This document shows positions 1 to 64,000 of a stretch of DNA of 64,000 nucleotides, piece after piece. Numbering within the stretch: position 1 is the first letter of the stretch; each line of letters begins with the position of its first letter. Below the pieces are notes generated by a model. That model searched no databases. It was not told the origin of the DNA and worked only from the letters and a program-made list of their open reading frames with translations. The translations under genes and the position numbers were made by a program. The stretch is from Pokkaliibacter plantistimulans (GTDB lineage Bacteria > Pseudomonadota > Gammaproteobacteria > Pseudomonadales > Balneatricaceae), in assembly GCF_003194385.1 (NCBI RefSeq), contig NZ_LAPT01000034.1, positions 1 to 64,000 on the forward strand, read 5' to 3'.

Positions 1-77
1 CCCCAGGGCATGGCCAACAGCCCTGCGCCACGGCCTTCGGCCAGCCGTGACGAAGGCGCGGAGAGGATCAACGTTAA
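1..77. other. Gene-free edge region with a small hairpin
   Basis: No coding region could be supported here. An inverted repeat CACGGC (29-34) / GCCGTG (44-49) can form a hairpin; an alternative pairing is GGCC-TTC-GGCC. It may be a terminator or part of the repeat that starts at 78, but there is no T tract. The upstream gene, if any, lies outside the window. Confidence 0.4.
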
Positions 78-290
78 CAGGCTGTTGAAAAACGTTATCG
101 AGGCAGCCGAGACAAGGAAATACCCCGAGGGCACAAGAAACAGGCGAAAAAGCGGAGTTTAGTGAACTAAATGAGCACTTGACTCGCTTTGCTCGCCCCT
201 TCGGGGCCGTGCTAAAGCACGTTCAGCCTTTGGCTGTGAGCCTGTTTTTGACGCGGTATTCGGCAACGCAGATAGATTTTCAACGACCTG
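78..290. repeat. MITE-like intergenic element with imperfect terminal inverted repeats
   Basis: A 213-bp non-coding segment whose ends are imperfect inverted repeats: CAGGCTGTTGAAAA at 78-91, and 277-290, which reads CAGGTCGTTGAAAA on the other strand (12 of 14 identical). Inside lie several short perfect hairpins: TTTAGT-GA-ACTAAA, GCCCC-TTC-GGGGC, GTGC-TAAA-GCAC and CAGCC-TTT-GGCTG. This suggests a structured, non-autonomous dispersed repeat rather than a gene. No clear target-site duplication is visible. It ends 11 bp before the gatB stop codon, so it could also act in 3'-end formation of gatB mRNA. I recall similar 'GTTGAAAAA'-ended intergenic repeats in other gammaproteobacteria, but copy number here cannot be judged. 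Confidence 0.6.
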
Positions 291-301
291 TTCAGGCGTG
301 A

Positions 302-1753
302 TCAGCAGAGCTTGTCTAGCTTGCTCTTCAGCAATCCGGTGACCTGACCTGGGTTGGCCTTGCCACCCGAGGCTTTCATTACCTGGCCCATGAAGAAGCC
401 CAGCATCTTGCCACGCTTGTCTGGCTCGGCAGCCACATACTGCTCCACCTGAGGTGTGCACTTGGCGATGACGTCATCAATGACCTGTTCCAGTGCACCG
501 GTATCGGTTTCCTGTTTCAAGCCTTTGGCGGCAATGATGGTGTCAGCATCGCCTTCACCATTCCACATCGCATCCCAGACCTGTTTGGCGATCTTGGAGT
601 TGATCGTGTCATCCAGAACACGCTGAATCAGTTGTGCCAGGTTGGCCGCAGGGACGGGAATCTGGGCAATGTCCAGACTGTTCTGATTCAGATACTTGGC
701 GACTTCGCCCAGCATCCAGTTGGCGGCCTGTTTGGCATCACCACAGACTTTGGCAACGGCTTCGAAATAGTCCGCCTGATCGCGATAGGCCGACAGGTTG
801 GAAGCGTCGTAATCGTTCAGGCCGTACTGTTCCATAAAGCGGGCCTTACGGCTGTCGGGCAGTTCGGGAAGGGTCTGGCGCACTGCGTCGATATAGACGT
901 CATCGATGATGATCGGCAGCAGGTCAGGGCAGGGGAAGTAACGGTAATCGTTGGCTTCCTCTTTGGAGCGCATGGAGCGGGTTTCGTTCTTGTCGGCATC
1001 GTACAGGCGGGTTTCCTGCACGACTTCACCACCGTCTTCGATCAGGTCGATCTGACGCTCAATCTCGTACTGAATGGCTTTTTCGACAAAGCGGAACGAG
1101 TTGACGTTCTTGATCTCGGCACGGGTGCCAAACTTTTCCTGACCCTTGGGACGCACGGAAACGTTGGCGTCGCAGCGGAAAGAGCCTTCCGCCATGTTAC
1201 CGTCACAGATGCCGAGGTTGGTCACGATGGCATGAATCTTCTTCAGATAGGCCACGGCTTCCTTGGCTGAACGCAGGTCTGGCTCAGAAACGATCTCCAG
1301 CAGGGGAGTGCCTGCACGGTTGAGGTCGATGCCCGTCATGCCCTGGAAGTCTTCATGCAGTGACTTGCCTGCGTCTTCTTCCATGTGCGCACGGGTCACA
1401 CCAATTACCTTGCGGCTGCCGTCTTCCAGCTCAATTTCCACTTCGCCCTTACCGACGATGGGGAACTCGAACTGGCTGGTCTGATAGCCTTTTGGCAGAT
1501 CGGGATAGAAGTAGTTTTTGCGGGCAAAGACGGATTTCTTGCCAATCTCAGCACCGATGGCCAGGCCAAACTTGACCGCCATCCGCAGCGCTTCTTCATT
1601 CAATACCGGCAAGGTGCCAGGCAGTGCCAGATCAATGGCACAGGCCTGGGTGTTGGGTTCGGCGCCAAAAGCAGTGCTGGCACCGGAGAAAATTTTCGAT
1701 TGGGTGGCGAGCTGGGTGTGAATTTCCAGACCGATTACAGCTTCCCATTGCAT
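302..1753 (-). CDS. gatB: Asp/Glu-tRNA(Asn/Gln) amidotransferase subunit B
   Basis: The 483-residue GatB protein is the kinase/tRNA-binding subunit of the GatCAB transamidosome. The complex converts Glu-tRNA(Gln) and/or Asp-tRNA(Asn) to the amidated form in the cytoplasm. The N-terminus ([13 protein letters not shown]) and the [10 protein letters not shown] and NVNSFRF motifs are typical of the cradle domain. The C-terminal third matches the helical/YqeY-like tail, ending near [16 protein letters not shown]. Length is normal for the family. It is last in a gatC-gatA-gatB transcription unit, 27 bp after gatA. Identification is secure; which tRNA(s) it serves depends on whether glnS and asnS exist elsewhere. 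Confidence 0.97.
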
Positions 1754-1780
1754 CTTCTATATACCTCTTCTCATCCGGGC

Positions 1781-3232
1781 TCAGGCTGGGGTACGCAGGT
1801 GCCAGTCGGTCACTTGCTGGAACTGGTGGGCTACATTCAGCAGACGGGCTTCGTCGAAGAAGTTACCGATCAGCTGCAGACCCACCGGCAGGTGGCCGAT
1901 GAAACCAGCGGGCACAGACATACCGGGCAGACCCGCGAGGTTCAGGGACAGGGTGAAAATATCTTCCATATACATGGCGACAGGGTCATTAGTGTTTTCA
2001 CCGATCCTGAAAGCAGGGGTTGGCGTCACCGGTGCCATGATGACATCCACATCATTGAGGGCTGCGATGTAATCCTGCTGGATCAGACGACGTATCTTCT
2101 GTGCCTTCAGGTAGTAAGCATCGTAATAGCCAGCGGACAGGGCGTAGGTGCCGACCATGATGCGGCGTTTGACCTCTTCACCGAAGGCCTCACCACGGCT
2201 GCGCTTGTACAGATCCATCAGATCCTTGGGGTTGTCGCAGCGATAGCCGTAACGAACACCGTCAAAGCGGGACAGGTTGGAAGAGGCTTCGGCCGGGGCA
2301 ATGATGTAGTAGGCCGGAATCGACAGGCCAACGTTGGTCAGGCTGATTTCCTTCACTTCAGCGCCCAGCTTGCGGTATTCGTCAATGGCAGCCTGCAGCA
2401 CGCTTGCCATCTGCCCATCCAGATCAGCGTTGAAGAACTCCTTCGGCAGACCAATCTTCAGGCCGCTCAGCGGGGCATTGAGACTGGTGCTGTAGTCGGG
2501 CACGTCGCGCTGGGCGCTGGTGGAGTCTTTCTGGTCAAAGCCTGCCATGGCCTGCAGCAGCAGTGCGCAGTCTTCTGCGGTGCGCGCCATAGGACCGCCT
2601 TGATCCAGACTGGAGGCATAGGCGACCATGCCCCAGCGCGACACGCGGCCATAGGTGGGGCGCAGACCGGTAATACCGCAGAATGCAGCGGGCTGGCGAA
2701 TGGAGCCGCCGGTATCAGTGCCGGTGGTGGCGGGTACCAGACCAGCGGCAACGGCGGCGGCTGAGCCACCCGAAGATCCGCCGGGAACGCGTTCCGCATC
2801 CCAGGGGTTTTTTACCGCACCATAGAAGGAGTTCTCGTTGGAGGAACCCATGGCGAACTCATCACAGTTCGTTTTACCCAGCATGACCATGCCTTCGGCA
2901 GCACACTTCTCCACCACGGTGGCATTGTAGGGAGCGATAAAGTTATCGAGCATTTTCGAGCCGCAGGAGGTGCGCACGCCTTCGGTGCAGAAAATGTCTT
3001 TGTGAGCGATGGGCAGACCGGTCAGCAGACCGGCATTGCCTGCCGCGCGGCGCTCGTCAGCCGCTTTCGCCTGTTGCAGCGCGATCTCTTCGGTCACGCT
3101 GATAAAGGAGTTGGTGGTGTCTGCCTTGATACGGCCCAGATAATCCTGTGCCAGTTCAGTGGCAGAGCACTGGCCGTCCTGAAGTTGTTTGGCCAGCCCG
3201 GCCAGAGTGTGTTGTTGCATGGGAAAAGGCAT
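1781..3232 (-). CDS. gatA: Asp/Glu-tRNA(Asn/Gln) amidotransferase subunit A
   Basis: The 483-residue amidase-signature protein is the glutaminase/amidase subunit that releases ammonia from glutamine for GatB. The Lys-cisSer-Ser triad is visible as K78 (in AHKDIFC), S153 (in GGSSGGS) and S177 (in [10 protein letters not shown]). The protein reads through to the usual end, [10 protein letters not shown]. The start at 3232 gives MPFPMQQH. An internal ATG at 3220 ([10 protein letters not shown]) aligns better with the N-terminus of relatives and has an AGGA 11 nt upstream, so it is a credible alternative. Middle gene of gatCAB, about 96 bp after gatC. Confidence 0.97.
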
Positions 3233-3328
3233 CCTGTGCTGTCGATCAGCGGAATATGTAGAAGAAACAGACCAGAGATCGGGCTCCGGTGATTTCAGCT
3301 GTCGTTAAGGTTGAAAAAGTGCCAGGAA

Positions 3329-3616
3329 TTACTCGATGACCTTGGGCACCAGGAACAGTCCGCGCTCCTGCGCAGGGGCATTAGCCTGCAGCTTGTCGCG
3401 CTGATTTTCCTCGGTTACGGCGTCAGGACGCAGACGTTGAACGGCGTCCAGGGGGTTGGCCAATGGCTCGACATTGTCGGTATTCACCGCCTGCATCTGA
3501 TCGACCAGAGCGAGAATATTGGAAAGATTGCGCACGTATCCCTCAACACTGGACTCTTCCAGTTGCAGCCGGGCCAGGTGTGCAATTTTTTCTACGTCGG
3601 ATTGCTGAAGTGCCAT
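3329..3616 (-). CDS. gatC: Asp/Glu-tRNA(Asn/Gln) amidotransferase subunit C
   Basis: The 95-residue GatC is the small subunit that wraps around and stabilises GatA-GatB. The N-terminus ([15 protein letters not shown]) and the RPDAVTE segment near residue 67 are classic for the family, and the length is typical. First gene of gatCAB; its upstream region (3617-4026) is shared with divergent mreB and contains a large composite inverted repeat about 70-115 bp before this start. Confidence 0.96.
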
Positions 3617-5064
<1,448 letters not shown>

Positions 5065-5087
5065 GTCAGGGATAACAGAGAACCACT

Positions 5088-6149
5088 GTGCGTTCGATTT
5101 TCCGTAGTTCTTCTTCCAAGTGGTGGTTCTGGGTTTTGGTGTGCCTGTCGCTGTCTCTGCTGGTGGCTGATCGCTATTGGTCGGGGATGTCGCAGGTGCG
5201 CTCCTGGCTCACCGTCTTTACCGCTCCTCTTCAGTGGGTGGTCGATGTCCCTAATCAGGTCTGGAGTGCTGCTGACCGAACGCTCGCCAACCGCGAGCAG
5301 TTGCAGCAGGACAATGATCGTCTGCGTACTCAGGTGCTGTTTCTTGAGCGCCAGGTGCAGAAAATGGCATCTACCACAGCAGAAAACATTCGCCTGCGTG
5401 AATTGCTCAACGCTTCCCAGCGTCTGGATGAGCGTGTTCTGTTGGCAGACCTAATCGGCGTCAATCCTGACCCTTTCCAGCATCAGATCGTCCTCAACAA
5501 AGGCAGTAACGATAACGTCTATGTAGGGCAGGCTGTTCTGGATGCTGGCGGCATCATGGGGCAGGTGGTAGAGGTCGGACCCTACACCAGTCGGGTGCTG
5601 CTGATCACTGACGCGGCTCATGCCATTCCGGTGCAGGTCAACCGCAACGGTCTGCGTGCCATTGCCTTTGGCGAAGGTGTGCCGGGTGTGCTGAGCCTTG
5701 AGCATGTACCTGACACTGCAGATATTGCCAAGGGTGACTTGCTGATCAGCTCCGGGCTGGGAGGGCGCTTCCCTTATGGTTATCCGGTCGGGGAGGTGAC
5801 TGAAGTGATTCATGATCCGGGTGAGCCTTTTGCGCTGGTTAAAGTCAAACCCAGTGCACAGCTTGACCGCAGCCGCCATGTATTGTTGTTGTTCCCGTCG
5901 CCACAGCCGCTTGTTGATCCTGCTGCTGTACCCGCTGAAGGCGCCGATGCTCAGGCTGGCTCCGTTCCGGCTCCTGCCAGCAATGCAGCTGCCAACGCAG
6001 GTACGAGTACGCCGCAAAAGCCGGCCGCTACGGCTGCCCCTGCACCCTCACCGGATGCAAGAAAACAAGACAACAAGCCCAAGCCTGCTGCAGGGAATGC
6101 GCACACCAGTGCTGCCACCCCTGCTGCTAAAAAGGTAGCGACCCCATGA
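5088..6149 (+). CDS. mreC: Rod-shape-determining protein MreC
   Basis: A 353-residue bitopic inner-membrane protein that links MreB to the periplasmic PBP2/RodA synthase. It has a short cytoplasmic N-terminus, one membrane helix at about residues 12-30, a coiled coil at about 60-105 and a beta-rich periplasmic domain to about 270. The last ~80 residues (from about 273) are a low-complexity Ala/Pro tail with scattered Lys; such tails occur in other gammaproteobacterial MreC proteins but vary in length. It overlaps mreD by 4 bp, implying translational coupling. Confidence 0.96.
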   Translation: MRSIFRSSSSKWWFWVLVCLSLSLLVADRYWSGMSQVRSWLTVFTAPLQWVVDVPNQVWSAADRTLANREQLQQDNDRLRTQVLFLERQVQKMASTTAENIRLRELLNASQRLDERVLLADLIGVNPDPFQHQIVLNKGSNDNVYVGQAVLDAGGIMGQVVEVGPYTSRVLLITDAAHAIPVQVNRNGLRAIAFGEGVPGVLSLEHVPDTADIAKGDLLISSGLGGRFPYGYPVGEVTEVIHDPGEPFALVKVKPSAQLDRSRHVLLLFPSPQPLVDPAAVPAEGADAQAGSVPAPASNAAANAGTSTPQKPAATAAPAPSPDARKQDNKPKPAAGNAHTSAATPAAKKVATP

Positions 6150-6628
6150 GGCAGGGCCCCAAGGGTGGCTGGCTGATTCTGCTGTCGTTGTTGTTGGCCT
6201 TCATGCTCAGTGCTATTCCACTACCAGAAATGCTGCAGTGGGGGCGGCCCGAATGGGTTGCCATGGCGCTGATCTATTGGGTCATGGCATTGCCAGAGCG
6301 TGTGGGCGTCAAGACCGCATGGATATGTGGATTACTTCTGGATCTGCTGCAGTCCAGCCCGCTCGGGGCCAACGCCATTGGGCTGACGGTGGTGGCGTAT
6401 CTCACCACTTTGCTGCATCAGCGCCTGCGTAACTTCCCGCTGATTCAGCAATCTTTCGTGGTGCTCATGCTGATTGGCATTTTGCAAATGGTGCGGCACT
6501 GGCTGCAGCAGTGGCAGGGTGGTGCCGCAGAGTCATTGATCTTTATGCTGCCCAGTCTGATCAGCGCTTTGCTATGGCCCTGGTGGTTTGTCGTGCACAG
6601 GGATCTGCGCCGCATTTTTGTCAGCTGA
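6146..6628 (+). CDS. mreD: Rod-shape-determining protein MreD
   Basis: A 160-residue polytopic inner-membrane protein with about five hydrophobic helices, partner of MreC in the elongasome. Start ATGAGGCAG overlaps the mreC stop (ATGA junction). Features of the family include the LDLLQSSPLGANAIGLT segment near residues 68-84. Length is normal. Identification rests on hydrophobic profile, that motif and position between mreC and maf. Confidence 0.94.
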   Translation: MRQGPKGGWLILLSLLLAFMLSAIPLPEMLQWGRPEWVAMALIYWVMALPERVGVKTAWICGLLLDLLQSSPLGANAIGLTVVAYLTTLLHQRLRNFPLIQQSFVVLMLIGILQMVRHWLQQWQGGAAESLIFMLPSLISALLWPWWFVVHRDLRRIFVS

Positions 6629-6688
6629 TCCGATCACATTGCTTGGTGTTGCTCTCCCGTTTTCCCTTCTTGTTTCAGGTAGCCTCTC

Positions 6689-7273
6689 ATGAAATTGATT
6701 CTGGCCTCCCAGTCTCCACGTCGTCGTGAACTGCTAACCCAGATAGGTGCAGAGTTCACCGTGCAGGTGGCCGATATTGATGAAACTCCTCTGGTTGATG
6801 AAGACCCCGCCGCTTATGTGGAACGTCTGGCTATTGAAAAGGCACAGGCTGTAGCCCGGTTGCAGGGTGATGATGTCGCGGTGCTTGGATCTGACACCAG
6901 TGTTGTTCTGGACGGCGAGATTCTTGGCAAACCGCTGGATCAGGCCGACGCAGTCCGTACGCTGGTTAAACTGGGTGGGCGCGAGCATCAGGTGCTGACG
7001 GCAATCGCCATCGTGACAGCGGGGCAGGTATTCAGTCGTGTTATTACTACCGATGTCAGCATGATGCCAGTCTCAGCCGCACAGGCCGAGGCGTACTGGA
7101 TGACGGGTGAGCCTGCCGACAAAGCCGGGAGCTATGGTATTCAGGGCAAAGGTGGCGTCCTGGTGGCGGGGGTGCGTGGTAGCTATTCAGCGGTGGTAGG
7201 ACTGCCTTTGCATGAGACTGCGTTGCTGCTAGCTGAAGCCGGCGTCCCTACCTGGCTGACTCAGGCGACCTGA
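6689..7273 (+). CDS. maf: Maf-family nucleotide pyrophosphatase (YhdE type)
   Basis: A 194-residue Maf/Ham1-fold enzyme that hydrolyses nucleoside triphosphates such as dTTP/UTP to the monophosphate, acting in house-cleaning or septum control. N-terminal [12 protein letters not shown] and the internal [16 protein letters not shown] and [12 protein letters not shown] motifs are diagnostic. The placement after mreBCD is the classic arrangement. A terminator-like hairpin follows at 7300. Confidence 0.95.
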
Positions 7274-7299
7274 TCTCAAACGGGATGACGTTGCGGTAC

Positions 7300-7331
7300 A
7301 AAGGCCGGTGTGAATCCCCGGCCTTTGTGTT
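7300..7331 (+). terminator. Rho-independent terminator after maf
   Basis: AAAGGCCGG (7300-7308) pairs with CCGGCCTTT (7318-7326) across a 9-nt loop, followed by GTGTTTT. It closes the mreBCD-maf unit. The A-rich left arm lets it also work for the convergent hydroxylase gene that ends at 7348. Confidence 0.8.
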
Positions 7332-7347
7332 TTCTGCGGTAGTCGTA

Positions 7348-8028
7348 TCAGACCTCGGCCCATTCGCGCAGCAGGTTGTGATATACGCCGGTCAGCTGAA
7401 TCAGGGCAGGGTGCTCCGGGGTAGCCTGAGTGAGCTGCTGGATCGACATGTCCAGATCAAACAGCAGGCTGCGGCGGCTGTCCTGACGAATCATGCTTTG
7501 CAGCCAGAAGAACGACGCCAGACGCGCTCCCTGGGTGACGGCTGTGACGTGATGCAGGCTGGTTGAAGGGTAGAGAATCATGTGCCCGGCTGGCAGTTTT
7601 ACCTGATGGGTACCGTAAGTATCCTCCACTACCAGCTCGCCGCCTTCGTACTCATCGGGATCGGAGAGAAACAGCGTACAGGACAGGTCTGTACGGATGC
7701 GCTCCGGCGTGCCGGGAATACGGCGAATGGCATTGTCGACATGGGTGCCAAAGGACTGCCCACCCTGATAGCAGTTAAACAGCGGTGGGAAGATCTTGCC
7801 TGGCAGGGCTGCTGCCATGAACAGCAAATTGGTGGCCAGAGCGGTAGTAATCATTTCCCCCATGTAGCGTGCAGCGTCACTGTTTTCGGCCAGTTGCAGA
7901 TTGTGCTTGGCTTTGGCCGACTGGTGACCCGCAGTGACCTTGCCGTCAATCCAGGGAGCGTCCTGCATGATCTTGCGGCATTCGTTGACCTGATCCTGGG
8001 TCAGTACAGCGGGAATGGGAAGCAACAT
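7348..8028 (-). CDS. piuC: Fe(II)/2-oxoglutarate-dependent PKHD-type hydroxylase (PiuC/YbiX)
   Basis: A 226-residue prolyl-4-hydroxylase-fold dioxygenase. Iron ligands H96-x-D98 (in GTHVDNAIR) and the distal H159 (in [13 protein letters not shown]) are present, with R169 (in GARLAS) placed to bind 2-oxoglutarate. PiuC/YbiX enzymes are regularly encoded next to Fiu/PiuA-type siderophore receptors and are iron-repressed; their substrate is not established. Here it lies downstream of such a receptor on the same strand, separated by a terminator-like hairpin (8053-8075). An AGGA lies 11 nt before the start. Confidence 0.92.
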
Positions 8029-8052
8029 GGTACGTCATATCCTGAATATAAA

Positions 8053-8075
8053 AGGGCGGCTGAGTGAACCGCCCT
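8053..8075 (-). terminator. Hairpin between siderophore receptor and piuC
   Basis: AGGGCGG (8053-8059) pairs with CCGCCCT (8069-8075) across a 9-nt loop. Read on the minus strand it is followed by TTTATATT. It fits a terminator or attenuator for the receptor gene, so piuC may be expressed by partial read-through. Confidence 0.65.
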
Positions 8076-8090
8076 GTGGTGAGGCATGGG

Positions 8091-10241
8091 TCAGAAAGAT
8101 ACATCTGCCGTCAGGGTGGCGTAACGCCCGGTGCCGGGCACAAAGTGTCCGCCACCTACGCTGTCGATGTAGTCTTCGTCTGTGATGTTATGCAGATTCA
8201 GACGCAGGGTAACATCAGGATTGACGGCATAGGAGACGGTCGCGTCATACAGGGTGTAGGACGGGGCAATACGCAGGTTGGCGGTACTGTTGTAGCGATC
8301 ATCCACATACTGCGCACCTGCGCCGACCTTGATGCCGTAGCCTACGTCGTAGTCACTCCACAGGCTGAAGGAGTTACGAGGAGTATTGCTCAGCTCATGG
8401 CCGACGATGTCCTCGTCTGCGGAACTGACCACTTTGCTCTTCATGTAGGTGTAGCTGGCGATCACTTGCCACTGAGGCGTGATCTGGCCTACGGCACCCA
8501 GCTCCAGGCCCTGCACACGCTGCTTGCCATTCATGACGTACAGGGTGCTGTCATCGGGGTCGGTTTCCCGTGCGTTGGTCTTCTCAGTGCGGAAGACCGC
8601 GGCGCTCAACAGCAGTTTGCTGTCCAGCAGTTCCCACTTGGTGCCCAGCTCATAGCTGCGGTTCTTTTCTGGCTCCAGATCCTTGGTGGCATCACTTAAC
8701 GCCAGACCTTCGGCTGAAGGATTGAACGAGTTGCCGTAGGACAGGTAAATGCTGCCGTTTTCCCGTGGCTTGTAATTCACGCCAGCCTGATAGCTCAGGG
8801 TGGTTTCGTTATTGCTATAGGTGCCGAGCGGTACAGTACGAGAGGCCGTTTTCACGGTGTAGTCAGTGTCCGAATGATCCAGACGCAAACCGCCATTGAG
8901 TTGCCACTGCGGATTCAGATGCAGGGTGTCGTTGACGTACAGCGATTGAGTATTGGTCACCCCGACGTTGGCTGGCGTGCGTTCCGGCACGGCGCTGTAG
9001 CTGTCGTAAGGATTGGGATTGTACAGATCCGTCAACGCGGAACTGCTGCTGACGTTACGGGTGATGGTTTCTTCTTTCTCGCGTGTCAGCTGGATACCGG
9101 TCACCAGATCGTGTTTCACCTGGCCGGTGGCAAAGTGCAGGGTCAGATCGGTCTGATTATCAAAAATTGAGTCGACCTGATCGCGGCCTTTGAGCTCTCG
9201 CTTGATATCGGTGCTGCCATCAGCGTTGAAGCGTGGTGTGCTGATGATGGAATCACGATCACTGCGGGTATAGGTGAACTGGTTGCGCAGGGTGACGTTG
9301 TCATTGAAGTCATGTTCGGCCGCAACTTTCAGGCTGTCACTGACGATGTCTTCATAGTCGCGCTCGACCAGACCATAAAAGTTGTCGAAGTTGACCGGTG
9401 GGGCCTTGTCGGCATAGTCAGCCAGTGCGGTATTGGTCGTCGGAACCCAGGGAATGCCGTAGTCCGGCATGTTGTCTTCCTGAATGTGCTGATAGCTGAC
9501 GGTAACGCGGGTATCGGTTTCCAGGCCAAAGGCAACGGAGGGCGCGACGCCCCAGCGCGAGTTGTAGACTTCATTCCGGCCAGCAGTATCGGCATCGTAA
9601 CCCATCACATTGAGACGGATAGCACTGTTACTGCCAATGGTCTGGTTGGTATCAATGGTGGCACGTTTGTACTCGTCTGTGCCCAGACCAACGCTGGCAG
9701 TGGTGAAGCTGTCCAGGCGCGGCGCCTTGGAAACCAGATTGATGGAGCCGCCTGTCGAGCCGCGTCCGCTCATGGATGATGACGGGCCCTTGGCCACTTC
9801 AACCTGCTCCAGATTGAAAGAGTCTCGGGTGTAGGTACCCAGATCGCGTACGCCATCCACGTAGATATCAGTGCGGGCATTGAAACCACGAATGCTCATG
9901 TTGTCGCCAGCAGGTGTTCCCCCTTCACCTGCCTGAATGCTGATGCCGGTGACGTTGCGCAGCACATCGCGCAGCGTGGTGGCGCCCTGTTCCTTGATCA
10001 CTTCCTCAGGAATCACGGTAATGGTTTTGCCGGTATCCAGCAGCGGCTGGGTGTACTTGGGAGAAGCCGCCTTCTCTACTTTGTAACCTTCTTCAACCTG
10101 ATTGCCTTCGATACTGACCACAGGCAGTTGCAGACTGTTGTCATCGGCATGAGCCAGCAGGGTTGATGAGGTGAGAGCCAATCCCACTGCTGTGGTCAGC
10201 AGGGTTTTGTGCTGAGTAGAAGTGATACCGCCGGATGCCAT
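8091..10241 (-). CDS. TonB-dependent catecholate-siderophore receptor (Fiu/PiuA type)
   Basis: A 716-residue outer-membrane receptor. The N-terminal signal peptide ends near residue 32 (LLAHADD). A plug domain (about 60-180) holds IKEQGATTLRDVLRNVTGI and MSIRGFNARTDIYVDGVRD, and the 22-strand barrel ends in the aromatic residue F716, as required for BAM assembly. It would take up Fe(III)-siderophores using TonB/ExbBD energy supplied from elsewhere. A strong AGGAG lies 7 nt before the ATG. The piuC neighbour supports the Fiu/PiuA subgroup. Upstream is a promoter overlapped by a Fur-like box, predicting iron repression. The substrate is inferred, not proven. Confidence 0.93.
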   Translation of the reverse strand: MASGGITSTQHKTLLTTAVGLALTSSTLLAHADDNSLQLPVVSIEGNQVEEGYKVEKAASPKYTQPLLDTGKTITVIPEEVIKEQGATTLRDVLRNVTGISIQAGEGGTPAGDNMSIRGFNARTDIYVDGVRDLGTYTRDSFNLEQVEVAKGPSSSMSGRGSTGGSINLVSKAPRLDSFTTASVGLGTDEYKRATIDTNQTIGSNSAIRLNVMGYDADTAGRNEVYNSRWGVAPSVAFGLETDTRVTVSYQHIQEDNMPDYGIPWVPTTNTALADYADKAPPVNFDNFYGLVERDYEDIVSDSLKVAAEHDFNDNVTLRNQFTYTRSDRDSIISTPRFNADGSTDIKRELKGRDQVDSIFDNQTDLTLHFATGQVKHDLVTGIQLTREKEETITRNVSSSSALTDLYNPNPYDSYSAVPERTPANVGVTNTQSLYVNDTLHLNPQWQLNGGLRLDHSDTDYTVKTASRTVPLGTYSNNETTLSYQAGVNYKPRENGSIYLSYGNSFNPSAEGLALSDATKDLEPEKNRSYELGTKWELLDSKLLLSAAVFRTEKTNARETDPDDSTLYVMNGKQRVQGLELGAVGQITPQWQVIASYTYMKSKVVSSADEDIVGHELSNTPRNSFSLWSDYDVGYGIKVGAGAQYVDDRYNSTANLRIAPSYTLYDATVSYAVNPDVTLRLNLHNITDEDYIDSVGGGHFVPGTGRYATLTADVSF

Positions 10242-10353
10242 TCTGTGACTCCTGTTTCAACTACAGAATACTTGTGGGTTAAAGGAGGCTTTCACGCCAG
10301 GTGCGAGGGCTGGTGAGAAGGTGCGACGAATCTACTCTGTGAAATATAAAAAT

Positions 10354-10409
10354 ACAAATGATAATTTTTCGTATTTAAATTTATATTTGTCTTTGATGTT
10401 AACTGACAA
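10354..10409 (-). promoter_or_regulatory. Promoter of the siderophore receptor with Fur-like box
   Basis: On the minus strand, -35 TTGTCA (10409-10404) and -10 TATAAA (10385-10380) are spaced by 18 bp. Just downstream, covering the expected start site, 10354-10372 matches the 19-bp Fur consensus at 11 of 19 positions, with an uninterrupted AATGATAAT core. The region is strongly A/T-rich against its surroundings. The Fur assignment is moderate on its own but fits the gene. Confidence 0.55.
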
Positions 10410-10471
10410 AACTGAAAAAGCAGGCGGATTATTGACTGAGGGAGGCTGGGTAACATTTCTTAACTATTGTT

Positions 10472-10490
10472 ACTACGTATAATCATTTTC
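10472..10490 (+). promoter_or_regulatory. Candidate Fur box and -10 for the PepSY-DUF2271-DUF4198 unit
   Basis: 13 of 19 positions match the GATAATGATAATCATTATC consensus, including an unbroken ATAATCATT. A perfect -10 hexamer TATAAT (10478-10483) lies inside the box, so bound Fur would block this promoter. The -35 is poor. The leader to the GTG start at 10674 would be about 185 nt with no convincing gene in it. Confidence 0.55.
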
Positions 10491-10673
10491 ATTCGTGTTT
10501 CTGTCGAGTTTTTTGCAGCGTTGGCTATACTGGCGCGCCATCGGTACGTTGCAGCGATGCCGGGCTATCACGACATAGCGCCTGCAACCTGCAACCTGCA
10601 GCAGAACAGCCCTACGGGCTGCAGACAAGATCAAACAGAAGCAGGCTGACCTGCTCATGATGAGAGTGATGAC

Positions 10674-11279
10674 GTGCTCAAAGGCAAGGTGTTGCGCGCG
10701 GTGAAGTCCGTGCATTGGATCAGTTCGGCGCTGGCATTGGCCTGTCTGCTGCTGTTCAGCGTCACGGGGATCACCCTCAACCATCCTGACTGGTTTGATG
10801 CGGACCCTACACAGGCAGAGCAGCACTTGCAGTTACCAGAGGAGCTTCAACAGCAGCTGATGAAGGCAGTGGCTGCAGGGCAGTGGATCAGTGTCCAGCC
10901 TGCATTGCTGCAATGGTTGTCTGGCCAGGGGCTGGCTGGCACTCCGCAGCGTCTGGAGGCGGTGGATAACGAGCTGCATCTGGATTACCAGCGCCCGGGT
11001 GGCTATCGCCAGATCAGCATCTATCTCGATGAAGGGGTGGTGGAGGCCGAAGAGGAAAGCCGTGGGTTGGTGGCAATTCTTAATGATCTGCACAAGGGAC
11101 GTCATGCGGGCGCCTGGTGGAGTGCGCTGATCGATCTCACGGCAGTGATCATTCTGGTGTTTTCCGTCAGTGGCCTGGTGCTGCTGTATCACTTTGCCAG
11201 TCAGCGCGGGTCAACATGGCCGCTGGTGACCGTGGGCTGCGCCATTCCGTTGCTGATATATCTGGTGGCTGTGCCGTAA
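10674..11279 (+). CDS. PepSY-associated membrane protein, putative b-haem electron carrier
   Basis: A 201-residue inner-membrane protein of the PepSY-associated TM type. Helices at about 13-35, 151-173 and 182-200, and a periplasmic PepSY-like segment at about 38-148. The basic N-terminus (MLKGKVLRAVK) predicts N-in topology. Histidines sit at both ends of the first two helices: H14 and H173 on the cytoplasmic side, H37 and H140/H144 on the periplasmic side. This is the arrangement expected for two bis-His b haems, as in PepSY siderophore reductases such as FoxB. It starts with GTG; no in-frame ATG lies close upstream. The stop is 59 bp before the DUF2271 gene. The family call is fairly sure; the redox role is inferred. 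Confidence 0.75.
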   Translation: MLKGKVLRAVKSVHWISSALALACLLLFSVTGITLNHPDWFDADPTQAEQHLQLPEELQQQLMKAVAAGQWISVQPALLQWLSGQGLAGTPQRLEAVDNELHLDYQRPGGYRQISIYLDEGVVEAEEESRGLVAILNDLHKGRHAGAWWSALIDLTAVIILVFSVSGLVLLYHFASQRGSTWPLVTVGCAIPLLIYLVAVP

Positions 11280-11338
11280 TCATCGTTTTCCCCCGGCGGC
11301 TGACATGGCCGTGCGGTGTCTATTTGCTGGAGATAAGC

Positions 11339-11836
11339 ATGAAGTACTTCGTTGCTGCGCCTTTGCTGCTGGCTGCGGTTAGCAGTCAGGCCGCTGACCT
11401 GCGCGTTGAGTTTGTCGTACCTGCAATGAAGGTTGCGGAATATCACCGGCCCTATGTGGCGGTATGGATCGAAAATGATCAGCGTCAGGCGGTGAACACC
11501 CTGGCGGTGTGGCATGAACAGGGCAAGAAAGACAAGTGGCTGAAAGATCTCAGCCAGTGGTGGCGGCGTGTCGGGCGTGATCTTGACGGCCCCATTGATG
11601 GTGTTTCCGGTGCCACCCGCTTGCCCGGTACCTACCAGCTGCAGTGGCAGGGTATTGATCAGCAGGGTCAGGCACTGCCAGCTGGCCAATATACGCTGTC
11701 GGTGGAGGTGGTGCGTGAAGTGGGGGACCGGGAGTTACAGCGCGTCAGCTTTGACTGGCCACCCGCTGAGGCACATACCGAGCAGCTGCAGGGCAAGACG
11801 GAGCTCGGTCAGGTGACGCTGCAGCTGACACCCTGA
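11339..11836 (+). CDS. DUF2271 periplasmic protein with a predicted FMN-attachment motif
   Basis: A 165-residue exported protein of unknown function with signal peptide MKYFVAAPLLLAAVSSQAA. The ATG at 11339 is preceded by GGAG; the frame is open further upstream, but that part overlaps the PepSY gene and lacks a signal peptide. It has a beta-sandwich-like pattern (RPYVAVWIEN, GTYQLQWQGID, GQYTLSVEVVREVG). Residues 87-93 read DGVSGAT, which matches the D-x-x-(S/T)-G-A-T motif used by ApbE to attach FMN covalently to NqrC/RnfG; T93 would be the acceptor. No apbE gene is in the window. It lies between a PepSY-TM and a DUF4198 gene, a grouping I recall from other genomes. Confidence 0.8.
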   Translation: MKYFVAAPLLLAAVSSQAADLRVEFVVPAMKVAEYHRPYVAVWIENDQRQAVNTLAVWHEQGKKDKWLKDLSQWWRRVGRDLDGPIDGVSGATRLPGTYQLQWQGIDQQGQALPAGQYTLSVEVVREVGDRELQRVSFDWPPAEAHTEQLQGKTELGQVTLQLTP

Positions 11837-11907
11837 TCAGGCTGCGTGCTGTGATTCATCAACGGATTTACCCATTCCTAGCTAGTACATCTTTGGGACG
11901 GATACGC

Positions 11908-12792
11908 ATGAAAAAGACGTTTTTGGTTTCGACGCTGGCCCTGACTATGGGGCTGGTGACGATGCAGGCTCAGGCTCACAGCCGCTGGATTCTGCCATTG
12001 CAGCCTATTGTCAGTGGCCATGAAAGTGAATGGGTCTCTTTCGATGTGTCGGCGTCGAACACCCTTTTTCAGGCGGATAAGCCAGCCCGGCTGGATGGCA
12101 TGGTGGCGGTGATGCCTGACGGCAGTCAGGGCGTTGCGGTGGAAGGCTACACCGATAAGCGACGCAGCGTATTCAGCTACGAGCTGACCCAACCCGGTAC
12201 CTACAAGTTTGAGCAGACCAACGAAGGTTACATGGTGATGCGCGAGCGTCCGCAGGGCGCAGAGCAACCCAAAGCGGAAGGAGGCAAGCCACAGGGCGAG
12301 GGCAAGCCCGGCATGGGACCACAGGGGCCGGGGCGTGGTATGCGTGCTGACACGCTGGAAGCCCTGCTGGCGCAGCTGCCGGATGACGGCAAAGCCAAGC
12401 ACATCGTCCATTCACTGTCGCGGGTGGAGACCTTCGTTACCCGCGGTAAGCCGACCGATGCGGCACTTAAGCCTACCAATAAAGGTATTGAGATGGTGCC
12501 CCTGACCCATCCGGCAGACCTGTTCACGGGCGAGCCAGCTACCTTCCAGTTTCTGCTGAATGGTAAGCCAGCCGCGGATCTGGCGGTTGAACTGACGCCG
12601 GGAGGGACGGCCTACCGCAATGAACGCCTGACCCAGTCACTGAAAACGGACGGCGAAGGCAAGATCAAGGTAGAGTGGCCGATGGCCGGACCCTATCTGG
12701 TAGAAGTGGAAGATGAAGTCAAACTGTCAGAAGGGAAGGTCAATAGCGAGCGCTATGGTTATTTCGCCACGCTGGTGGTGCAGCCGCAGTAA
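11908..12792 (+). CDS. DUF4198 periplasmic protein, putative metal-binding partner
   Basis: A 294-residue exported protein. The start at 11908 gives a standard signal peptide (MKKTFLVSTLALTMGLVTMQ...) cleaved at AQA|HSRW, so the mature protein would begin with histidine (H24); a second His is H38. DUF4198 proteins are often encoded by nickel, cobalt or iron uptake loci. Residues ~113-146 form a Pro/Gly/Lys-rich linker dividing an N-terminal beta domain from a C-terminal one that ends GYFATLVVQPQ. Last gene of the PepSY-DUF2271-DUF4198 unit, followed by a strong terminator. The metal role is inferred from family context and the exposed N-terminal His. Confidence 0.8.
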   Translation: MKKTFLVSTLALTMGLVTMQAQAHSRWILPLQPIVSGHESEWVSFDVSASNTLFQADKPARLDGMVAVMPDGSQGVAVEGYTDKRRSVFSYELTQPGTYKFEQTNEGYMVMRERPQGAEQPKAEGGKPQGEGKPGMGPQGPGRGMRADTLEALLAQLPDDGKAKHIVHSLSRVETFVTRGKPTDAALKPTNKGIEMVPLTHPADLFTGEPATFQFLLNGKPAADLAVELTPGGTAYRNERLTQSLKTDGEGKIKVEWPMAGPYLVEVEDEVKLSEGKVNSERYGYFATLVVQPQ

Positions 12793-12914
12793 GGCAGTCA
12801 GGGAGGTCTTCACCCTCTGCCCGGTGTCGGCGGCACGCGGGTGAAGCGACCTTCTGACGGAGTATCTGCAGTTAACAGACGGCATTTGCTCAGGTCGTGA
12901 ATAGGTTTGAGGAG

Positions 12915-12945
12915 TGAGCGGGCCCGTAAGCCCGCTCATTTGATT
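12915..12945. terminator. Bidirectional terminator between DUF4198 and acyl-CoA ligase genes
   Basis: TGAGCGGGC (12915-12923) pairs perfectly with GCCCGCTCA (12930-12938) across CCGTAA, followed by TTTGATT. It sits between two convergent genes and probably serves both. Confidence 0.8.
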
Positions 12946-14581
12946 AATGGCCAAACAGCTCGCGAATCTGTTTCTTGTTGATCTTGCCGACGCTGGTTTT
13001 GGGGATGTCAGCAACAAACTCGAAGTGATCGGGTATGCCCCACTTGCTCAGTTTGCCCTGGGCGACAAATGTCTGAAGATGGCTGCGCAAGGCGGCGTCA
13101 TCCAGTGTGTCATCGCTTTTCACCACCAGTGCCAGTGGGCGTTCACCCCACTTGCTGTCAGCGACCCCCACCACTGCCACGGCGGCGACGCCTGTGTGCT
13201 GACTGATAAAGTTCTCCAGTTCAAGTGAAGACAGCCATTCTCCTCCGGTCTTGATGACATCCTTCAGACGATCCTTGATCTCGATAAAACCATCGGCATG
13301 GATGGAGGCTACGTCGCCCGTATGCAGCCAGCCGTTGGCCCACAACTCTTCGCTTTTGCTTTCTTCCTTGTAGTAGCCCTGAGTCAGCCAGGGGCAGTGC
13401 ACCACAATCTCCCCCAGCTGTTCTCCATCGTGCTCAAGCAGATCGCCGATGGGGCTGGCTATCTGCAGATCGACCAGATTGACTGGCTTGCCTGTCAGAA
13501 TGCGGTAATCCAGTTGCTGCTCCAGCGGTAACTCACGCTGCTCCTTGGTGAGATGGGTAACGGTCAGCAGGGGGCAGGTTTCTGACATGCCGTAGGCGGA
13601 GCTGATATCGATACCGCGCTCCATCGCCGCTCTGGCCAGTCCGCGAGGCAGCGCACTGCCACCGATCAATACTTTCCAGCCCTTGAAGTCGATGTCTTTG
13701 CAGCGCTCGCAACTCAGCAGCATCTGCAGGATGGTAGGTACGCAGTGGGATACAGTGACCTGATGTCTGACCACCAGATCCACCAGCATGTTGGGTTCAT
13801 AGCGGCCAGGATAGATCTGTTTGCAGTTCAGTACGGTAGCGGCATAGGGCGTGCCCCAGGCATGGACATGGAACATCGGCGTAATCGGCATGTACACCGA
13901 TTCCGAGCGCAACAGGTCAATGCCGTTGTACGCGCCCAGCGTACCCACCATATTGAGCGTGTGCAGCACCAGTTGCCGATGGCTGAAGAACACCCCTTTG
14001 GGGTTGCCGGTCGTGCCGGTGGTATAGAACGTGGTAGCGATGGCATCTTCGGAAAAATCGGGGAACTCGGTCAGCGGCTCGGCTGCTGCCAGCAGCTGTT
14101 CGTATTCGCCAATAAACGCAACGTCACCCTGATAGTCACCGCTGTCACTCAGGCGAATACATGCCTGCACCATCGGCAAGCGGGGCAGCAGCGCCTGGGC
14201 GATGGGAATAAAGTCATCATGCACCAGCACAAAACGGTCTTCGGCATGAGCCATGGTGTAGTGAATCTGCTCAGGAGAGAGGCGGATATTGACGTGGTGC
14301 AGTACGGCGCCCAGCATCGGTACGGCAAAATAGCACTCCAGATACCGATGGCTGTCCCAGTCCATCACTGCCACGGTATCGCCTTCTTTTACTCCGGCGG
14401 CACGTAGCACTGCTGCCAGTTGCTGGACCCGCAGTCGGAACTGGCGATAGCTGAAACTCTGCTGATCACGATAGACGATCTGGTTGTCTGGCTGGTAACG
14501 TCCTGCGGACAGGAATAACTGTTTGATCAGTAATGGAAAATGTTGCGCGGCCTGGGCAGGTGGAATCAGTTTTACACCCAT
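12944..14581 (-). CDS. Fatty-acid--CoA ligase (AMP-forming, AlkK-like)
   Basis: A 545-residue ANL-superfamily adenylating enzyme. P-loop [10 protein letters not shown] at 187-196; [12 protein letters not shown] (A5), [10 protein letters not shown] (A7/A8) and [13 protein letters not shown] follow in order, and the C-terminal catalytic Lys is in [13 protein letters not shown]. It would activate medium- or long-chain fatty acids to acyl-CoA in the cytoplasm. Overall it resembles the AlkK / medium-chain group; chain length cannot be deduced from sequence. It is divergent from an AraC-type regulator at 14806, a pairing that suggests control by that protein. Confidence 0.9.
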
Positions 14582-14805
14582 GGTGTGGTCCTCTTGTTGT
14601 TATGGTGTGGGTGAGGTAGTCGCTGCAAGGATTCTTTCTCGGACCAAGGTCGACTAACAAGTTGCTTACCGCTGCGGATAATAACTTGTCGCATAAAGAC
14701 AATAGCTCATGAATAATGAGCTCGCGAGATGTACTCAGGTGATTGCAGACAACAGCACATGCTGGGCAATGCAGGGAGATGATCCATGACGGCTGAGAGA
14801 AGACC

Positions 14806-15879
14806 ATGACGGCCACGGTGCTGGCAGGATGGCTCGGTGTGATCGAGCAGGCGGCGAGTCGCTATGGGCTCGACTTTGCCAGCCTGTTGCAACGCAGTGG
14901 TATTGATCCTGAATTACTGCAGCAAGGCACGGCGCGAGTGCCGCAGCGCAAGATCAGTGATCTGATGCAGCTGGCCATGGTGATGAGCAATGATCGTGGT
15001 TTTGCCCTGACAGTGGCCCGGCAAGTGCGCCCCCCTTCCTGGTACAGCCTTGGTTACGCGATCTGGGCCAGCGATACCCTGTTGCAGGGTTGTCAGCGAT
15101 TGCAGCACTGTGCGGCATTGTTTGCCGATGCCTTCCATGTGCAACTGATTGAGCATGACGGTGAACTGCAGGTTGTATTACGGCAGGCACCTCTGCTGCG
15201 TGACCCTTTGCTGATGCTGGACTGGGAAGTCTTTGCTGCCACCATAGTGCTGACCATCCGGCATCTGCATCCGGCCAAGCCGCAACCACTGCGTGTTGTT
15301 CTGCCTGGGCCGGAGCCTGAAATGACGGCCCCCTTCAAGCGTCTGTTTGGTGAGGCGCTGGCGTGGCAGGGGGAGGAGGTGGTATTAACGTTCTCTGCGA
15401 GCCTGATGAAGGAGTGGCTGCCCGGGCGGAACCCTGAATTGGCCCGACAACATGATGAGCTGTCGCAGCGCTATCTGCAGGCCATGAACCACCGTAGTTT
15501 TAGCCGACAGGTGTATGAGCAGCTGTTGTCACGCGACTCGCTGCGTGAGGTCGAAGCGGCACAGGTGGCAGAGGCGCTACACATGAACCTGCGCACCTTT
15601 CAGCGGCGCCTGCAGGATGAGGAATGCTGCTTTCGTGAGTTACTGGATCAGGCCCGCCACGCGCTGTGCTGTCGGTATCTGAACAATGAACAGTTAAGCA
15701 TGGGCGAAATCAGCTATCTGCTGGGGTTCGCCAATGTGAGTAATCTGTATCGCGCCTTCAGGCGCTGGCGTCAGGAAGCACCGGGCGAATATCGCCAGCG
15801 CCGGCGCCATGATTCTCTTGCCTGTTTGCAGACAGGAGGCAGGTCGGCACAAGCCCTTATACCTGTGACTTTTAGATAG
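14806..15879 (+). CDS. AraC-family transcriptional regulator
   Basis: A 357-residue regulator. The N-terminal half (about 15-200) fits the arabinose-binding-like domain of the OruR/ORF-type AraC subgroup. The C-terminal ~100 residues contain two helix-turn-helices: VAEALHMNLRTFQRRLQ and MGEISYLLGFANVSNLYRAFRRW. The second carries the conserved GF-SN-RAF signature. It is separated by 224 bp from the divergent acyl-CoA ligase, so it may sense a fatty acid or its CoA ester; that ligand is a guess. No obvious direct-repeat operator was identified. Confidence 0.9.
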   Translation: MTATVLAGWLGVIEQAASRYGLDFASLLQRSGIDPELLQQGTARVPQRKISDLMQLAMVMSNDRGFALTVARQVRPPSWYSLGYAIWASDTLLQGCQRLQHCAALFADAFHVQLIEHDGELQVVLRQAPLLRDPLLMLDWEVFAATIVLTIRHLHPAKPQPLRVVLPGPEPEMTAPFKRLFGEALAWQGEEVVLTFSASLMKEWLPGRNPELARQHDELSQRYLQAMNHRSFSRQVYEQLLSRDSLREVEAAQVAEALHMNLRTFQRRLQDEECCFRELLDQARHALCCRYLNNEQLSMGEISYLLGFANVSNLYRAFRRWRQEAPGEYRQRRRHDSLACLQTGGRSAQALIPVTFR

Positions 15880-16003
15880 TCTGCCAAACAGCTGCGAAGC
15901 CGTAACATCATGTTGCCACCAGGTGGGGTTGTCATAACCCATCAGGCATAATAATCAACCCCGGTCCAACGTCGGCCGGGATCTGGAAGAGCTTGAGACC
16001 CGA

Positions 16004-17470
16004 ATGAGCGAAGAGATTCTAATCAACTTCACACCGATGGAAACCCGCGTTGCCGTGGTTGAGAACGGTATGCTGCAAGAGGTTTATGTCGAGCGTGCAG
16101 CCAAGCTGGGTATTGTCGGCAACATTTATAAAGGCAAGGTCGTCAGAGTACTGCCGGGCATGCAGGCTGCCTTCATTGATATTGGCCTGGATCGTGCTGC
16201 CTTTATACATGCTGCTGATATCCGCAGTGCCAAGGAAGATGAGAACAAATCCATCAGCTACCTGCTGCGCGAAGGGCAATCCCTGGTGGTACAGGTCACC
16301 AAGGATCCCATCGGCAGTAAAGGTGCGCGGCTGACCACCCATATCTCCATCCCCTCGCGTTATCTGGTGTATATGCCTTACGCCGAACATGTCGGCATCT
16401 CGCAGCGTATCGAAGATGAAGTCGAGCGTGAGCGCCTGAAACAGACCGTGCAGAGTCAACTGGACCAGTTGCACGAAGAGGGCGAGGTCAATGTAGGGGG
16501 CTTTATCGTCCGCACCGTTGCCGAAGGTGCACGGGAGAAGGATATTCACAAGGATTTGCTGTACCTGCGCCGGTTGTGGCACTCCCTGCAGGAGTCCATG
16601 GACAAGGCCGCACCCGCCACGGTGATCTATGAAGACCTGCCGCTGTATATGCGCATCCTGCGTGACCTCGCGACACCCGAGGTAGAAAAGATTCGCATTG
16701 ACTCACGTGAAACCTTCCACAAGGCACAGGAGTTTGTTGGCAAGCTGATCCCTGAGATTCTTGAGCGTATTGAGTACTATCCGGGCGAGCGGCCGATTTT
16801 CGATCTCTACAATGTTGAAGATGAGATTCAGCGTGCTCTGGGCCGCAAAGTGCAACTCAAATCGGGCGGCTATCTGATTTTCGATCAGACTGAAGCCATG
16901 ACCACGGTCGACGTCAATACCGGTGCTTACGTCGGGCACAAGACACTGGAAGAAACCATCTTCAAGACCAATCTGGAAGCCGCCACTGCCATTGGTCGGC
17001 AGCTCCGGTTGCGTAATCTGGGTGGCATCATCATTCTCGACTTTATTGATATGGAAGATGTGGAGCATCAGCGCCAGGTGTTACGAACCCTGGAGAAGGT
17101 GCTGGAGAAAGATCACGTCAAATGCAAGGTGACGGGGGTTTCTGAGCTGGGTCTGGTGGAAATGACCCGCAAGCGTACCCGCGAAAGTCTGGAGCAGGTG
17201 CTGTGTGAGCCATGCCCTATCTGCCAGGGACGGGGATCATTGAAGACCCCTGAAACGGTCTGCTACGAGATCTTCCGTGACATTCTGCGTCAGCATCGGG
17301 CATACAACACCGATTCCTATCTGGTACTGGCCAGCCAGTCAGTGGTCGACAAACTGATGGATGAGGAGTCGGATCGCGTGGCGGAACTGGAAACCTTTAT
17401 CTCCAAAACCATTCGTTTTCAGGTCGAGCCCATGTACACCACTGAGCAGTTCGATGTCGTTTTGCGTTAA
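16004..17470 (+). CDS. rng: Ribonuclease G
   Basis: A 488-residue RNase E/G-family endoribonuclease that matures the 16S rRNA 5' end and turns over mRNAs. S1 domain at about 38-128 (VGNIYKGKVVRVLPGMQAAF); DNase-I-like catalytic aspartates D303 (VDVNTGAY) and D346 (IILDFIDM); Zn-link C404PIC407. It lacks the long C-terminal scaffold of RNase E, as expected. Length equals E. coli RNase G within one residue. It heads rng-yhdP-nit; in Pseudomonas it usually directly follows maf, but here an 8.7-kb accessory segment intervenes. Confidence 0.97.
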   Translation: MSEEILINFTPMETRVAVVENGMLQEVYVERAAKLGIVGNIYKGKVVRVLPGMQAAFIDIGLDRAAFIHAADIRSAKEDENKSISYLLREGQSLVVQVTKDPIGSKGARLTTHISIPSRYLVYMPYAEHVGISQRIEDEVERERLKQTVQSQLDQLHEEGEVNVGGFIVRTVAEGAREKDIHKDLLYLRRLWHSLQESMDKAAPATVIYEDLPLYMRILRDLATPEVEKIRIDSRETFHKAQEFVGKLIPEILERIEYYPGERPIFDLYNVEDEIQRALGRKVQLKSGGYLIFDQTEAMTTVDVNTGAYVGHKTLEETIFKTNLEAATAIGRQLRLRNLGGIIILDFIDMEDVEHQRQVLRTLEKVLEKDHVKCKVTGVSELGLVEMTRKRTRESLEQVLCEPCPICQGRGSLKTPETVCYEIFRDILRQHRAYNTDSYLVLASQSVVDKLMDEESDRVAELETFISKTIRFQVEPMYTTEQFDVVLR

Positions 17471-17519
17471 GCCCAGAGTATCAGGTCGTACCCTCAAGGA
17501 CGGTCAGGAGTAAGGTTGG

Positions 17520-20500
17520 ATGCCGTTGTTGTTAAGGTTGGGACGATTCTTTCTGCGACTGCTGACCATGTTGTCGATCATTTGGGTGGCATTGCTCACC
17601 CTGATCCTGCTGGTTTGGCAAACCTTGCCCTGGTGGTCGGCGCCGGTATTGAACTGGGGCCGGCAGCATTTCGCCATTCCGCTGTATTTTGATGCTACTC
17701 AGACGCAGTGGAACGGTAGCCGTATCGCTCTGACCCTGAGAAATGTGCGTTGGGGAGAGCAGCTGAATATCCCCGAGTTGCAGCTGGAAATGGATGCACT
17801 GAACAGTGTCTGGCGCTTCTATCCGGTGATGACCCGTATTCAGGCCCACGATATCGAGATACAGGCTGCTGTGCCGGAACAGTCCGGGGATAGTCAGCCT
17901 CAGTGGCCTTCCTGGCTGATCACGCTGCCGGTGGATGTCAGTGGCAAGGTGGCATTGAGCAAGGGCGCTATACGGCAGCAGGTGCAATTCAGTCTTTATA
18001 ACGCACCTGCTGCAGCATCCCATTTTAACTACGGTGGTCGTCTGCAAGTGGCGACGGAAGGCGTGGCTGCTCCGCTTGAGTTGCGCTGGCAAGGCAATAT
18101 CTGGGAAGGGCAGTTATGGCTGAATATGCCCAACCAGTCCTATCGCACCGCACTGCAGCCTTGGTTGCCTCAGGGGCTGCAGCTTGGTGCGCTGGATCTC
18201 GAAGGGCAGCTGTGGGCTGACTGGCGTGGCACCCGTATCCAGACGGTCAACGGCAACCTGTCTCTGCCTGATCTGGCACTCTTTACAGCGGGCTCCTCCT
18301 GGCAACTGTCACAGCTGCGGACGCAGGTGGTCTGGCGCAAGGCCGGGAATGGCTGGTGGGCTGGCTTGCAGCAGCTTAGCTGGGCTGATCAGCAAGGTAA
18401 ATCGCTGGCACCCATGAATATCAGCATCCAGCACTTACCCTGGCAAACGCGACTGTGGCTGGATGATCTGGACCTGCACAGGCTGTGGCCCTGGCTGATG
18501 GAGCAGCATGTATCCTCCGGCTTGTGGGAAAACCGTCTGCTGCCTCTGTATGGGCGCGGGCATGTCAAAAATCTGTATTTCACTCTGGATCAGGCAAATG
18601 TCGAACAGGCCAGCCAGCGCTATGGTGCGGTGCAGCCTGCTTCACTCTGGACGTTACGGGCTGATCTGCAGCAAGTCAGCGTCAATGATGTTGATGGCAT
18701 TCCCTCGCTCATTGGCGTGACCGGAGCAGTGGAGGCGGATGCTTATGGTGGTAAGGTCAGCCTGCACGGGCAGCCCCTGACGCTGGCCTTTCCACAGCTG
18801 TTCAGCAACGGCTGGGAGTTCAACAGCGCCGCTGGGGTGATTGGCTGGCATCTCACGGATAAGGATGCCTGGGTGACCAGCAATACCCTGAGCCTGGATC
18901 GACCGGGTTGGCAGGCCAAGGGGCGATTCAGCCTGAAGTTACCCTTGCATGAGGATGACAATGATCAGCGCTTTACGCTGATGATCGGTGTGAAAGACAG
19001 TGATGCCGGGCAGGGGCTGGAGTTTGTGCCCGATCACACGGTATCACCCTCCCTGATGAACTGGTTGCGGCAAGCCATGCCCGATGGCTATCTCCGCAGT
19101 GGTGCTTTTCTTTATGACGGCAGTGTCAGTAAGAGTGCCGGTTGGAACGAGCGTACCGTGCAGCTTTATCTTGATCTGCAGAACGCTCAGCTGAATTTCT
19201 CACCGGAATGGCCTGCCTTGCATGATGCCAATGTCCAGTTACTGACCCATGATGAATCCGTCACCGCCTTCGCCCCTCAGGCTCAACTGCAGAATCTGGA
19301 TCTGAGTAACGTGCAGGTGGCATGGCCAAAAGCACCAGATGATCATCGCTTGTCGGTGGCGACGGAAGTCAACGCTGCTTTACCTGATGTGCAGGAGCTG
19401 TTGTTCGCTGCGCCGTTTGCAGGCTCTCTGACGGCACTGAAAGACTGGCAGATGACCGGCTCGCTGAAGGGCCAGGTAGTATTGCAGATCCCGCTGGCCA
19501 AAAATGATCCCGCGCTCGACATCAAGGTGGATACCCGTCTTGGCAGTGCTCAGTTGGTGCAGACCAAAGAGCAGTTGCAGGTCGACGACATTCACGGTGA
19601 TTTGCATTACGACAGTAGCAAAGGACTGTTTACCGAGATGCCGTTGCAAGGCAGCTGGCGTGGCCAGAGTGTACAGGCCGAGCTAGTCCCTGCGGCAAGC
19701 AGCAAAGACTCCAAAGGGGCGGCAGCGACAACGCTGAAGGTAACAGGACACAGTGCCCTGAGTGATCTTGCCCAGTGGCAACAGCTCTCTTTGCCTGACT
19801 GGATTACCGGCGATCTGGACTGGGTTGCCATGCGCCATTTCTGCCAGGACGATACGTCCTATTGCCAGACCCTGCATATCAACAGTGATTTGCAGGGTGT
19901 AAGTGTTGACTTACCAGCTCCACTTGGTAAGGACGCAAATGCTGCAGTCCCGCTGCAACTGGATATCGAAGCCCAAAAGGAAACCCGGGTCACTGTTGAG
20001 TACGGTGACTTGCTGCATGCCAAGGCCAGATTTCTGGGTAACCAGGCTAAAGCCGTGGCTGTCAGTGTCGGTGGTGAGGCGCCTCAGTGGCCGAAAAGCG
20101 CTGCAATTGAAGTGGCCGCGAAGTTTGCTGAGTTGAATCCAACAGACTGGATCGCTGCAGTGAGTTCACTCTCTTCCACCGTCAGTAATAATGCGTCGAC
20201 GGTTGGTGCCGCATCTGCCGGAGAGAAAGGTGATGTGCCCGATGGCAAGATTAACCTACCGATTTCAGCTCGCATAGTGACCGATAATCTCCACTGGCTG
20301 GGGCGTGACTGGGGAGCAGCGACTGCTAGTTATGATCCCAAAGGGGTGCTGTTCAGCGGCGACAGTCTGGATGGACGAGTCAGCTATGATGCAGGTCGTC
20401 GCCATTTGGATGTCAATCTCAGTCGCCTGTTGATTCCTGAAGTGGATGACAAGAGTAAGCAGAGCGATGGCGAGCAGGATAAGTTTGAGGACCCCCTGGC

Positions 20501-21404
20501 ACAGGTTGATCCACGACAATGGCCAACACTGACAGCTCAAGTGGGTGAGCTGAAGTTTGGTAAATGGCCTTTGGGGGGCTGGCAGCTGAGTGGTAAGCCC
20601 AATAGTGATGGCTATCAGCTATTGCCCATCACTGCCAAACTGGGCAATCACGGTATGGACGCCCTGATGAGCTGGCATCGCGACAGTAGGCAGTCAACCA
20701 CACAGTTGAAGCTGGATGCGCATGGGGATGACCTTGGTGAACTGATCAGCCGTGGTGGTTATGCCAAGTCACTGACCAGTAAAAACTGGCAGCTGACAGC
20801 CAATGTCGGTTGGCCAGGTTCACCGGCTGCCTTTGCCTTGAGCCGGCTGAGTGGCCAGTCTGATCTCAAACTGGAGAAAGGTGAGATTCTGAAGACATCG
20901 ACGGAAAGTAACGCCCTGAAAGTCTTCAATATCTTTAACTTCAATCAGATTGGTCGTCGTTTGACGTTGGATTTCCGTGACCTCTTCAGTTCGGGTATCA
21001 GCTACGATACCTGGACCAGCTCCGTGCAGATTAGCAATGGGGTGATGACTACCCGCGAGCCCACCCGTATTCAAGGAGGAGGTGCCGACATTGAGGCCAG
21101 GGGCACGCTGGATCTGGTGCATGATACGGTTGATCAGCATGTGAATGTGACTCTGCCTATTACCAGCGCACTGCCAATTGCCGGGCTGCTTGCCGGATTG
21201 CCGCAGGTGGGGGGAGCCTTGTTTATTCTTGATAAGATCACCGGGGACAGGCTCAGCAAGATCGCCACGGTCAAATACCACATCAAAGGCAAACTCGGTG
21301 AAGAGGATGTGCAACTGGAGGGAGCGGGGGATAAGGCCTCTGATGCTTCAGAGGGGGCAGAGCAGCACGACAAGACAGGGCGTTCTCAGGGGGGGGATCG
21401 CTAG
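17520..21404 (+). CDS. yhdP: AsmA-like protein YhdP, putative inter-membrane lipid transfer
   Basis: A 1294-residue giant envelope protein. An N-terminal membrane anchor at about residues 15-35 is followed by a long repeat-beta periplasmic region (DUF3971) and an AsmA-like C-terminal part, with NVTLPITSALPIAGLLAGLPQVGG near residues 1208-1231. YhdP, TamB and YdbH are bridge-like proteins carrying phospholipids to the outer membrane in E. coli. Length is normal. The last codons contain a run of eight G (21389-21396) just before the stop, a possible slippage or base-call risk affecting only the tail. It is 49 bp after rng. Confidence 0.93.
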   Translation: MPLLLRLGRFFLRLLTMLSIIWVALLTLILLVWQTLPWWSAPVLNWGRQHFAIPLYFDATQTQWNGSRIALTLRNVRWGEQLNIPELQLEMDALNSVWRFYPVMTRIQAHDIEIQAAVPEQSGDSQPQWPSWLITLPVDVSGKVALSKGAIRQQVQFSLYNAPAAASHFNYGGRLQVATEGVAAPLELRWQGNIWEGQLWLNMPNQSYRTALQPWLPQGLQLGALDLEGQLWADWRGTRIQTVNGNLSLPDLALFTAGSSWQLSQLRTQVVWRKAGNGWWAGLQQLSWADQQGKSLAPMNISIQHLPWQTRLWLDDLDLHRLWPWLMEQHVSSGLWENRLLPLYGRGHVKNLYFTLDQANVEQASQRYGAVQPASLWTLRADLQQVSVNDVDGIPSLIGVTGAVEADAYGGKVSLHGQPLTLAFPQLFSNGWEFNSAAGVIGWHLTDKDAWVTSNTLSLDRPGWQAKGRFSLKLPLHEDDNDQRFTLMIGVKDSDAGQGLEFVPDHTVSPSLMNWLRQAMPDGYLRSGAFLYDGSVSKSAGWNERTVQLYLDLQNAQLNFSPEWPALHDANVQLLTHDESVTAFAPQAQLQNLDLSNVQVAWPKAPDDHRLSVATEVNAALPDVQELLFAAPFAGSLTALKDWQMTGSLKGQVVLQIPLAKNDPALDIKVDTRLGSAQLVQTKEQLQVDDIHGDLHYDSSKGLFTEMPLQGSWRGQSVQAELVPAASSKDSKGAAATTLKVTGHSALSDLAQWQQLSLPDWITGDLDWVAMRHFCQDDTSYCQTLHINSDLQGVSVDLPAPLGKDANAAVPLQLDIEAQKETRVTVEYGDLLHAKARFLGNQAKAVAVSVGGEAPQWPKSAAIEVAAKFAELNPTDWIAAVSSLSSTVSNNASTVGAASAGEKGDVPDGKINLPISARIVTDNLHWLGRDWGAATASYDPKGVLFSGDSLDGRVSYDAGRRHLDVNLSRLLIPEVDDKSKQSDGEQDKFEDPLAQVDPRQWPTLTAQVGELKFGKWPLGGWQLSGKPNSDGYQLLPITAKLGNHGMDALMSWHRDSRQSTTQLKLDAHGDDLGELISRGGYAKSLTSKNWQLTANVGWPGSPAAFALSRLSGQSDLKLEKGEILKTSTESNALKVFNIFNFNQIGRRLTLDFRDLFSSGISYDTWTSSVQISNGVMTTREPTRIQGGGADIEARGTLDLVHDTVDQHVNVTLPITSALPIAGLLAGLPQVGGALFILDKITGDRLSKIATVKYHIKGKLGEEDVQLEGAGDKASDASEGAEQHDKTGRSQGGDR

Positions 21405-21558
21405 GAAGCTGCTTGCGTCGCACATTCATGTTCTGTGTACCTTCAAGCCAACTCCGGCAGCTCTCTTGCATATTTGCTACCTATAAGGTGGTAAAAGCCG
21501 GTGAGCCTGTAGATGAATGTTTCTGCAACCTGTTGTGTCAATCAAGGTGGGAAGGATT

Positions 21559-22404
21559 ATGGGTGAGATTGCACTGCTGCAAATGGTCAGCATTCCGGAT
21601 CTGGATGCCAACTTGCAGCAAGCACAGTTTTTAATTGAGGTAGCCGTTAAGCAGGGGGCTCGTTTTATCCTTCTGCCCGAGAACTTTGCCTCTTTTGCCA
21701 CAGGGCGGATGCAGGAAGTGGCTGCTCAGGAGATTGATCAAAGTGGCAGATTGCGCAGTTTTGTTGCTGAGCAGGCGCGGCGGCATGGTGTCTGGTTGCT
21801 GGCTGGCACGATTCCCACTCGTCGCCGTGCCGATGGTAGCTTGCTGCACGCTCGTGCGCGATCTGCTTCGTGGCTGCTGGATGATGCAGGCAACGAAGTG
21901 GCGCGTTACGACAAGATTCACCTGTTTGATGTTGAGGTGGCTGATCAGCAGCAGTCCTACCGTGAATCCAGTGAGGTGGAGCCAGGTGACACTCCTGTCG
22001 TTGCTGATACCCCCTGGGGCCGGCTGGGTATGGCGGTATGTTATGACTTGCGATTCCCGGAGTTATTTCGGCGTTATCAGCAGGCGGGAGCAGAGTTGCT
22101 CAGCCTGCCTTCTGCCTTCACCCGTACCACCGGCGATGCGCATTGGGAAGTGCTGGTACGGGCCAGAGCCATTGAGACGCAGTGCTACATGCTGGCCCCG
22201 AATATGGGCGGACAGCATACGCCGAAACGCGCCACTAATGGTGACTCCATGATCGTTTCTCCCTGGGGAGAGGTGCTGAACCGGCTGAAGCAGGGGGCGG
22301 GAGTGGTGAGTGCGGATTGTGATCTGCAGTTGTTACGGGACATCCGTGCGCGAATGCCAGTATTGCAACACGTCAAGCTTGCTCCTCCATCAAGCGCCAG
22401 TTGA
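21559..22404 (+). CDS. Nitrilase-family amidase (Nit1 / deaminated-glutathione amidase type)
   Basis: A 281-residue carbon-nitrogen hydrolase. The Glu-Lys-Cys triad is E41 (LLPENFA), K119 (RYDKIHLFD) and C161 (MAVCYDLRFPEL). Homologues remove deaminated glutathione made by aminotransferases. The ATG at 21559 is preceded by AAGGA; an upstream ATG at 21517 would add 14 residues not found in the family. It follows yhdP by 154 bp. In many relatives tldD comes next, but here the next gene is convergent darP. Confidence 0.9.
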   Translation: MGEIALLQMVSIPDLDANLQQAQFLIEVAVKQGARFILLPENFASFATGRMQEVAAQEIDQSGRLRSFVAEQARRHGVWLLAGTIPTRRRADGSLLHARARSASWLLDDAGNEVARYDKIHLFDVEVADQQQSYRESSEVEPGDTPVVADTPWGRLGMAVCYDLRFPELFRRYQQAGAELLSLPSAFTRTTGDAHWEVLVRARAIETQCYMLAPNMGGQHTPKRATNGDSMIVSPWGEVLNRLKQGAGVVSADCDLQLLRDIRARMPVLQHVKLAPPSSAS

Positions 22405-22418
22405 GTGTAGCGCTTGAT
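22389..22418. other. Hairpin spanning the nit stop codon
   Basis: ATCAAGCGC (22389-22397) pairs with GCGCTTGAT (22410-22418) around a 12-nt loop that contains the nit stop. No T tract follows on either strand, so termination would be weak. It lies between the convergent nit and darP genes. Confidence 0.45.
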
Positions 22419-22437
22419 GGCGGGGGAGGCCGCGACT

Positions 22438-22977
22438 TTACTGTCTTGCTTCGACCACTTCACGAATATAACTGAACAGCTTGCGGGCGCTGGCAGGTGG
22501 TTTCCCTGCGCTTTGTTCACGTTGCGCATTGCGGATCAGCTGACGCAGGTGCTGGATGTCGAACTCGGGGAACTCTGCCAGCAGTTCAGTTAATGCATCC
22601 TGCCCTTCGTTCAGAAGACGATCACGCCAACGCTCCAGCATATGGAAGTGCTGTACGTAAGCCTGACTTCCTGCATCGAAGCGGTCCACAACATTCTGGA
22701 TGGCTTCGTTATCTTCACTACGCATCAGCTTGCCGATGTATTGCAGGTGGCGGCGCATGGCCTCGCCCTGCTTGAGGCGTTTGTGCTCAAGGATGGCCTT
22801 GGCCAGGGTGTCGCTCATAGGCACCTTGGTTAGCTGTTCGTTGGTCATCTCTGTAAGACGCTTGCCGAGTGACTGCAGAGCCTCGCTCTGGCGCTTCAGT
22901 TCCGACTTGCTCGGGCCTTCAAATTCGTCTTCTTGGTCGTCTTTATGCCAGCTGTAGCGCATTGTCTTATCCGTCAA
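22438..22977 (-). CDS. darP: Ribosome biogenesis factor DarP (YjgA, DUF615)
   Basis: A 179-residue helical protein that binds late pre-50S particles and promotes maturation of the peptidyl-transferase centre. The acidic N-terminus followed by GPSKSELKRQSEALQSLGKR, and HFHMLERWRDRLL near residues 134-146, are typical of DUF615. Length fits (E. coli ~183). It usually neighbours tldD/pmbA; neither is present here. It is convergent with nit and 99 bp downstream of mgtE on the same strand. Confidence 0.93.
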   Translation of the reverse strand: MTDKTMRYSWHKDDQEDEFEGPSKSELKRQSEALQSLGKRLTEMTNEQLTKVPMSDTLAKAILEHKRLKQGEAMRRHLQYIGKLMRSEDNEAIQNVVDRFDAGSQAYVQHFHMLERWRDRLLNEGQDALTELLAEFPEFDIQHLRQLIRNAQREQSAGKPPASARKLFSYIREVVEARQ

Positions 22978-23076
22978 ACCTGGGTGGGGAACTGTATTTC
23001 TTCTGACGCCTGTTGATATGTCGTTGACAGGAGTTAGTTCTGCTGAACGTCTCAGGGCTGCAGAGCGGAAATACGA

Positions 23077-24426
23077 TCAGGCGTAGAAAATAGTGGCCAG
23101 GCCGAGAAAGGACATAAACCCCACCACATCTGTAATGGTAGTCAGGATCACACTTCCTGCCAGGGCGGGATCGATCCCCCACGCCTTCAGTAAAAGGGGC
23201 AACATAGTACCAGAAAGTGCGGCCGCGATCAGGTTGATCATGATCGCGCTGGCGATGATGATGCCAATCGTGATGTCCTTGAACCAGAGCATGGCCAGGC
23301 AGGCGATGACGACGGCCCATAACACGCCGTTGAGCAGTCCGACGAGCAGTTCACGATTGAGTAGCCAGCCCATGTTGCTGCGCTCTACCTGTCCCAATGC
23401 CTGGCCGCGGATCATCAGGGTTAGCGTCTGGCTACCAGCAATGCCGCCCATGCTCGCTACGATGGGCATCAACACCGCAAGCGCTACCACTTTCTGAATG
23501 GTCGCCTCAAACATGCCGATGACAGCTGAAGCGATAAATGCAGTGATCAGATTGATACCCAGCCAGACGGCGCGGCGTCTGGCGGTTTTCAGCGTAGGGG
23601 AAAAGGTATCAGCATCATCATCAAGGCCGGCCATGCTCATCAGTGAGTGGTCTGATTCTTCGCGAATAACATCAACCACATCATCGATTGTGATCCGTCC
23701 AAGCAGGACATTGTCATCTCCGACCACCGGTGCTGACACCAGATCGTGCCGCTCGAATAGCTTGGCAACATCGGTGTCTGGCATAGTGGCAGGGATGGTG
23801 ATGGTATCGGTAATCATCACCTCGCGAATACTGATATTGGGGTCGCTGACCAGCAGGCGGGTCAGCGGCAGAATGCCGATGAAGACATCTTTGCGGCTGA
23901 CCACGAACAGGCTGTCTGTCATGGCAGGGATTTCACTGTGCCAGCGCAGATATCGCAGCGCTGTGTCGATGGAGATATCCGCCCGAACGGTAATGGTGTC
24001 GGTATTCATCAACCCGCCAGCACTGTCTTCGGGGTAGGACAGTACCTGTTCCAGACGCTCGCGATCCTGCTGATCCATCGATCGCAACACTTCGCTGATG
24101 ATAGTGCTAGGCAGATGCTGCAGCATATCTGCCAGATCGTCGATATCCAGATGCTCAACGGCTGCAATGAGCTCTTCCGCGTTCATTTCCCGCAGGAAAC
24201 TCTCCTGCAGGTCGAAGCTCAGATATTGCAGGACTTCCCCTTCGTTGTCCTGATCGACCATGTTCCATAACAAGGTGCGGATTTTAGGTGGGGAAGACTC
24301 GATAAGATGGGCAACATCGGCGGGTTTCAGGCCACCGTTCATCATTCGGCGAACCTGTTGCAGCTCACCGCTGTTGAGCGCGGCGTTAAGGTATTCCAGC
24401 TGGCTGTGGTTCAGGGGCTGGGCCAT
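23077..24426 (-). CDS. mgtE: Magnesium transporter MgtE
   Basis: A 449-residue MgtE channel. N-terminal superhelical domain (about 10-130), two CBS domains (about 135-255; ITDTITIPATMPDT falls within them) acting as Mg2+ sensors, and five membrane helices from about 285 with the pore motif region ASMGGIAGSQTLTL and the C-terminal ILTTITDVVGF. Mediates Mg2+ uptake gated by cytosolic Mg2+. It lies downstream of ptsO on the same strand with a 150-bp gap. AGGA precedes the ATG by 7 nt. A perfect 14-bp palindrome sits just upstream. Confidence 0.96.
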   Translation of the reverse strand: MAQPLNHSQLEYLNAALNSGELQQVRRMMNGGLKPADVAHLIESSPPKIRTLLWNMVDQDNEGEVLQYLSFDLQESFLREMNAEELIAAVEHLDIDDLADMLQHLPSTIISEVLRSMDQQDRERLEQVLSYPEDSAGGLMNTDTITVRADISIDTALRYLRWHSEIPAMTDSLFVVSRKDVFIGILPLTRLLVSDPNISIREVMITDTITIPATMPDTDVAKLFERHDLVSAPVVGDDNVLLGRITIDDVVDVIREESDHSLMSMAGLDDDADTFSPTLKTARRRAVWLGINLITAFIASAVIGMFEATIQKVVALAVLMPIVASMGGIAGSQTLTLMIRGQALGQVERSNMGWLLNRELLVGLLNGVLWAVVIACLAMLWFKDITIGIIIASAIMINLIAAALSGTMLPLLLKAWGIDPALAGSVILTTITDVVGFMSFLGLATIFYA

Positions 24427-24440
24427 AGCTCGTTCCTGGT

Positions 24441-24454
24441 GTGCAGATCTGCAC
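24441..24454. promoter_or_regulatory. Perfect 14-bp palindrome upstream of mgtE
   Basis: GTGCAGATCTGCAC is a loop-free perfect palindrome 15-28 bp before the mgtE ATG, immediately 5' of its Shine-Dalgarno. Its form favours a dimeric-protein operator over an RNA hairpin. The binding protein, if any, is unknown. Confidence 0.4.
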
Positions 24455-24576
24455 CGCTGGGCACAGAGGCTGAATTCCTATATCACTGCTGAAATAGTAT
24501 CTGAATATCCCGGTCATACCAGCGCAAAGGCAACGGGATTGAGGAGTGGAGGGGAGCAGCTGGTGGGAAAGGGAGG

Positions 24577-24849
24577 TTACTCTCCCTCTTCAAACCGATC
24601 ATTGATCATAGCTGCAATGGCGTCCCAGGCTTGGTCCTCATCTTCACCATCCAGCACGAACTGGAGTTCAGTGCCGTTGCTGGCCGCCAGTAACATAACA
24701 GACATGATGCTTTTGGCATCAACCATCTTGCCACCGATCTTGCCCATCTGGATCCGGCAGGTAAAACGGGTGGTCACACCGATCAGCTTAGCTGTTGCTC
24801 TGGCATGCAAGCCCAATTTGTTGATAAGTGTAATTTTCTCTTCGCGCAT
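24577..24849 (-). CDS. ptsO: Nitrogen-PTS phosphocarrier NPr (HPr-like)
   Basis: A 90-residue HPr-fold protein. The phospho-acceptor H15 is in KLGLHARATAKL, and the regulatory region KSIMSVMLLAASNGTEL contains the serine equivalent to HPr S46. It relays phosphate from PtsP to PtsN in the nitrogen PTS. The start at 24849 is set by AGGA upstream and by family alignment; the open frame extends further upstream into rapZ but is not expected to be used. It is 14 bp after rapZ in the rpoN cluster. Confidence 0.95.
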   Translation of the reverse strand: MREEKITLINKLGLHARATAKLIGVTTRFTCRIQMGKIGGKMVDAKSIMSVMLLAASNGTELQFVLDGEDEDQAWDAIAAMINDRFEEGE

Positions 24850-24863
24850 GCCGCATCCTGAAG

Positions 24864-25718
24864 TTAATCGAGCTCTCTGTGCCGAGTCTGGATGTGATGC
24901 CGAGTTGCAGTGAAGTAAGCGGCTAGTTGCTCGACCATATAAACCGAGCGATGCTGGCCACCTGTACAACCTATGGCTACCGTCATATAGGCACGATTGT
25001 TGCGTTCATAATATGGCAGCCAAGTTTCTAACAAGTTACGCAGGTCATCAAGCATCTTGCCTACATCTGCCTCATTTTGCAGGTAATCGATGACAGGTTG
25101 TTCACGTCCAGTGAAGCCGCGCAGTGATGGAATCCAATGTGGATTGGGCAGGCAGCGGACATCAAACACCAGGTCCGCATCCAGTGGCAGGCCATGTTTA
25201 AATCCGAACGACAGAAATAATACCGCCAGCTCCTGTGCTCGGCCTGCAACACGCACTTTGATCGTGTCGCGCAAGTCGTACAGCGTCATATGAGTCGTGT
25301 CGATGGTTAAATCGGCACAGTTGGAAATAGGGCGAAGCAGTCTTCGTTCTTCCTGAATGGCTTCCTGGAGGCTGATACGTCCATTGGTCAAAGGATGGCG
25401 GCGGCGTGTTGCGCTGAAGCGTTGAAGGAGGATGCTTTCATCTGCATCCAGATAAATCACTTCACAGTGGACACCCATGTTGCGGATGTCTTGCAATAGC
25501 ACCGGAAGATCACCCAGACCACCGGGAAGGTTGCGAGCGTCAATGCTGACAGCCATATTCTGACGCTCAGGGCTGGGAGACTTCTGAGCCTGCTCGACCA
25601 GCGCTTTCAGCAGGTCGACGGGCAGGTTATCTATGCAGTAGTAGCCAAGATCCTCCAGCGCGTTGAGTGCTGTACTCTTTCCTGATCCTGACCGACCACT
25701 GATGATAAAAAGTTTCAT
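24864..25718 (-). CDS. rapZ: RNase adapter protein RapZ
   Basis: A 284-residue P-loop protein. Walker A GRSGSGKST at about 8-16; the C-terminal domain carries GCTGGQHRSVYMVEQL, the phosphosugar-binding region. In E. coli RapZ senses glucosamine-6-phosphate and directs RNase E to the GlmZ sRNA; in other genera only the fold is established. It overlaps ptsN by 4 bp. Length and motifs are normal. Confidence 0.96.
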   Translation of the reverse strand: MKLFIISGRSGSGKSTALNALEDLGYYCIDNLPVDLLKALVEQAQKSPSPERQNMAVSIDARNLPGGLGDLPVLLQDIRNMGVHCEVIYLDADESILLQRFSATRRRHPLTNGRISLQEAIQEERRLLRPISNCADLTIDTTHMTLYDLRDTIKVRVAGRAQELAVLFLSFGFKHGLPLDADLVFDVRCLPNPHWIPSLRGFTGREQPVIDYLQNEADVGKMLDDLRNLLETWLPYYERNNRAYMTVAIGCTGGQHRSVYMVEQLAAYFTATRHHIQTRHRELD

Positions 25719-26179
25719 GATGTCTGAGCAGCTATATCCAGTGCTGTCTGATATAAGGCCTCTGCACTGCCAGCTCGGCGCAGGCGCTGCAGGTTGCTTT
25801 CATCCTGTAACAGCCCGGCAACGCGCGCTAATGCCTGCAGGTGAGAGTCATGAGCTTCTTCGGGAGCAAGCAGGACGAAAATCAGATCGACGGGTTGATT
25901 ATCACGAGCATCGAAGTCGACTGGGTCTTTGAGATGTATCAAGGCGCCAGTGACCTTGTCGCAGTCCTGTAAGCGGCAGTGAGGGATCGCAATCCCACCA
26001 CCCAGGCCAGTACTGCCTAGTCGCTCTCTACTGAGTAGGCCGTTGTAGATAGCATCAACATCCAGATGGTCGAACTGGCTGGCCAGTAGCTCACTGGCCT
26101 GTTCCAGTACGCGCTTCTTGCTACTCCAGGCTGCACCTTCAATGGTGCAGGCCTGGGTTAAAAGTTGGTTTAGTTGCAT
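25715..26179 (-). CDS. ptsN: Nitrogen-PTS regulatory protein EIIA(Ntr)
   Basis: A 154-residue mannitol/fructose-type EIIA protein. Phospho-acceptor H67 lies in GGGIAIPHCRL. It is the output of the nitrogen PTS and controls potassium transport and carbon/nitrogen balance by its phosphorylation state. It sits 9 bp after hpf and overlaps rapZ by 4 bp. Normal length. Confidence 0.96.
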   Translation of the reverse strand: MQLNQLLTQACTIEGAAWSSKKRVLEQASELLASQFDHLDVDAIYNGLLSRERLGSTGLGGGIAIPHCRLQDCDKVTGALIHLKDPVDFDARDNQPVDLIFVLLAPEEAHDSHLQALARVAGLLQDESNLQRLRRAGSAEALYQTALDIAAQTS

Positions 26180-26188
26180 AGGGGAGGA

Positions 26189-26497
26189 TTAACGTACCGT
26201 AACGCCGTGACTGCGTTCTTTTTGCTTTTCTTTATGCTTCAGTAACTGGCGATCCAGTTTGTCTACCAGGCCGTCAATTGCAGCATACATATCACCATTT
26301 TCATGGGTGGCAAACAGCTCGCCACCTGCCAGATGAACATTGGCTTCGGCGATCTGGCGGGTTTTTTCCACACTTAGAGTGACTTGAACGTTGGTGATGT
26401 TGTCAAAGTGACGTTCCAGCTTTTGTAGCTTGCTGTGAACGTAATCAGTGAGAGCAGGGGTGAGTTCCAGCTGATGGCCTGTGATATTTATTTGCAT
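26189..26497 (-). CDS. hpf: Ribosome hibernation-promoting factor (short HPF)
   Basis: A 102-residue short-form HPF that binds the 30S A/P sites and helps form 100S dimers in stationary phase. The N-terminal MQINITGHQLELTPALTDYV and the ANVHLAGGELFATHENGDMYAAID segments match the family. There is no C-terminal dimerisation domain, as normal for gammaproteobacteria. AGGAG precedes the ATG. A possible own promoter on the minus strand is TTGACG (26572-26567) and TATATT (26547-26542), with a long 19-bp spacer. Confidence 0.95.
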   Translation of the reverse strand: MQINITGHQLELTPALTDYVHSKLQKLERHFDNITNVQVTLSVEKTRQIAEANVHLAGGELFATHENGDMYAAIDGLVDKLDRQLLKHKEKQKERSHGVTVR

Positions 26498-26600
26498 AGC
26501 ACTCTCCTGAGTTGCCGGTGAATGTTTGCTGGTTGCATCTCAATATAGCCGTATGCTTGCAGGCTTCGTCAAATCTTTTTTGCGTCAAAAAATTTAGCTT

Positions 26601-28073
26601 TTAAACCAAACGTTTACGCTCATTCGATGGTGCAATACCCATCGCTTCGCGATATTTAGCCACAGTACGACGAGCCACATTGATACCCTGATCTTCCAGA
26701 AGGGTAGCCAGTTTGGCATCACTCAATGGCTTTTTCGGAGGCTCCTCGGCAATCAGCTTTTTGATTATGGCGCGAATGGCTGTCGAGGAGGCTTCCCCAC
26801 CGTCGGATGTACCGACGTGGCTGGAGAAGAAGTACTTCAGCTCAAACACCCCACGTGGTGTGTGCATGAACTTCTGGGTTGTGACACGAGAAATGGTGGA
26901 CTCGTGCATCTCCACTGCCTGAGCAATGTCTGCCAGGACCATCGGGCGCATTGCTTCTTCTCCCTCTTCAAAGAAGTCGAGTTGAAATTCAACAATCTTG
27001 GTGGCTACTTTGAGCAGGGTGTCGTTGCGACTTTGCAGGCTTTTGATAAACCAGCGTGCTTCTTGCAGCTGATTCTTCAGATAGGTGTTGTCACTGCTTG
27101 AGTCCGCGCGCTTGATCAAACTGGCGTAACTGTTGTTGATACGCAACCGAGGCATGGCATCCTGATTCAGTTCAATAAGCCATTGACCTTCTTTCTTACT
27201 GACAACTACATCGGGGATAACGTATTCCGAATCGCCAGAAGTAATGCTGGCGCCAGGGCGAGGATTAAGGGTCTGTATCAGATGAATAACAGCGGCCAGC
27301 TCTTCTTCGCTCAGACGGGTGCGGCGCATCAAGGTCGCATAGTCTCGAGTGCCAAGCAGATTCAGGTGTTGCGCAATGATGTCCAGAGCCTGTTGTCGCC
27401 ATTGTGTATCCACAGGTAGCTGTCGCAACTGGATCGTCAGACATTCTGCTAGATCGCGGGCAGCAACCCCAGGAGGGTCAAATTGCTGCAGATGGTGTAA
27501 TACCATCAGTAGCTCATCTTCTTCTACAGGGTCTTCGTCATCGTTTTCGTTGAGGCTTTCCATCAACTCTTCCAAAGAGCTGGTCAGATAGCCTTCGGTG
27601 TTAATGCTGTCGATCAGGGTATAGGCAATCAGTTGATCACGTTCGTTCATCGGTGTCAGATTGAGTTGCCATTCCAGATGGGCCTGCAGGCTTTCTCCCT
27701 CAGTGGCTCGTGACTCAAAGTCGTAGCCATCTTCGCTATCGGATGAAGAGCTGGGCAGTGTGGAGTAAGTATCTTCCCAGTTGCTATCGACAGCCAGTTC
27801 TTCCGGAATATCTTCCGACCACTGGCTGTCAGTCTCCTGCTCGCTCTCATTATTGCTGCTAGTAGTTTCGTTTTTCAGAGCGGTTTCGTAACGCTCTTCA
27901 GCAACAGCAGGTTCGAACTCTTCTTCGACTTCAAGCAGCGGGTTACCATCCAGTGCATCCTGGATTTCCTGCTGCAGGTCGAGAGTGGAAAGCTGCAGCA
28001 GACGAATAGCCTGTTGCAACTGCGGGGTCATGGTCAGCTGCTGACCGATTTTCAGCTGTAATGAGGGTTTCAT
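26601..28073 (-). CDS. rpoN: RNA polymerase sigma-54 factor
   Basis: A 490-residue sigma-54. Region I is Gln/Leu-rich ([17 protein letters not shown]); an acidic region II follows (about 50-110, rich in Glu/Ser/Asp). Core-binding and HTH regions come next, and the RpoN box [10 protein letters not shown] at 467-476 recognises the -24 element. It transcribes activator-dependent genes for nitrogen, motility and others. It sits between lptB and hpf, the standard arrangement. Length is normal. Confidence 0.98.
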
Positions 28074-28150
28074 ATTTGGCTACGAAGATACTTCTTGACT
28101 CATCGGATCAGGCTTGAAAATGGCGTGTTATTACCGCCATGCCGGGCTGC

Positions 28151-28876
28151 TCAAAAGCGGAAGTTTTCGCCCAGATAGACCTGCCGTACTTGTTCATGTT
28201 GAAGAATAGCATCGGCATCTCCCTCTGCGAGAATGGTCCCATCACTAACAATATAGGCATGATCACAAATCGACAGGGTTTCCCTGACGTTATGGTCGGT
28301 GATCAGCACTCCAATGCCCCGTGACTTCAGATGACGGATGATCTGTTGAATGTCACTGACGGATATTGGGTCAACTCCTGCAAAAGGCTCATCCAGCAAA
28401 ATGAAGTCAGGTTCCATGGCTAATGCCCTGGCAATTTCCACCCGACGTCGTTCGCCGCCAGACAAACTCATGCCCAGACTATCGCGAATGTGCGTAATGT
28501 GGAACTCTTTTAGCAAGGATTCCATAAGCTCCAGACGACTTGCCTTGCTCAGCTCTGCTCGGGTTTCGAGGATCGCCAGGATGTTATCTTTCACGCTGAG
28601 CTTGCGGAAAATTGATGCTTCTTGCGGTAGATAGCCAATTCCCGCTCGTGCGCGGCCGTGAACAGGAAGGGCGGTGAGGTCCTGCTCATCCAGCAGAATA
28701 CGGCCTTTATCTGAAGCAACGAGGCCAACAATCATGTAAAAGCAGGTGGTTTTGCCCGCGCCATTTGGGCCAAGCAGCCCAACAATTTCGCCGCGACTGA
28801 CCTTCACGGATACATCCTTGACCACCTGACGTTTCTTGTAGGCTTTGGCCAGGTGTTGTGCATGTAATGTGCTCAT
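28151..28876 (-). CDS. lptB: LPS export ABC transporter ATP-binding protein LptB
   Basis: A 241-residue cytoplasmic ATPase of the LptB2FG exporter. Walker A GPNGAGKT (36-43), ABC signature LSGGE (138-142), Walker B ending D162-E163, and the C-terminal LGENFRF tail are all present. It powers LPS extraction from the inner membrane. It overlaps lptA by 4 bp; rpoN follows 77 bp downstream. Confidence 0.98.
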
Positions 28877-29379
28877 GGGGTCGCTTTTTTCTTTGGTTGC
28901 AGGATCATCTCAACACGCTTGCCACTGCTGCCCTGAGCACTGAATGCATTTACCGTGCGTTTGGTAATGTCGTAAGTGATACGTTCGCCGGTAAAAGTAT
29001 CCTGATTCTGAGTCAGCTTTGCCTGCTCAATGGCCGTCACAGTCTCTGCGGTCAGGTCATATTCCAGAGTCAGGCCGTAGGCATGGGTCAGGGGCTGATT
29101 CGGGCTGGGTAATTGCTGGTAGTGCGCAGGTTTGCCGTATGCAAAGGCCTTGGTCAGCTCGTTGTTGACGACATGTAGCACGACCTTGTCTGCATTGATT
29201 TCCAGGGTTCCCTGAGTCAGTTTGACGTTCCCTGTGTAGGTGACAGTACCTTTTGCATCGTCCAACACCGCCTGATCAGAGACGATGTGTACAGGTTTTT
29301 CCCTGTCTTCCGGGAGTGCCATGGCCAGAGTCGGAAGGAGTATGGCTGCGCCGAATGCGAGTTTAACGAGCTTTTTCAT
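28873..29379 (-). CDS. lptA: LPS transport periplasmic protein LptA
   Basis: A 168-residue periplasmic beta-jellyroll protein forming the LPS bridge between LptC and LptD. Signal peptide [21 protein letters not shown], then the OstA-like domain ([19 protein letters not shown]). The C-terminus is Lys/Gln-rich. It overlaps lptC by 17 bp and lptB by 4 bp, so the three are translationally coupled. Confidence 0.95.
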
Positions 29380-29926
29380 AGGTGGCTCTTACCTGAGAGA
29401 GAAGGGTTACTCGGTTGCTGGCCCAGTCGGCAGTCATGCCTGTAGCCTCTGCAATGCCATCCGGGGCTGTAATGACCACCGGTCTATCTGTTGACGCTTG
29501 CTCAAGGTGTGAATCAATACGCAGCCATTCTGTTGCCATGGTTATTGGGTTCTGTGGTGGCTGGCGATCAATTACAACATTGTTTTCCAGTTCAATATGT
29601 TCGTCGGCATCATAGTAGCGACCATTTTTGGCCGTGGTATGCCACTCTCCGTCTTTGGACCAGGTGCGGATATCAGGCATCTGTAACAAGCTCACCCCCT
29701 TCGACTGAAAATGGTCGACGCGTGGTGAGAATACGCTTGATGCCAGCTGTCCGTTTTGATCAAAGCGATCAGTGGTGATGTCAGTGGCGTAGGAGTCTGC
29801 TTTCTCGCCATCAAGCACCTCCAGACTGAGTACTGGTTGATCTGGCTCACGCAGATCATAGCGCAGCAGTGCAATCCCAATAAGCACGAAGGCTAGAATC
29901 AGGATAACTCGGTTCTTCAGGGACAT
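29363..29926 (-). CDS. lptC: LPS export protein LptC
   Basis: A 187-residue bitopic inner-membrane protein: one N-terminal helix (about 6-24) and a periplasmic jellyroll domain. It accepts LPS from LptB2FG and passes it to LptA. Family-like segments include YATDITTDRFDQNG and the late TGMTADWASNRVTL. Sequence conservation in this family is low, but the position between kdsC and lptA is decisive. Confidence 0.93.
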   Translation of the reverse strand: MSLKNRVILILAFVLIGIALLRYDLREPDQPVLSLEVLDGEKADSYATDITTDRFDQNGQLASSVFSPRVDHFQSKGVSLLQMPDIRTWSKDGEWHTTAKNGRYYDADEHIELENNVVIDRQPPQNPITMATEWLRIDSHLEQASTDRPVVITAPDGIAEATGMTADWASNRVTLLSQVRATYEKAR

Positions 29927-29954
29927 GTGTCCGCTCCCATTTTCTGCTTCTTGC

Positions 29955-30500
29955 TCAGTCCAGATAGGGTTGCAAGCAGTCCGATAGCTTCTGCTGTGCT
30001 GTCAGTATCAGTTCGCATAGCTCTCTGACAGCCCCTTCGCCGCCGTTGCGTTGGCAACAGTAGTGGGTGTGAGGCTGCAGCGCAGGAGCGGCATTGGGTA
30101 CTGTCACTGCCAGTCCGACACGGCGTAGTACCGGCAGGTCTGGCCAGTCATCACCAATGTAGGCAATGTTTTCCATGTCGATCTGATGTTCCTGACGCAG
30201 TTCTTCCAGTGCGTCCAGCTTGTCCTCTCTGCCCTGAAATAGAAAGTGAATGCCGAGATCCTTTGCTCGCTTTGCTACCAGAGCAGAGCGCCTGCCAGTA
30301 ATGATTGCTGTTTTGATGCCCGCCTTGTGCAGCATCTTGATGCCGTGACCATCGAGAGAGTTGAACGCTTTTAATTCGTATCCTTCCTCAGCAAAATACA
30401 GGCGACCGTCGGTCAGAACACCGTCGACATCCATGATCAGCATGGTGATTCGCTGCGCGCGTTGTAGTAGCAGTGAGTCCAGAGTGCTTTCCTGAGTCAT
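29955..30500 (-). CDS. kdsC: 3-deoxy-D-manno-octulosonate 8-phosphate phosphatase
   Basis: A 181-residue C0-type HAD phosphatase that removes phosphate from Kdo-8-P to give Kdo. The nucleophile/acid pair D24 and D26 is in MDVDGVLTDG; later motifs GRRSALVAKRAKDLG and YIGDDWPDLPVL (metal-binding Asp) are intact. It begins one nucleotide after the kdsD stop. Normal length. Confidence 0.97.
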   Translation of the reverse strand: MTQESTLDSLLLQRAQRITMLIMDVDGVLTDGRLYFAEEGYELKAFNSLDGHGIKMLHKAGIKTAIITGRRSALVAKRAKDLGIHFLFQGREDKLDALEELRQEHQIDMENIAYIGDDWPDLPVLRRVGLAVTVPNAAPALQPHTHYCCQRNGGEGAVRELCELILTAQQKLSDCLQPYLD

Positions 30501-30501
30501 G

Positions 30502-31473
30502 TCACACTACTCCCGCTTTGATCAGATCGTGCATATGCAGAATGCCAACCGGTTTGTTTTGCTCTACGACTACTAGGGCGGTAATGCTCCATTGTTCCAT
30601 CAGGTTGAGCGCCTCAGCGGCAAGCAGTTCGGGATTGATGGTCTTGCAGCCGCGTGTCATGACATCGCTGATGGGCAGCGAGTGCAGGTCCAGGCGTTGG
30701 TCCAGGGCTCGACGCAAGTCGCCGTCGGTGAAGATGCCACAAAGTTGGCCGCTTTCGTCTGTTACCGTGGTGAGGCCAAGGCCCTTGCGTGTAATTTCCA
30801 GCAGCGAGTCGCGCAGCAGAGTGTCGGGGCTCACCTGAGGTAACTGCTCGCCTCCATGCATGAGATCCCGGGCGCGTAGTAACAAACGCCGTCCCAGACT
30901 GCCACCAGGGTGGGAGAAGGCGAAGTCTTCTGCGGTGAACCCCCTCGCTTCGAGCAGGGCAACGGCCAGCGCATCGCCCATGACCAGCGCAACGGTCGTG
31001 CTGGTGGTCGGTGCCAAGCCTAATGGGCAGGCCTCTTCATCAATACTCAGGGTAATGTGTATATCAGCAGCGGTTGCCAGGCTGGAGCTGGCATTGCCCG
31101 TCATGCTGATCAAGGGGATTCGTAGTCTCTTCAGTAAGGGAATGAGATTGAGAACCTCTGGGGTTTCTCCCGAATTTGAGAGTGCTAGTACCACGTCAGC
31201 AGCGGTAATCATCCCCATATCGCCGTGGCTGGCTTCTGCTGGGTGTACGAAAAAGCTGGGGGTGCCGGTGCTGGCCAGGGTGGCGGCAATCTTATTGCCA
31301 ATGTGCCCTGACTTGCCCATGCCGATAACCACAACACGTCCCGTGCAGTTCAGCATTAGTTGGCAGGCTGCATTGAAGTGTTCGCCAAGTTGTTGTTGCA
31401 GCGCGGCAACTGCATCGGCTTCTATACGAATGGTGCGTTGTGCACTTGCCAGGAAATCGTGAGGGTGACTCAT
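30502..31473 (-). CDS. kdsD: D-arabinose 5-phosphate isomerase
   Basis: A 323-residue SIS-CBS-CBS enzyme converting ribulose-5-P to arabinose-5-P, the first step to Kdo. The SIS domain contains VVIGMGKSGHIGNKIAAT and HPAEASHGDMGM; two CBS domains occupy about 200-323. I chose the ATG at 31473 (MSHPHDFL), which has GGAG upstream; the frame is open to an ATG at 31518 but that would add 15 unsupported residues. It leads the kdsD-kdsC-lptCAB-rpoN cluster. Confidence 0.97.
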   Translation of the reverse strand: MSHPHDFLASAQRTIRIEADAVAALQQQLGEHFNAACQLMLNCTGRVVVIGMGKSGHIGNKIAATLASTGTPSFFVHPAEASHGDMGMITAADVVLALSNSGETPEVLNLIPLLKRLRIPLISMTGNASSSLATAADIHITLSIDEEACPLGLAPTTSTTVALVMGDALAVALLEARGFTAEDFAFSHPGGSLGRRLLLRARDLMHGGEQLPQVSPDTLLRDSLLEITRKGLGLTTVTDESGQLCGIFTDGDLRRALDQRLDLHSLPISDVMTRGCKTINPELLAAEALNLMEQWSITALVVVEQNKPVGILHMHDLIKAGVV

Positions 31474-31830
31474 GCGCTCCAGCTCGGTTATTAGCAAAAT
31501 AGGTGCCGATAATAGCATTATTTTTTTTATGCTAAACGCTTTGCGCTGCTGCTACGCATGCGGAGTTGCTAGGGAATATGCAAACGTGTGCCGGTTTGTC
31601 GGGGCTTCGTCAGTGTTACTGACGAATGCAACAGTTTGTATGTGAGGGTTGATGTTGACGATGCAGATGGCCATAACAGCATCGGGCTGAATCAGCAGGG
31701 TTCATGGATTAGTGTATGCCAGTTGTCGGCTAGCTGAGTTGAAACGCAACATTTATGCGGGATGTTGGTCGCGCAGGCATCATGTTATGATTTGCGCTTT
31801 TTTAAACCGCCGACCGCCCAGTGAGGGATT
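31474..31830. promoter_or_regulatory. Divergent kdsD / mlaF control region with two inverted repeats
   Basis: A 357-bp gap without a credible gene. Toward kdsD, TATTAT (31514-31509) with TTTAGC (31536-31531) is a weak promoter candidate; it overlaps TAGCAT (31513-31518) / ATGCTA (31529-31534) flanking a T-rich loop. A second perfect repeat TCGTCAGT (31607-31614) / ACTGACGA (31618-31625) has a 3-nt loop and no T tract. Toward mlaF, TATGAT (31786-31791) is a possible -10. E. coli has yrbG at this spot; it is absent here. Confidence 0.45.
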
Positions 31831-32628
31831 ATGGTGTCTGATAACGTTATTGTTCGCGTTCGCGACATGAGTTTTTATCGGGGGGAGCGGGCGATTTATG
31901 ATGAGGTGAATATTGATATCCCCCAGGGAAAAATCACCGCCATCATGGGCCCAAGCGGTACAGGAAAAACGACCTTGCTGCGGCTGATCGGTGGGCAACT
32001 CAGACCTGATGCTGGCGTCATCGAGGTTGCGGGCAAGAATATTGCCAGAATGAGCCGTAAAGAGTTGTTTGCCGTACGTTCGCGGATGGGCATGTTGTTC
32101 CAGTCTGGAGCATTGTTTTCAGACTTGAGCGTTTTTGAAAATGTTGCTTTCCCACTACGCGTGCACACTCAGTTACCTGAAGACATGATCAGTGATCTGG
32201 TACTGCTGAAGTTACAGGCAGTCGGATTGCGTGGCGCCGCAGAGCTGATGCCGGCGGAGCTGTCTGGAGGTATGGCAAGGCGTGTGGCACTGGCGCGTGC
32301 CATTGCGCTGGACCCGGATATCGTCATGTATGACGAGCCGTTTGCTGGACAAGACCCCATTGCTATGGGGGTAGTGGTGCAGCTGATCAGCAAGCTGAAC
32401 AAGGCACTGGGTCATACTGCAATCATCGTTTCCCATGATATTCAGGAGACCTTCAGTATTGCGGACTATGTCTACGTTGTTGCTGATGGTCAGGTTCTGG
32501 CCCGGGGAACGCCCGAGGAGTTGCAGGCAACTGACCAGATGCAGGTAAAACAGTTCATTCAGGGGCTGCCTGATGGTCCCGTGCCTTTTCATTACCCCGC
32601 CATGTCGGTTGCCGAGCAATTTAGCTGA
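31831..32628 (+). CDS. mlaF: Phospholipid-transport ABC ATPase MlaF
   Basis: A 265-residue ATPase of the MlaFEDB complex that maintains outer-membrane lipid asymmetry. Walker A GPSGTGKT (40-47), signature LSGGM (144-148) and Walker B ending D168-E169 are clear. LSGGM rather than LSGGQ is typical of this subfamily. GAGG precedes the ATG. First gene of mlaFEDCB. Confidence 0.97.
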   Translation: MVSDNVIVRVRDMSFYRGERAIYDEVNIDIPQGKITAIMGPSGTGKTTLLRLIGGQLRPDAGVIEVAGKNIARMSRKELFAVRSRMGMLFQSGALFSDLSVFENVAFPLRVHTQLPEDMISDLVLLKLQAVGLRGAAELMPAELSGGMARRVALARAIALDPDIVMYDEPFAGQDPIAMGVVVQLISKLNKALGHTAIIVSHDIQETFSIADYVYVVADGQVLARGTPEELQATDQMQVKQFIQGLPDGPVPFHYPAMSVAEQFS

Positions 32629-32640
32629 GGAGTGTGTTAG

Positions 32641-33423
32641 ATGCTTGATTGGGTGGCTGGTGTTGGACGGTCCACGCTCAATATCTTCACGGTATTAGGT
32701 CGATCCGGGCTGACAATGTATCAAGCGTTGGTGGCCGTACCTGACTGGCGGGTACAGTTTCCGCTGTTAGTACGGCAGCTGTATTTTGTCGGCGTTCTGT
32801 CGGTGATCATTATTGTCGTATCTGCCCTGTTTATCGGCATGGTCCTGGGGTTGCAGGGCTATACCATTCTGGTGGATTACGGTTCAGAGCAGGCTGTGGG
32901 TCAAATGGTGGCGCTCACCTTGACGCGTGAGCTGGCTCCGGTTGTCGCTGCACTGTTGTTTGCCGGTCGGGCTGGTTCTGCGTTGACGGCAGAAATCGGA
33001 CTGATGAAGGCCACTGAGCAATTGGCCAGCATGGAAATGATCGGTGTCGATCCGTTGCGGCGAATTATAGCTCCCCGTTTCTGGGCTGGGTTTATATCGC
33101 TACCTGTGCTTGTGGCGATTTTTAACGTGGTGGGTATCTGGGGTGGGTCACTGGTCAGTGTGGACTGGTTGGGAGTCGACTCAGGTTCATTCTGGGCCAA
33201 TATGCAGAACTCGGTTGATTTCGCTGATGATGTGATCAACGGCATGATCAAGGCGGTAGTGTTCGGTGCGGTGGTGACCTGGATCGCTGTGTTTCAGGGC
33301 TATGATTTGGTGCCGACATCTGAAGGTATCAGTAAGGCGACCACCCGTACTGTTGTGTATTCTTCCCTGGCAGTGCTGGGGCTGGACTTTGTGCTAACTG
33401 CACTGATGTTTGGAGATTTTTAG
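32641..33423 (+). CDS. mlaE: Phospholipid-transport permease MlaE
   Basis: A 260-residue inner-membrane permease of the MlaE/YrbE family with about five to six helices. Conserved segments [24 protein letters not shown] and [13 protein letters not shown] form the coupling region with MlaF. It is 12 bp after mlaF and abuts mlaD. Length is standard. Confidence 0.97.
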
Positions 33424-33424
33424 G

Positions 33425-33883
33425 ATGAAAGTGCGAACGCTGGAGTTAAGTGTTGGTGTACTGATGTTGGCAGGGATAGCTGCGTTGCTGGTGTTGGCTG
33501 TCAAAGTCAGTGGCTTGACGTTTGCGGCGTCTGAGCCGACCTACAAAGTCTATGCCCGCTTTGATAACATCGGCGGCCTTACCTCGCGCTCGAAGGTCAC
33601 TATTGCCGGGGTCCCTATTGGTCGGGTGACCAGTATTCAGTTGGATCCCAAGGATTTTCGCGCCAAGGTGGAAATGCAGATCAATCAGAGTGTGAACTAT
33701 CTGAGCACAGACAGTTCTGCAATGATCCTCACCTCGGGCTTGTTGGGAGAGAAATATATCGGCATACAGGTAGGTGCCGATGACACCATGCTGAAGGATG
33801 GGGATATCATTGAGTACACCCAGTCAGCACTGGTGCTAGAAGACCTGATTGGCAAGTTTCTTTCCAGTCAGACCAAAAAATAG
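33425..33883 (+). CDS. mlaD: MCE-domain lipid-binding protein MlaD
   Basis: A 152-residue inner-membrane-anchored MCE protein that forms a hexameric ring on MlaE. One helix at about 5-27, MCE domain at about 36-115 (VYARFDNIGGLTSRSKVTIAG...), short C-terminal helix. The ATG at 33425 lies 1 nt after the mlaE stop, with GGAG upstream inside mlaE; an earlier in-frame ATG (33410) lies within mlaE and is less likely. Length is close to relatives. Confidence 0.95.
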   Translation: MKVRTLELSVGVLMLAGIAALLVLAVKVSGLTFAASEPTYKVYARFDNIGGLTSRSKVTIAGVPIGRVTSIQLDPKDFRAKVEMQINQSVNYLSTDSSAMILTSGLLGEKYIGIQVGADDTMLKDGDIIEYTQSALVLEDLIGKFLSSQTKK

Positions 33884-34005
33884 CCAGCTCTGACGCAGAG
33901 GCTCCTTGACCTGATCTCGCTAACTGACAGTGAGATGGCTTTTGAGGAGTGGTAGATTCAATCTCTGGTTACTGTGAGTTGGCGGGTAATTGCATGTGAG
34001 GGTAA

Positions 34006-34635
34006 ATGAGTAACATGGTTAAACAGGTATGGAAGGCCGCAATGGCGTTTGTTGTGCTGGCGGCTATGGCGGTAGCTGGCACAGCACAGGCGTCGGATTG
34101 GGATGATGCTAAAGAAGTCGTAGTCAAAACCACGGATGCCATGCTGCTGATGATGAAAGATCCGGCAATGCGTCAGCAGGAGAATTTTGAGACTCTGTAT
34201 GGTGAAGTGGATGCGACAGTGTCGCCGGTTGTCGACTTCGATAGCCTGTCAAAGGGTGTCATGGCGCATTACTACCGTCAGGCAAGCGATGCACAGAAAG
34301 CTGCATTTGCTGATCAGTTCAAGACCACGGTAATTCGTACTTTCACTAAGGCACTGCAGGTTATTACGCTGGATAAATACCAGGTATTGCCCAGTCAGGG
34401 GGCTGATCGTGACGGCAAAGCCAGCGTGCGTTTTGATTTTGCTACTACTGATGGCAAGACTTATCGCATTGAGTACAGCATGCACAAAAAAGGAAGTCAG
34501 TGGCTGGTATATAACGTGACGCTTGATGGCATCAACGTGGGGCTTAACTTCCGTAACCAGTTTGCCGAAGCCATGAACCGTGAACAGGACATGGATAAGG
34601 TTATTAATACCTGGACTGTGGCGGTCAAGGAGTAA
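34006..34635 (+). CDS. mlaC: Periplasmic phospholipid-binding protein MlaC
   Basis: A 209-residue secreted protein that shuttles phospholipid between the MlaA-OmpC complex and MlaD. Signal peptide ends near AGTAQA|SDWDD. The mature domain shows YRQASDAQKAAFADQFKTTVIRTF and WLVYNVTLDGINVGLNFRNQF, both typical. A 122-bp gap separates it from mlaD; a weak mismatched hairpin lies there. mlaB follows 3 bp later. Confidence 0.95.
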   Translation: MSNMVKQVWKAAMAFVVLAAMAVAGTAQASDWDDAKEVVVKTTDAMLLMMKDPAMRQQENFETLYGEVDATVSPVVDFDSLSKGVMAHYYRQASDAQKAAFADQFKTTVIRTFTKALQVITLDKYQVLPSQGADRDGKASVRFDFATTDGKTYRIEYSMHKKGSQWLVYNVTLDGINVGLNFRNQFAEAMNREQDMDKVINTWTVAVKE

Positions 34636-34638
34636 CTC

Positions 34639-34932
34639 ATGGAGGCCTCACTGGACGAAAATGTCATCTTCTTGAATGGCGAGCTCGCTGTGGCTGATGC
34701 AGAGACATTACGTAGCAGAGTCGTTGAGCTAGTAAGAAAAGCGGGGGGCAAGATTATTGTTGATGTCTCCCGTTGCCATTCTCGCTCCATGGTTATCGTT
34801 CCCGTGTTGCTTGGTGCCCTGCGAAAGGCCAGGGCGATGAATGGTAGTGCTGTATTACGCGGAGTCAGTCCTGCCTTACTGTCCATTCTGGAGTTGACTG
34901 ATTTGGATGACGTCATACCAATGGTGCAGTAG
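34639..34932 (+). CDS. mlaB: STAS-domain protein MlaB
   Basis: A 97-residue STAS-fold cytoplasmic protein that binds MlaF and stabilises the transporter. The core (IIVDVSRCHSRSMVIVPVLL) is where anti-sigma-antagonist proteins have their Ser/Thr. Identified mainly by fold pattern, size and position after mlaC. A strong terminator follows. Confidence 0.88.
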   Translation: MEASLDENVIFLNGELAVADAETLRSRVVELVRKAGGKIIVDVSRCHSRSMVIVPVLLGALRKARAMNGSAVLRGVSPALLSILELTDLDDVIPMVQ

Positions 34933-34971
34933 CGCTGTTCTTGGCGTATCCACGAGTAGTATGGAATAAAG

Positions 34972-35010
34972 CCGCCACAGGTACTGACCTGTGGCGGTTG
35001 TCTTGTCTTT
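34972..35010 (+). terminator. Terminator of the mla operon
   Basis: CCGCCACAGGT (34972-34982) pairs perfectly with ACCTGTGGCGG (34987-34997) over the tetraloop ACTG, followed by TTGTCTTGTCTTT. It separates mlaFEDCB from ibaG-murA. Confidence 0.9.
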
Positions 35011-35046
35011 GGCGTACCGGGGCAGATCGTTTAATTTGAGGTTGTC

Positions 35047-36565
<1,519 letters not shown>

Positions 36566-36606
36566 TCAATCTTTTGGCATGCAACGGTACTGACGTGGAT
36601 GTAACG

Positions 36607-37269
36607 ATGAAACAAACCTTGACTCTGGCTTTGTCGAAAGGACGTATTCTGGACGATACCCTTCCCCTGCTGGCAGCCGCGGATATCCATCCTCTGGAAG
36701 ATATTCGAAGCAGCCGCAAGCTGATATTCGACACCAACCATGAGCATTTGAAGTTGATCGTTATTCGTGCCACCGATGTACCCACCTACGTTGAATACGG
36801 CGCGGCAGACATGGGCATTGCTGGCAAGGATGTGTTGATGGAGCACGGTGCTCAGGAAATGTATGAGCCCGTGGATCTGGAGATTGCCAAATGCCGCCTG
36901 ATGACGGCAGGAGTCAAAGGGGCTGCGCCGGTCGTTGGCCGCCGTCTTAAGGTGGCTACCAAGTTCGTGAATGTCGCAAAGGCCTACTATGCGGAGCAAG
37001 GTATCCAGGCGGATGTCATCAAGCTGTATGGTGCCATGGAGCTGGCTCCCTTGATGGGATTGGCGGATAAAATCGTTGATATCGTTGATACCGGTAATAC
37101 GCTGCGGGCCAACGGCTTACAGCCCGAGGAGCTGATTGCAGATATCAGCAGCAGGATGGTAGTCGGCAAAGCCTCGATGAAAATGAAGTATCGCCTGATT
37201 GAACCTATTCTGGAGCGGCTACAGGCAGCGGTGGTAGCCAATCGTCCCGGTCAGGAGGGGGGGCAATGA
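36607..37269 (+). CDS. hisG: ATP phosphoribosyltransferase, short (HisZ-dependent) form
   Basis: A 220-residue HisG that catalyses the first step of histidine synthesis. It has the two catalytic lobes ([39 protein letters not shown]) but lacks the ~75-residue C-terminal ACT-like regulatory domain. Short HisG enzymes need the HisRS-like partner HisZ, which is not in this window. The ATG at 36607 was chosen over the upstream open frame by alignment; a GTG at 36595 is possible. It overlaps hisD by 4 bp. Confidence 0.95.
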
Positions 37270-38600
37270 GTATTGACGTCGAAGTTCAGAAGGTGAGCAC
37301 TGCGGTTCGTATGCTCAACGCTGCAGATGCTGACTTTGCCATGCAACTGGATGCGCTGCTGGCATGGGAGTCTGTATCCGATCCGCTGGTGCAGCAGCGT
37401 GTTGATGAGATACTGGCAAATGTCAAAGAGCGCGGTGACGCTGCTGTGCTTGCTTACACTGCGCAGTTTGATCGTTTGTCGAAAGACCGAATGTCAGATC
37501 TGGAGGTTCCGCGAGCCAGATTACTGCAGGCTCTGGACAATTTGCCTGCCAAGCAACGCGATGCGCTGCAGGTGGCTGCAGATCGTGTTCAGCGCTACCA
37601 TCAGCGTCAACTGCAGTCCTCCTGGCAGTATGAGGAGGAAGATGGCACCGTGCTCGGGCAGAAGGTGACGCCGATGGACCGTGTGGGCATTTATGTGCCC
37701 GGCGGTAAGGCTGCTTACCCGTCATCTGTGTTGATGAATGCCTTACCTGCCAAAGTGGCAGGGGTGGGCGAAATCATCATGGTGGTCCCTACGCCAGGTG
37801 GTGAAGTGAACGAACTGGTGTTGGCTGCAGCGGGTCTTGCTGGTGTTGATCGTGTGTTCACTATCGGTGGCTCACAGGCAGTGGCAGCGCTGGCTTACGG
37901 CACCCAGACAATACCTAAGGTCGATAAAATTGTCGGCCCCGGAAATATCTATGTGGCTACCGCCAAGCGGGCTGTGTTCGGTACTGTGGGTATCGACATG
38001 ATCGCCGGTCCTTCTGAAATTCTGGTGATTTGCGATGGTCAGACTAATCCTGATTGGATTGCCATGGATCTGTTCTCGCAGGCTGAGCATGATGAGCAGG
38101 CACAGCCGATCCTGATCTCTCCCGATCTGGCGTTTCTGCAGAAGGTGCAGAACAGTATTGATAAGCTACTGCCTACCATGGAACGTAAAGACATCATTAG
38201 TGTCTCATTACGTGATCGGGCCGCTTTTGTCGCAGTGGCTGATCTGGATCAGGCGTGTGATATTGCTAATCACATTGCACCTGAGCACCTTGAGCTGTCG
38301 GTAGCAGACCCCCAGGTCTGGCTGGAAAAAATTCGCCATGCCGGTGCTATTTTTATGGGTCGTTACACTGCTGAGGCACTTGGCGACTACTGTGCCGGAC
38401 CTAATCATGTACTGCCCACTTCCGGGACCGCACGGTTCTCCTCTCCGCTGGGCGTATATGATTTTCAGAAGCGTTCTTCATTGATCATGTTCACAGAAGA
38501 CGGCGCGAGTGAGGTAGGTAAGGTGGCATCCGTTTTAGCCCGCGGTGAATATCTTACGGCTCATGCGCGTTCTGCCGAATATCGCATCAAGCCTGACTAA
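37266..38600 (+). CDS. hisD: Histidinol dehydrogenase
   Basis: A 444-residue zinc enzyme that oxidises histidinol to histidine in the last two steps. [22 protein letters not shown]-type motif, [12 protein letters not shown], the zinc/catalytic region [10 protein letters not shown] and IAPEHLEL are all present. The start overlaps hisG (ATGA). hisC, which often follows, is absent; a terminator follows instead. Confidence 0.97.
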
Positions 38601-38634
38601 GGTTTGGTGCTGGTCGGGCTGAGTAGCATTGATG

Positions 38635-38657
38635 AAGGCGGGACATTCCCGCCTTTT
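38635..38657 (+). terminator. Terminator after hisD
   Basis: AAGGCGGGA (38635-38643) pairs with TCCCGCCTT (38647-38655) over a 3-nt loop, followed by TTTT-CTGTCTTT. It lies between hisD and the convergent algW gene at 38682 and could serve both. Confidence 0.85.
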
Positions 38658-38681
38658 CTGTCTTTGGGGGTCTCCTCTGAG

Positions 38682-39827
38682 CTATTGATCCTCCGTCAGA
38701 GTATTCGGGCGTTTACCCACGCTCACATTCACGGAAAGGGTGCGCTGATCACGCAGAATATCCAGCTGTATGCTGCTACCTGGCTTCATTTGAGAGACTT
38801 CAAACATCGAGTAATTATTGCCCATTACCGGCTTGCCGTTGATGCGAGTGATGATGTCTCCTGGGCGCAAGCCTGCGACATGGGCTGGGCCATTGCGATA
38901 TAGTCCGGTGATCAGTAATGCATCCGCTGGAATGTTGTTGACACCTTCCGTTTTTAGCTCCTGAGTTTCTACTCCCAGCCAGCCGCGGATGACTTCACCG
39001 TATTTGATGAGGTCTTTGACTACCATATTGACCATATTGGCGGGGATGGCGAAGCCTATGCCCTGATAGCCGCCAGACTTGGAGAATATAGCAGTATTGA
39101 TACCAATCAGGCGGCCTCGGACGTCTACCAGTGCTCCTCCGGAGTTGCCCGGGTTGATGGCCGCATCGGTTTGAATAAAGCGCTCAAAGGCGCTGAGTCC
39201 AAGCTGGCTTCGACCAATCGCACTGATAATGCCCATTGTCACTGTTTGCCCGACGCCGAAAGGATTGCCAATGGCGAGCACTACATCGCCAATACGTGCC
39301 TTGCTGTCGTCTGTTGTTTCAATCACCGGTAAGTTTGGCAGATCAATTTTAAGCAGAGCGAGGTCCGCATCCTGATCGCTGCCAATAACCTTGGCGTCAG
39401 CCTCCCGGCCATCACGTAAAGCCACTTTAATCTCGTCTGCACCACGAATAACGTGGTGGTTGGTTACCACGTAACCCTTACTATCAATAATAACGCCTGA
39501 CCCCAGGCTGGACTGAATGCGGTCCCGATTCGGTGAGTCCGGCATGTTGAAGAAGCGACGAAATACCGGGTCATTCAGCATCGGGTTGGCAGGAGCACGC
39601 TGATAGGTTCTTGTGTAGATGTTGACTACTGCTGGAGCTGCATGCTCGACAGCGTCTGCATAGCTGGCTGGGCCAGTGGGCGGAACAAGAAGGCTACCAG
39701 GTGCGGCATGAGCCTCTTCAACAAAGGGCGCATGTTGATTCCAACCCAGCAGTGCAACGCCAATCGCAACACCGGTGATTGATGGCCAGATGAATGACCG
39801 GCAAACATGCATCCAGTTTTTCTTCAT
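38682..39827 (-). CDS. algW: DegS/AlgW-type periplasmic serine endoprotease
   Basis: A 381-residue membrane-anchored HtrA protease with one N-terminal helix (about 12-28), a trypsin-like domain with triad H125, D155, S229 (GNSGG) and a single C-terminal PDZ domain (about 270-370). A single PDZ plus membrane anchor marks the DegS/AlgW group, which senses misfolded outer-membrane porins and cleaves the anti-sigma factor RseA/MucA. The start at 39827 has a perfect AGGAGG 7 nt upstream; an ATG 21 nt earlier is less likely. Confidence 0.95.
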   Translation of the reverse strand: MKKNWMHVCRSFIWPSITGVAIGVALLGWNQHAPFVEEAHAAPGSLLVPPTGPASYADAVEHAAPAVVNIYTRTYQRAPANPMLNDPVFRRFFNMPDSPNRDRIQSSLGSGVIIDSKGYVVTNHHVIRGADEIKVALRDGREADAKVIGSDQDADLALLKIDLPNLPVIETTDDSKARIGDVVLAIGNPFGVGQTVTMGIISAIGRSQLGLSAFERFIQTDAAINPGNSGGALVDVRGRLIGINTAIFSKSGGYQGIGFAIPANMVNMVVKDLIKYGEVIRGWLGVETQELKTEGVNNIPADALLITGLYRNGPAHVAGLRPGDIITRINGKPVMGNNYSMFEVSQMKPGSSIQLDILRDQRTLSVNVSVGKRPNTLTEDQ

Positions 39828-39897
39828 GCAGAAACCTCCTTCGTGCAAGAGCCGCTAAAATAGAGCCTGAAACTAAGTGATTCAAGGACCCTCAAAC

Positions 39898-40677
39898 ATG
39901 ACAAACATGGTAAATCAGCCGATCTCTCTGGCCCAATTAGTGATGACAGCTGAGCAGCAGATGAACAGTGGAGCCTTTAAGGATTATTGTCCCAACGGAT
40001 TGCAGGTCGAAGGGCGTTCTCAGGTGCGTAAATTGGTCAGTGGGGTCACTGCCAGCCTTGCATTTGTTGAGCAAGCGATAGTGGCTGGTGCTGATGCATT
40101 GTTAGTGCATCATGGCTATTTCTGGCGTGGCGAGACTGCTGAAGTGGTAGGGGTGAAAAAACGTCGATTGCAGGCGTTGCTGCAGGCGGATGTAAGCTTG
40201 CTTGCCTACCATCTGCCTTTGGATGCCCATGCAGAGTTGGGGAACAATGTGCAGTTGGCAAAGCGCCTTGGCTGGATAGTGGAGGATGGGCTTGAGCCTG
40301 GCAATCCTCGTTCTATTGGTTTGCAGGGGCGGTTATCACAAGCGTTGCCAATTAATGATGTGCTCTCTCAGCTTGCAGATATAACCGGTCGCACACCGTT
40401 ACTGGTGGGGCAGGGGAAGCCGGTAGTAACAAGAATTGCCTGGTGCACTGGGGCAGCACAAAGCATGCTGGAGCAAGCAGCGTTGGTTGGGGCTGAGGTT
40501 TTTGTAAGCGGTGAGATATCAGAGCAGACGGTGCATCTGGCTAATGAGCTTGGGCTTTACTACATAGCGGCAGGACATCACGCTACAGAACGATACGGTG
40601 TTCAGGCTCTGGGAGATTGCTTGGCAGAGCAGCTTGGTATCGAGCATCAGTTCATTGATCTGCCTAATCCCGTTTGA
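39898..40677 (+). CDS. Nif3-like dinuclear metal-centre protein (YbgI type)
   Basis: A 259-residue member of the NIF3/YbgI family, which forms hexameric rings with a dinuclear metal site. Visible metal-ligand regions include DALLVHHGYFWRG (His pair) and YYIAAGHHATERYG near the C-terminus. Function is debated: GTP cyclohydrolase-like or tRNA/NAD-related roles have been suggested. The ATG at 39898 has AAGGA upstream. Divergent from algW by 70 bp. Confidence 0.9.
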   Translation: MTNMVNQPISLAQLVMTAEQQMNSGAFKDYCPNGLQVEGRSQVRKLVSGVTASLAFVEQAIVAGADALLVHHGYFWRGETAEVVGVKKRRLQALLQADVSLLAYHLPLDAHAELGNNVQLAKRLGWIVEDGLEPGNPRSIGLQGRLSQALPINDVLSQLADITGRTPLLVGQGKPVVTRIAWCTGAAQSMLEQAALVGAEVFVSGEISEQTVHLANELGLYYIAAGHHATERYGVQALGDCLAEQLGIEHQFIDLPNPV

Positions 40678-40680
40678 GCA

Positions 40681-40714
40681 CCCAGTTGCCACACTTTCTG
40701 GTATGGCAACTGGG
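40681..40714. terminator. Convergent terminator between nif3-like gene and zapG
   Basis: CCCAGTTGCCA (40681-40691) pairs perfectly with TGGCAACTGGG (40704-40714), an 11-bp stem with a 12-nt loop. The T tail is weak on both strands. Position between convergent genes supports termination. Confidence 0.65.
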
Positions 40715-40736
40715 CTCTTCGACGGACGGGTGAGAG

Positions 40737-41207
40737 TTAGTCGATACGAGGAGAGGTGGACTCTTGTGCAGCCTCTTTCGCCCTTAATCCGAAACCCTCG
40801 GCCAGCGTGCCGACATCATTAGGTGAGGACTTGGGGACGTAGTCCCGCGGTTGTTGAATCGGGGAGGGCTCGGCTTCACTGGTAGTATTGTCTGTCACTG
40901 TCTGAGTGACGGTTGCCAGTGGGCGCAGTGCTGTAGAGCCATCGCCTAGCTTGCTGTTGACGCTGTTTAACTGCGAGTGCATGGCTTCGACATTCGTCAG
41001 TAGCTGATTGAAGAGTGTGACGGTAGAGTCGAGATGATTCTGTACGTCAGCACGATAAGTGATCAGTTCCTGTTGCGTCGCAGTATTGCCGGTAAAGCTT
41101 TCAATCTCTCTTTTTTGCGGTGGTTGCCTTGGCATCAGGCGTCCGACAATCAGGCCGACGATGAAGGCAATGGCGGCGATCAGAATGATTTGTGCGAACT
41201 GTTCCAC
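40737..41207 (-). CDS. zapG: ZapG/YhcB (DUF1043) envelope-division protein
   Basis: A 156-residue protein with one N-terminal membrane helix (about 6-22, followed by GRLMPRQ), a coiled coil (about 45-90) and a disordered tail ending in the hallmark PRDYVPKSSP. YhcB/ZapG influences cell division and envelope synthesis in E. coli. The middle is more Thr/Ser-rich than in E. coli. Near zapE, but on the opposite strand. Confidence 0.9.
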   Translation of the reverse strand: MEQFAQIILIAAIAFIVGLIVGRLMPRQPPQKREIESFTGNTATQQELITYRADVQNHLDSTVTLFNQLLTNVEAMHSQLNSVNSKLGDGSTALRPLATVTQTVTDNTTSEAEPSPIQQPRDYVPKSSPNDVGTLAEGFGLRAKEAAQESTSPRID

Positions 41208-41368
41208 TGATTACTCCTGACTAGATCCTTGTATTACTCTCGCTATCATAGGGGAAGCTTGCTGTTGCACCAAGCGCAAGCTGTATTCCCTGACCTGCCA
41301 TTGCTTAACATGGGGGGGATGGCTAAAGTATCGCCTTCTTGATTTTACCTACATGAACGACTACCGCC

Positions 41369-42475
41369 ATGACCCCTCTGGAGCGCTACCAGCAAGACCT
41401 CAAACGTCCTGATTTTATCCATGATCCTGCCCAGGAAATGGCCGTCAGACATTTGCAGCGTTTGTTCGACGATCTGATTGCTCAGCAACATCAGCCCAAG
41501 CCTGGCTTGTTCCAACGGTTGTCAAATCGGTTGGGAAATAAAACGACAGAGCCGGTGACTGGCCTGTACTTCTGGGGTGGCGTAGGACGTGGTAAAACCT
41601 ATCTCATGGATACTTTCTTTGAGTGCTTACCTTTTAAAGAGAAGAAGCGCACTCACTTCCACCGCTTTATGCAGCAGGTACATGAGGATCTGAAAGCGTT
41701 AGCTGGTACCGTGAACCCATTGGTTGCGATTGGCAAGAAATACAGCGAACAGGCGAGAGTGCTGTGCTTTGATGAGTTTTTCGTTTCGGACATTACTGAT
41801 GCGATGATTCTGGGTGGGCTGCTGGAACAGCTGTTTGCCAATGGCGTGTCGCTGGTCGCGACATCCAACATTGTTCCTGATGGACTGTACAAGGATGGTT
41901 TGCAGCGGGCACGTTTCCTGCCAGCCATTGCGCTGCTCAACAAGTACACTCATGTGGTGAATGTGGACAACGGTGTGGACTATCGTCTGAGGGCGCTGGA
42001 ACAGGCAGTGCTCTATTACAGTCCGCTGGGGGATGAAGCGGAACTGAGTCTGCGCAAGAGTTTTGAGTCTCTGGTACCTGATCTGGGATCAATGGAAGAG
42101 AGCACTGATTTGCTGGTGAACAACCGGGTTATAAAGGCACGCTTCCTTTGTCAGGATGTGGCATGGTTTGATTTTGCTGAACTGTGTGATGGGCCTCGTA
42201 GCCAGAACGACTATATAGAGCTGGCCAAGATGTATCATGCGGTGTTGTTGTCAGATGTGCCGCAGCTGGGTGGCAATAAAGATGATCAGGCGCGTCGGTT
42301 CATTAATCTGGTTGATGAGTTTTATGACAGTGGTGTCAAGCTGATTATTTCTGCATCGGTCCCTCTCATTGATTTATACGCTGGCGGGCGGCTGAACTTT
42401 GAGTTTGAGCGTACTACCAGTCGACTGTTGGAAATGCAGTCAAAAGAGTATCTTGCAAGAGAACATCGCTCTTAA
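41369..42475 (+). CDS. zapE: Cell-division ATPase ZapE (AFG1-like)
   Basis: A 368-residue AAA+-like ATPase that acts on FtsZ rings during constriction or low oxygen. Walker A GGVGRGKTYLMD at about 70-81, Walker B VLCFDEFFVSD at about 131-141, and the sensor segment SLVATSNIVPDGLYKDGL. Length is typical. Its last codons overlap the -35 element of the rplM promoter. Confidence 0.95.
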   Translation: MTPLERYQQDLKRPDFIHDPAQEMAVRHLQRLFDDLIAQQHQPKPGLFQRLSNRLGNKTTEPVTGLYFWGGVGRGKTYLMDTFFECLPFKEKKRTHFHRFMQQVHEDLKALAGTVNPLVAIGKKYSEQARVLCFDEFFVSDITDAMILGGLLEQLFANGVSLVATSNIVPDGLYKDGLQRARFLPAIALLNKYTHVVNVDNGVDYRLRALEQAVLYYSPLGDEAELSLRKSFESLVPDLGSMEESTDLLVNNRVIKARFLCQDVAWFDFAELCDGPRSQNDYIELAKMYHAVLLSDVPQLGGNKDDQARRFINLVDEFYDSGVKLIISASVPLIDLYAGGRLNFEFERTTSRLLEMQSKEYLAREHRS

Positions 42476-42500
42476 CATTTGCAGAATGAGCCGTTATAAT
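42472..42500 (+). promoter_or_regulatory. Sigma70 promoter of rplM-rpsI
   Basis: TTAACA (42472-42477) and a perfect TATAAT (42495-42500) with a 17-bp spacer. The -35 overlaps the zapE stop codon. A GC-rich GCGCGGCC discriminator just after -10 suggests stringent (ppGpp) control, as expected for ribosomal protein genes. Confidence 0.85.
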
Positions 42501-42507
42501 GCGCGGC

Positions 42508-42601
42508 CTGCATTTTAAGCAGCATTGTGTTAGCCAGTGTGATCGGCTAACGAATAAAAATAGGTAGCACTCCCAAGTGCATCGTTGTTAGGACGAGATT
42601 A
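42508..42601 (+). promoter_or_regulatory. rplM 5' leader with three hairpins, possible L13 autoregulatory site
   Basis: The ~95-nt leader contains GTTAGCC (42529-42535) / GGCTAAC (42545-42551), then GCACT (42567-42571) / AGTGC (42576-42580), then TCGT (42582-42585) / ACGA (42593-42596), whose loop holds the Shine-Dalgarno AGG. The last one could hide the ribosome-binding site. Ribosomal-protein leaders often bind their own product; L13 binding here is inferred. Confidence 0.5.
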
Positions 42602-43030
42602 ATGAAAACCCTGAGCGCCAAGCCTCATGCTGTAAAGCATGACTGGTATGTGGTTAACGCCGAAGGTAAAACCCTGGGTCGTCTGGCCACTGAGATTGCT
42701 CGCCGTCTGCGCGGTAAGCACAAGACTGAATACACTCCTCACGTTGATACCGGTGACTACATCGTTGTTGTTAACGCTGAGAAGGTTGCCGTTACTGGCG
42801 CCAAAGGTACTGACAAAATGTACCACCGCCACACTGGTTATCCAGGTGGTCTGAAGTCCATGAGCTTCAACCAGCTGATCGATCATGCGCCTGAGCGTGT
42901 TATCGAGCTGGCTGTGCGTGGCATGCTGCCCAAAGGTCCTTTGGGTCGCGCTATGCACTCCAAGCTGAAAGTGTATGCTGGTGCTGAGCACCCGCACACT
43001 GCCCAGCAGCCTAAAGAACTGAATATCTAA
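42602..43030 (+). CDS. rplM: 50S ribosomal protein L13
   Basis: A 142-residue L13, an early-assembly large-subunit protein. Family hallmarks: [19 protein letters not shown] near residues 16-34, [28 protein letters not shown], and the [19 protein letters not shown] tail. Length equals E. coli. Cotranscribed with rpsI 12 bp downstream. Confidence 0.99.
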
Positions 43031-43042
43031 GGGGAAGTAGAC

Positions 43043-43435
43043 ATGTCAGTGACTCAATACTACGGTACCGGTCGCCGCAAGACCTCTACTGCCCGTGTTT
43101 ACCTGAAGGCAGGCTCTGGCAAGATCGTCATCAACAAACGCAGCCTGGAAGAGTATTTCGGCCGCGAAACCGCTCGCATGGTAGTTCGTCAGCCTCTGGA
43201 ATTGGCTGAAGCTACTGAGAAATTCGACGTCATCATCACCGTTGCTGGTGGTGGTAACTCTGGTCAGGCTGGTGCGATCCGTCACGGTATCACCCGCGCT
43301 CTGATCCAGTATAGCGAAGATCTGCGTTCACCTCTGCGTAAAGCAGGTTACGTTACCCGTGACGCTCGCGAAGTTGAGCGTAAGAAAGTGGGTCTGCGTA
43401 AAGCGCGTAAGCGTCCTCAGTACTCCAAGCGTTAA
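43043..43435 (+). CDS. rpsI: 30S ribosomal protein S9
   Basis: A 130-residue S9, whose C-terminal tail contacts the P-site tRNA. N-terminal [17 protein letters not shown] and the basic C-terminus [12 protein letters not shown], ending in the conserved KR, are present. Normal length. A strong terminator follows at once. Confidence 0.99.
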
Positions 43436-43451
43436 TTCGCTTTTGGTACAG

Positions 43452-43496
43452 AAAAACCCCAGGTGGCGAAAGCTGCCTGGGGTTTTTCTTTTTTTG
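43452..43496 (+). terminator. Terminator of rplM-rpsI
   Basis: AAAAACCCCAGGTGGC pairs with GCTGCCTGGGGTTTTT (stem about 43452-43487, loop GAAA), then CTTTTTTT. It is among the strongest terminators in the window. A run of eight G follows directly. Confidence 0.92.
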
Positions 43497-43884
43497 GGGG
43501 GGGAAAGGGGTTCGCGAACTACTGAGTATTTCGAAGTGGTTTGGCTTTGATATCGAATGCACTGCATTTTTTTGATCCTGAGCAGGGCGAGTACAGAAAC
43601 CTTTTGCCATACTTAGGGGGCTTGCTGTGGTTACTTTCCACAAAAATGGCTGGAAAAAGGGATTGTGCACAGTCGTAAGCGGCATTTCTCTTTTCTCGAT
43701 GTGTTGATTTTGTAAGTTGGAAAATATTAGCAGTACTGGCTATAAGGTTGATGGCCTATAGCCGATACGTGAACTTCATTACCGTCGGCGGCAATTCCGT
43801 GAATTAGAGCCGTGCACTGGCGTATTGGATATCTGCTTGGATGGGAGGCAGGTTTGCTCGTGCAAATATGGGAGAACACCTGTA
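43497..43884. promoter_or_regulatory. petABC upstream region
   Basis: A 388-bp gap with no credible gene; it must contain the petA promoter. It starts with G8-A3-G4 (43496-43510). An inverted repeat GGCTATA / TATAGCC sits at about 43738-43763 and could be an operator. A weak promoter candidate is TTGATT followed by a TATTAG hexamer near 43704-43730. No known regulator site was recognised. Confidence 0.4.
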
Positions 43885-44481
43885 ATGAGCAATGACGGCG
43901 TGAATAAAGGGCGTCGGCGTTTCCTGGTGGCGACGACCTCGGTAGTCGGGGCTGTGGGTGCTGTTGGAGCAGCGGTGCCTTTTGTTGCATCATGGAGCCC
44001 AAGTGCCAAGGCAAAAGCAGCAGGGGCGCCAGTGAAGGCGGACATTTCCAAGCTGGAAATTGGTCAGCAAATGATCGCAGAGTGGCGTGGCAAGCCTGTA
44101 TGGATTGTCCGGCGCAGTAAGGAGATGCTGGACAGCTTGTCGAAGCTGGATGGTCAGCTGGCGGATCCAATGTCAGAAAAGCCGCAACAGCCAGACTATA
44201 TTCCCCACCAGGCATACCGTTCAATCAAGCCCGAGATTATGGTGATGGTGGGTATTTGTACTCATCTCGGGTGTTCGCCAACTTACCGACCTGAAGTTGC
44301 TCCAGCAGATCTGGGGCCAGAGTGGTTAGGTGGGTATTTTTGCCCATGTCATGGCTCTCGCTATGATTTGTCTGGACGGGTTTACAAGGGTATGCCTGCG
44401 CCATTGAATTTGTTGGTGCCCCCTCATAACTACACAGATGACAACACCATTGTGATTGGTGTGGATAAGGAGAAAACCTGA
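43885..44481 (+). CDS. petA: Ubiquinol-cytochrome c reductase Rieske iron-sulfur subunit
   Basis: A 198-residue Rieske protein of complex III. N-terminal twin-arginine-type signal/anchor (KGRRRFLV then hydrophobic helix about 14-35), and the [2Fe-2S] ligands in CTHLGC and CPCHGSRYD. It carries electrons from quinol to cytochrome c1. The ATG at 43885 is set by GGGAGA upstream and the Tat motif; the frame is open upstream. The stop overlaps petB by 1 nt. Confidence 0.96.
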   Translation: MSNDGVNKGRRRFLVATTSVVGAVGAVGAAVPFVASWSPSAKAKAAGAPVKADISKLEIGQQMIAEWRGKPVWIVRRSKEMLDSLSKLDGQLADPMSEKPQQPDYIPHQAYRSIKPEIMVMVGICTHLGCSPTYRPEVAPADLGPEWLGGYFCPCHGSRYDLSGRVYKGMPAPLNLLVPPHNYTDDNTIVIGVDKEKT

Positions 44482-45740
44482 TGGGTAATCCAAACCGCAG
44501 CAAGGCTACTGGTGGCTTATTGGGTTGGATAGATGCGCGTTTTCCTGCAACTCAAATGTGGGAGGACCATTTATCAAAATACTATGCGCCAAAAAACTTC
44601 AACTTCTGGTACTTCTTCGGCTCACTGGCGTTGTTGGTGCTGGTCAACCAGATTCTCACCGGAATATGGTTGACCATGAGCTACAATCCCAGTGCAGAAG
44701 GTGCTTTTGCCTCTGTTGAATACATCATGCGCGATGTCGATATGGGGTGGATAATCCGCTACCTGCACTCTACCGGCGCTTCAGCATTCTTTATTGTGGT
44801 CTATCTGCATATGTTCCGCGGCATGATGTATGGCTCGTACCGCAAGCCACGGGAGCTGGTGTGGATATTCGGTATGGCTATCTATCTGGCGCTAATGGCG
44901 GAAGCCTTCATGGGATATCTGTTACCCTGGGGGCAAATGTCCTACTGGGGTGCGCAGGTTATTGTCTCTCTTTTCGGTGCGATTCCAGTAGTAGGGGAGG
45001 ACCTTGCTCAGTGGATTCGTGGTGACTATCTGATATCAGGTATCACACTAAATCGCTTTTTCGCATTGCATGTAATAGCTCTGCCTATTGTCTTGCTGGC
45101 GCTGGTCGTCCTGCACATTCTTGCTCTTCATGAGGTGGGATCGAATAACCCGGACGGGATCGAAATCAAGGCTCTCAAGGATGAGCGTGGTATCCCGCTG
45201 GATGGTATTCCTTTTCACCCTTATTACACCGTCAAAGATATTGTGGGTGTTGTGGTATTCCTGTTTGTCTTCTGCACAGTGGTGTTTTTCTTCCCAGAGA
45301 TGGGGGGGTACTTCCTGGAGAAGCCGAACTTCGAGCCTGCCAATGGATTGAAAACGCCAGTGCATATTGCGCCGGTTTGGTACTTCACTCCCTTCTATGC
45401 CATGTTGCGAGCTGTCACCTATCCGCTGTTTGGTGTGGATGCCAAGTTCTGGGGGGTGGTTGTTATGGGGGCGGCCATTGCCATCCTGTTTGTGTTGCCC
45501 TGGCTTGATCGCTCACCAGTCAAGTCCATCCGCTACAAAGGCTGGATGAGCAAAGTAGCGCTCGTTATTTTTGCGTTATCTTTTGTCTTGCTGGGGTGTC
45601 TGGGAGCGACGCCTTCTACAGGTCCTCGAACGGTTGCGGCGCAGCTGGCAACTGTTTTGTACTTCGCTTACTTCCTGCTGATGCCTTTCTATACCCGCAT
45701 GGAGTCAACCAAGCCTGTGCCTGAGCGAGTGACTGGATGA
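44481..45740 (+). CDS. petB: Ubiquinol-cytochrome c reductase cytochrome b
   Basis: A 419-residue eight-helix cytochrome b. Haem ligands H96/H110 in helix II and H197/H212 in helix IV. The helix IV pair has 14 intervening residues, not the 13 usual in mitochondrial and alphaproteobacterial proteins. The Qo-site motif reads PVWY (residues 298-301) instead of PEWY. Both may be lineage-typical. It overlaps petC by 4 bp. Confidence 0.97.
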   Translation: MGNPNRSKATGGLLGWIDARFPATQMWEDHLSKYYAPKNFNFWYFFGSLALLVLVNQILTGIWLTMSYNPSAEGAFASVEYIMRDVDMGWIIRYLHSTGASAFFIVVYLHMFRGMMYGSYRKPRELVWIFGMAIYLALMAEAFMGYLLPWGQMSYWGAQVIVSLFGAIPVVGEDLAQWIRGDYLISGITLNRFFALHVIALPIVLLALVVLHILALHEVGSNNPDGIEIKALKDERGIPLDGIPFHPYYTVKDIVGVVVFLFVFCTVVFFFPEMGGYFLEKPNFEPANGLKTPVHIAPVWYFTPFYAMLRAVTYPLFGVDAKFWGVVVMGAAIAILFVLPWLDRSPVKSIRYKGWMSKVALVIFALSFVLLGCLGATPSTGPRTVAAQLATVLYFAYFLLMPFYTRMESTKPVPERVTG

Positions 45741-46525
45741 TGAATAAAATACTGGCCATAGTTTTTGCAGCGTTAATGCCAGTTGTGGGATGGGCAGCTG
45801 AAGGACATAGCGTGCATTTGGATAAACATGAGACCGATCTGCATGACACGGCCTCTATGCAGCGTGGATGGGCACTGTTTAAAAATTATTGCCTGGGGTG
45901 TCACTCGGCAAACTATCAGCGTTATGAGCGCACGGCTGATGATCTCGGTGTGCCCGCAGAGATGGCTGAAAAATACCTGGTTTTGCCCGGGCACAAGATT
46001 GGTGAGCAGATGACCGTGGCTATGCGTACTGTTGATGCAAAGGCTTGGTTTGGTAGTCCTCCACCAGATTTGACATTAGAGGCGAGATTGCGTGGAACAG
46101 ATTGGATTTATACCTATCTGCGCAGTTTCTATGCAGATAGCTCTCGTCCTTTTGGGGTTAACAACACCGTATTTCCCAATGTTGGAATGCCTCATGCGTT
46201 AATTGAGTTGCAGGGGGTGCCCGAAAAAACCTGTAAGCCTGTACCTGTTGTTGATGAGGATGGGCGTACCAAGGTAGATCCCCTCACGGGTAAGGCTTTT
46301 CTTGAAACGCAATGTGATGTTATTGGCATCAAGCAGGGAACGGGTAAGTTGACAGAAAAGGAATATGATCAAGCGGTCTATGATCTGGTAAACTTCCTCG
46401 CCTATATGGGTGAACCATCAAAATTGGACAGCATGCGAATTGGCACCTATGTGCTAATATTCTTGGCCATTCTATTTGTGTTCGCCTACGCGCTGAAACG
46501 TGAGTACTGGCGAGACGTGCATTAG
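45737..46525 (+). CDS. petC: Ubiquinol-cytochrome c reductase cytochrome c1
   Basis: A 262-residue cytochrome c1. Signal peptide ends near GWAAEG, haem attachment C52-LG-C55-H56, and a C-terminal anchor helix at about 236-256. The axial Met is expected in the later domain. Completes the three-subunit bc1 complex. An Ala/Cys-rich insertion with CKPVPVVDEDGRTKVDPLTG lies at about 164-183. Confidence 0.96.
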   Translation: MMNKILAIVFAALMPVVGWAAEGHSVHLDKHETDLHDTASMQRGWALFKNYCLGCHSANYQRYERTADDLGVPAEMAEKYLVLPGHKIGEQMTVAMRTVDAKAWFGSPPPDLTLEARLRGTDWIYTYLRSFYADSSRPFGVNNTVFPNVGMPHALIELQGVPEKTCKPVPVVDEDGRTKVDPLTGKAFLETQCDVIGIKQGTGKLTEKEYDQAVYDLVNFLAYMGEPSKLDSMRIGTYVLIFLAILFVFAYALKREYWRDVH

Positions 46526-46547
46526 TACGTTGTTAAGCGAGCTTACG

Positions 46548-46580
46548 CGCGGCCTTTAAGGGCCGCGTTGGCGTTTGTGC
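46548..46580 (+). terminator. Hairpin between petC and sspA
   Basis: CGCGGCC (46548-46554) pairs with GGCCGCG (46561-46567) over TTTAAG, followed by TTGGCGTTTG. The T tail is weak, so it may be a partial terminator allowing some read-through into sspA. Confidence 0.55.
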
Positions 46581-46611
46581 AAAAAATCTTTATTCAGAAG
46601 AGGTTACCAAC

Positions 46612-47241
46612 ATGGGTGTTGTGGCGAAGCGTTCTTCAATGACGTTCTTCTCCAACGGTGAAGATCATTACAGCCATCGCGTACGTATCGTACTGGCCGA
46701 AAAGGGGGTGACTGTTGATGTGCTGGATACCGATCCTGAGCATTTGCCCGAGGATGTGACCACTCTTAACCCTTATAGCTCATTACCGACATTGCTTGAT
46801 CGTGAGTTGGTGCTGTTTGAGCCTAATATCATGATGGAGTACCTTGATGAGCGTTTTCCGCATCCTCCGCTGCTGCCTGTTTACCCGGTAGCGCGTGCTG
46901 AAAGCCGTCAGTTGATGCATCGTATCCAGCGCGACTGGTGCAAGCATGTTGATCTGATCCTGGCAAATAAAAATAGTGATGAAGCTGAACAGTCACGCCA
47001 GATTCTCACTGATAGTCTGGTATCTATTGCACCGATTTTCTCTGAGCGTCCTTACTTTATGAGCGATGAGTTCACTCTGGTGGATTGCTGCACTGCGCCA
47101 ATTCTATGGAGACTTCCTGCTCTGGGTATCGAGCTGCCTGAAAAGCCCGCCAAGCATCTTCTGAAATACATGGGACGGTTGTTTGAACGTGAATCTTTCC
47201 GCGCCAGCTTGTCTGAGGCTGAAAAAGAGATTCGTGCTTGA
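46612..47241 (+). CDS. sspA: Stringent starvation protein A
   Basis: A 209-residue GST-fold protein that binds RNA polymerase-sigma70 and redirects transcription under starvation. Thioredoxin-like N-domain ([23 protein letters not shown], in which the GST catalytic residue is absent) and a helical C-domain with [20 protein letters not shown]. Length and position before sspB are typical. Confidence 0.95.
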
Positions 47242-47307
47242 GACTATGCTGGCGATATGCTGCTCTGGGCTGAATGCCCTTTTATCTGTTTGTGAAAAGA
47301 GTTACTT

Positions 47308-47763
47308 ATGATACCTAGCCGCGCATTCCTGGCTCGTGCCTTGTATGACTGGATACTTGAGAACGGTTGGACTCCATACGTCGTTGTTGATGCTGAGTGT
47401 CCAGGGGTTCAGGTACCAGTTCAGCACGTTCAAGATGGGCAGATTATTCTCAATATTTCACCGTCAGCAGTGCAGTATCTGCAGATGGGTAATGCTGAGT
47501 TGACATTTAGTGCGCGATTCGGGGGAGTGCCAATGCAAGTAATTGCCCCTATTGCCTCTGTTCTGGCGATGTATGCCAGAGAAAATGGTCAGGGTATGGG
47601 GTTTGGTATGGAGCCCGGAGCGGATCTGCTGGAGCAGCGTTTGCTGGAGGAGGCAACGGCTTCTTCACTGGAAGCTGTTGATGGAGTTTCTAGCAAGGGT
47701 GATGAGCCAGTAGAGGACGCGGATAGCAAGAAAAAGCGTCCAAACTTGAAGGTTGTTAAGTAG
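47308..47763 (+). CDS. sspB: ClpXP adaptor SspB
   Basis: A 151-residue adaptor that delivers ssrA-tagged proteins to ClpXP. The folded N-domain (YDWILENGWTPYVVVDAECPG) binds the tag; a flexible acidic linker leads to the C-terminal RPNLKVVK, the ClpX-binding tail. Length is slightly shorter than E. coli (165). It is 66 bp after sspA. Confidence 0.95.
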   Translation: MIPSRAFLARALYDWILENGWTPYVVVDAECPGVQVPVQHVQDGQIILNISPSAVQYLQMGNAELTFSARFGGVPMQVIAPIASVLAMYARENGQGMGFGMEPGADLLEQRLLEEATASSLEAVDGVSSKGDEPVEDADSKKKRPNLKVVK

Positions 47764-47801
47764 TGAAGTAATCGCTGCTACTGAGCTGTTTCTTTGATTA
47801 C

Positions 47802-47836
47802 AAAAGGCATGTTCTCGAACATGCCTTTTGTTTTAT
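47802..47836. terminator. Bidirectional terminator between sspB and dolP
   Basis: AAAAGGCATGTTC (47802-47814) pairs with GAACATGCCTTTT (47817-47829), then GTTTTATT. The A-rich left arm gives a T tract for the convergent dolP transcript. Confidence 0.88.
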
Positions 47837-47842
47837 TGGAGT

Positions 47843-49384
<1,542 letters not shown>

Positions 49385-49388
49385 ACCC

Positions 49389-51212
49389 TCAGTCCTGTGG
49401 TTGGTTGGTGAGGATGGGGTAAGGCGCTCCGTCACGCATGCGCGCAATGCTGAGTTGTCGATGAATGACGCCGTCTTCCATCTCCAAAATGCCCGTCTGG
49501 CCATAGAAGCGGCTGCTCTGATGTTCCTTCATCAGCGGCATCCGCAGCATGAGCTCAAAAGCATCCATACCCATGGCATAGAACCCCAGAACGTTGCCAG
49601 CTGACTGCTGCCAGAAGTCCTGCACCTGAGCTGAATTGCCGCTAACTCCCTTCAGAAGCATGGGCATGATGGTGAAATAGACACCATTCAAATCCTGATC
49701 ATGCTGAGGGTCGGGTTTGCCAGTGTAAATTTGCGATGTCGCGTAAATGGGGATGTCAGAGGCAAAGTTGAACGACAGGGCAGGGACTACCTGTCGTGCG
49801 GTCTGGGGTTTGCTAACTAGAAAAATCATATCAATATCCTGGCGGTGACGTGCGCTGCCATTGCTGGCTTTGGCTTGTGAGGCCGTCATGTTCAGACCGA
49901 GCCATTGAGCAGAGACATCGACATAAGAGTCGCGACCATCCAGCGAAAATTCGTCTTGTATGGTGCCTCCCAGTGACTGCCATTCCTGACGAAATGCGCT
50001 GGCGGCTCGTTGAGCCCATTCACTGGGTTCGGTGAGAAGCATGGCGCTGCGCTTGCCATCTTGCCAAGCCTGATTGGCCGCCTGGCGGGCTTCGTCTTCA
50101 ATCGTCAGGCCATATTCAAAGAGGTTGTCGGGCAGATAGCTGGTGTTGTCCAGTACGTTCAGGCCCAGGGTGTCGATATCGAGATGGTTGCTGTTAGCCA
50201 GCTGCTGTAACTGCTCTTTGCGCAGAGGGCCGATGACAAACTCTACGCCCTGACTTTTCAGATCCTGATATAAAGACAACAGGTTCGGGTAGCTTTCGCT
50301 GTCCTTGACTACCACTTCGGGCGTATTCAGACCGCTTTGCTGGCGCTGATAGTAGGAGGTCATGAAGCCTTGTTGGATGGCTTGGCTGACGTTGGCTAGC
50401 TGGCCGCTCAGTGGCAGTACTAATGCCACCTTGGGAGGAAGTTCGGTGTTGGTGTCGGTCAGAGCGGCAAGCTCTCCCGGCAGCAGGTAGCTGGCGGGGT
50501 GGCTGGGCCATGCGCGTTTCCAGTCCATGAGGTTGCTGGTCTGCTGTGCCAGATCAGACTGGTTGCGCATTATCAGTGCCAGCTCAAGCCAGCCTTGAGT
50601 GAGGCTGTCGAGTGCATCGCCTTTCGCTTGACTAAGCTGGCTGGTGTTGCTGCGTTGCAGGTCTTGCCAGATCAAGTCGTGCTGAGTCTGCTTCTGACTG
50701 CCATCCAGCAGGCTTGATAATTGAATACGCTCTTTGGCGGCGTGAATGTAGTCAAGATTCAGTTCGAAAGCCTGAGCACGCAACTGGTGCAGCAGCTGTT
50801 CATCGACGGAGCTTAGCTGCGACTGCTGGAAGATTGGGTCATGTAGCCAAAAGAGCGCCTGGTTACCATCCTGTCGGCTGAGTTCCAGCTTGGCTCGAAG
50901 GAATGCATATTCGAGTTTCAGGTCGGCATCGAGTGATCGTTCATCAACCATGTCTGTCAGCATGCTGGCATCGCCAGGGCGCGCCTGATCTAACAACTGT
51001 TCTGCGTTCAGCAATAGAAACTCGTTACGATCTTCACCGGACTTTGTCTGGCTGCGTGCTACTATGGAGCCAATTGATTGTTGTGAGCTGGCTCGTTGAG
51101 TTGCTTTCTGTGGCTGAGTCCCTGAGTTGGACACGCACCCAGCCAGCAGGATGCTTGCAGATGTTGCTAGGCATAGTGCCAAGCTGCGTAAATTGCATAA
51201 GCTCACAGTCAA
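49389..51212 (-). CDS. lpoA: Penicillin-binding protein activator LpoA
   Basis: A 607-residue outer-membrane lipoprotein that activates PBP1A. Lipobox LLAGC puts lipidation at C26; TPR-like N-domain at about 45-260, and a periplasmic-binding-protein-like C-domain at about 275-600 (VALVLPLSGQLANVSQAIQQ). Length is near E. coli LpoA (678), somewhat shorter. First gene of lpoA-yraN-diaA-dolP, divergent from rsmI by 42 bp. Confidence 0.94.
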   Translation of the reverse strand: MTVSLCNLRSLALCLATSASILLAGCVSNSGTQPQKATQRASSQQSIGSIVARSQTKSGEDRNEFLLLNAEQLLDQARPGDASMLTDMVDERSLDADLKLEYAFLRAKLELSRQDGNQALFWLHDPIFQQSQLSSVDEQLLHQLRAQAFELNLDYIHAAKERIQLSSLLDGSQKQTQHDLIWQDLQRSNTSQLSQAKGDALDSLTQGWLELALIMRNQSDLAQQTSNLMDWKRAWPSHPASYLLPGELAALTDTNTELPPKVALVLPLSGQLANVSQAIQQGFMTSYYQRQQSGLNTPEVVVKDSESYPNLLSLYQDLKSQGVEFVIGPLRKEQLQQLANSNHLDIDTLGLNVLDNTSYLPDNLFEYGLTIEDEARQAANQAWQDGKRSAMLLTEPSEWAQRAASAFRQEWQSLGGTIQDEFSLDGRDSYVDVSAQWLGLNMTASQAKASNGSARHRQDIDMIFLVSKPQTARQVVPALSFNFASDIPIYATSQIYTGKPDPQHDQDLNGVYFTIMPMLLKGVSGNSAQVQDFWQQSAGNVLGFYAMGMDAFELMLRMPLMKEHQSSRFYGQTGILEMEDGVIHRQLSIARMRDGAPYPILTNQPQD

Positions 51213-51254
51213 TCCCTGTCGCCTTGGTTTTTTATCGGAATATCTGGATTCGGC

Positions 51255-52103
51255 ATGTCAGAACAGGCCTTATATATTGTCGCCACTCCAATTGGAAATC
51301 TTGAGGACTTAAGTCCTCGTGCTGTTGCCACATTGTCCAGCGTTGGGCTGATTGCGGCAGAAGATACTCGCCATAGTCAGCGTTTGCTGTCTCATTTCAA
51401 TATTCGGACCCCAGTGTGGGCTGTACATGATCACAATGAGCGCAAGCAGGCAGACGCTATTGTACAGCGATTGATGGGAGGGGAAAGTGTTGCTCTGGTT
51501 TCTGACGCAGGAACACCTCTAATCTCCGATCCTGGCTATCACCTGGTGAAGGAGGTGCGCCGGGCTGGATTCAAGGTGGTGCCGATACCGGGGCCGTGTG
51601 CCATGGTGACAGCGCTGTGTGCAGCAGGCCTGCCAACTGACAAGTTTGTATTTGAGGGGTTTCTGCCTGCAAAGGCGCAAGCCAGGCAGGCTGCGCTGGA
51701 AAAGGTCAGAGATGAAGCCAGGACTCTGGTGTTTTACGAAAGTCCACATCGCATTCTTGCCACGCTTCAGGCAATGGTGGAGGTGTTGGGTGAGGGGCGC
51801 GCCATGGTGATGGCGAGGGAATTGACCAAAACCTTCGAGACTTTTTTGTCTGGTTCGATTGCAGAAGTGCTGGCCGAGGTTGAAGCAGATCACAATCAGC
51901 AAAAGGGAGAGATGGTGCTTATGGTTCAGGGGCACTCTGTATCTGTTGCTGACGATGACGATCTGGATGCAGAGGGTGTGCGTGTCATGCAAATACTGCT
52001 GGAGTCGCTGTCAATCAGCCAGGCTGCCTCAACGGGTGCAAAAATACTTAATCAGTCGCGCAAGAAATTGTATCAGTGGGCTCTGGCGCGTCAGAGTGAC
52101 TAA
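51255..52103 (+). CDS. rsmI: 16S rRNA 2'-O-ribose C1402 methyltransferase
   Basis: A 282-residue SAM-dependent methyltransferase of the tetrapyrrole-methylase fold. LYIVATPIGNLEDLSPRAV at the start, AEDTRHSQRLL, LVSDAGTPLISDPG and RELTKTFETF are all family motifs. Divergent from lpoA, as in E. coli. Length is typical. Confidence 0.97.
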   Translation: MSEQALYIVATPIGNLEDLSPRAVATLSSVGLIAAEDTRHSQRLLSHFNIRTPVWAVHDHNERKQADAIVQRLMGGESVALVSDAGTPLISDPGYHLVKEVRRAGFKVVPIPGPCAMVTALCAAGLPTDKFVFEGFLPAKAQARQAALEKVRDEARTLVFYESPHRILATLQAMVEVLGEGRAMVMARELTKTFETFLSGSIAEVLAEVEADHNQQKGEMVLMVQGHSVSVADDDDLDAEGVRVMQILLESLSISQAASTGAKILNQSRKKLYQWALARQSD

Positions 52104-52151
52104 CAGACGGGACGGGTAACGGGGGTATTGAAGAATATCTGCAGTTGCCCC

Positions 52152-52179
52152 TTGTACCTTTGAAATTGCATGGTATCCT
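52152..52179 (+). promoter_or_regulatory. Promoter of RNase P RNA
   Basis: TTGTAC (52152-52157) and TATCCT (52174-52179) with a 16-bp spacer, 6-7 nt before the expected 5' end of the RNA. Confidence 0.6.
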
Positions 52180-52185
52180 TTGCCG

Positions 52186-52540
52186 CCGCTGAGTCCGCTG
52201 GACAATCGTCGCCCTGCAAGGGGGGGAGGAAAGTCCGGGCTCCACAGGGCAGAGTGCCAGATAACGTCTGGGAGGCGCGAGCCTACGGAAAGTGCAACAG
52301 AAAGTATACCGCCTAAGTCCGCAAGGACCGGTAAGGTTGAAATGGTGCGGTAAGAGCGCACCGCGTGGGTGGCAACACTCCACGGCGATGGTAAACCCCA
52401 CTCGGAGCAAGACCAAATAGGAACCCATTAGGCGTGGCCCACGCTGGGTTCGGGTAGGTCGCTTGAGGTCAGTGGTGACGCTGACCCTAGATGAATGATT
52501 GTCCTCGACAGAACCCGGCTTACAGGCGGGCTCAGCCCTT
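52186..52540 (+). ncRNA. rnpB: RNase P RNA, bacterial class A
   Basis: About 355 nt with the RNase P RNA hallmarks in order: GAGGAAAGTCCGGGCTCC (P4/CRI), CAGGGCAGAGTGCCAGATAA, AACAGAAAGTATACCGCC, GGTAAGGTTGAAATGGTG, GTAAACCCCACTCGGAGCAA, and the 3' CGACAGAACCCGGCTTACAG that closes P4. The catalytic ribozyme for tRNA 5' maturation. The flanking genes rsmI and mraZ match known synteny. Ends are estimated to within a few nucleotides. Confidence 0.97.
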
Positions 52541-52618
52541 CCTTTCTGATATGTATCCAACTCCTTTCTAGGCTTTCTTGAATTCCACTCATCTAGGCGT
52601 GGCTGGGTGGCTTTTGCC

Positions 52619-52647
52619 TTGCAAATGCTATGGTGCATTTCTATAGT
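52619..52647 (+). promoter_or_regulatory. Sigma70 promoter of the dcw cluster
   Basis: TTGCAA (52619-52624), 17-bp spacer, TATAGT (52642-52647). The start site would be near 52654, inside the MraZ repeat array. It would drive mraZ and much of the dcw cluster. Confidence 0.75.
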
Positions 52648-52651
52648 GTGG

Positions 52652-52690
52652 GTGGTGAAAAGTGGGAGAAAGTGGTGTTTAAGTGGGGAG
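52652..52690 (+). promoter_or_regulatory. MraZ operator: four GTGG repeats
   Basis: GTGG(T/G) units begin at 52652, 52662, 52672 and 52683 (spacing 10, 10, 11 bp), so one helical turn apart on one face. In E. coli MraZ binds TGGGN repeats with 5-nt spacers, the same 10-bp period. The array covers the predicted start site, consistent with autorepression. Confidence 0.75.
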
Positions 52691-52711
52691 GTTGTCAGTG
52701 AGTGAGGGTCG

Positions 52712-53173
52712 ATGGGTAGTTTTCGCGGGCTAACATCAATTTCTCTCGACGATAAGGGGCGAATGGCACTTCCTGCTCGTTACCGGGAGTTATTGACAGA
52801 AGCCTGTGACGGCAACCTGGTACTCACGATTGATACTGAAGATCCATGTTTGCTGCTCTATCCCTTGCCAGTATGGGAGGGTATTCAGGCGCGTCTGGAA
52901 GCACTGCCTAGCTATAACCCGGCGACTAGGCGTATCCAGCGCTTGTTGATTGGTCATGCTACAGATGTGCAAATGGATAAGCAGGGTCGTGTATTGCTGC
53001 CAATGGTGCTGCGAGCTTATGCCAGGCTGGACAAGCAAGTGGCGCTGATAGGTCAGGGACAGCGATTTGAGCTGTGGGATGAAGCAATGTGGATGCAGCG
53101 GCGAGAGGAGTATCTCGCGCCGACTCATGACATGGCTGGCTTGCCAGCTGAATTAAGTGAATTAGCACTGTAG
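52712..53173 (+). CDS. mraZ: Transcriptional regulator MraZ
   Basis: A 153-residue AbrB-like protein with two swapped-hairpin domains, each with a DxxGR motif: SLDDKGRMALPARYR and QMDKQGRVLLPMVLRAYARL. It forms a ring oligomer that binds repeats upstream of its own operon. First gene of the dcw cluster. Confidence 0.97.
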   Translation: MGSFRGLTSISLDDKGRMALPARYRELLTEACDGNLVLTIDTEDPCLLLYPLPVWEGIQARLEALPSYNPATRRIQRLLIGHATDVQMDKQGRVLLPMVLRAYARLDKQVALIGQGQRFELWDEAMWMQRREEYLAPTHDMAGLPAELSELAL

Positions 53174-53180
53174 GCGACAA

Positions 53181-54113
53181 ATGACAGATACCTATCAGCA
53201 CGTAACAGTACTCTTGGACGAGGCTGTCGATCAGCTGGTGACCAATAGTGATGGCGTCTACATTGACGGCACCTTCGGCCGTGGCGGCCACTCTTCACGC
53301 ATTCTTCAGCGGCTGTCTGCTAACGGCAGGCTAATAGCTATTGACAAGGATCCTGATGCCATTGCGGTGGCTAAGCAACGTTTTGCTGAAGATCCTCGTT
53401 TTGAAATTGTTCATGCATCCTTTGCTGATCTCGCCGAGATAGTCTCGCAGCGCTCTCTGCATGGGCAGATAAGCGGTGTCCTGCTTGATCTCGGTGTCTC
53501 ATCTCCCCAGCTGGATAATCCTGAGCGCGGCTTCAGCTTTATGCAGGACGGGCCACTGGATATGCGTATGGATCCTTCGCAGGGGCTCAGCGCTGCAGAC
53601 TGGGTCAACTCGGCAGCAGAGAAAGATATTGCTGATGTGCTCTTTGTTTACGGTGAAGAGCGTCATTCCCGGCGAATGGCAAAGGCTGTAGTAGCCGCCC
53701 GGCAAGTAGCACCTATTCTGCGTACCCATACGCTGTCAAAAATCATTACCGATGCCAACCCTGCCTGGGAGAAAGGTAAACACCCTGCAACGAGGGCATT
53801 TCAGGCCATTCGTATCTTTATCAATAAAGAACTGGACGACATCCAAACCTGCCTTGACGCATCTGCCGATGTGTTGACGTCTTCTGGTCGTCTGGTTGTC
53901 ATCAGTTTTCACTCCTTGGAAGACCGCATAGTTAAACGCTTTATCCGCAAGGAATCCAAAGGCGAGCAGCTGCCAAGAGGTCTGCCAGTTACTCAGGATA
54001 TGCTCAATATCCGTATGCGTACCTTGGGAAAGGCGCAAAAGGCTGAAGCTGACGAAGTAACCGACAATGTTCGGTCTCGCAGTGCAATCATGCGCGTAGC
54101 TGAGAGGATCTAG
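53181..54113 (+). CDS. rsmH: 16S rRNA N4-methyltransferase (C1402)
   Basis: A 310-residue Rossmann methyltransferase. HVTVLLDEAVDQLV at the start, GTFGRGGHS (SAM motif I), LLDLGVSSPQLDNPERGFSF and SFHSLEDRIVKRF are present. It methylates N4 of C1402, the same nucleotide that RsmI modifies on the ribose. 7 bp after mraZ. Confidence 0.98.
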   Translation: MTDTYQHVTVLLDEAVDQLVTNSDGVYIDGTFGRGGHSSRILQRLSANGRLIAIDKDPDAIAVAKQRFAEDPRFEIVHASFADLAEIVSQRSLHGQISGVLLDLGVSSPQLDNPERGFSFMQDGPLDMRMDPSQGLSAADWVNSAAEKDIADVLFVYGEERHSRRMAKAVVAARQVAPILRTHTLSKIITDANPAWEKGKHPATRAFQAIRIFINKELDDIQTCLDASADVLTSSGRLVVISFHSLEDRIVKRFIRKESKGEQLPRGLPVTQDMLNIRMRTLGKAQKAEADEVTDNVRSRSAIMRVAERI

Positions 54114-54114
54114 T

Positions 54115-54480
54115 ATGGGACAGGCGGTAGTGAACAAGCAGCCTGCTCGAGTGCAGAATGTTGTGCCTCAAAAACGGCTGGTCATGCATCCTGTACTCAA
54201 GATTGAGGCTTCTTCCTGGCGTGTCATCCTGATTGCGGTATTGATGGCAATGGTTGTTGCCAGTGCTGTGGCAGTGATCCTGAGCTCTCATTGGAATCGT
54301 AAACAATTTAATGAGCTGCAGCAGTTAGAGCGACAGCGTGATCGTCTGGAGGTCGAGTGGGGTCAGCTTTTGCTGGAGGAAAGTACCTGGTCAGCACACA
54401 GCCGGGTAGAGACGCTCGCTCGTGACAGGTTGCACATGTTTTCGCCTCCTCCCAAATCAATCATTATGGTTCAGCCATGA
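54115..54480 (+). CDS. ftsL: Cell-division protein FtsL
   Basis: A 121-residue bitopic protein with a cytoplasmic segment, one helix at about 36-57 and a periplasmic leucine-zipper coiled coil (about 63-95). With FtsB and FtsQ it activates FtsWI. It starts 1 nt after the rsmH stop and overlaps ftsI by 4 bp. Sequence is divergent as usual; identification depends on pattern and position. Confidence 0.93.
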   Translation: MGQAVVNKQPARVQNVVPQKRLVMHPVLKIEASSWRVILIAVLMAMVVASAVAVILSSHWNRKQFNELQQLERQRDRLEVEWGQLLLEESTWSAHSRVETLARDRLHMFSPPPKSIIMVQP

Positions 54481-56180
54481 GAAACACCAATACGGGCCTG
54501 CCATTCCCCTGGCGAGTACGCATAGTACTTGGCATGCTGGGGGCGCTCGCACTTATTCTGGTGGGGCAGCTCATTAACCTGCAGGTGGTACACCAGAACT
54601 TCCTGAATACTCAGGGAGATGCGCGTGCGCTGCGAAAAGAGGTCATTCCTGCGCATCGTGGCATGATTGTGGATCGTAATGGCGAGCCATTGGCTATCAG
54701 TGCGCCAGTCGAAACCCTATGGGCGGAACCGCAAATACTGAGCGAGTATCCCGATCGCTGGGCTGACCTGGCGACGGCTCTGGAGACACCCGCTGATGTG
54801 CTCGCTCAGCGTATCAAGCTTAATGCAACCAAAGAGTTTATGTATCTGCGTCGCCAGATGACGCCGAATGATGCAGCCAAGGTGGTGGCATTAGGCATTC
54901 CTGGCGTATATAGCCGCAAGGAGTATCGCAGGTTCTATCCCGCCGCCGAAGTGACCAGCCATGTTGTTGGCTTTACTGATGTCGATGGCAAAGGGCAGGA
55001 AGGGCTGGAGCTGGCTTATGACTCCTGGCTTGAAGGTGTGCCGGGGCTAAAAGACGTGTTGCGCGATCGCTTGGGGCGCAATATCAAGGATCTGAAACTG
55101 GTCAAGCAGGCACGCCCAGGTAAGGATCTGGTGTTGTCCATTGACTTGCGTCTGCAATATCTGGCGTATCAGGCGCTGAAAGGGGTGGTTGCAGAGAACG
55201 GCGCCAAGGCCGGAACCATGGTCGTACTGGATGCCAAGACGGGTGAGGTTTTGGCTATGGTTAACCAGCCTGCCTACAACCCCAATAACAGAGTCGACGT
55301 TTCGTCATCCAGTTTACGCAACCGGGCAATCACGGATATGTACGAGCCCGGCTCGACCATGAAGGCGCTGACCGTTTCATCCGGGTTGATGAATCACGTT
55401 ATTACGCCTGATACTAAAATTGACACCACCCCGGGGCGGTTGCGGATTACCTATAAGACGATCTCTGATCACCGTAACTACGGCGTCCTTGATATCACTG
55501 GCATTATTACCAAGTCCAGTAACGTTGGGGCGTCGAAAATTTCCATGATGCTGCCGGAAGGCGCGTTGTGGCAGACTTTCCATAGTTTTGGTCTCGGGCA
55601 AAATCCACAAACTGGTTTTCCTGGCGAACAGCCAGGGGAACTGCCTTTCTACAAGCCTACTCAGGTGCTGCAGCTGGCCACTATGTCGTACGGCTATGGC
55701 CTGACGGTTACACCACTGCAGCTTGCGCGGGCCTACGTCCCCTTTGCAAATGGCGGCAAGTTGTTCCCTGTTTCCATGGTGAAGCGGGCCAGTCCTGTTG
55801 AGCCGACTCAGGTAGTTACACCTGAAGTAGCTCATGATGTTTTAAAAATGCTGGAAACAGTAACCGAGAGTGGTGGTACGGCAACTCGTGCTCAGGTGCC
55901 CGGGTATCATCTTGCTGGCAAAACCGGGACCGTACACAAGGTTGGTCCGAATGGTTACGAGGCCAACAACTATTTTTCAGTATTTGCTGGTATTGCACCG
56001 GCATCTGATCCCCGTCTGGTAGCAGCCATCATCATAGATGACCCTTCCAGCGGAGAGTACTTCGGGGGAGCTGTGGCAGCGCCTGTGTTCGGCCGGTTTA
56101 TTGCTGGTGCTATGCGTCTCCTAAATATTCCGCCGGATGATCTTGAAGGTCTTATCAAGCTCCAAGGGAAAAAATCATGA
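54477..56180 (+). CDS. ftsI: Septal peptidoglycan transpeptidase FtsI (PBP3)
   Basis: A 567-residue class B PBP with an N-terminal helix (about 15-38), pedestal domain (IPAHRGMIVDRNGEPLAIS) and transpeptidase domain with S293-TMK, S347-SN and K482-TG active-site motifs. It crosslinks septal murein with FtsW and is a beta-lactam target. The start overlaps ftsL, and the stop overlaps murE. Confidence 0.98.
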   Translation: MRNTNTGLPFPWRVRIVLGMLGALALILVGQLINLQVVHQNFLNTQGDARALRKEVIPAHRGMIVDRNGEPLAISAPVETLWAEPQILSEYPDRWADLATALETPADVLAQRIKLNATKEFMYLRRQMTPNDAAKVVALGIPGVYSRKEYRRFYPAAEVTSHVVGFTDVDGKGQEGLELAYDSWLEGVPGLKDVLRDRLGRNIKDLKLVKQARPGKDLVLSIDLRLQYLAYQALKGVVAENGAKAGTMVVLDAKTGEVLAMVNQPAYNPNNRVDVSSSSLRNRAITDMYEPGSTMKALTVSSGLMNHVITPDTKIDTTPGRLRITYKTISDHRNYGVLDITGIITKSSNVGASKISMMLPEGALWQTFHSFGLGQNPQTGFPGEQPGELPFYKPTQVLQLATMSYGYGLTVTPLQLARAYVPFANGGKLFPVSMVKRASPVEPTQVVTPEVAHDVLKMLETVTESGGTATRAQVPGYHLAGKTGTVHKVGPNGYEANNYFSVFAGIAPASDPRLVAAIIIDDPSSGEYFGGAVAAPVFGRFIAGAMRLLNIPPDDLEGLIKLQGKKS

Positions 56181-57655
56181 GTGCTTCTCAGCCTGCAACT
56201 CTGGGTGAGTGGTTAGCAACAGAGCCGATCCCTGTCGAGTTGGCTCATCAGCCGTTGGCGCCTATTACGCTGGACAGTCGGCGCGTAGAGTCCGGTTATT
56301 GGTACGTCATTACGGTTCTGGATTCTGACAAGGCTCAGCGCTTTTATCTGGATGCCGTTGAACGCGGCGCTGCTATGGTGCTGGTTGATGCCAGCCTTTC
56401 TGTTGAAGAGAAGGTGGGTTGTCCCGTCATCAAACTGGCTGAGCTTAAATCGCGATTAGGCGAGTTGATGAACTGCTATTTTGCCTTTCCGAGCCGTCAG
56501 ATGGATGTCATTGGGGTCACGGGCACCAACGGGAAAACATCCGTCAGTCAGTTTATCGCTTCTGCTTTGGCATTTTTAGGTAAGCCCTGCGCCGTACTGG
56601 GTACCCTGGGCTATGGTATGCCGGGCCAGTTGCAGACCGCCACTCACACCACGCCCGATATTGATCGTGTGCATGGCGTTATGGCACAGATGCAGGTGCA
56701 GCAGGGCGCGAAAGCGGTAGCGATGGAGGTCTCATCCCATGCGCTGACTCAGGGGCGAGTGGACGGAGTGACGTTTCAGACTGCTGTTTTCACTAACCTG
56801 AGCCGTGACCATCTAGATTATCACGGCGATATGGCATCTTATGCCGTCGCCAAACAGTGTCTGTTCAAGTGTGCGGAATTACAGCACGCTGTCATTAATC
56901 TGGATGACTCCTGGGCTGCCAGCTTTATTGAGGTACTTGCTCCTACAGTAAATCTGGTGACCTATGCCACTGAGCAGGATGCAACTATCTATCTTGGGCT
57001 ATGGCATCCCGAACCAGACGGTATGCGTCTGGAATTCATGACGCCGCGAGGGCGTGTCTCCTTCTCGACCCCACTGTTGGGTCGTTTCAATGTCAGTAAT
57101 CTGCTGGCAGTAGCTGCTGTGCTTTACGCACAAGGCTATAGCGTTGAACAAATCAGTGCTGCGTTGGCTCAGGTGCAGCGTGTACCCGGACGGATGGAAT
57201 CATTCAGACAGCAGGGAAAACCACTACTAGTCGTTGATTATGCTCATACGCCCGATGCTCTGGTCAAAGCGCTCAGCGCACTGCGGGAGCATGTGCAGGG
57301 GCGGCTGTGGTGCGTATTTGGCTGTGGCGGCGACCGTGACCGAGGCAAGCGGCCATTGATGGCTGCGGCTGTGGAGTCCCAAGCCGACTTTATCATCCTG
57401 ACGCAGGACAACCCGCGCACCGAGTCATCACAGCAGATCATTGCCGATACTCAGGCAGGTTTCATGACATTGGATCACGTGAGCATCATCACTGATCGAG
57501 AGGCTGCCATTCGCTATGCGGTGGAGCATGCGTCGCCTGACGACATGGTACTGATCGCAGGTAAAGGCCATGAAGAATATCAAGACATTGCTGGCGTCAA
57601 ACATGCGTTTTCAGATCGTGCTTTGGCGGCAGAGCTATTGGGAGTGGCGTTGTGA
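56177..57655 (+). CDS. murE: UDP-MurNAc-L-Ala-D-Glu:meso-diaminopimelate ligase
   Basis: A 492-residue Mur ligase. P-loop GTNGKT at 116-121; the DNPR motif (in TQDNPRTES) marks specificity for meso-DAP rather than lysine, consistent with a Gram-negative. Cytoplasmic third amino-acid addition. Overlaps ftsI and murF by 4 bp each. Confidence 0.97.
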   Translation: MSASQPATLGEWLATEPIPVELAHQPLAPITLDSRRVESGYWYVITVLDSDKAQRFYLDAVERGAAMVLVDASLSVEEKVGCPVIKLAELKSRLGELMNCYFAFPSRQMDVIGVTGTNGKTSVSQFIASALAFLGKPCAVLGTLGYGMPGQLQTATHTTPDIDRVHGVMAQMQVQQGAKAVAMEVSSHALTQGRVDGVTFQTAVFTNLSRDHLDYHGDMASYAVAKQCLFKCAELQHAVINLDDSWAASFIEVLAPTVNLVTYATEQDATIYLGLWHPEPDGMRLEFMTPRGRVSFSTPLLGRFNVSNLLAVAAVLYAQGYSVEQISAALAQVQRVPGRMESFRQQGKPLLVVDYAHTPDALVKALSALREHVQGRLWCVFGCGGDRDRGKRPLMAAAVESQADFIILTQDNPRTESSQQIIADTQAGFMTLDHVSIITDREAAIRYAVEHASPDDMVLIAGKGHEEYQDIAGVKHAFSDRALAAELLGVAL

Positions 57656-59049
57656 TCGGTACCTGGGTTTTGAGTGATATCGCCGCAGCGTTGCCTGAGG
57701 CAGAACATCCAGTCGGTACAGCGTGGCAACATGTACAGGTTGCGTCGGTGACTACTGATTCACGTAATGTGCCAGAGGGCAGCGTTTTCGTGGCTCTGGT
57801 CGGTGAGCGTTTTGATGGCCATGACTTTATCGCAGAGGTAGAGCGGCAGGGGGCAGCTGCAGTTGTTGCATCTCGCCCGGTTAGTACGAGTCTCCCGGTA
57901 TTTATAGTCGACAATACCCTGACAGCACTAGGGAAACTTGGCTATGCCAACCGTCAGCGTTTTTCAGGCAAAGTTGCGGCGGTGACCGGTAGTAGCGGAA
58001 AAACGACGGTGAAAGAAATGCTGGCCGCCATCATGGCCACGCAAGGTAGCGTACTGGCTACCAAAGGTAACCTGAACAATGAAATTGGTGCGCCGCAGAC
58101 ATTACTGCAGCTATCTGACCAGCACCAGTATGGCGTGATTGAGCTGGGCGCCAGTGCGATTGGTGAAATAGCCCGTACAGTGGCAATGACCTGTCCGCAT
58201 GTGTCTATTCTCAATAATGCTGCGGGTGCTCATCTTGAGGGGTTTGGATCACTGGCAGGCGTGGTGCAGGCAAAGGGTGAAATTATTGATGGTTTGTTGC
58301 CAGGAGGGACCGCTGTTCTTAACGGTGACGACCCACACTTTTCCATCTGGCAGCAACGAGCCGCTGAACAGTCGCTTGATGTTCTGGTCTTCGGTGTTGA
58401 TGCCGAATGGGCCGATGTGCGTGCGTGCAAAGCTCAGATCTCGCCTGTAGGTACCTGGGGTTTTGAGTTGCATTTGCCGGATGGGACCTTCTCACCTGTG
58501 CAGCTGGCGTTGCCGGGTCAGCACAACATTCGCAATGCCCTCGCAGCGGCCGCTGCTGCGTTTGTTCAGGGCGTCACCGTTGAAGATATCGCCACAGGAT
58601 TAGAGCAGGTAAGGGCAACGCCAGGGCGCTGCTTCCCGATCATTACCGCTGATGGTATGCGCCTGCTTGATGACACCTACAATGCCAACCCTGCCTCGAT
58701 GAAAGCAGCGATTGATATGTTAATGTCGCTGCCCGGGCCACAGGTACTGACGTTGGGCAGTATGGCTGAACTCGGGGACAGTGCGGTTGATGCTCACTTC
58801 GACGTGGGACGTTATGCCGCCGAATGTGGTGTGCCGATGATGTTCTGTTGTGGGCCATTTGCAGCAGCACTCAAGGAGGGCTTCGACTCCTGTGAGGGGA
58901 AAGGTCAGGCATTCTCGTTTACAGATAAGCAAACGCTGATAGATCAGCTCAGAAATAAGGTAGATGCAAGCATGGTAGTACTGTGTAAGGGATCACGGAG
59001 TGCACAGATGGAAGTCGTGATTCAGGCTTTGCGCGGGGAGACCAACTGA
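57652..59049 (+). CDS. murF: UDP-MurNAc-tripeptide:D-Ala-D-Ala ligase
   Basis: A 465-residue Mur ligase, adding D-Ala-D-Ala. P-loop [12 protein letters not shown] at about 113-124; also [15 protein letters not shown] and [16 protein letters not shown]. It begins with GTG in a GTGA overlap with the murE stop. Normal length. Confidence 0.97.
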
Positions 59050-59050
59050 G

Positions 59051-60136
59051 ATGTTGCTCTGGCTTGCTACCTGGCTCAGTGAGTATCACACCGGCTTTGC
59101 TGTATTCCAGTATCTGACCCTGCGCGGCATCCTGGGTGTGCTGACGGCGCTGGGGCTTTCACTGGCTATTGGCCCGCTGATGATTCGTACCTTGCGCCAG
59201 TACCAGATTGGTCAGGCTGTGCGCAATGACGGCCCTCAGAGTCACCTGAGTAAAGCCGGTACACCTACTATGGGTGGGGCGTTGATACTGATTTCTATCG
59301 CTATCAGCACGCTATTGTGGGCCGATCTCAACAATCGCTATATCTGGGTTGTTCTGGCCGTAATGTTCGTCTTCGGTGCGGTAGGCTGGGTCGATGACTA
59401 CCGCAAGGTGATCGAAAAGAACTCCAAAGGCCTGCCAGCACGCTGGAAGTACTTCTGGCAGTCAGTAGGCGGCATCGGCGCCGCTGCATTTCTCTACGCA
59501 ACGGCCAGCACCGCAGCGGAAACAACCCTGATTATTCCGATGATCAAGCATTGGGCTATCCCTTTGGGAATGGTGGGTTTCGTGGTGTTTACCTATCTGG
59601 TGATTGTGGGCAGCTCCAATGCGGTCAACCTTACCGATGGCCTGGATGGTCTGGCGATCATGCCAACGGTCATGGTGGCGGGGGCAATGGGAATCTTTGC
59701 TTATGTCACTGGTAACGCCAAATTCGCTGAATATCTGCTGATCCCTTATGTACAGGGCAGCGGTGAGCTGCTGGTGATCTGTGGTGCTGTAGTTGGAGCA
59801 GGCCTCGGCTTCCTGTGGTTCAACACCTATCCCGCCCAGGTCTTCATGGGGGATGTAGGTGCTCTGGCATTGGGGGCTGTACTTGGCACCATGGCTGTCA
59901 TCGTGCGTCAGGAGCTAGTGCTGTTCATCATGGGGGGCGTCTTCGTGATGGAGACGGTTTCCGTGATTTTGCAGGTCGCCTCTTTCAAGCTCACCGGACG
60001 CCGTATTTTTCGGATGGCTCCGCTGCATCATCACTTTGAACTGAAGGGCTGGCCAGAACCACGTGTTATTGTGCGCTTCTGGATTGTTACCGTCATGCTC
60101 GTGCTGATCGGGCTTGCGACATTGAAGATTCGTTGA
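59051..60136 (+). CDS. mraY: Phospho-MurNAc-pentapeptide transferase MraY
   Basis: A 361-residue ten-helix enzyme making lipid I on undecaprenyl phosphate. Signatures: TPTMGG near residue 73, [16 protein letters not shown] near 192, and [19 protein letters not shown] near 324. It starts 1 nt after the murF stop. Length equals E. coli (360). Confidence 0.98.
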
Positions 60137-60146
60137 GGATGTGTTG

Positions 60147-61493
60147 GTGGAATTTATCACCTCAGATCAACTGACCATAGTAGTGGGGCTGGGTAAAACC
60201 GGCCTCAGCTGCGTCCGCTTCCTCAAGGCACGTAACCGTCGTGTCGCTGTGGTGGATACTCGTGAGCAACCGCCAGGTCTGGAACAATTGATCAGGGAGT
60301 TTCCTGATGTGGCGATTGAGTGCGGACCATTGCAGGAGCGCACCCTTAGTCTTGCGAGCGAGTTGATCGTAAGCCCCGGCTTGTCAATAAAGACACCGGC
60401 CATCGCGGCAGCAGCTGCAAATGGCGTAAAAGTCTGCGGTGATATCGAGCTGTTCTGTCGTGAAGCAAAGGCACCCATTGTCGCGATTACGGGGTCCAAC
60501 GCTAAAAGCACCGTTACTACGCTGGTCGGAGAGATGGCCAGGACGGCAGGCTGGCAGGTAGCGGTGGGGGGCAATATCGGTACACCTGCGCTGGATTTGC
60601 CATTGGTCGATGTTGACCTGTATGTCCTTGAGCTTTCCAGTTTCCAGTTGGAAACCACCCATTCACTTCGTGCAGAAGTAGCGACGGTTCTGAACGTAAG
60701 CCCTGACCATCTGGACCGCTACGATGGAATGGCTGACTACCATCAAGCCAAGCACCGTATATTTCGCGGCTGCAAACAGGTCGTAGTGAACAAGGACGAT
60801 CCGTTGTCCAGCCCATTAGTGTCTGAACAGGTAAAACAACACTTCTTCACTCTGGGGCGCAGTGATCTCAATGCATTCGGGGTGGATTACGATGAGCAGG
60901 GACGTGCCTGGCTGGCTTACCGCATGCAGCCATTGATGGCAGCCGACGAAGTTCGCATTCAGGGGCTGCACAATACAGCCAATGCATTGGCTGCACTGGC
61001 ATTGGGGAATGCTGTCGGTTTACCGATGGCCTCAATGCTTGAGACTTTGCGTCAGTTCCCTGGGTTGCCTCATCGCTGTGCTTGGGTTAGGGCATTGCAT
61101 GGAGTGAATTACTACAACGACTCCAAGGGCACCAATGTGGGTTCAACGGTGGCCGCGTTGCAGGGCTTTGGACAGACATCAGCAGGAAAGGTGGTGCTGA
61201 TCGCAGGTGGGGATGGCAAAGGCGCTTCCTTTGAGGATTTGCGTCAGCCTCTGGCGAAGTTTGCCCGTGCTTTGGTGCAGCTGGGGCGAGATGGTGAGCA
61301 GATTGCTGCATGTGCAACGGGGCTTGAAGTGCGCCGTGCCGAGTCGATGGAGCAGGCTGTCAGTCTGGCGCAGGCGCTCGCCCAAGAGGGGGATGTGGTG
61401 CTGCTTTCCCCCGCCTGTGCCAGTCTGGATATGTTTAAGAATTATGAGCACAGGGGTGAGGTATTCACTCAGGCTGTGGAGGCGCTGACATGA
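60147..61493 (+). CDS. murD: UDP-MurNAc-L-alanine:D-glutamate ligase
   Basis: A 448-residue Mur ligase. Rossmann-like VVGLGKTGLSC near the N-terminus, and P-loop ITGSNAKSTVTTL; the GSNAKS form rather than GSNGKS also occurs, from memory, in Pseudomonas. I prefer the GTG at 60147, 8 nt after GAGG; GTG 60141 and TTG 60144 in frame are closer to the Shine-Dalgarno and less likely. It overlaps ftsW by 4 bp. Confidence 0.96.
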   Translation: MEFITSDQLTIVVGLGKTGLSCVRFLKARNRRVAVVDTREQPPGLEQLIREFPDVAIECGPLQERTLSLASELIVSPGLSIKTPAIAAAAANGVKVCGDIELFCREAKAPIVAITGSNAKSTVTTLVGEMARTAGWQVAVGGNIGTPALDLPLVDVDLYVLELSSFQLETTHSLRAEVATVLNVSPDHLDRYDGMADYHQAKHRIFRGCKQVVVNKDDPLSSPLVSEQVKQHFFTLGRSDLNAFGVDYDEQGRAWLAYRMQPLMAADEVRIQGLHNTANALAALALGNAVGLPMASMLETLRQFPGLPHRCAWVRALHGVNYYNDSKGTNVGSTVAALQGFGQTSAGKVVLIAGGDGKGASFEDLRQPLAKFARALVQLGRDGEQIAACATGLEVRRAESMEQAVSLAQALAQEGDVVLLSPACASLDMFKNYEHRGEVFTQAVEALT

Positions 61494-62680
61494 GTAAGTG
61501 GCGCCAGGGACAACCTGTAGAAGTGCCTGTGTATGGCCGCATCAGCGGCCCGTTTGACGGTTGGCTGTTGGTCATTACCGTCACACTGCTGCTGATAGGG
61601 GTCATTATGGTGACTTCGGCCTCGATGGAAGTGGCAGAAGTTCGCTTTCATGATCCGTTCTATCAGGTCAAACGCCATGTGGCGTTCATCATTGTGGCAG
61701 TGGTTGCCGCCTGTTTTACTTGGCGAGTGCCTATGGAGTACTGGCAGCGTCAGCACTGGTGGCTGTTGCTGATTGCAATTGCTTTGCTGGTGTTGGTGCT
61801 GGTACCGGGCATTGGCAGGGTGGTAAACGGTAGCTCGCGCTGGTTGCATCTGGGGCCAATCAATGTTCAGGCATCGGAAGTCGCCAAGTTGTTTCTGATG
61901 ATGTATCTGGCCAGCTATATGGCCCGGCGTCTGGAAGAGGTGAGGACGCAGTGGTCTGGTTTCTTCAAGGCGATGTTGATACTGGCTTTGCCAATCATGC
62001 TGATGCTGATGGAGCCTGACCTCGGGGCTGTCGTTGTTACCCTGGGGATTGCGCTGGGTATGGTGTTTATGGGCGGGATGCGCCTATGGCAATTCTGGCT
62101 GGTAATCGTTAGCTGTCTGGCTGCGGTGGGTGCTGGTGCCTGGATGGAAGACTATCGACGTCAGCGTCTGCTTACTTATCTTGATCCATGGGCCGATCCG
62201 TACGGTAGCGGATATCAGCTTACGCAAGCGCAGATAGCCTTTGGTCGTGGCGACTGGTTCGGCCTGGGGCTGGGGAACAGTGTTCAGAAACTTTTTTACC
62301 TGCCGGAAGCTCATACTGACTTTGTTTATGCCGTGCTGGCGGAAGAGCTTGGCCTGGTAGGGGCATTGGCTGTTATCTGTCTCTATGCCTGGTTGGTATA
62401 TCGTGCATTCCGCATCGGGCAGCGGGTAGAGCAGTTAGGTCAGCATTTTTCTGCTTTCATGGCGTATGGCACCGCACTGCTGATCGCGGGGCAAGCCTTT
62501 ATTAACATCGGTGTGAATATTGGAGTGCTGCCTACCAAAGGTTTGACGTTGCCACTGATTTCCTATGGCGGCAGTAGTCTGGTTATCTGTCTGATGCTGA
62601 TTTCCATTCTGCTCCGCATTGATCATGAGGGACGTAAGGAAGCGTTACGACGAGCTCAACTGGGAGGAGCGCATGGTTAG
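61490..62680 (+). CDS. ftsW: Septal peptidoglycan glycosyltransferase FtsW
   Basis: A 396-residue SEDS polymerase with about ten helices that pairs with FtsI. Motifs: INVQASEVAKLFLMMYLA, MEPDLGAVVVTLGIA, EAHTDFVYAVLAEELGL and TKGLTLPLISYGGSSL. Overlaps murD by 4 bp and murG by 8 bp. Confidence 0.98.
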   Translation: MSKWRQGQPVEVPVYGRISGPFDGWLLVITVTLLLIGVIMVTSASMEVAEVRFHDPFYQVKRHVAFIIVAVVAACFTWRVPMEYWQRQHWWLLLIAIALLVLVLVPGIGRVVNGSSRWLHLGPINVQASEVAKLFLMMYLASYMARRLEEVRTQWSGFFKAMLILALPIMLMLMEPDLGAVVVTLGIALGMVFMGGMRLWQFWLVIVSCLAAVGAGAWMEDYRRQRLLTYLDPWADPYGSGYQLTQAQIAFGRGDWFGLGLGNSVQKLFYLPEAHTDFVYAVLAEELGLVGALAVICLYAWLVYRAFRIGQRVEQLGQHFSAFMAYGTALLIAGQAFINIGVNIGVLPTKGLTLPLISYGGSSLVICLMLISILLRIDHEGRKEALRRAQLGGAHG

Positions 62681-63764
62681 TGAGAAACCCAAGGTTGCCC
62701 TGATCATGGCCGGTGGTACCGGTGGGCATGTATTCCCCGCCCTGGCTACTGCAGAGCGGTTGCGCCAGCAGGGGTACCAGATTCACTGGCTGGGAACTAT
62801 GGCAGGTATTGAGGCCAAAATCGTGCCACAAGCTGAGATCCCGCTGCATGCCATTCAGGTGAGTGGTTTGCGTGGCAAGGGTATGGTGAAGCTGCTCAAG
62901 GCCCCCTTTTTGTTGGCGCGCGCCTGTGGCCAGGCACTCAAGGTCGTCAGTAGCCTCAAGCCAAATGTAGTGCTGGGTATGGGTGGCTTTGCCAGTGGCC
63001 CGGGTGGTCTGGCGGCAAAGTTACTGGGCCGCCCTCTGGTCATCCATGAGCAGAATGCCGTTCCAGGCATGACCAACAAGCTGCTCGCACGTATGGCTAA
63101 ACGGGTATTGGTGGCCTTTCCAGATGCTCTGACCAAGCTGCCTGATGCAGAGGTAGTAGGAAATCCTATTCGCAGAGCGGTGTGTAGCCTGCCTGATCCG
63201 GCTCAACGCTATGGTGTTCGGGCTGGCCGTATTCGCGTGCTGGTAGTGGGTGGAAGTCTCGGCGCTGCAGCGATCAACGCTGTCATTCCCCGCTGGTTAG
63301 CCGCATTGTCTGAAGAAGTTCGCCCTGAAGTCTGGCATCAGACTGGGGAGCGTCATCTGGAAGCAACCCGGAGCTTTTATCAGGAGCAGGGTATGGCCGC
63401 CCGTATAGTGCCTTTCATCGATGACATGGCAGACGCCTATGGCTGGGCCGATCTGGTGATCTGTCGCTCGGGGGCGCTGACTGTCAGTGAGCTGAGTGCC
63501 GCTGGTGTAGCCTCGGTATTGATCCCGTTTCCCTTTGCGGTCGATGACCATCAGACGGCTAATGGCAGACATTTGGAAAACGCCGGTGCGGCAGTGTTGA
63601 TTCAGCAAGCTGCACTGTCGGTCGAAAGTCTCAAAGACTTGTATTTGAACCGCCTGCAACAGCGGTCGGCATTGCAGCACATGGCGGAAGCGGCTTATGC
63701 GCAGTCAAAGCCCGAAGCAGCAGAGCGCGTTGCAGAGGTATGTAAGGAGATCAGTCTTGGCTGA
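62673..63764 (+). CDS. murG: UDP-GlcNAc:lipid I GlcNAc transferase MurG
   Basis: A 363-residue GT28 enzyme that makes lipid II. GGTGGH at 14-19, [32 protein letters not shown] and [22 protein letters not shown] are all present. The ATG at 62673 has GGAGG just upstream; the frame is open to 62619, inside ftsW, but without homology. Confidence 0.97.
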
Positions 63765-64000
63765 AGTTAACGGAGTCACCGGCATTCCAGAGATGCGCCG
63801 CATACGTCGTATCCATTTCGTGGGAATCGGGGGCGTAGGCATGTGTGGTATTGCTGAAGTATTGCTGAATCAGGGTTATCTGATCTCTGGCTCAGATCTC
63901 AAGCCCTCCGCCACCACCAGCCGACTGGAGGAGCAGGGGGCTCGTATCGTCATCGGTCATAAGGCAGAAAACATCAGCGATGTTGATGTGGTGGTCATTT
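63757..64000 (+). CDS. murC: UDP-N-acetylmuramate:L-alanine ligase, 5' part
   Basis: The first ~81 codons of MurC, cut by the window end. [19 protein letters not shown] is the N-terminal nucleotide-binding motif, followed by [20 protein letters not shown]. Start is probably a TTG at 63757, with AAGGAG 7 nt upstream and an 8-bp overlap with murG. An ATG at 63793 would shorten the N-terminus by 12 residues. Confidence 0.95.

Follow-up and report, generated by a model that had tools for sequence, protein, structure and literature searches.

DUF2271 proteins are described as substrates of ApbE, with flavinylation shown for one protein of the family by Méheust et al. (2021, eLife; PMC8238504). The DUF2271 protein of Amantichitinum ursilacus (WP_053936890.1) is flavinylated by its own ApbE, a modification abolished by a Thr-to-Ala substitution, and the [S/T]GA[S/T] motif is conserved in 282 flavinylation-associated DUF2271 proteins (PMC8238504). 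The same article describes 3220 PepSY-like clusters, of which 2833 contain DUF2271 and 1500 contain DUF4198, ties the PepSY/DUF2271/DUF4198 clusters to iron, and argues for iron reduction. The DUF2271 fold was modelled in a later paper (PMC11334425). In Caulobacter, the PepSY protein HiuB is required for siderophore use (PMC13001220), the DUF2271/DUF4198/ApbE operon is a member of the Fur regulon (PMC3751524), and cells with insertions in the cluster are less fit when EDTA is present (PMC12004947). The only DUF2271/DUF4198 pairs reported for Alteromonas adjoin TonB receptors that respond to iron (PMC7190382).

We analysed a 64,000-nucleotide stretch of DNA from Pokkaliibacter plantistimulans (hereafter the window), part of a 5.79-Mb genome (215 contigs), where an exported DUF2271 protein had been predicted to carry an ApbE-type flavin attachment motif. 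Such a reading is already in print for the DUF2271 family and is well supported. Since flavin attachment was shown in 2021 for a relative, the window gene is a good new instance of an electron carrier already linked to iron, and not a discovery, and its original description as an otherwise functionless DUF protein is outdated (PMC8238504). We consider it very probable that the window protein carries a covalent flavin.

The DUF2271 gene of the window and its neighbours

The features of the locus are as follows.

7348..8028, - strand: 2-oxoglutarate/Fe(II) hydroxylase (PF13640 and PF18331), which we take to be of the PiuC/YbiX type
8091..10241, - strand: TonB-dependent siderophore-type receptor (PF00593/PF07715)
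10242..10673, no strand: divergent intergenic region, with a Fur-like 19-mer at 10472-10490 (13/19)
10674..11279, + strand: PepSY-TM membrane protein, predicted transmembrane haem carrier (PF16357, 1.9e-58; PF03929, 3.5e-10)
11339..11836, + strand: DUF2271 gene, predicted FMN carrier, probably exported (N-terminus by eye); translation of 165 aa, PF10029 at E 1e-51
11597..11617, + strand: DGVSGAT codons, residues 87-93 of the translation, with predicted FMN acceptor Thr93
11908..12792, + strand: DUF4198 protein, exported (PF10670, 7.3e-47); predicted mature N-terminus His, codon 11977-11979, cleavage site by eye

In a Pfam profile search, the window DUF2271 protein matches PF10029 with 174.7 bits against a curated cut-off of 27.3, has FlgD_ig as a minor match, and gives no match to FMN_bind (PF04205) at E 0.001. 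The translation does read DGVSGAT at residues 87-93, as had been claimed; its SGAT portion (residues 90-93) aligns with the DUF2271 family site, and the codon of Thr93 occupies 11615-11617 (+). The N-terminus, MKYFVAAPLLLAAVSSQA/ADL, is hydrophobic and signal-peptide-like by our by-eye reading of the translation. By the published description, the A. ursilacus protein has in common with it the Pfam family and a Thr acceptor in [S/T]GA[S/T]; there the cognate apbE was used and the flavin shown, whereas here the sole apbE lies elsewhere in the genome and the flavin is predicted (PMC8238504).

The PepSY-TM gene said to adjoin DUF2271 is indeed its upstream neighbour, and the PepSY-TM, DUF2271 and DUF4198 genes form a run on the + strand, with the TonB receptor and the PiuC-type hydroxylase divergent on the - strand and an AMP-binding enzyme on the opposite strand at the downstream end of the run. 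The order PepSY (PF16357), DUF2271, DUF4198 together with a TonB receptor is the same as in the PepSY-like flavinylation clusters, but neither an apbE nor a reductase gene was seen in the window cluster. The Caulobacter cluster CCNA_03155-03159 likewise has PepSY, DUF2271 and DUF4198 in common with it, but contains in addition an ApbE and a sulfite-reductase-type flavoprotein (PMC3751524), and the Caulobacter TonB/hydroxylase pair cciT/cciO is located away from that cluster (PMC12004947). Among the 68 DUF2271 neighbourhoods of a phylum-wide sample (the window included), 62 have PepSY, 53 DUF4198, 46 ApbE, 41 a TonB receptor and 20 PiuC.

A structure model of the DUF2271 protein, built on a three-sequence alignment, has a mean pLDDT of 72.3 and consists mostly of strands, seven or eight in number, together with a single helix. 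The helix corresponds to the conserved WLKD..WWRR..GR stretch and is followed by the motif loop, where most of the motif has pLDDT below 50 (mature-chain residues 60-74). A Foldseek search of the model against the PDB returned nothing at E ≤0.001, the weak matches including FlgD, protease and C2 domains; thus, the fold is uninformative on flavin. A scan of viral contigs found no further DUF2271 relatives.

Conservation of the motif in the DUF2271 family

Seven residues might resemble an ApbE site by chance, in which case DUF2271 would be a flavin-free Ig-like binding domain, in line with its FlgD_ig similarity. On their own the residues are indeed little proof, since their frequency in the genome is at chance level: the DNA-level pattern D-x-[VLIMF]-[S/T-like]-G-A-T has 10 matches in the genome, compared with 9 in a reversed control. 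Four of the 10 are DUF2271, NqrB, NqrC and RnfG; the other six, named by reading, are a DNA polymerase B-like, a DUF1537-like and a phosphatase-like protein (in its C-terminal tail) and three frames of at most 99 codons. What exceeds chance is the conservation of the motif at the same place across the DUF2271 family.

For this comparison we took about 7 kb on either side of 67 other over-cut-off DUF2271 matches from a 398-genome phylum sample and 23 DUF2271 loci from the window's own family, which together with the window gave 91 domains, all of them counted; eight of the fetched loci were shorter than 14 kb, and 10 sub-cut-off matches were left out. The flavin acceptor position holds Thr 68 times and Ser 23 times, so that one or the other is found in 91/91 domains. 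The motif Asp is kept in 84/91 and otherwise replaced by N, S or H, position 5 is Gly in 69/91, and position 6 is Ala in 74, Pro in 16 and Glu in one, so that the complete published pattern Dxx[ST]GA[ST] is present in 50/91. The prediction that the motif would be conserved among homologues therefore holds for the acceptor hydroxyl residue and largely for the Asp, while strict invariance of D and T was too strict an expectation, because D can be replaced by N, S or H and T by S. This pattern fits the reviewed mutational data, according to which flavinylation is lost without the Thr, loss of the Asp has a minor effect, and Gly-to-Ala or Ala-to-Val changes reduce flavinylation to about half (PMC12052999). 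In four loci (L108, L109, L111 and L112) ApbE and DUF2271 are fused, and the fusion of L108 has the most degenerate motif, HGIARET.

Co-occurrence with ApbE and the enzyme of the genome

In the phylum sample, ApbE is present in 290/398 genomes, DUF2271 above the cut-off in 65/398 and FMN_bind in 251/398. All 65 DUF2271 genomes contain ApbE, versus 225/333 of the others (Fisher 2.6e-10, the 398 genomes being treated as independent). Removing the classical ApbE clients makes the FMN_bind-free subset a sharper test: of the 147 genomes that have no FMN_bind, 33/33 with DUF2271 contain ApbE, versus 19/114 lacking DUF2271 (9.8e-20, genomes again treated as independent). These counts take related genomes as independent although kinship is present; the 33 genomes span 12 family codes and 23 genera. 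Chance resemblance is thus made extremely improbable by the acceptor in 91/91 domains, by this co-occurrence and by the published flavinylation of a homologue (PMC8238504), and we rejected a chance motif on family conservation and ApbE co-occurrence. The family-site conservation and the apbE in the genome also lend support to the ApbE-type attachment motif first proposed for the window protein; the third check proposed with it, co-expression with ApbE, has its published counterpart in the A. ursilacus protein (PMC8238504).

The apbE that the prediction called for does exist in the genome, as a single lipoprotein-type enzyme. It is located on another contig than the window (G000:C157:411-1484), beside a fumarase-like gene, and its N-terminus is lipobox-like. 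It aligns to a solved ApbE (FAD:protein FMN transferase) at 2.4e-60, with matching TSG, SH-DP and D-W segments. The catalytic Ser, His and Asp are named for ApbE-type enzymes in the literature (PMC12052999); their assignment to these three segments is our own and is putative. No apbE was found at 3001-20000 of the window, leaving the gene cluster without one, and none was seen in any of the 25 DUF2271 loci of the same family (window included) within a range of about 7 kb, four of these loci being shortened by contig ends. All 60 genomes of the same-family sample have ApbE and FMN_bind, and 22 have DUF2271; since ApbE is there with or without DUF2271, co-occurrence within the family is uninformative, and the pattern of no local apbE with ApbE in the genome is consistent with a shared enzyme but is no test of it.

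By reading of the surrounding frames, the two FMN_bind genes of the genome sit in RNF and NQR operons. NqrC and RnfG (FMN_bind, PF04205) have the same ApbE motif and acceptor residue as the window DUF2271 protein, but belong to a different family, and they probably have their ApbE in common with it. As the genome has a single ApbE along with RNF and NQR, and the motifs are alike (RnfG DQFTGAT, NqrB DGFSGAT, NqrC DGLSGAT, DUF2271 DGVSGAT), one ApbE probably serves all four targets. The opposite reading is that this enzyme is tuned to NQR/RNF and the window DUF2271 protein stays unmodified, an apbE of the cluster having been lost or never having been there. The location of the sole ApbE on another contig, the presence of NQR and RNF, and the apbE found nearby in 46/68 domains of the phylum sample would all agree with it, but we hold it to be very unlikely, as the window protein has the full canonical motif, nearly identical to those of the genome's own NqrB and NqrC, and seven residues are the minimal motif recognised by ApbE (PMC12052999). 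Moreover, DUF2271 has an apbE at a distance of no more than about 7 kb in 33/33 DUF2271 genomes without FMN_bind, but in just 11 of the 32 with FMN_bind; in the other 21 a local apbE is missing, and yet the acceptor is Thr/Ser throughout the 91 domains. The window gene extends support for the 2021 flavin finding to a genome without apbE in the cluster, and is a clear example of a single ApbE that apparently has several targets, namely NQR, RNF and DUF2271.

A separate observation concerns position 6 of the motif, where 16/91 domains have Pro rather than Ala next to the flavin acceptor (L062, L064, L065, L067, L070, L071 and ten others), as GPT in 12, RPT in two, SPT in one and QPT in one. Pro occurs in 16/46 domains with a local apbE versus 0/45 without (Fisher 6e-6), and the genomes with it are without FMN_bind in 15/15 cases, which are not phylogenetically independent. 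A quickly built tree of the 91 domains, with poor resolution, shows four changes in local apbE and eight in Pro. As just three independent pairs remain on the starred branches of this tree, the link between Pro and local apbE is not statistically established. The tie between Pro and the absence of FMN_bind may be new, and we regard the pattern as a lead pointing to motif drift with a dedicated ApbE.

A proposed route of electrons to iron and the DUF4198 protein

Taken as a whole, we find it likely that the window DUF2271 protein carries electrons in the periplasm, as a small protein bearing FMN and acting in iron uptake. After export, the genome's own lipoprotein ApbE, encoded elsewhere, would move FMN from FAD to Thr93, which would lie in the loop after the conserved WLKDLxxWWRxxGR helix. 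The PepSY-TM protein would carry electrons across the inner membrane, probably via haem on His14 and His140; both histidines are kept in 81/81 aligned proteins, which fits the predicted role as an electron carrier in the membrane with bound haem, for which FoxB (PMC11334425) and HiuB (PMC13001220) offer a comparison. From haem the electrons would reach the FMN of DUF2271 and then ferric iron bound to a siderophore or chelator, and this ferric substrate would enter via the divergently encoded TonB receptor. The solved chains nearest to that receptor carry iron-transport or siderophore receptor names, the nearest being 5fok (E 3.8e-175) and the third Fiu 6bpm (E 8.9e-129). No NAD(P)H-binding domain was found in the PepSY protein or in seven other window proteins scanned, and none of these eight looks like a cytosolic electron donor. 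Nor was a Fur box above background found, since the 13/19 match at 10472 is one of eight places in the window scoring at least 13; the scan used a single Fur consensus.

Iron reduction by the FMN-bearing DUF2271 protein is, on balance, the more plausible use of the electrons. Alternatively, a flavinylated DUF2271 may pass electrons on for a purpose other than iron, to another metal complex or to oxidised periplasmic targets. Several observations would suit such a role: in the one DUF4198 protein studied, Ni has a stronger stabilising effect than Zn, Co or Cu (PMC12537917, 2025); the Caulobacter DUF2271 and DUF4198 genes have ratios of 0.50 and 0.41, respectively, in the table of a zur-mutant study (PMC4176598); FeoB_C was not found in the genome; and by reading, a metal ABC-transporter binding-protein-like gene comes after the cluster in two Vibrionaceae loci. 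However, a siderophore-type TonB receptor and a PiuC-type hydroxylase adjoin the window cluster, the Caulobacter genes show Fur regulon membership and the EDTA phenotype (PMC3751524, PMC12004947), and the neighbours in Alteromonas are iron-responsive (PMC7190382), and we therefore regard a non-iron role as rather unlikely. The two Vibrionaceae loci are L004 and L005 (Photobacterium damselae and Vibrio europaeus), where the gene follows the PepSY-DUF2271-DUF4198 run at about 8600-10200. As for metal import in this genome, rated 100% complete, FeoB_C has no match, and a ferrous importer of the usual kind was therefore not seen; one Nramp-family transporter is present.

Within the iron reading, the DUF4198 protein may take the released divalent metal by its N-terminal histidine, a tentative assignment. 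An Ala-His pair stands at the expected end of the signal peptide in 64/64 aligned DUF4198 proteins (the window protein and 63 relatives), from which the mature protein is predicted to start with His, and a second His (precursor position 201) is kept in 61/64. This apparent signature of an N-terminal-histidine metal site in the DUF4198 proteins of such clusters may be a new observation. An N-terminal His is reported to be 79% conserved in DUF4198 proteins, one of which was solved with nickel (PMC12537917). This protein, IsDUF4198 (PDB 9GCB), is of the same Pfam family as the window DUF4198 protein and has the same N-terminal His that is predicted for the latter, but its chain was not returned by our DUF4198 sequence searches, so the ligands could not be mapped onto 9GCB and the likeness stays at the level of family and N-terminal His. 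The main text on IsDUF4198 makes no mention of PepSY, DUF2271 or flavin (PMC12537917), and in the part of the DUF2271/DUF4198 literature that was covered we met no paper coupling the flavin step with a metal acceptor of the N-terminal-His type, which is a weak absence.

More speculatively, the locus may act as a machine that reduces and then catches the metal, PepSY haem passing electrons to the DUF2271 flavin for reduction of Fe(III), and the N-terminal-His site of DUF4198 catching Fe(II) for a divalent-metal importer, perhaps Nramp given that FeoB_C was not found; in genomes without FMN_bind clients, the DUF2271 site would moreover be free for Pro, as if in a dedicated ApbE-substrate pair. 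We consider this combined scheme doubtful. Should the link to DUF4198 hold, a protein at present described as binding nickel would acquire a second function, and the steps that lead from the ferric siderophore to the divalent metal would be complete for a cluster type that is widespread. The structure model of the DUF4198 protein has a mean pLDDT of 46.5. PDB chains of the 9mhi/9mhk series bear the name phosphoribosylglycinamide formyltransferase and give matches to the DUF4198 profile at about 1e-8 over about 170 positions; either they seem to be mislabelled or they are remotely related to DUF4198.
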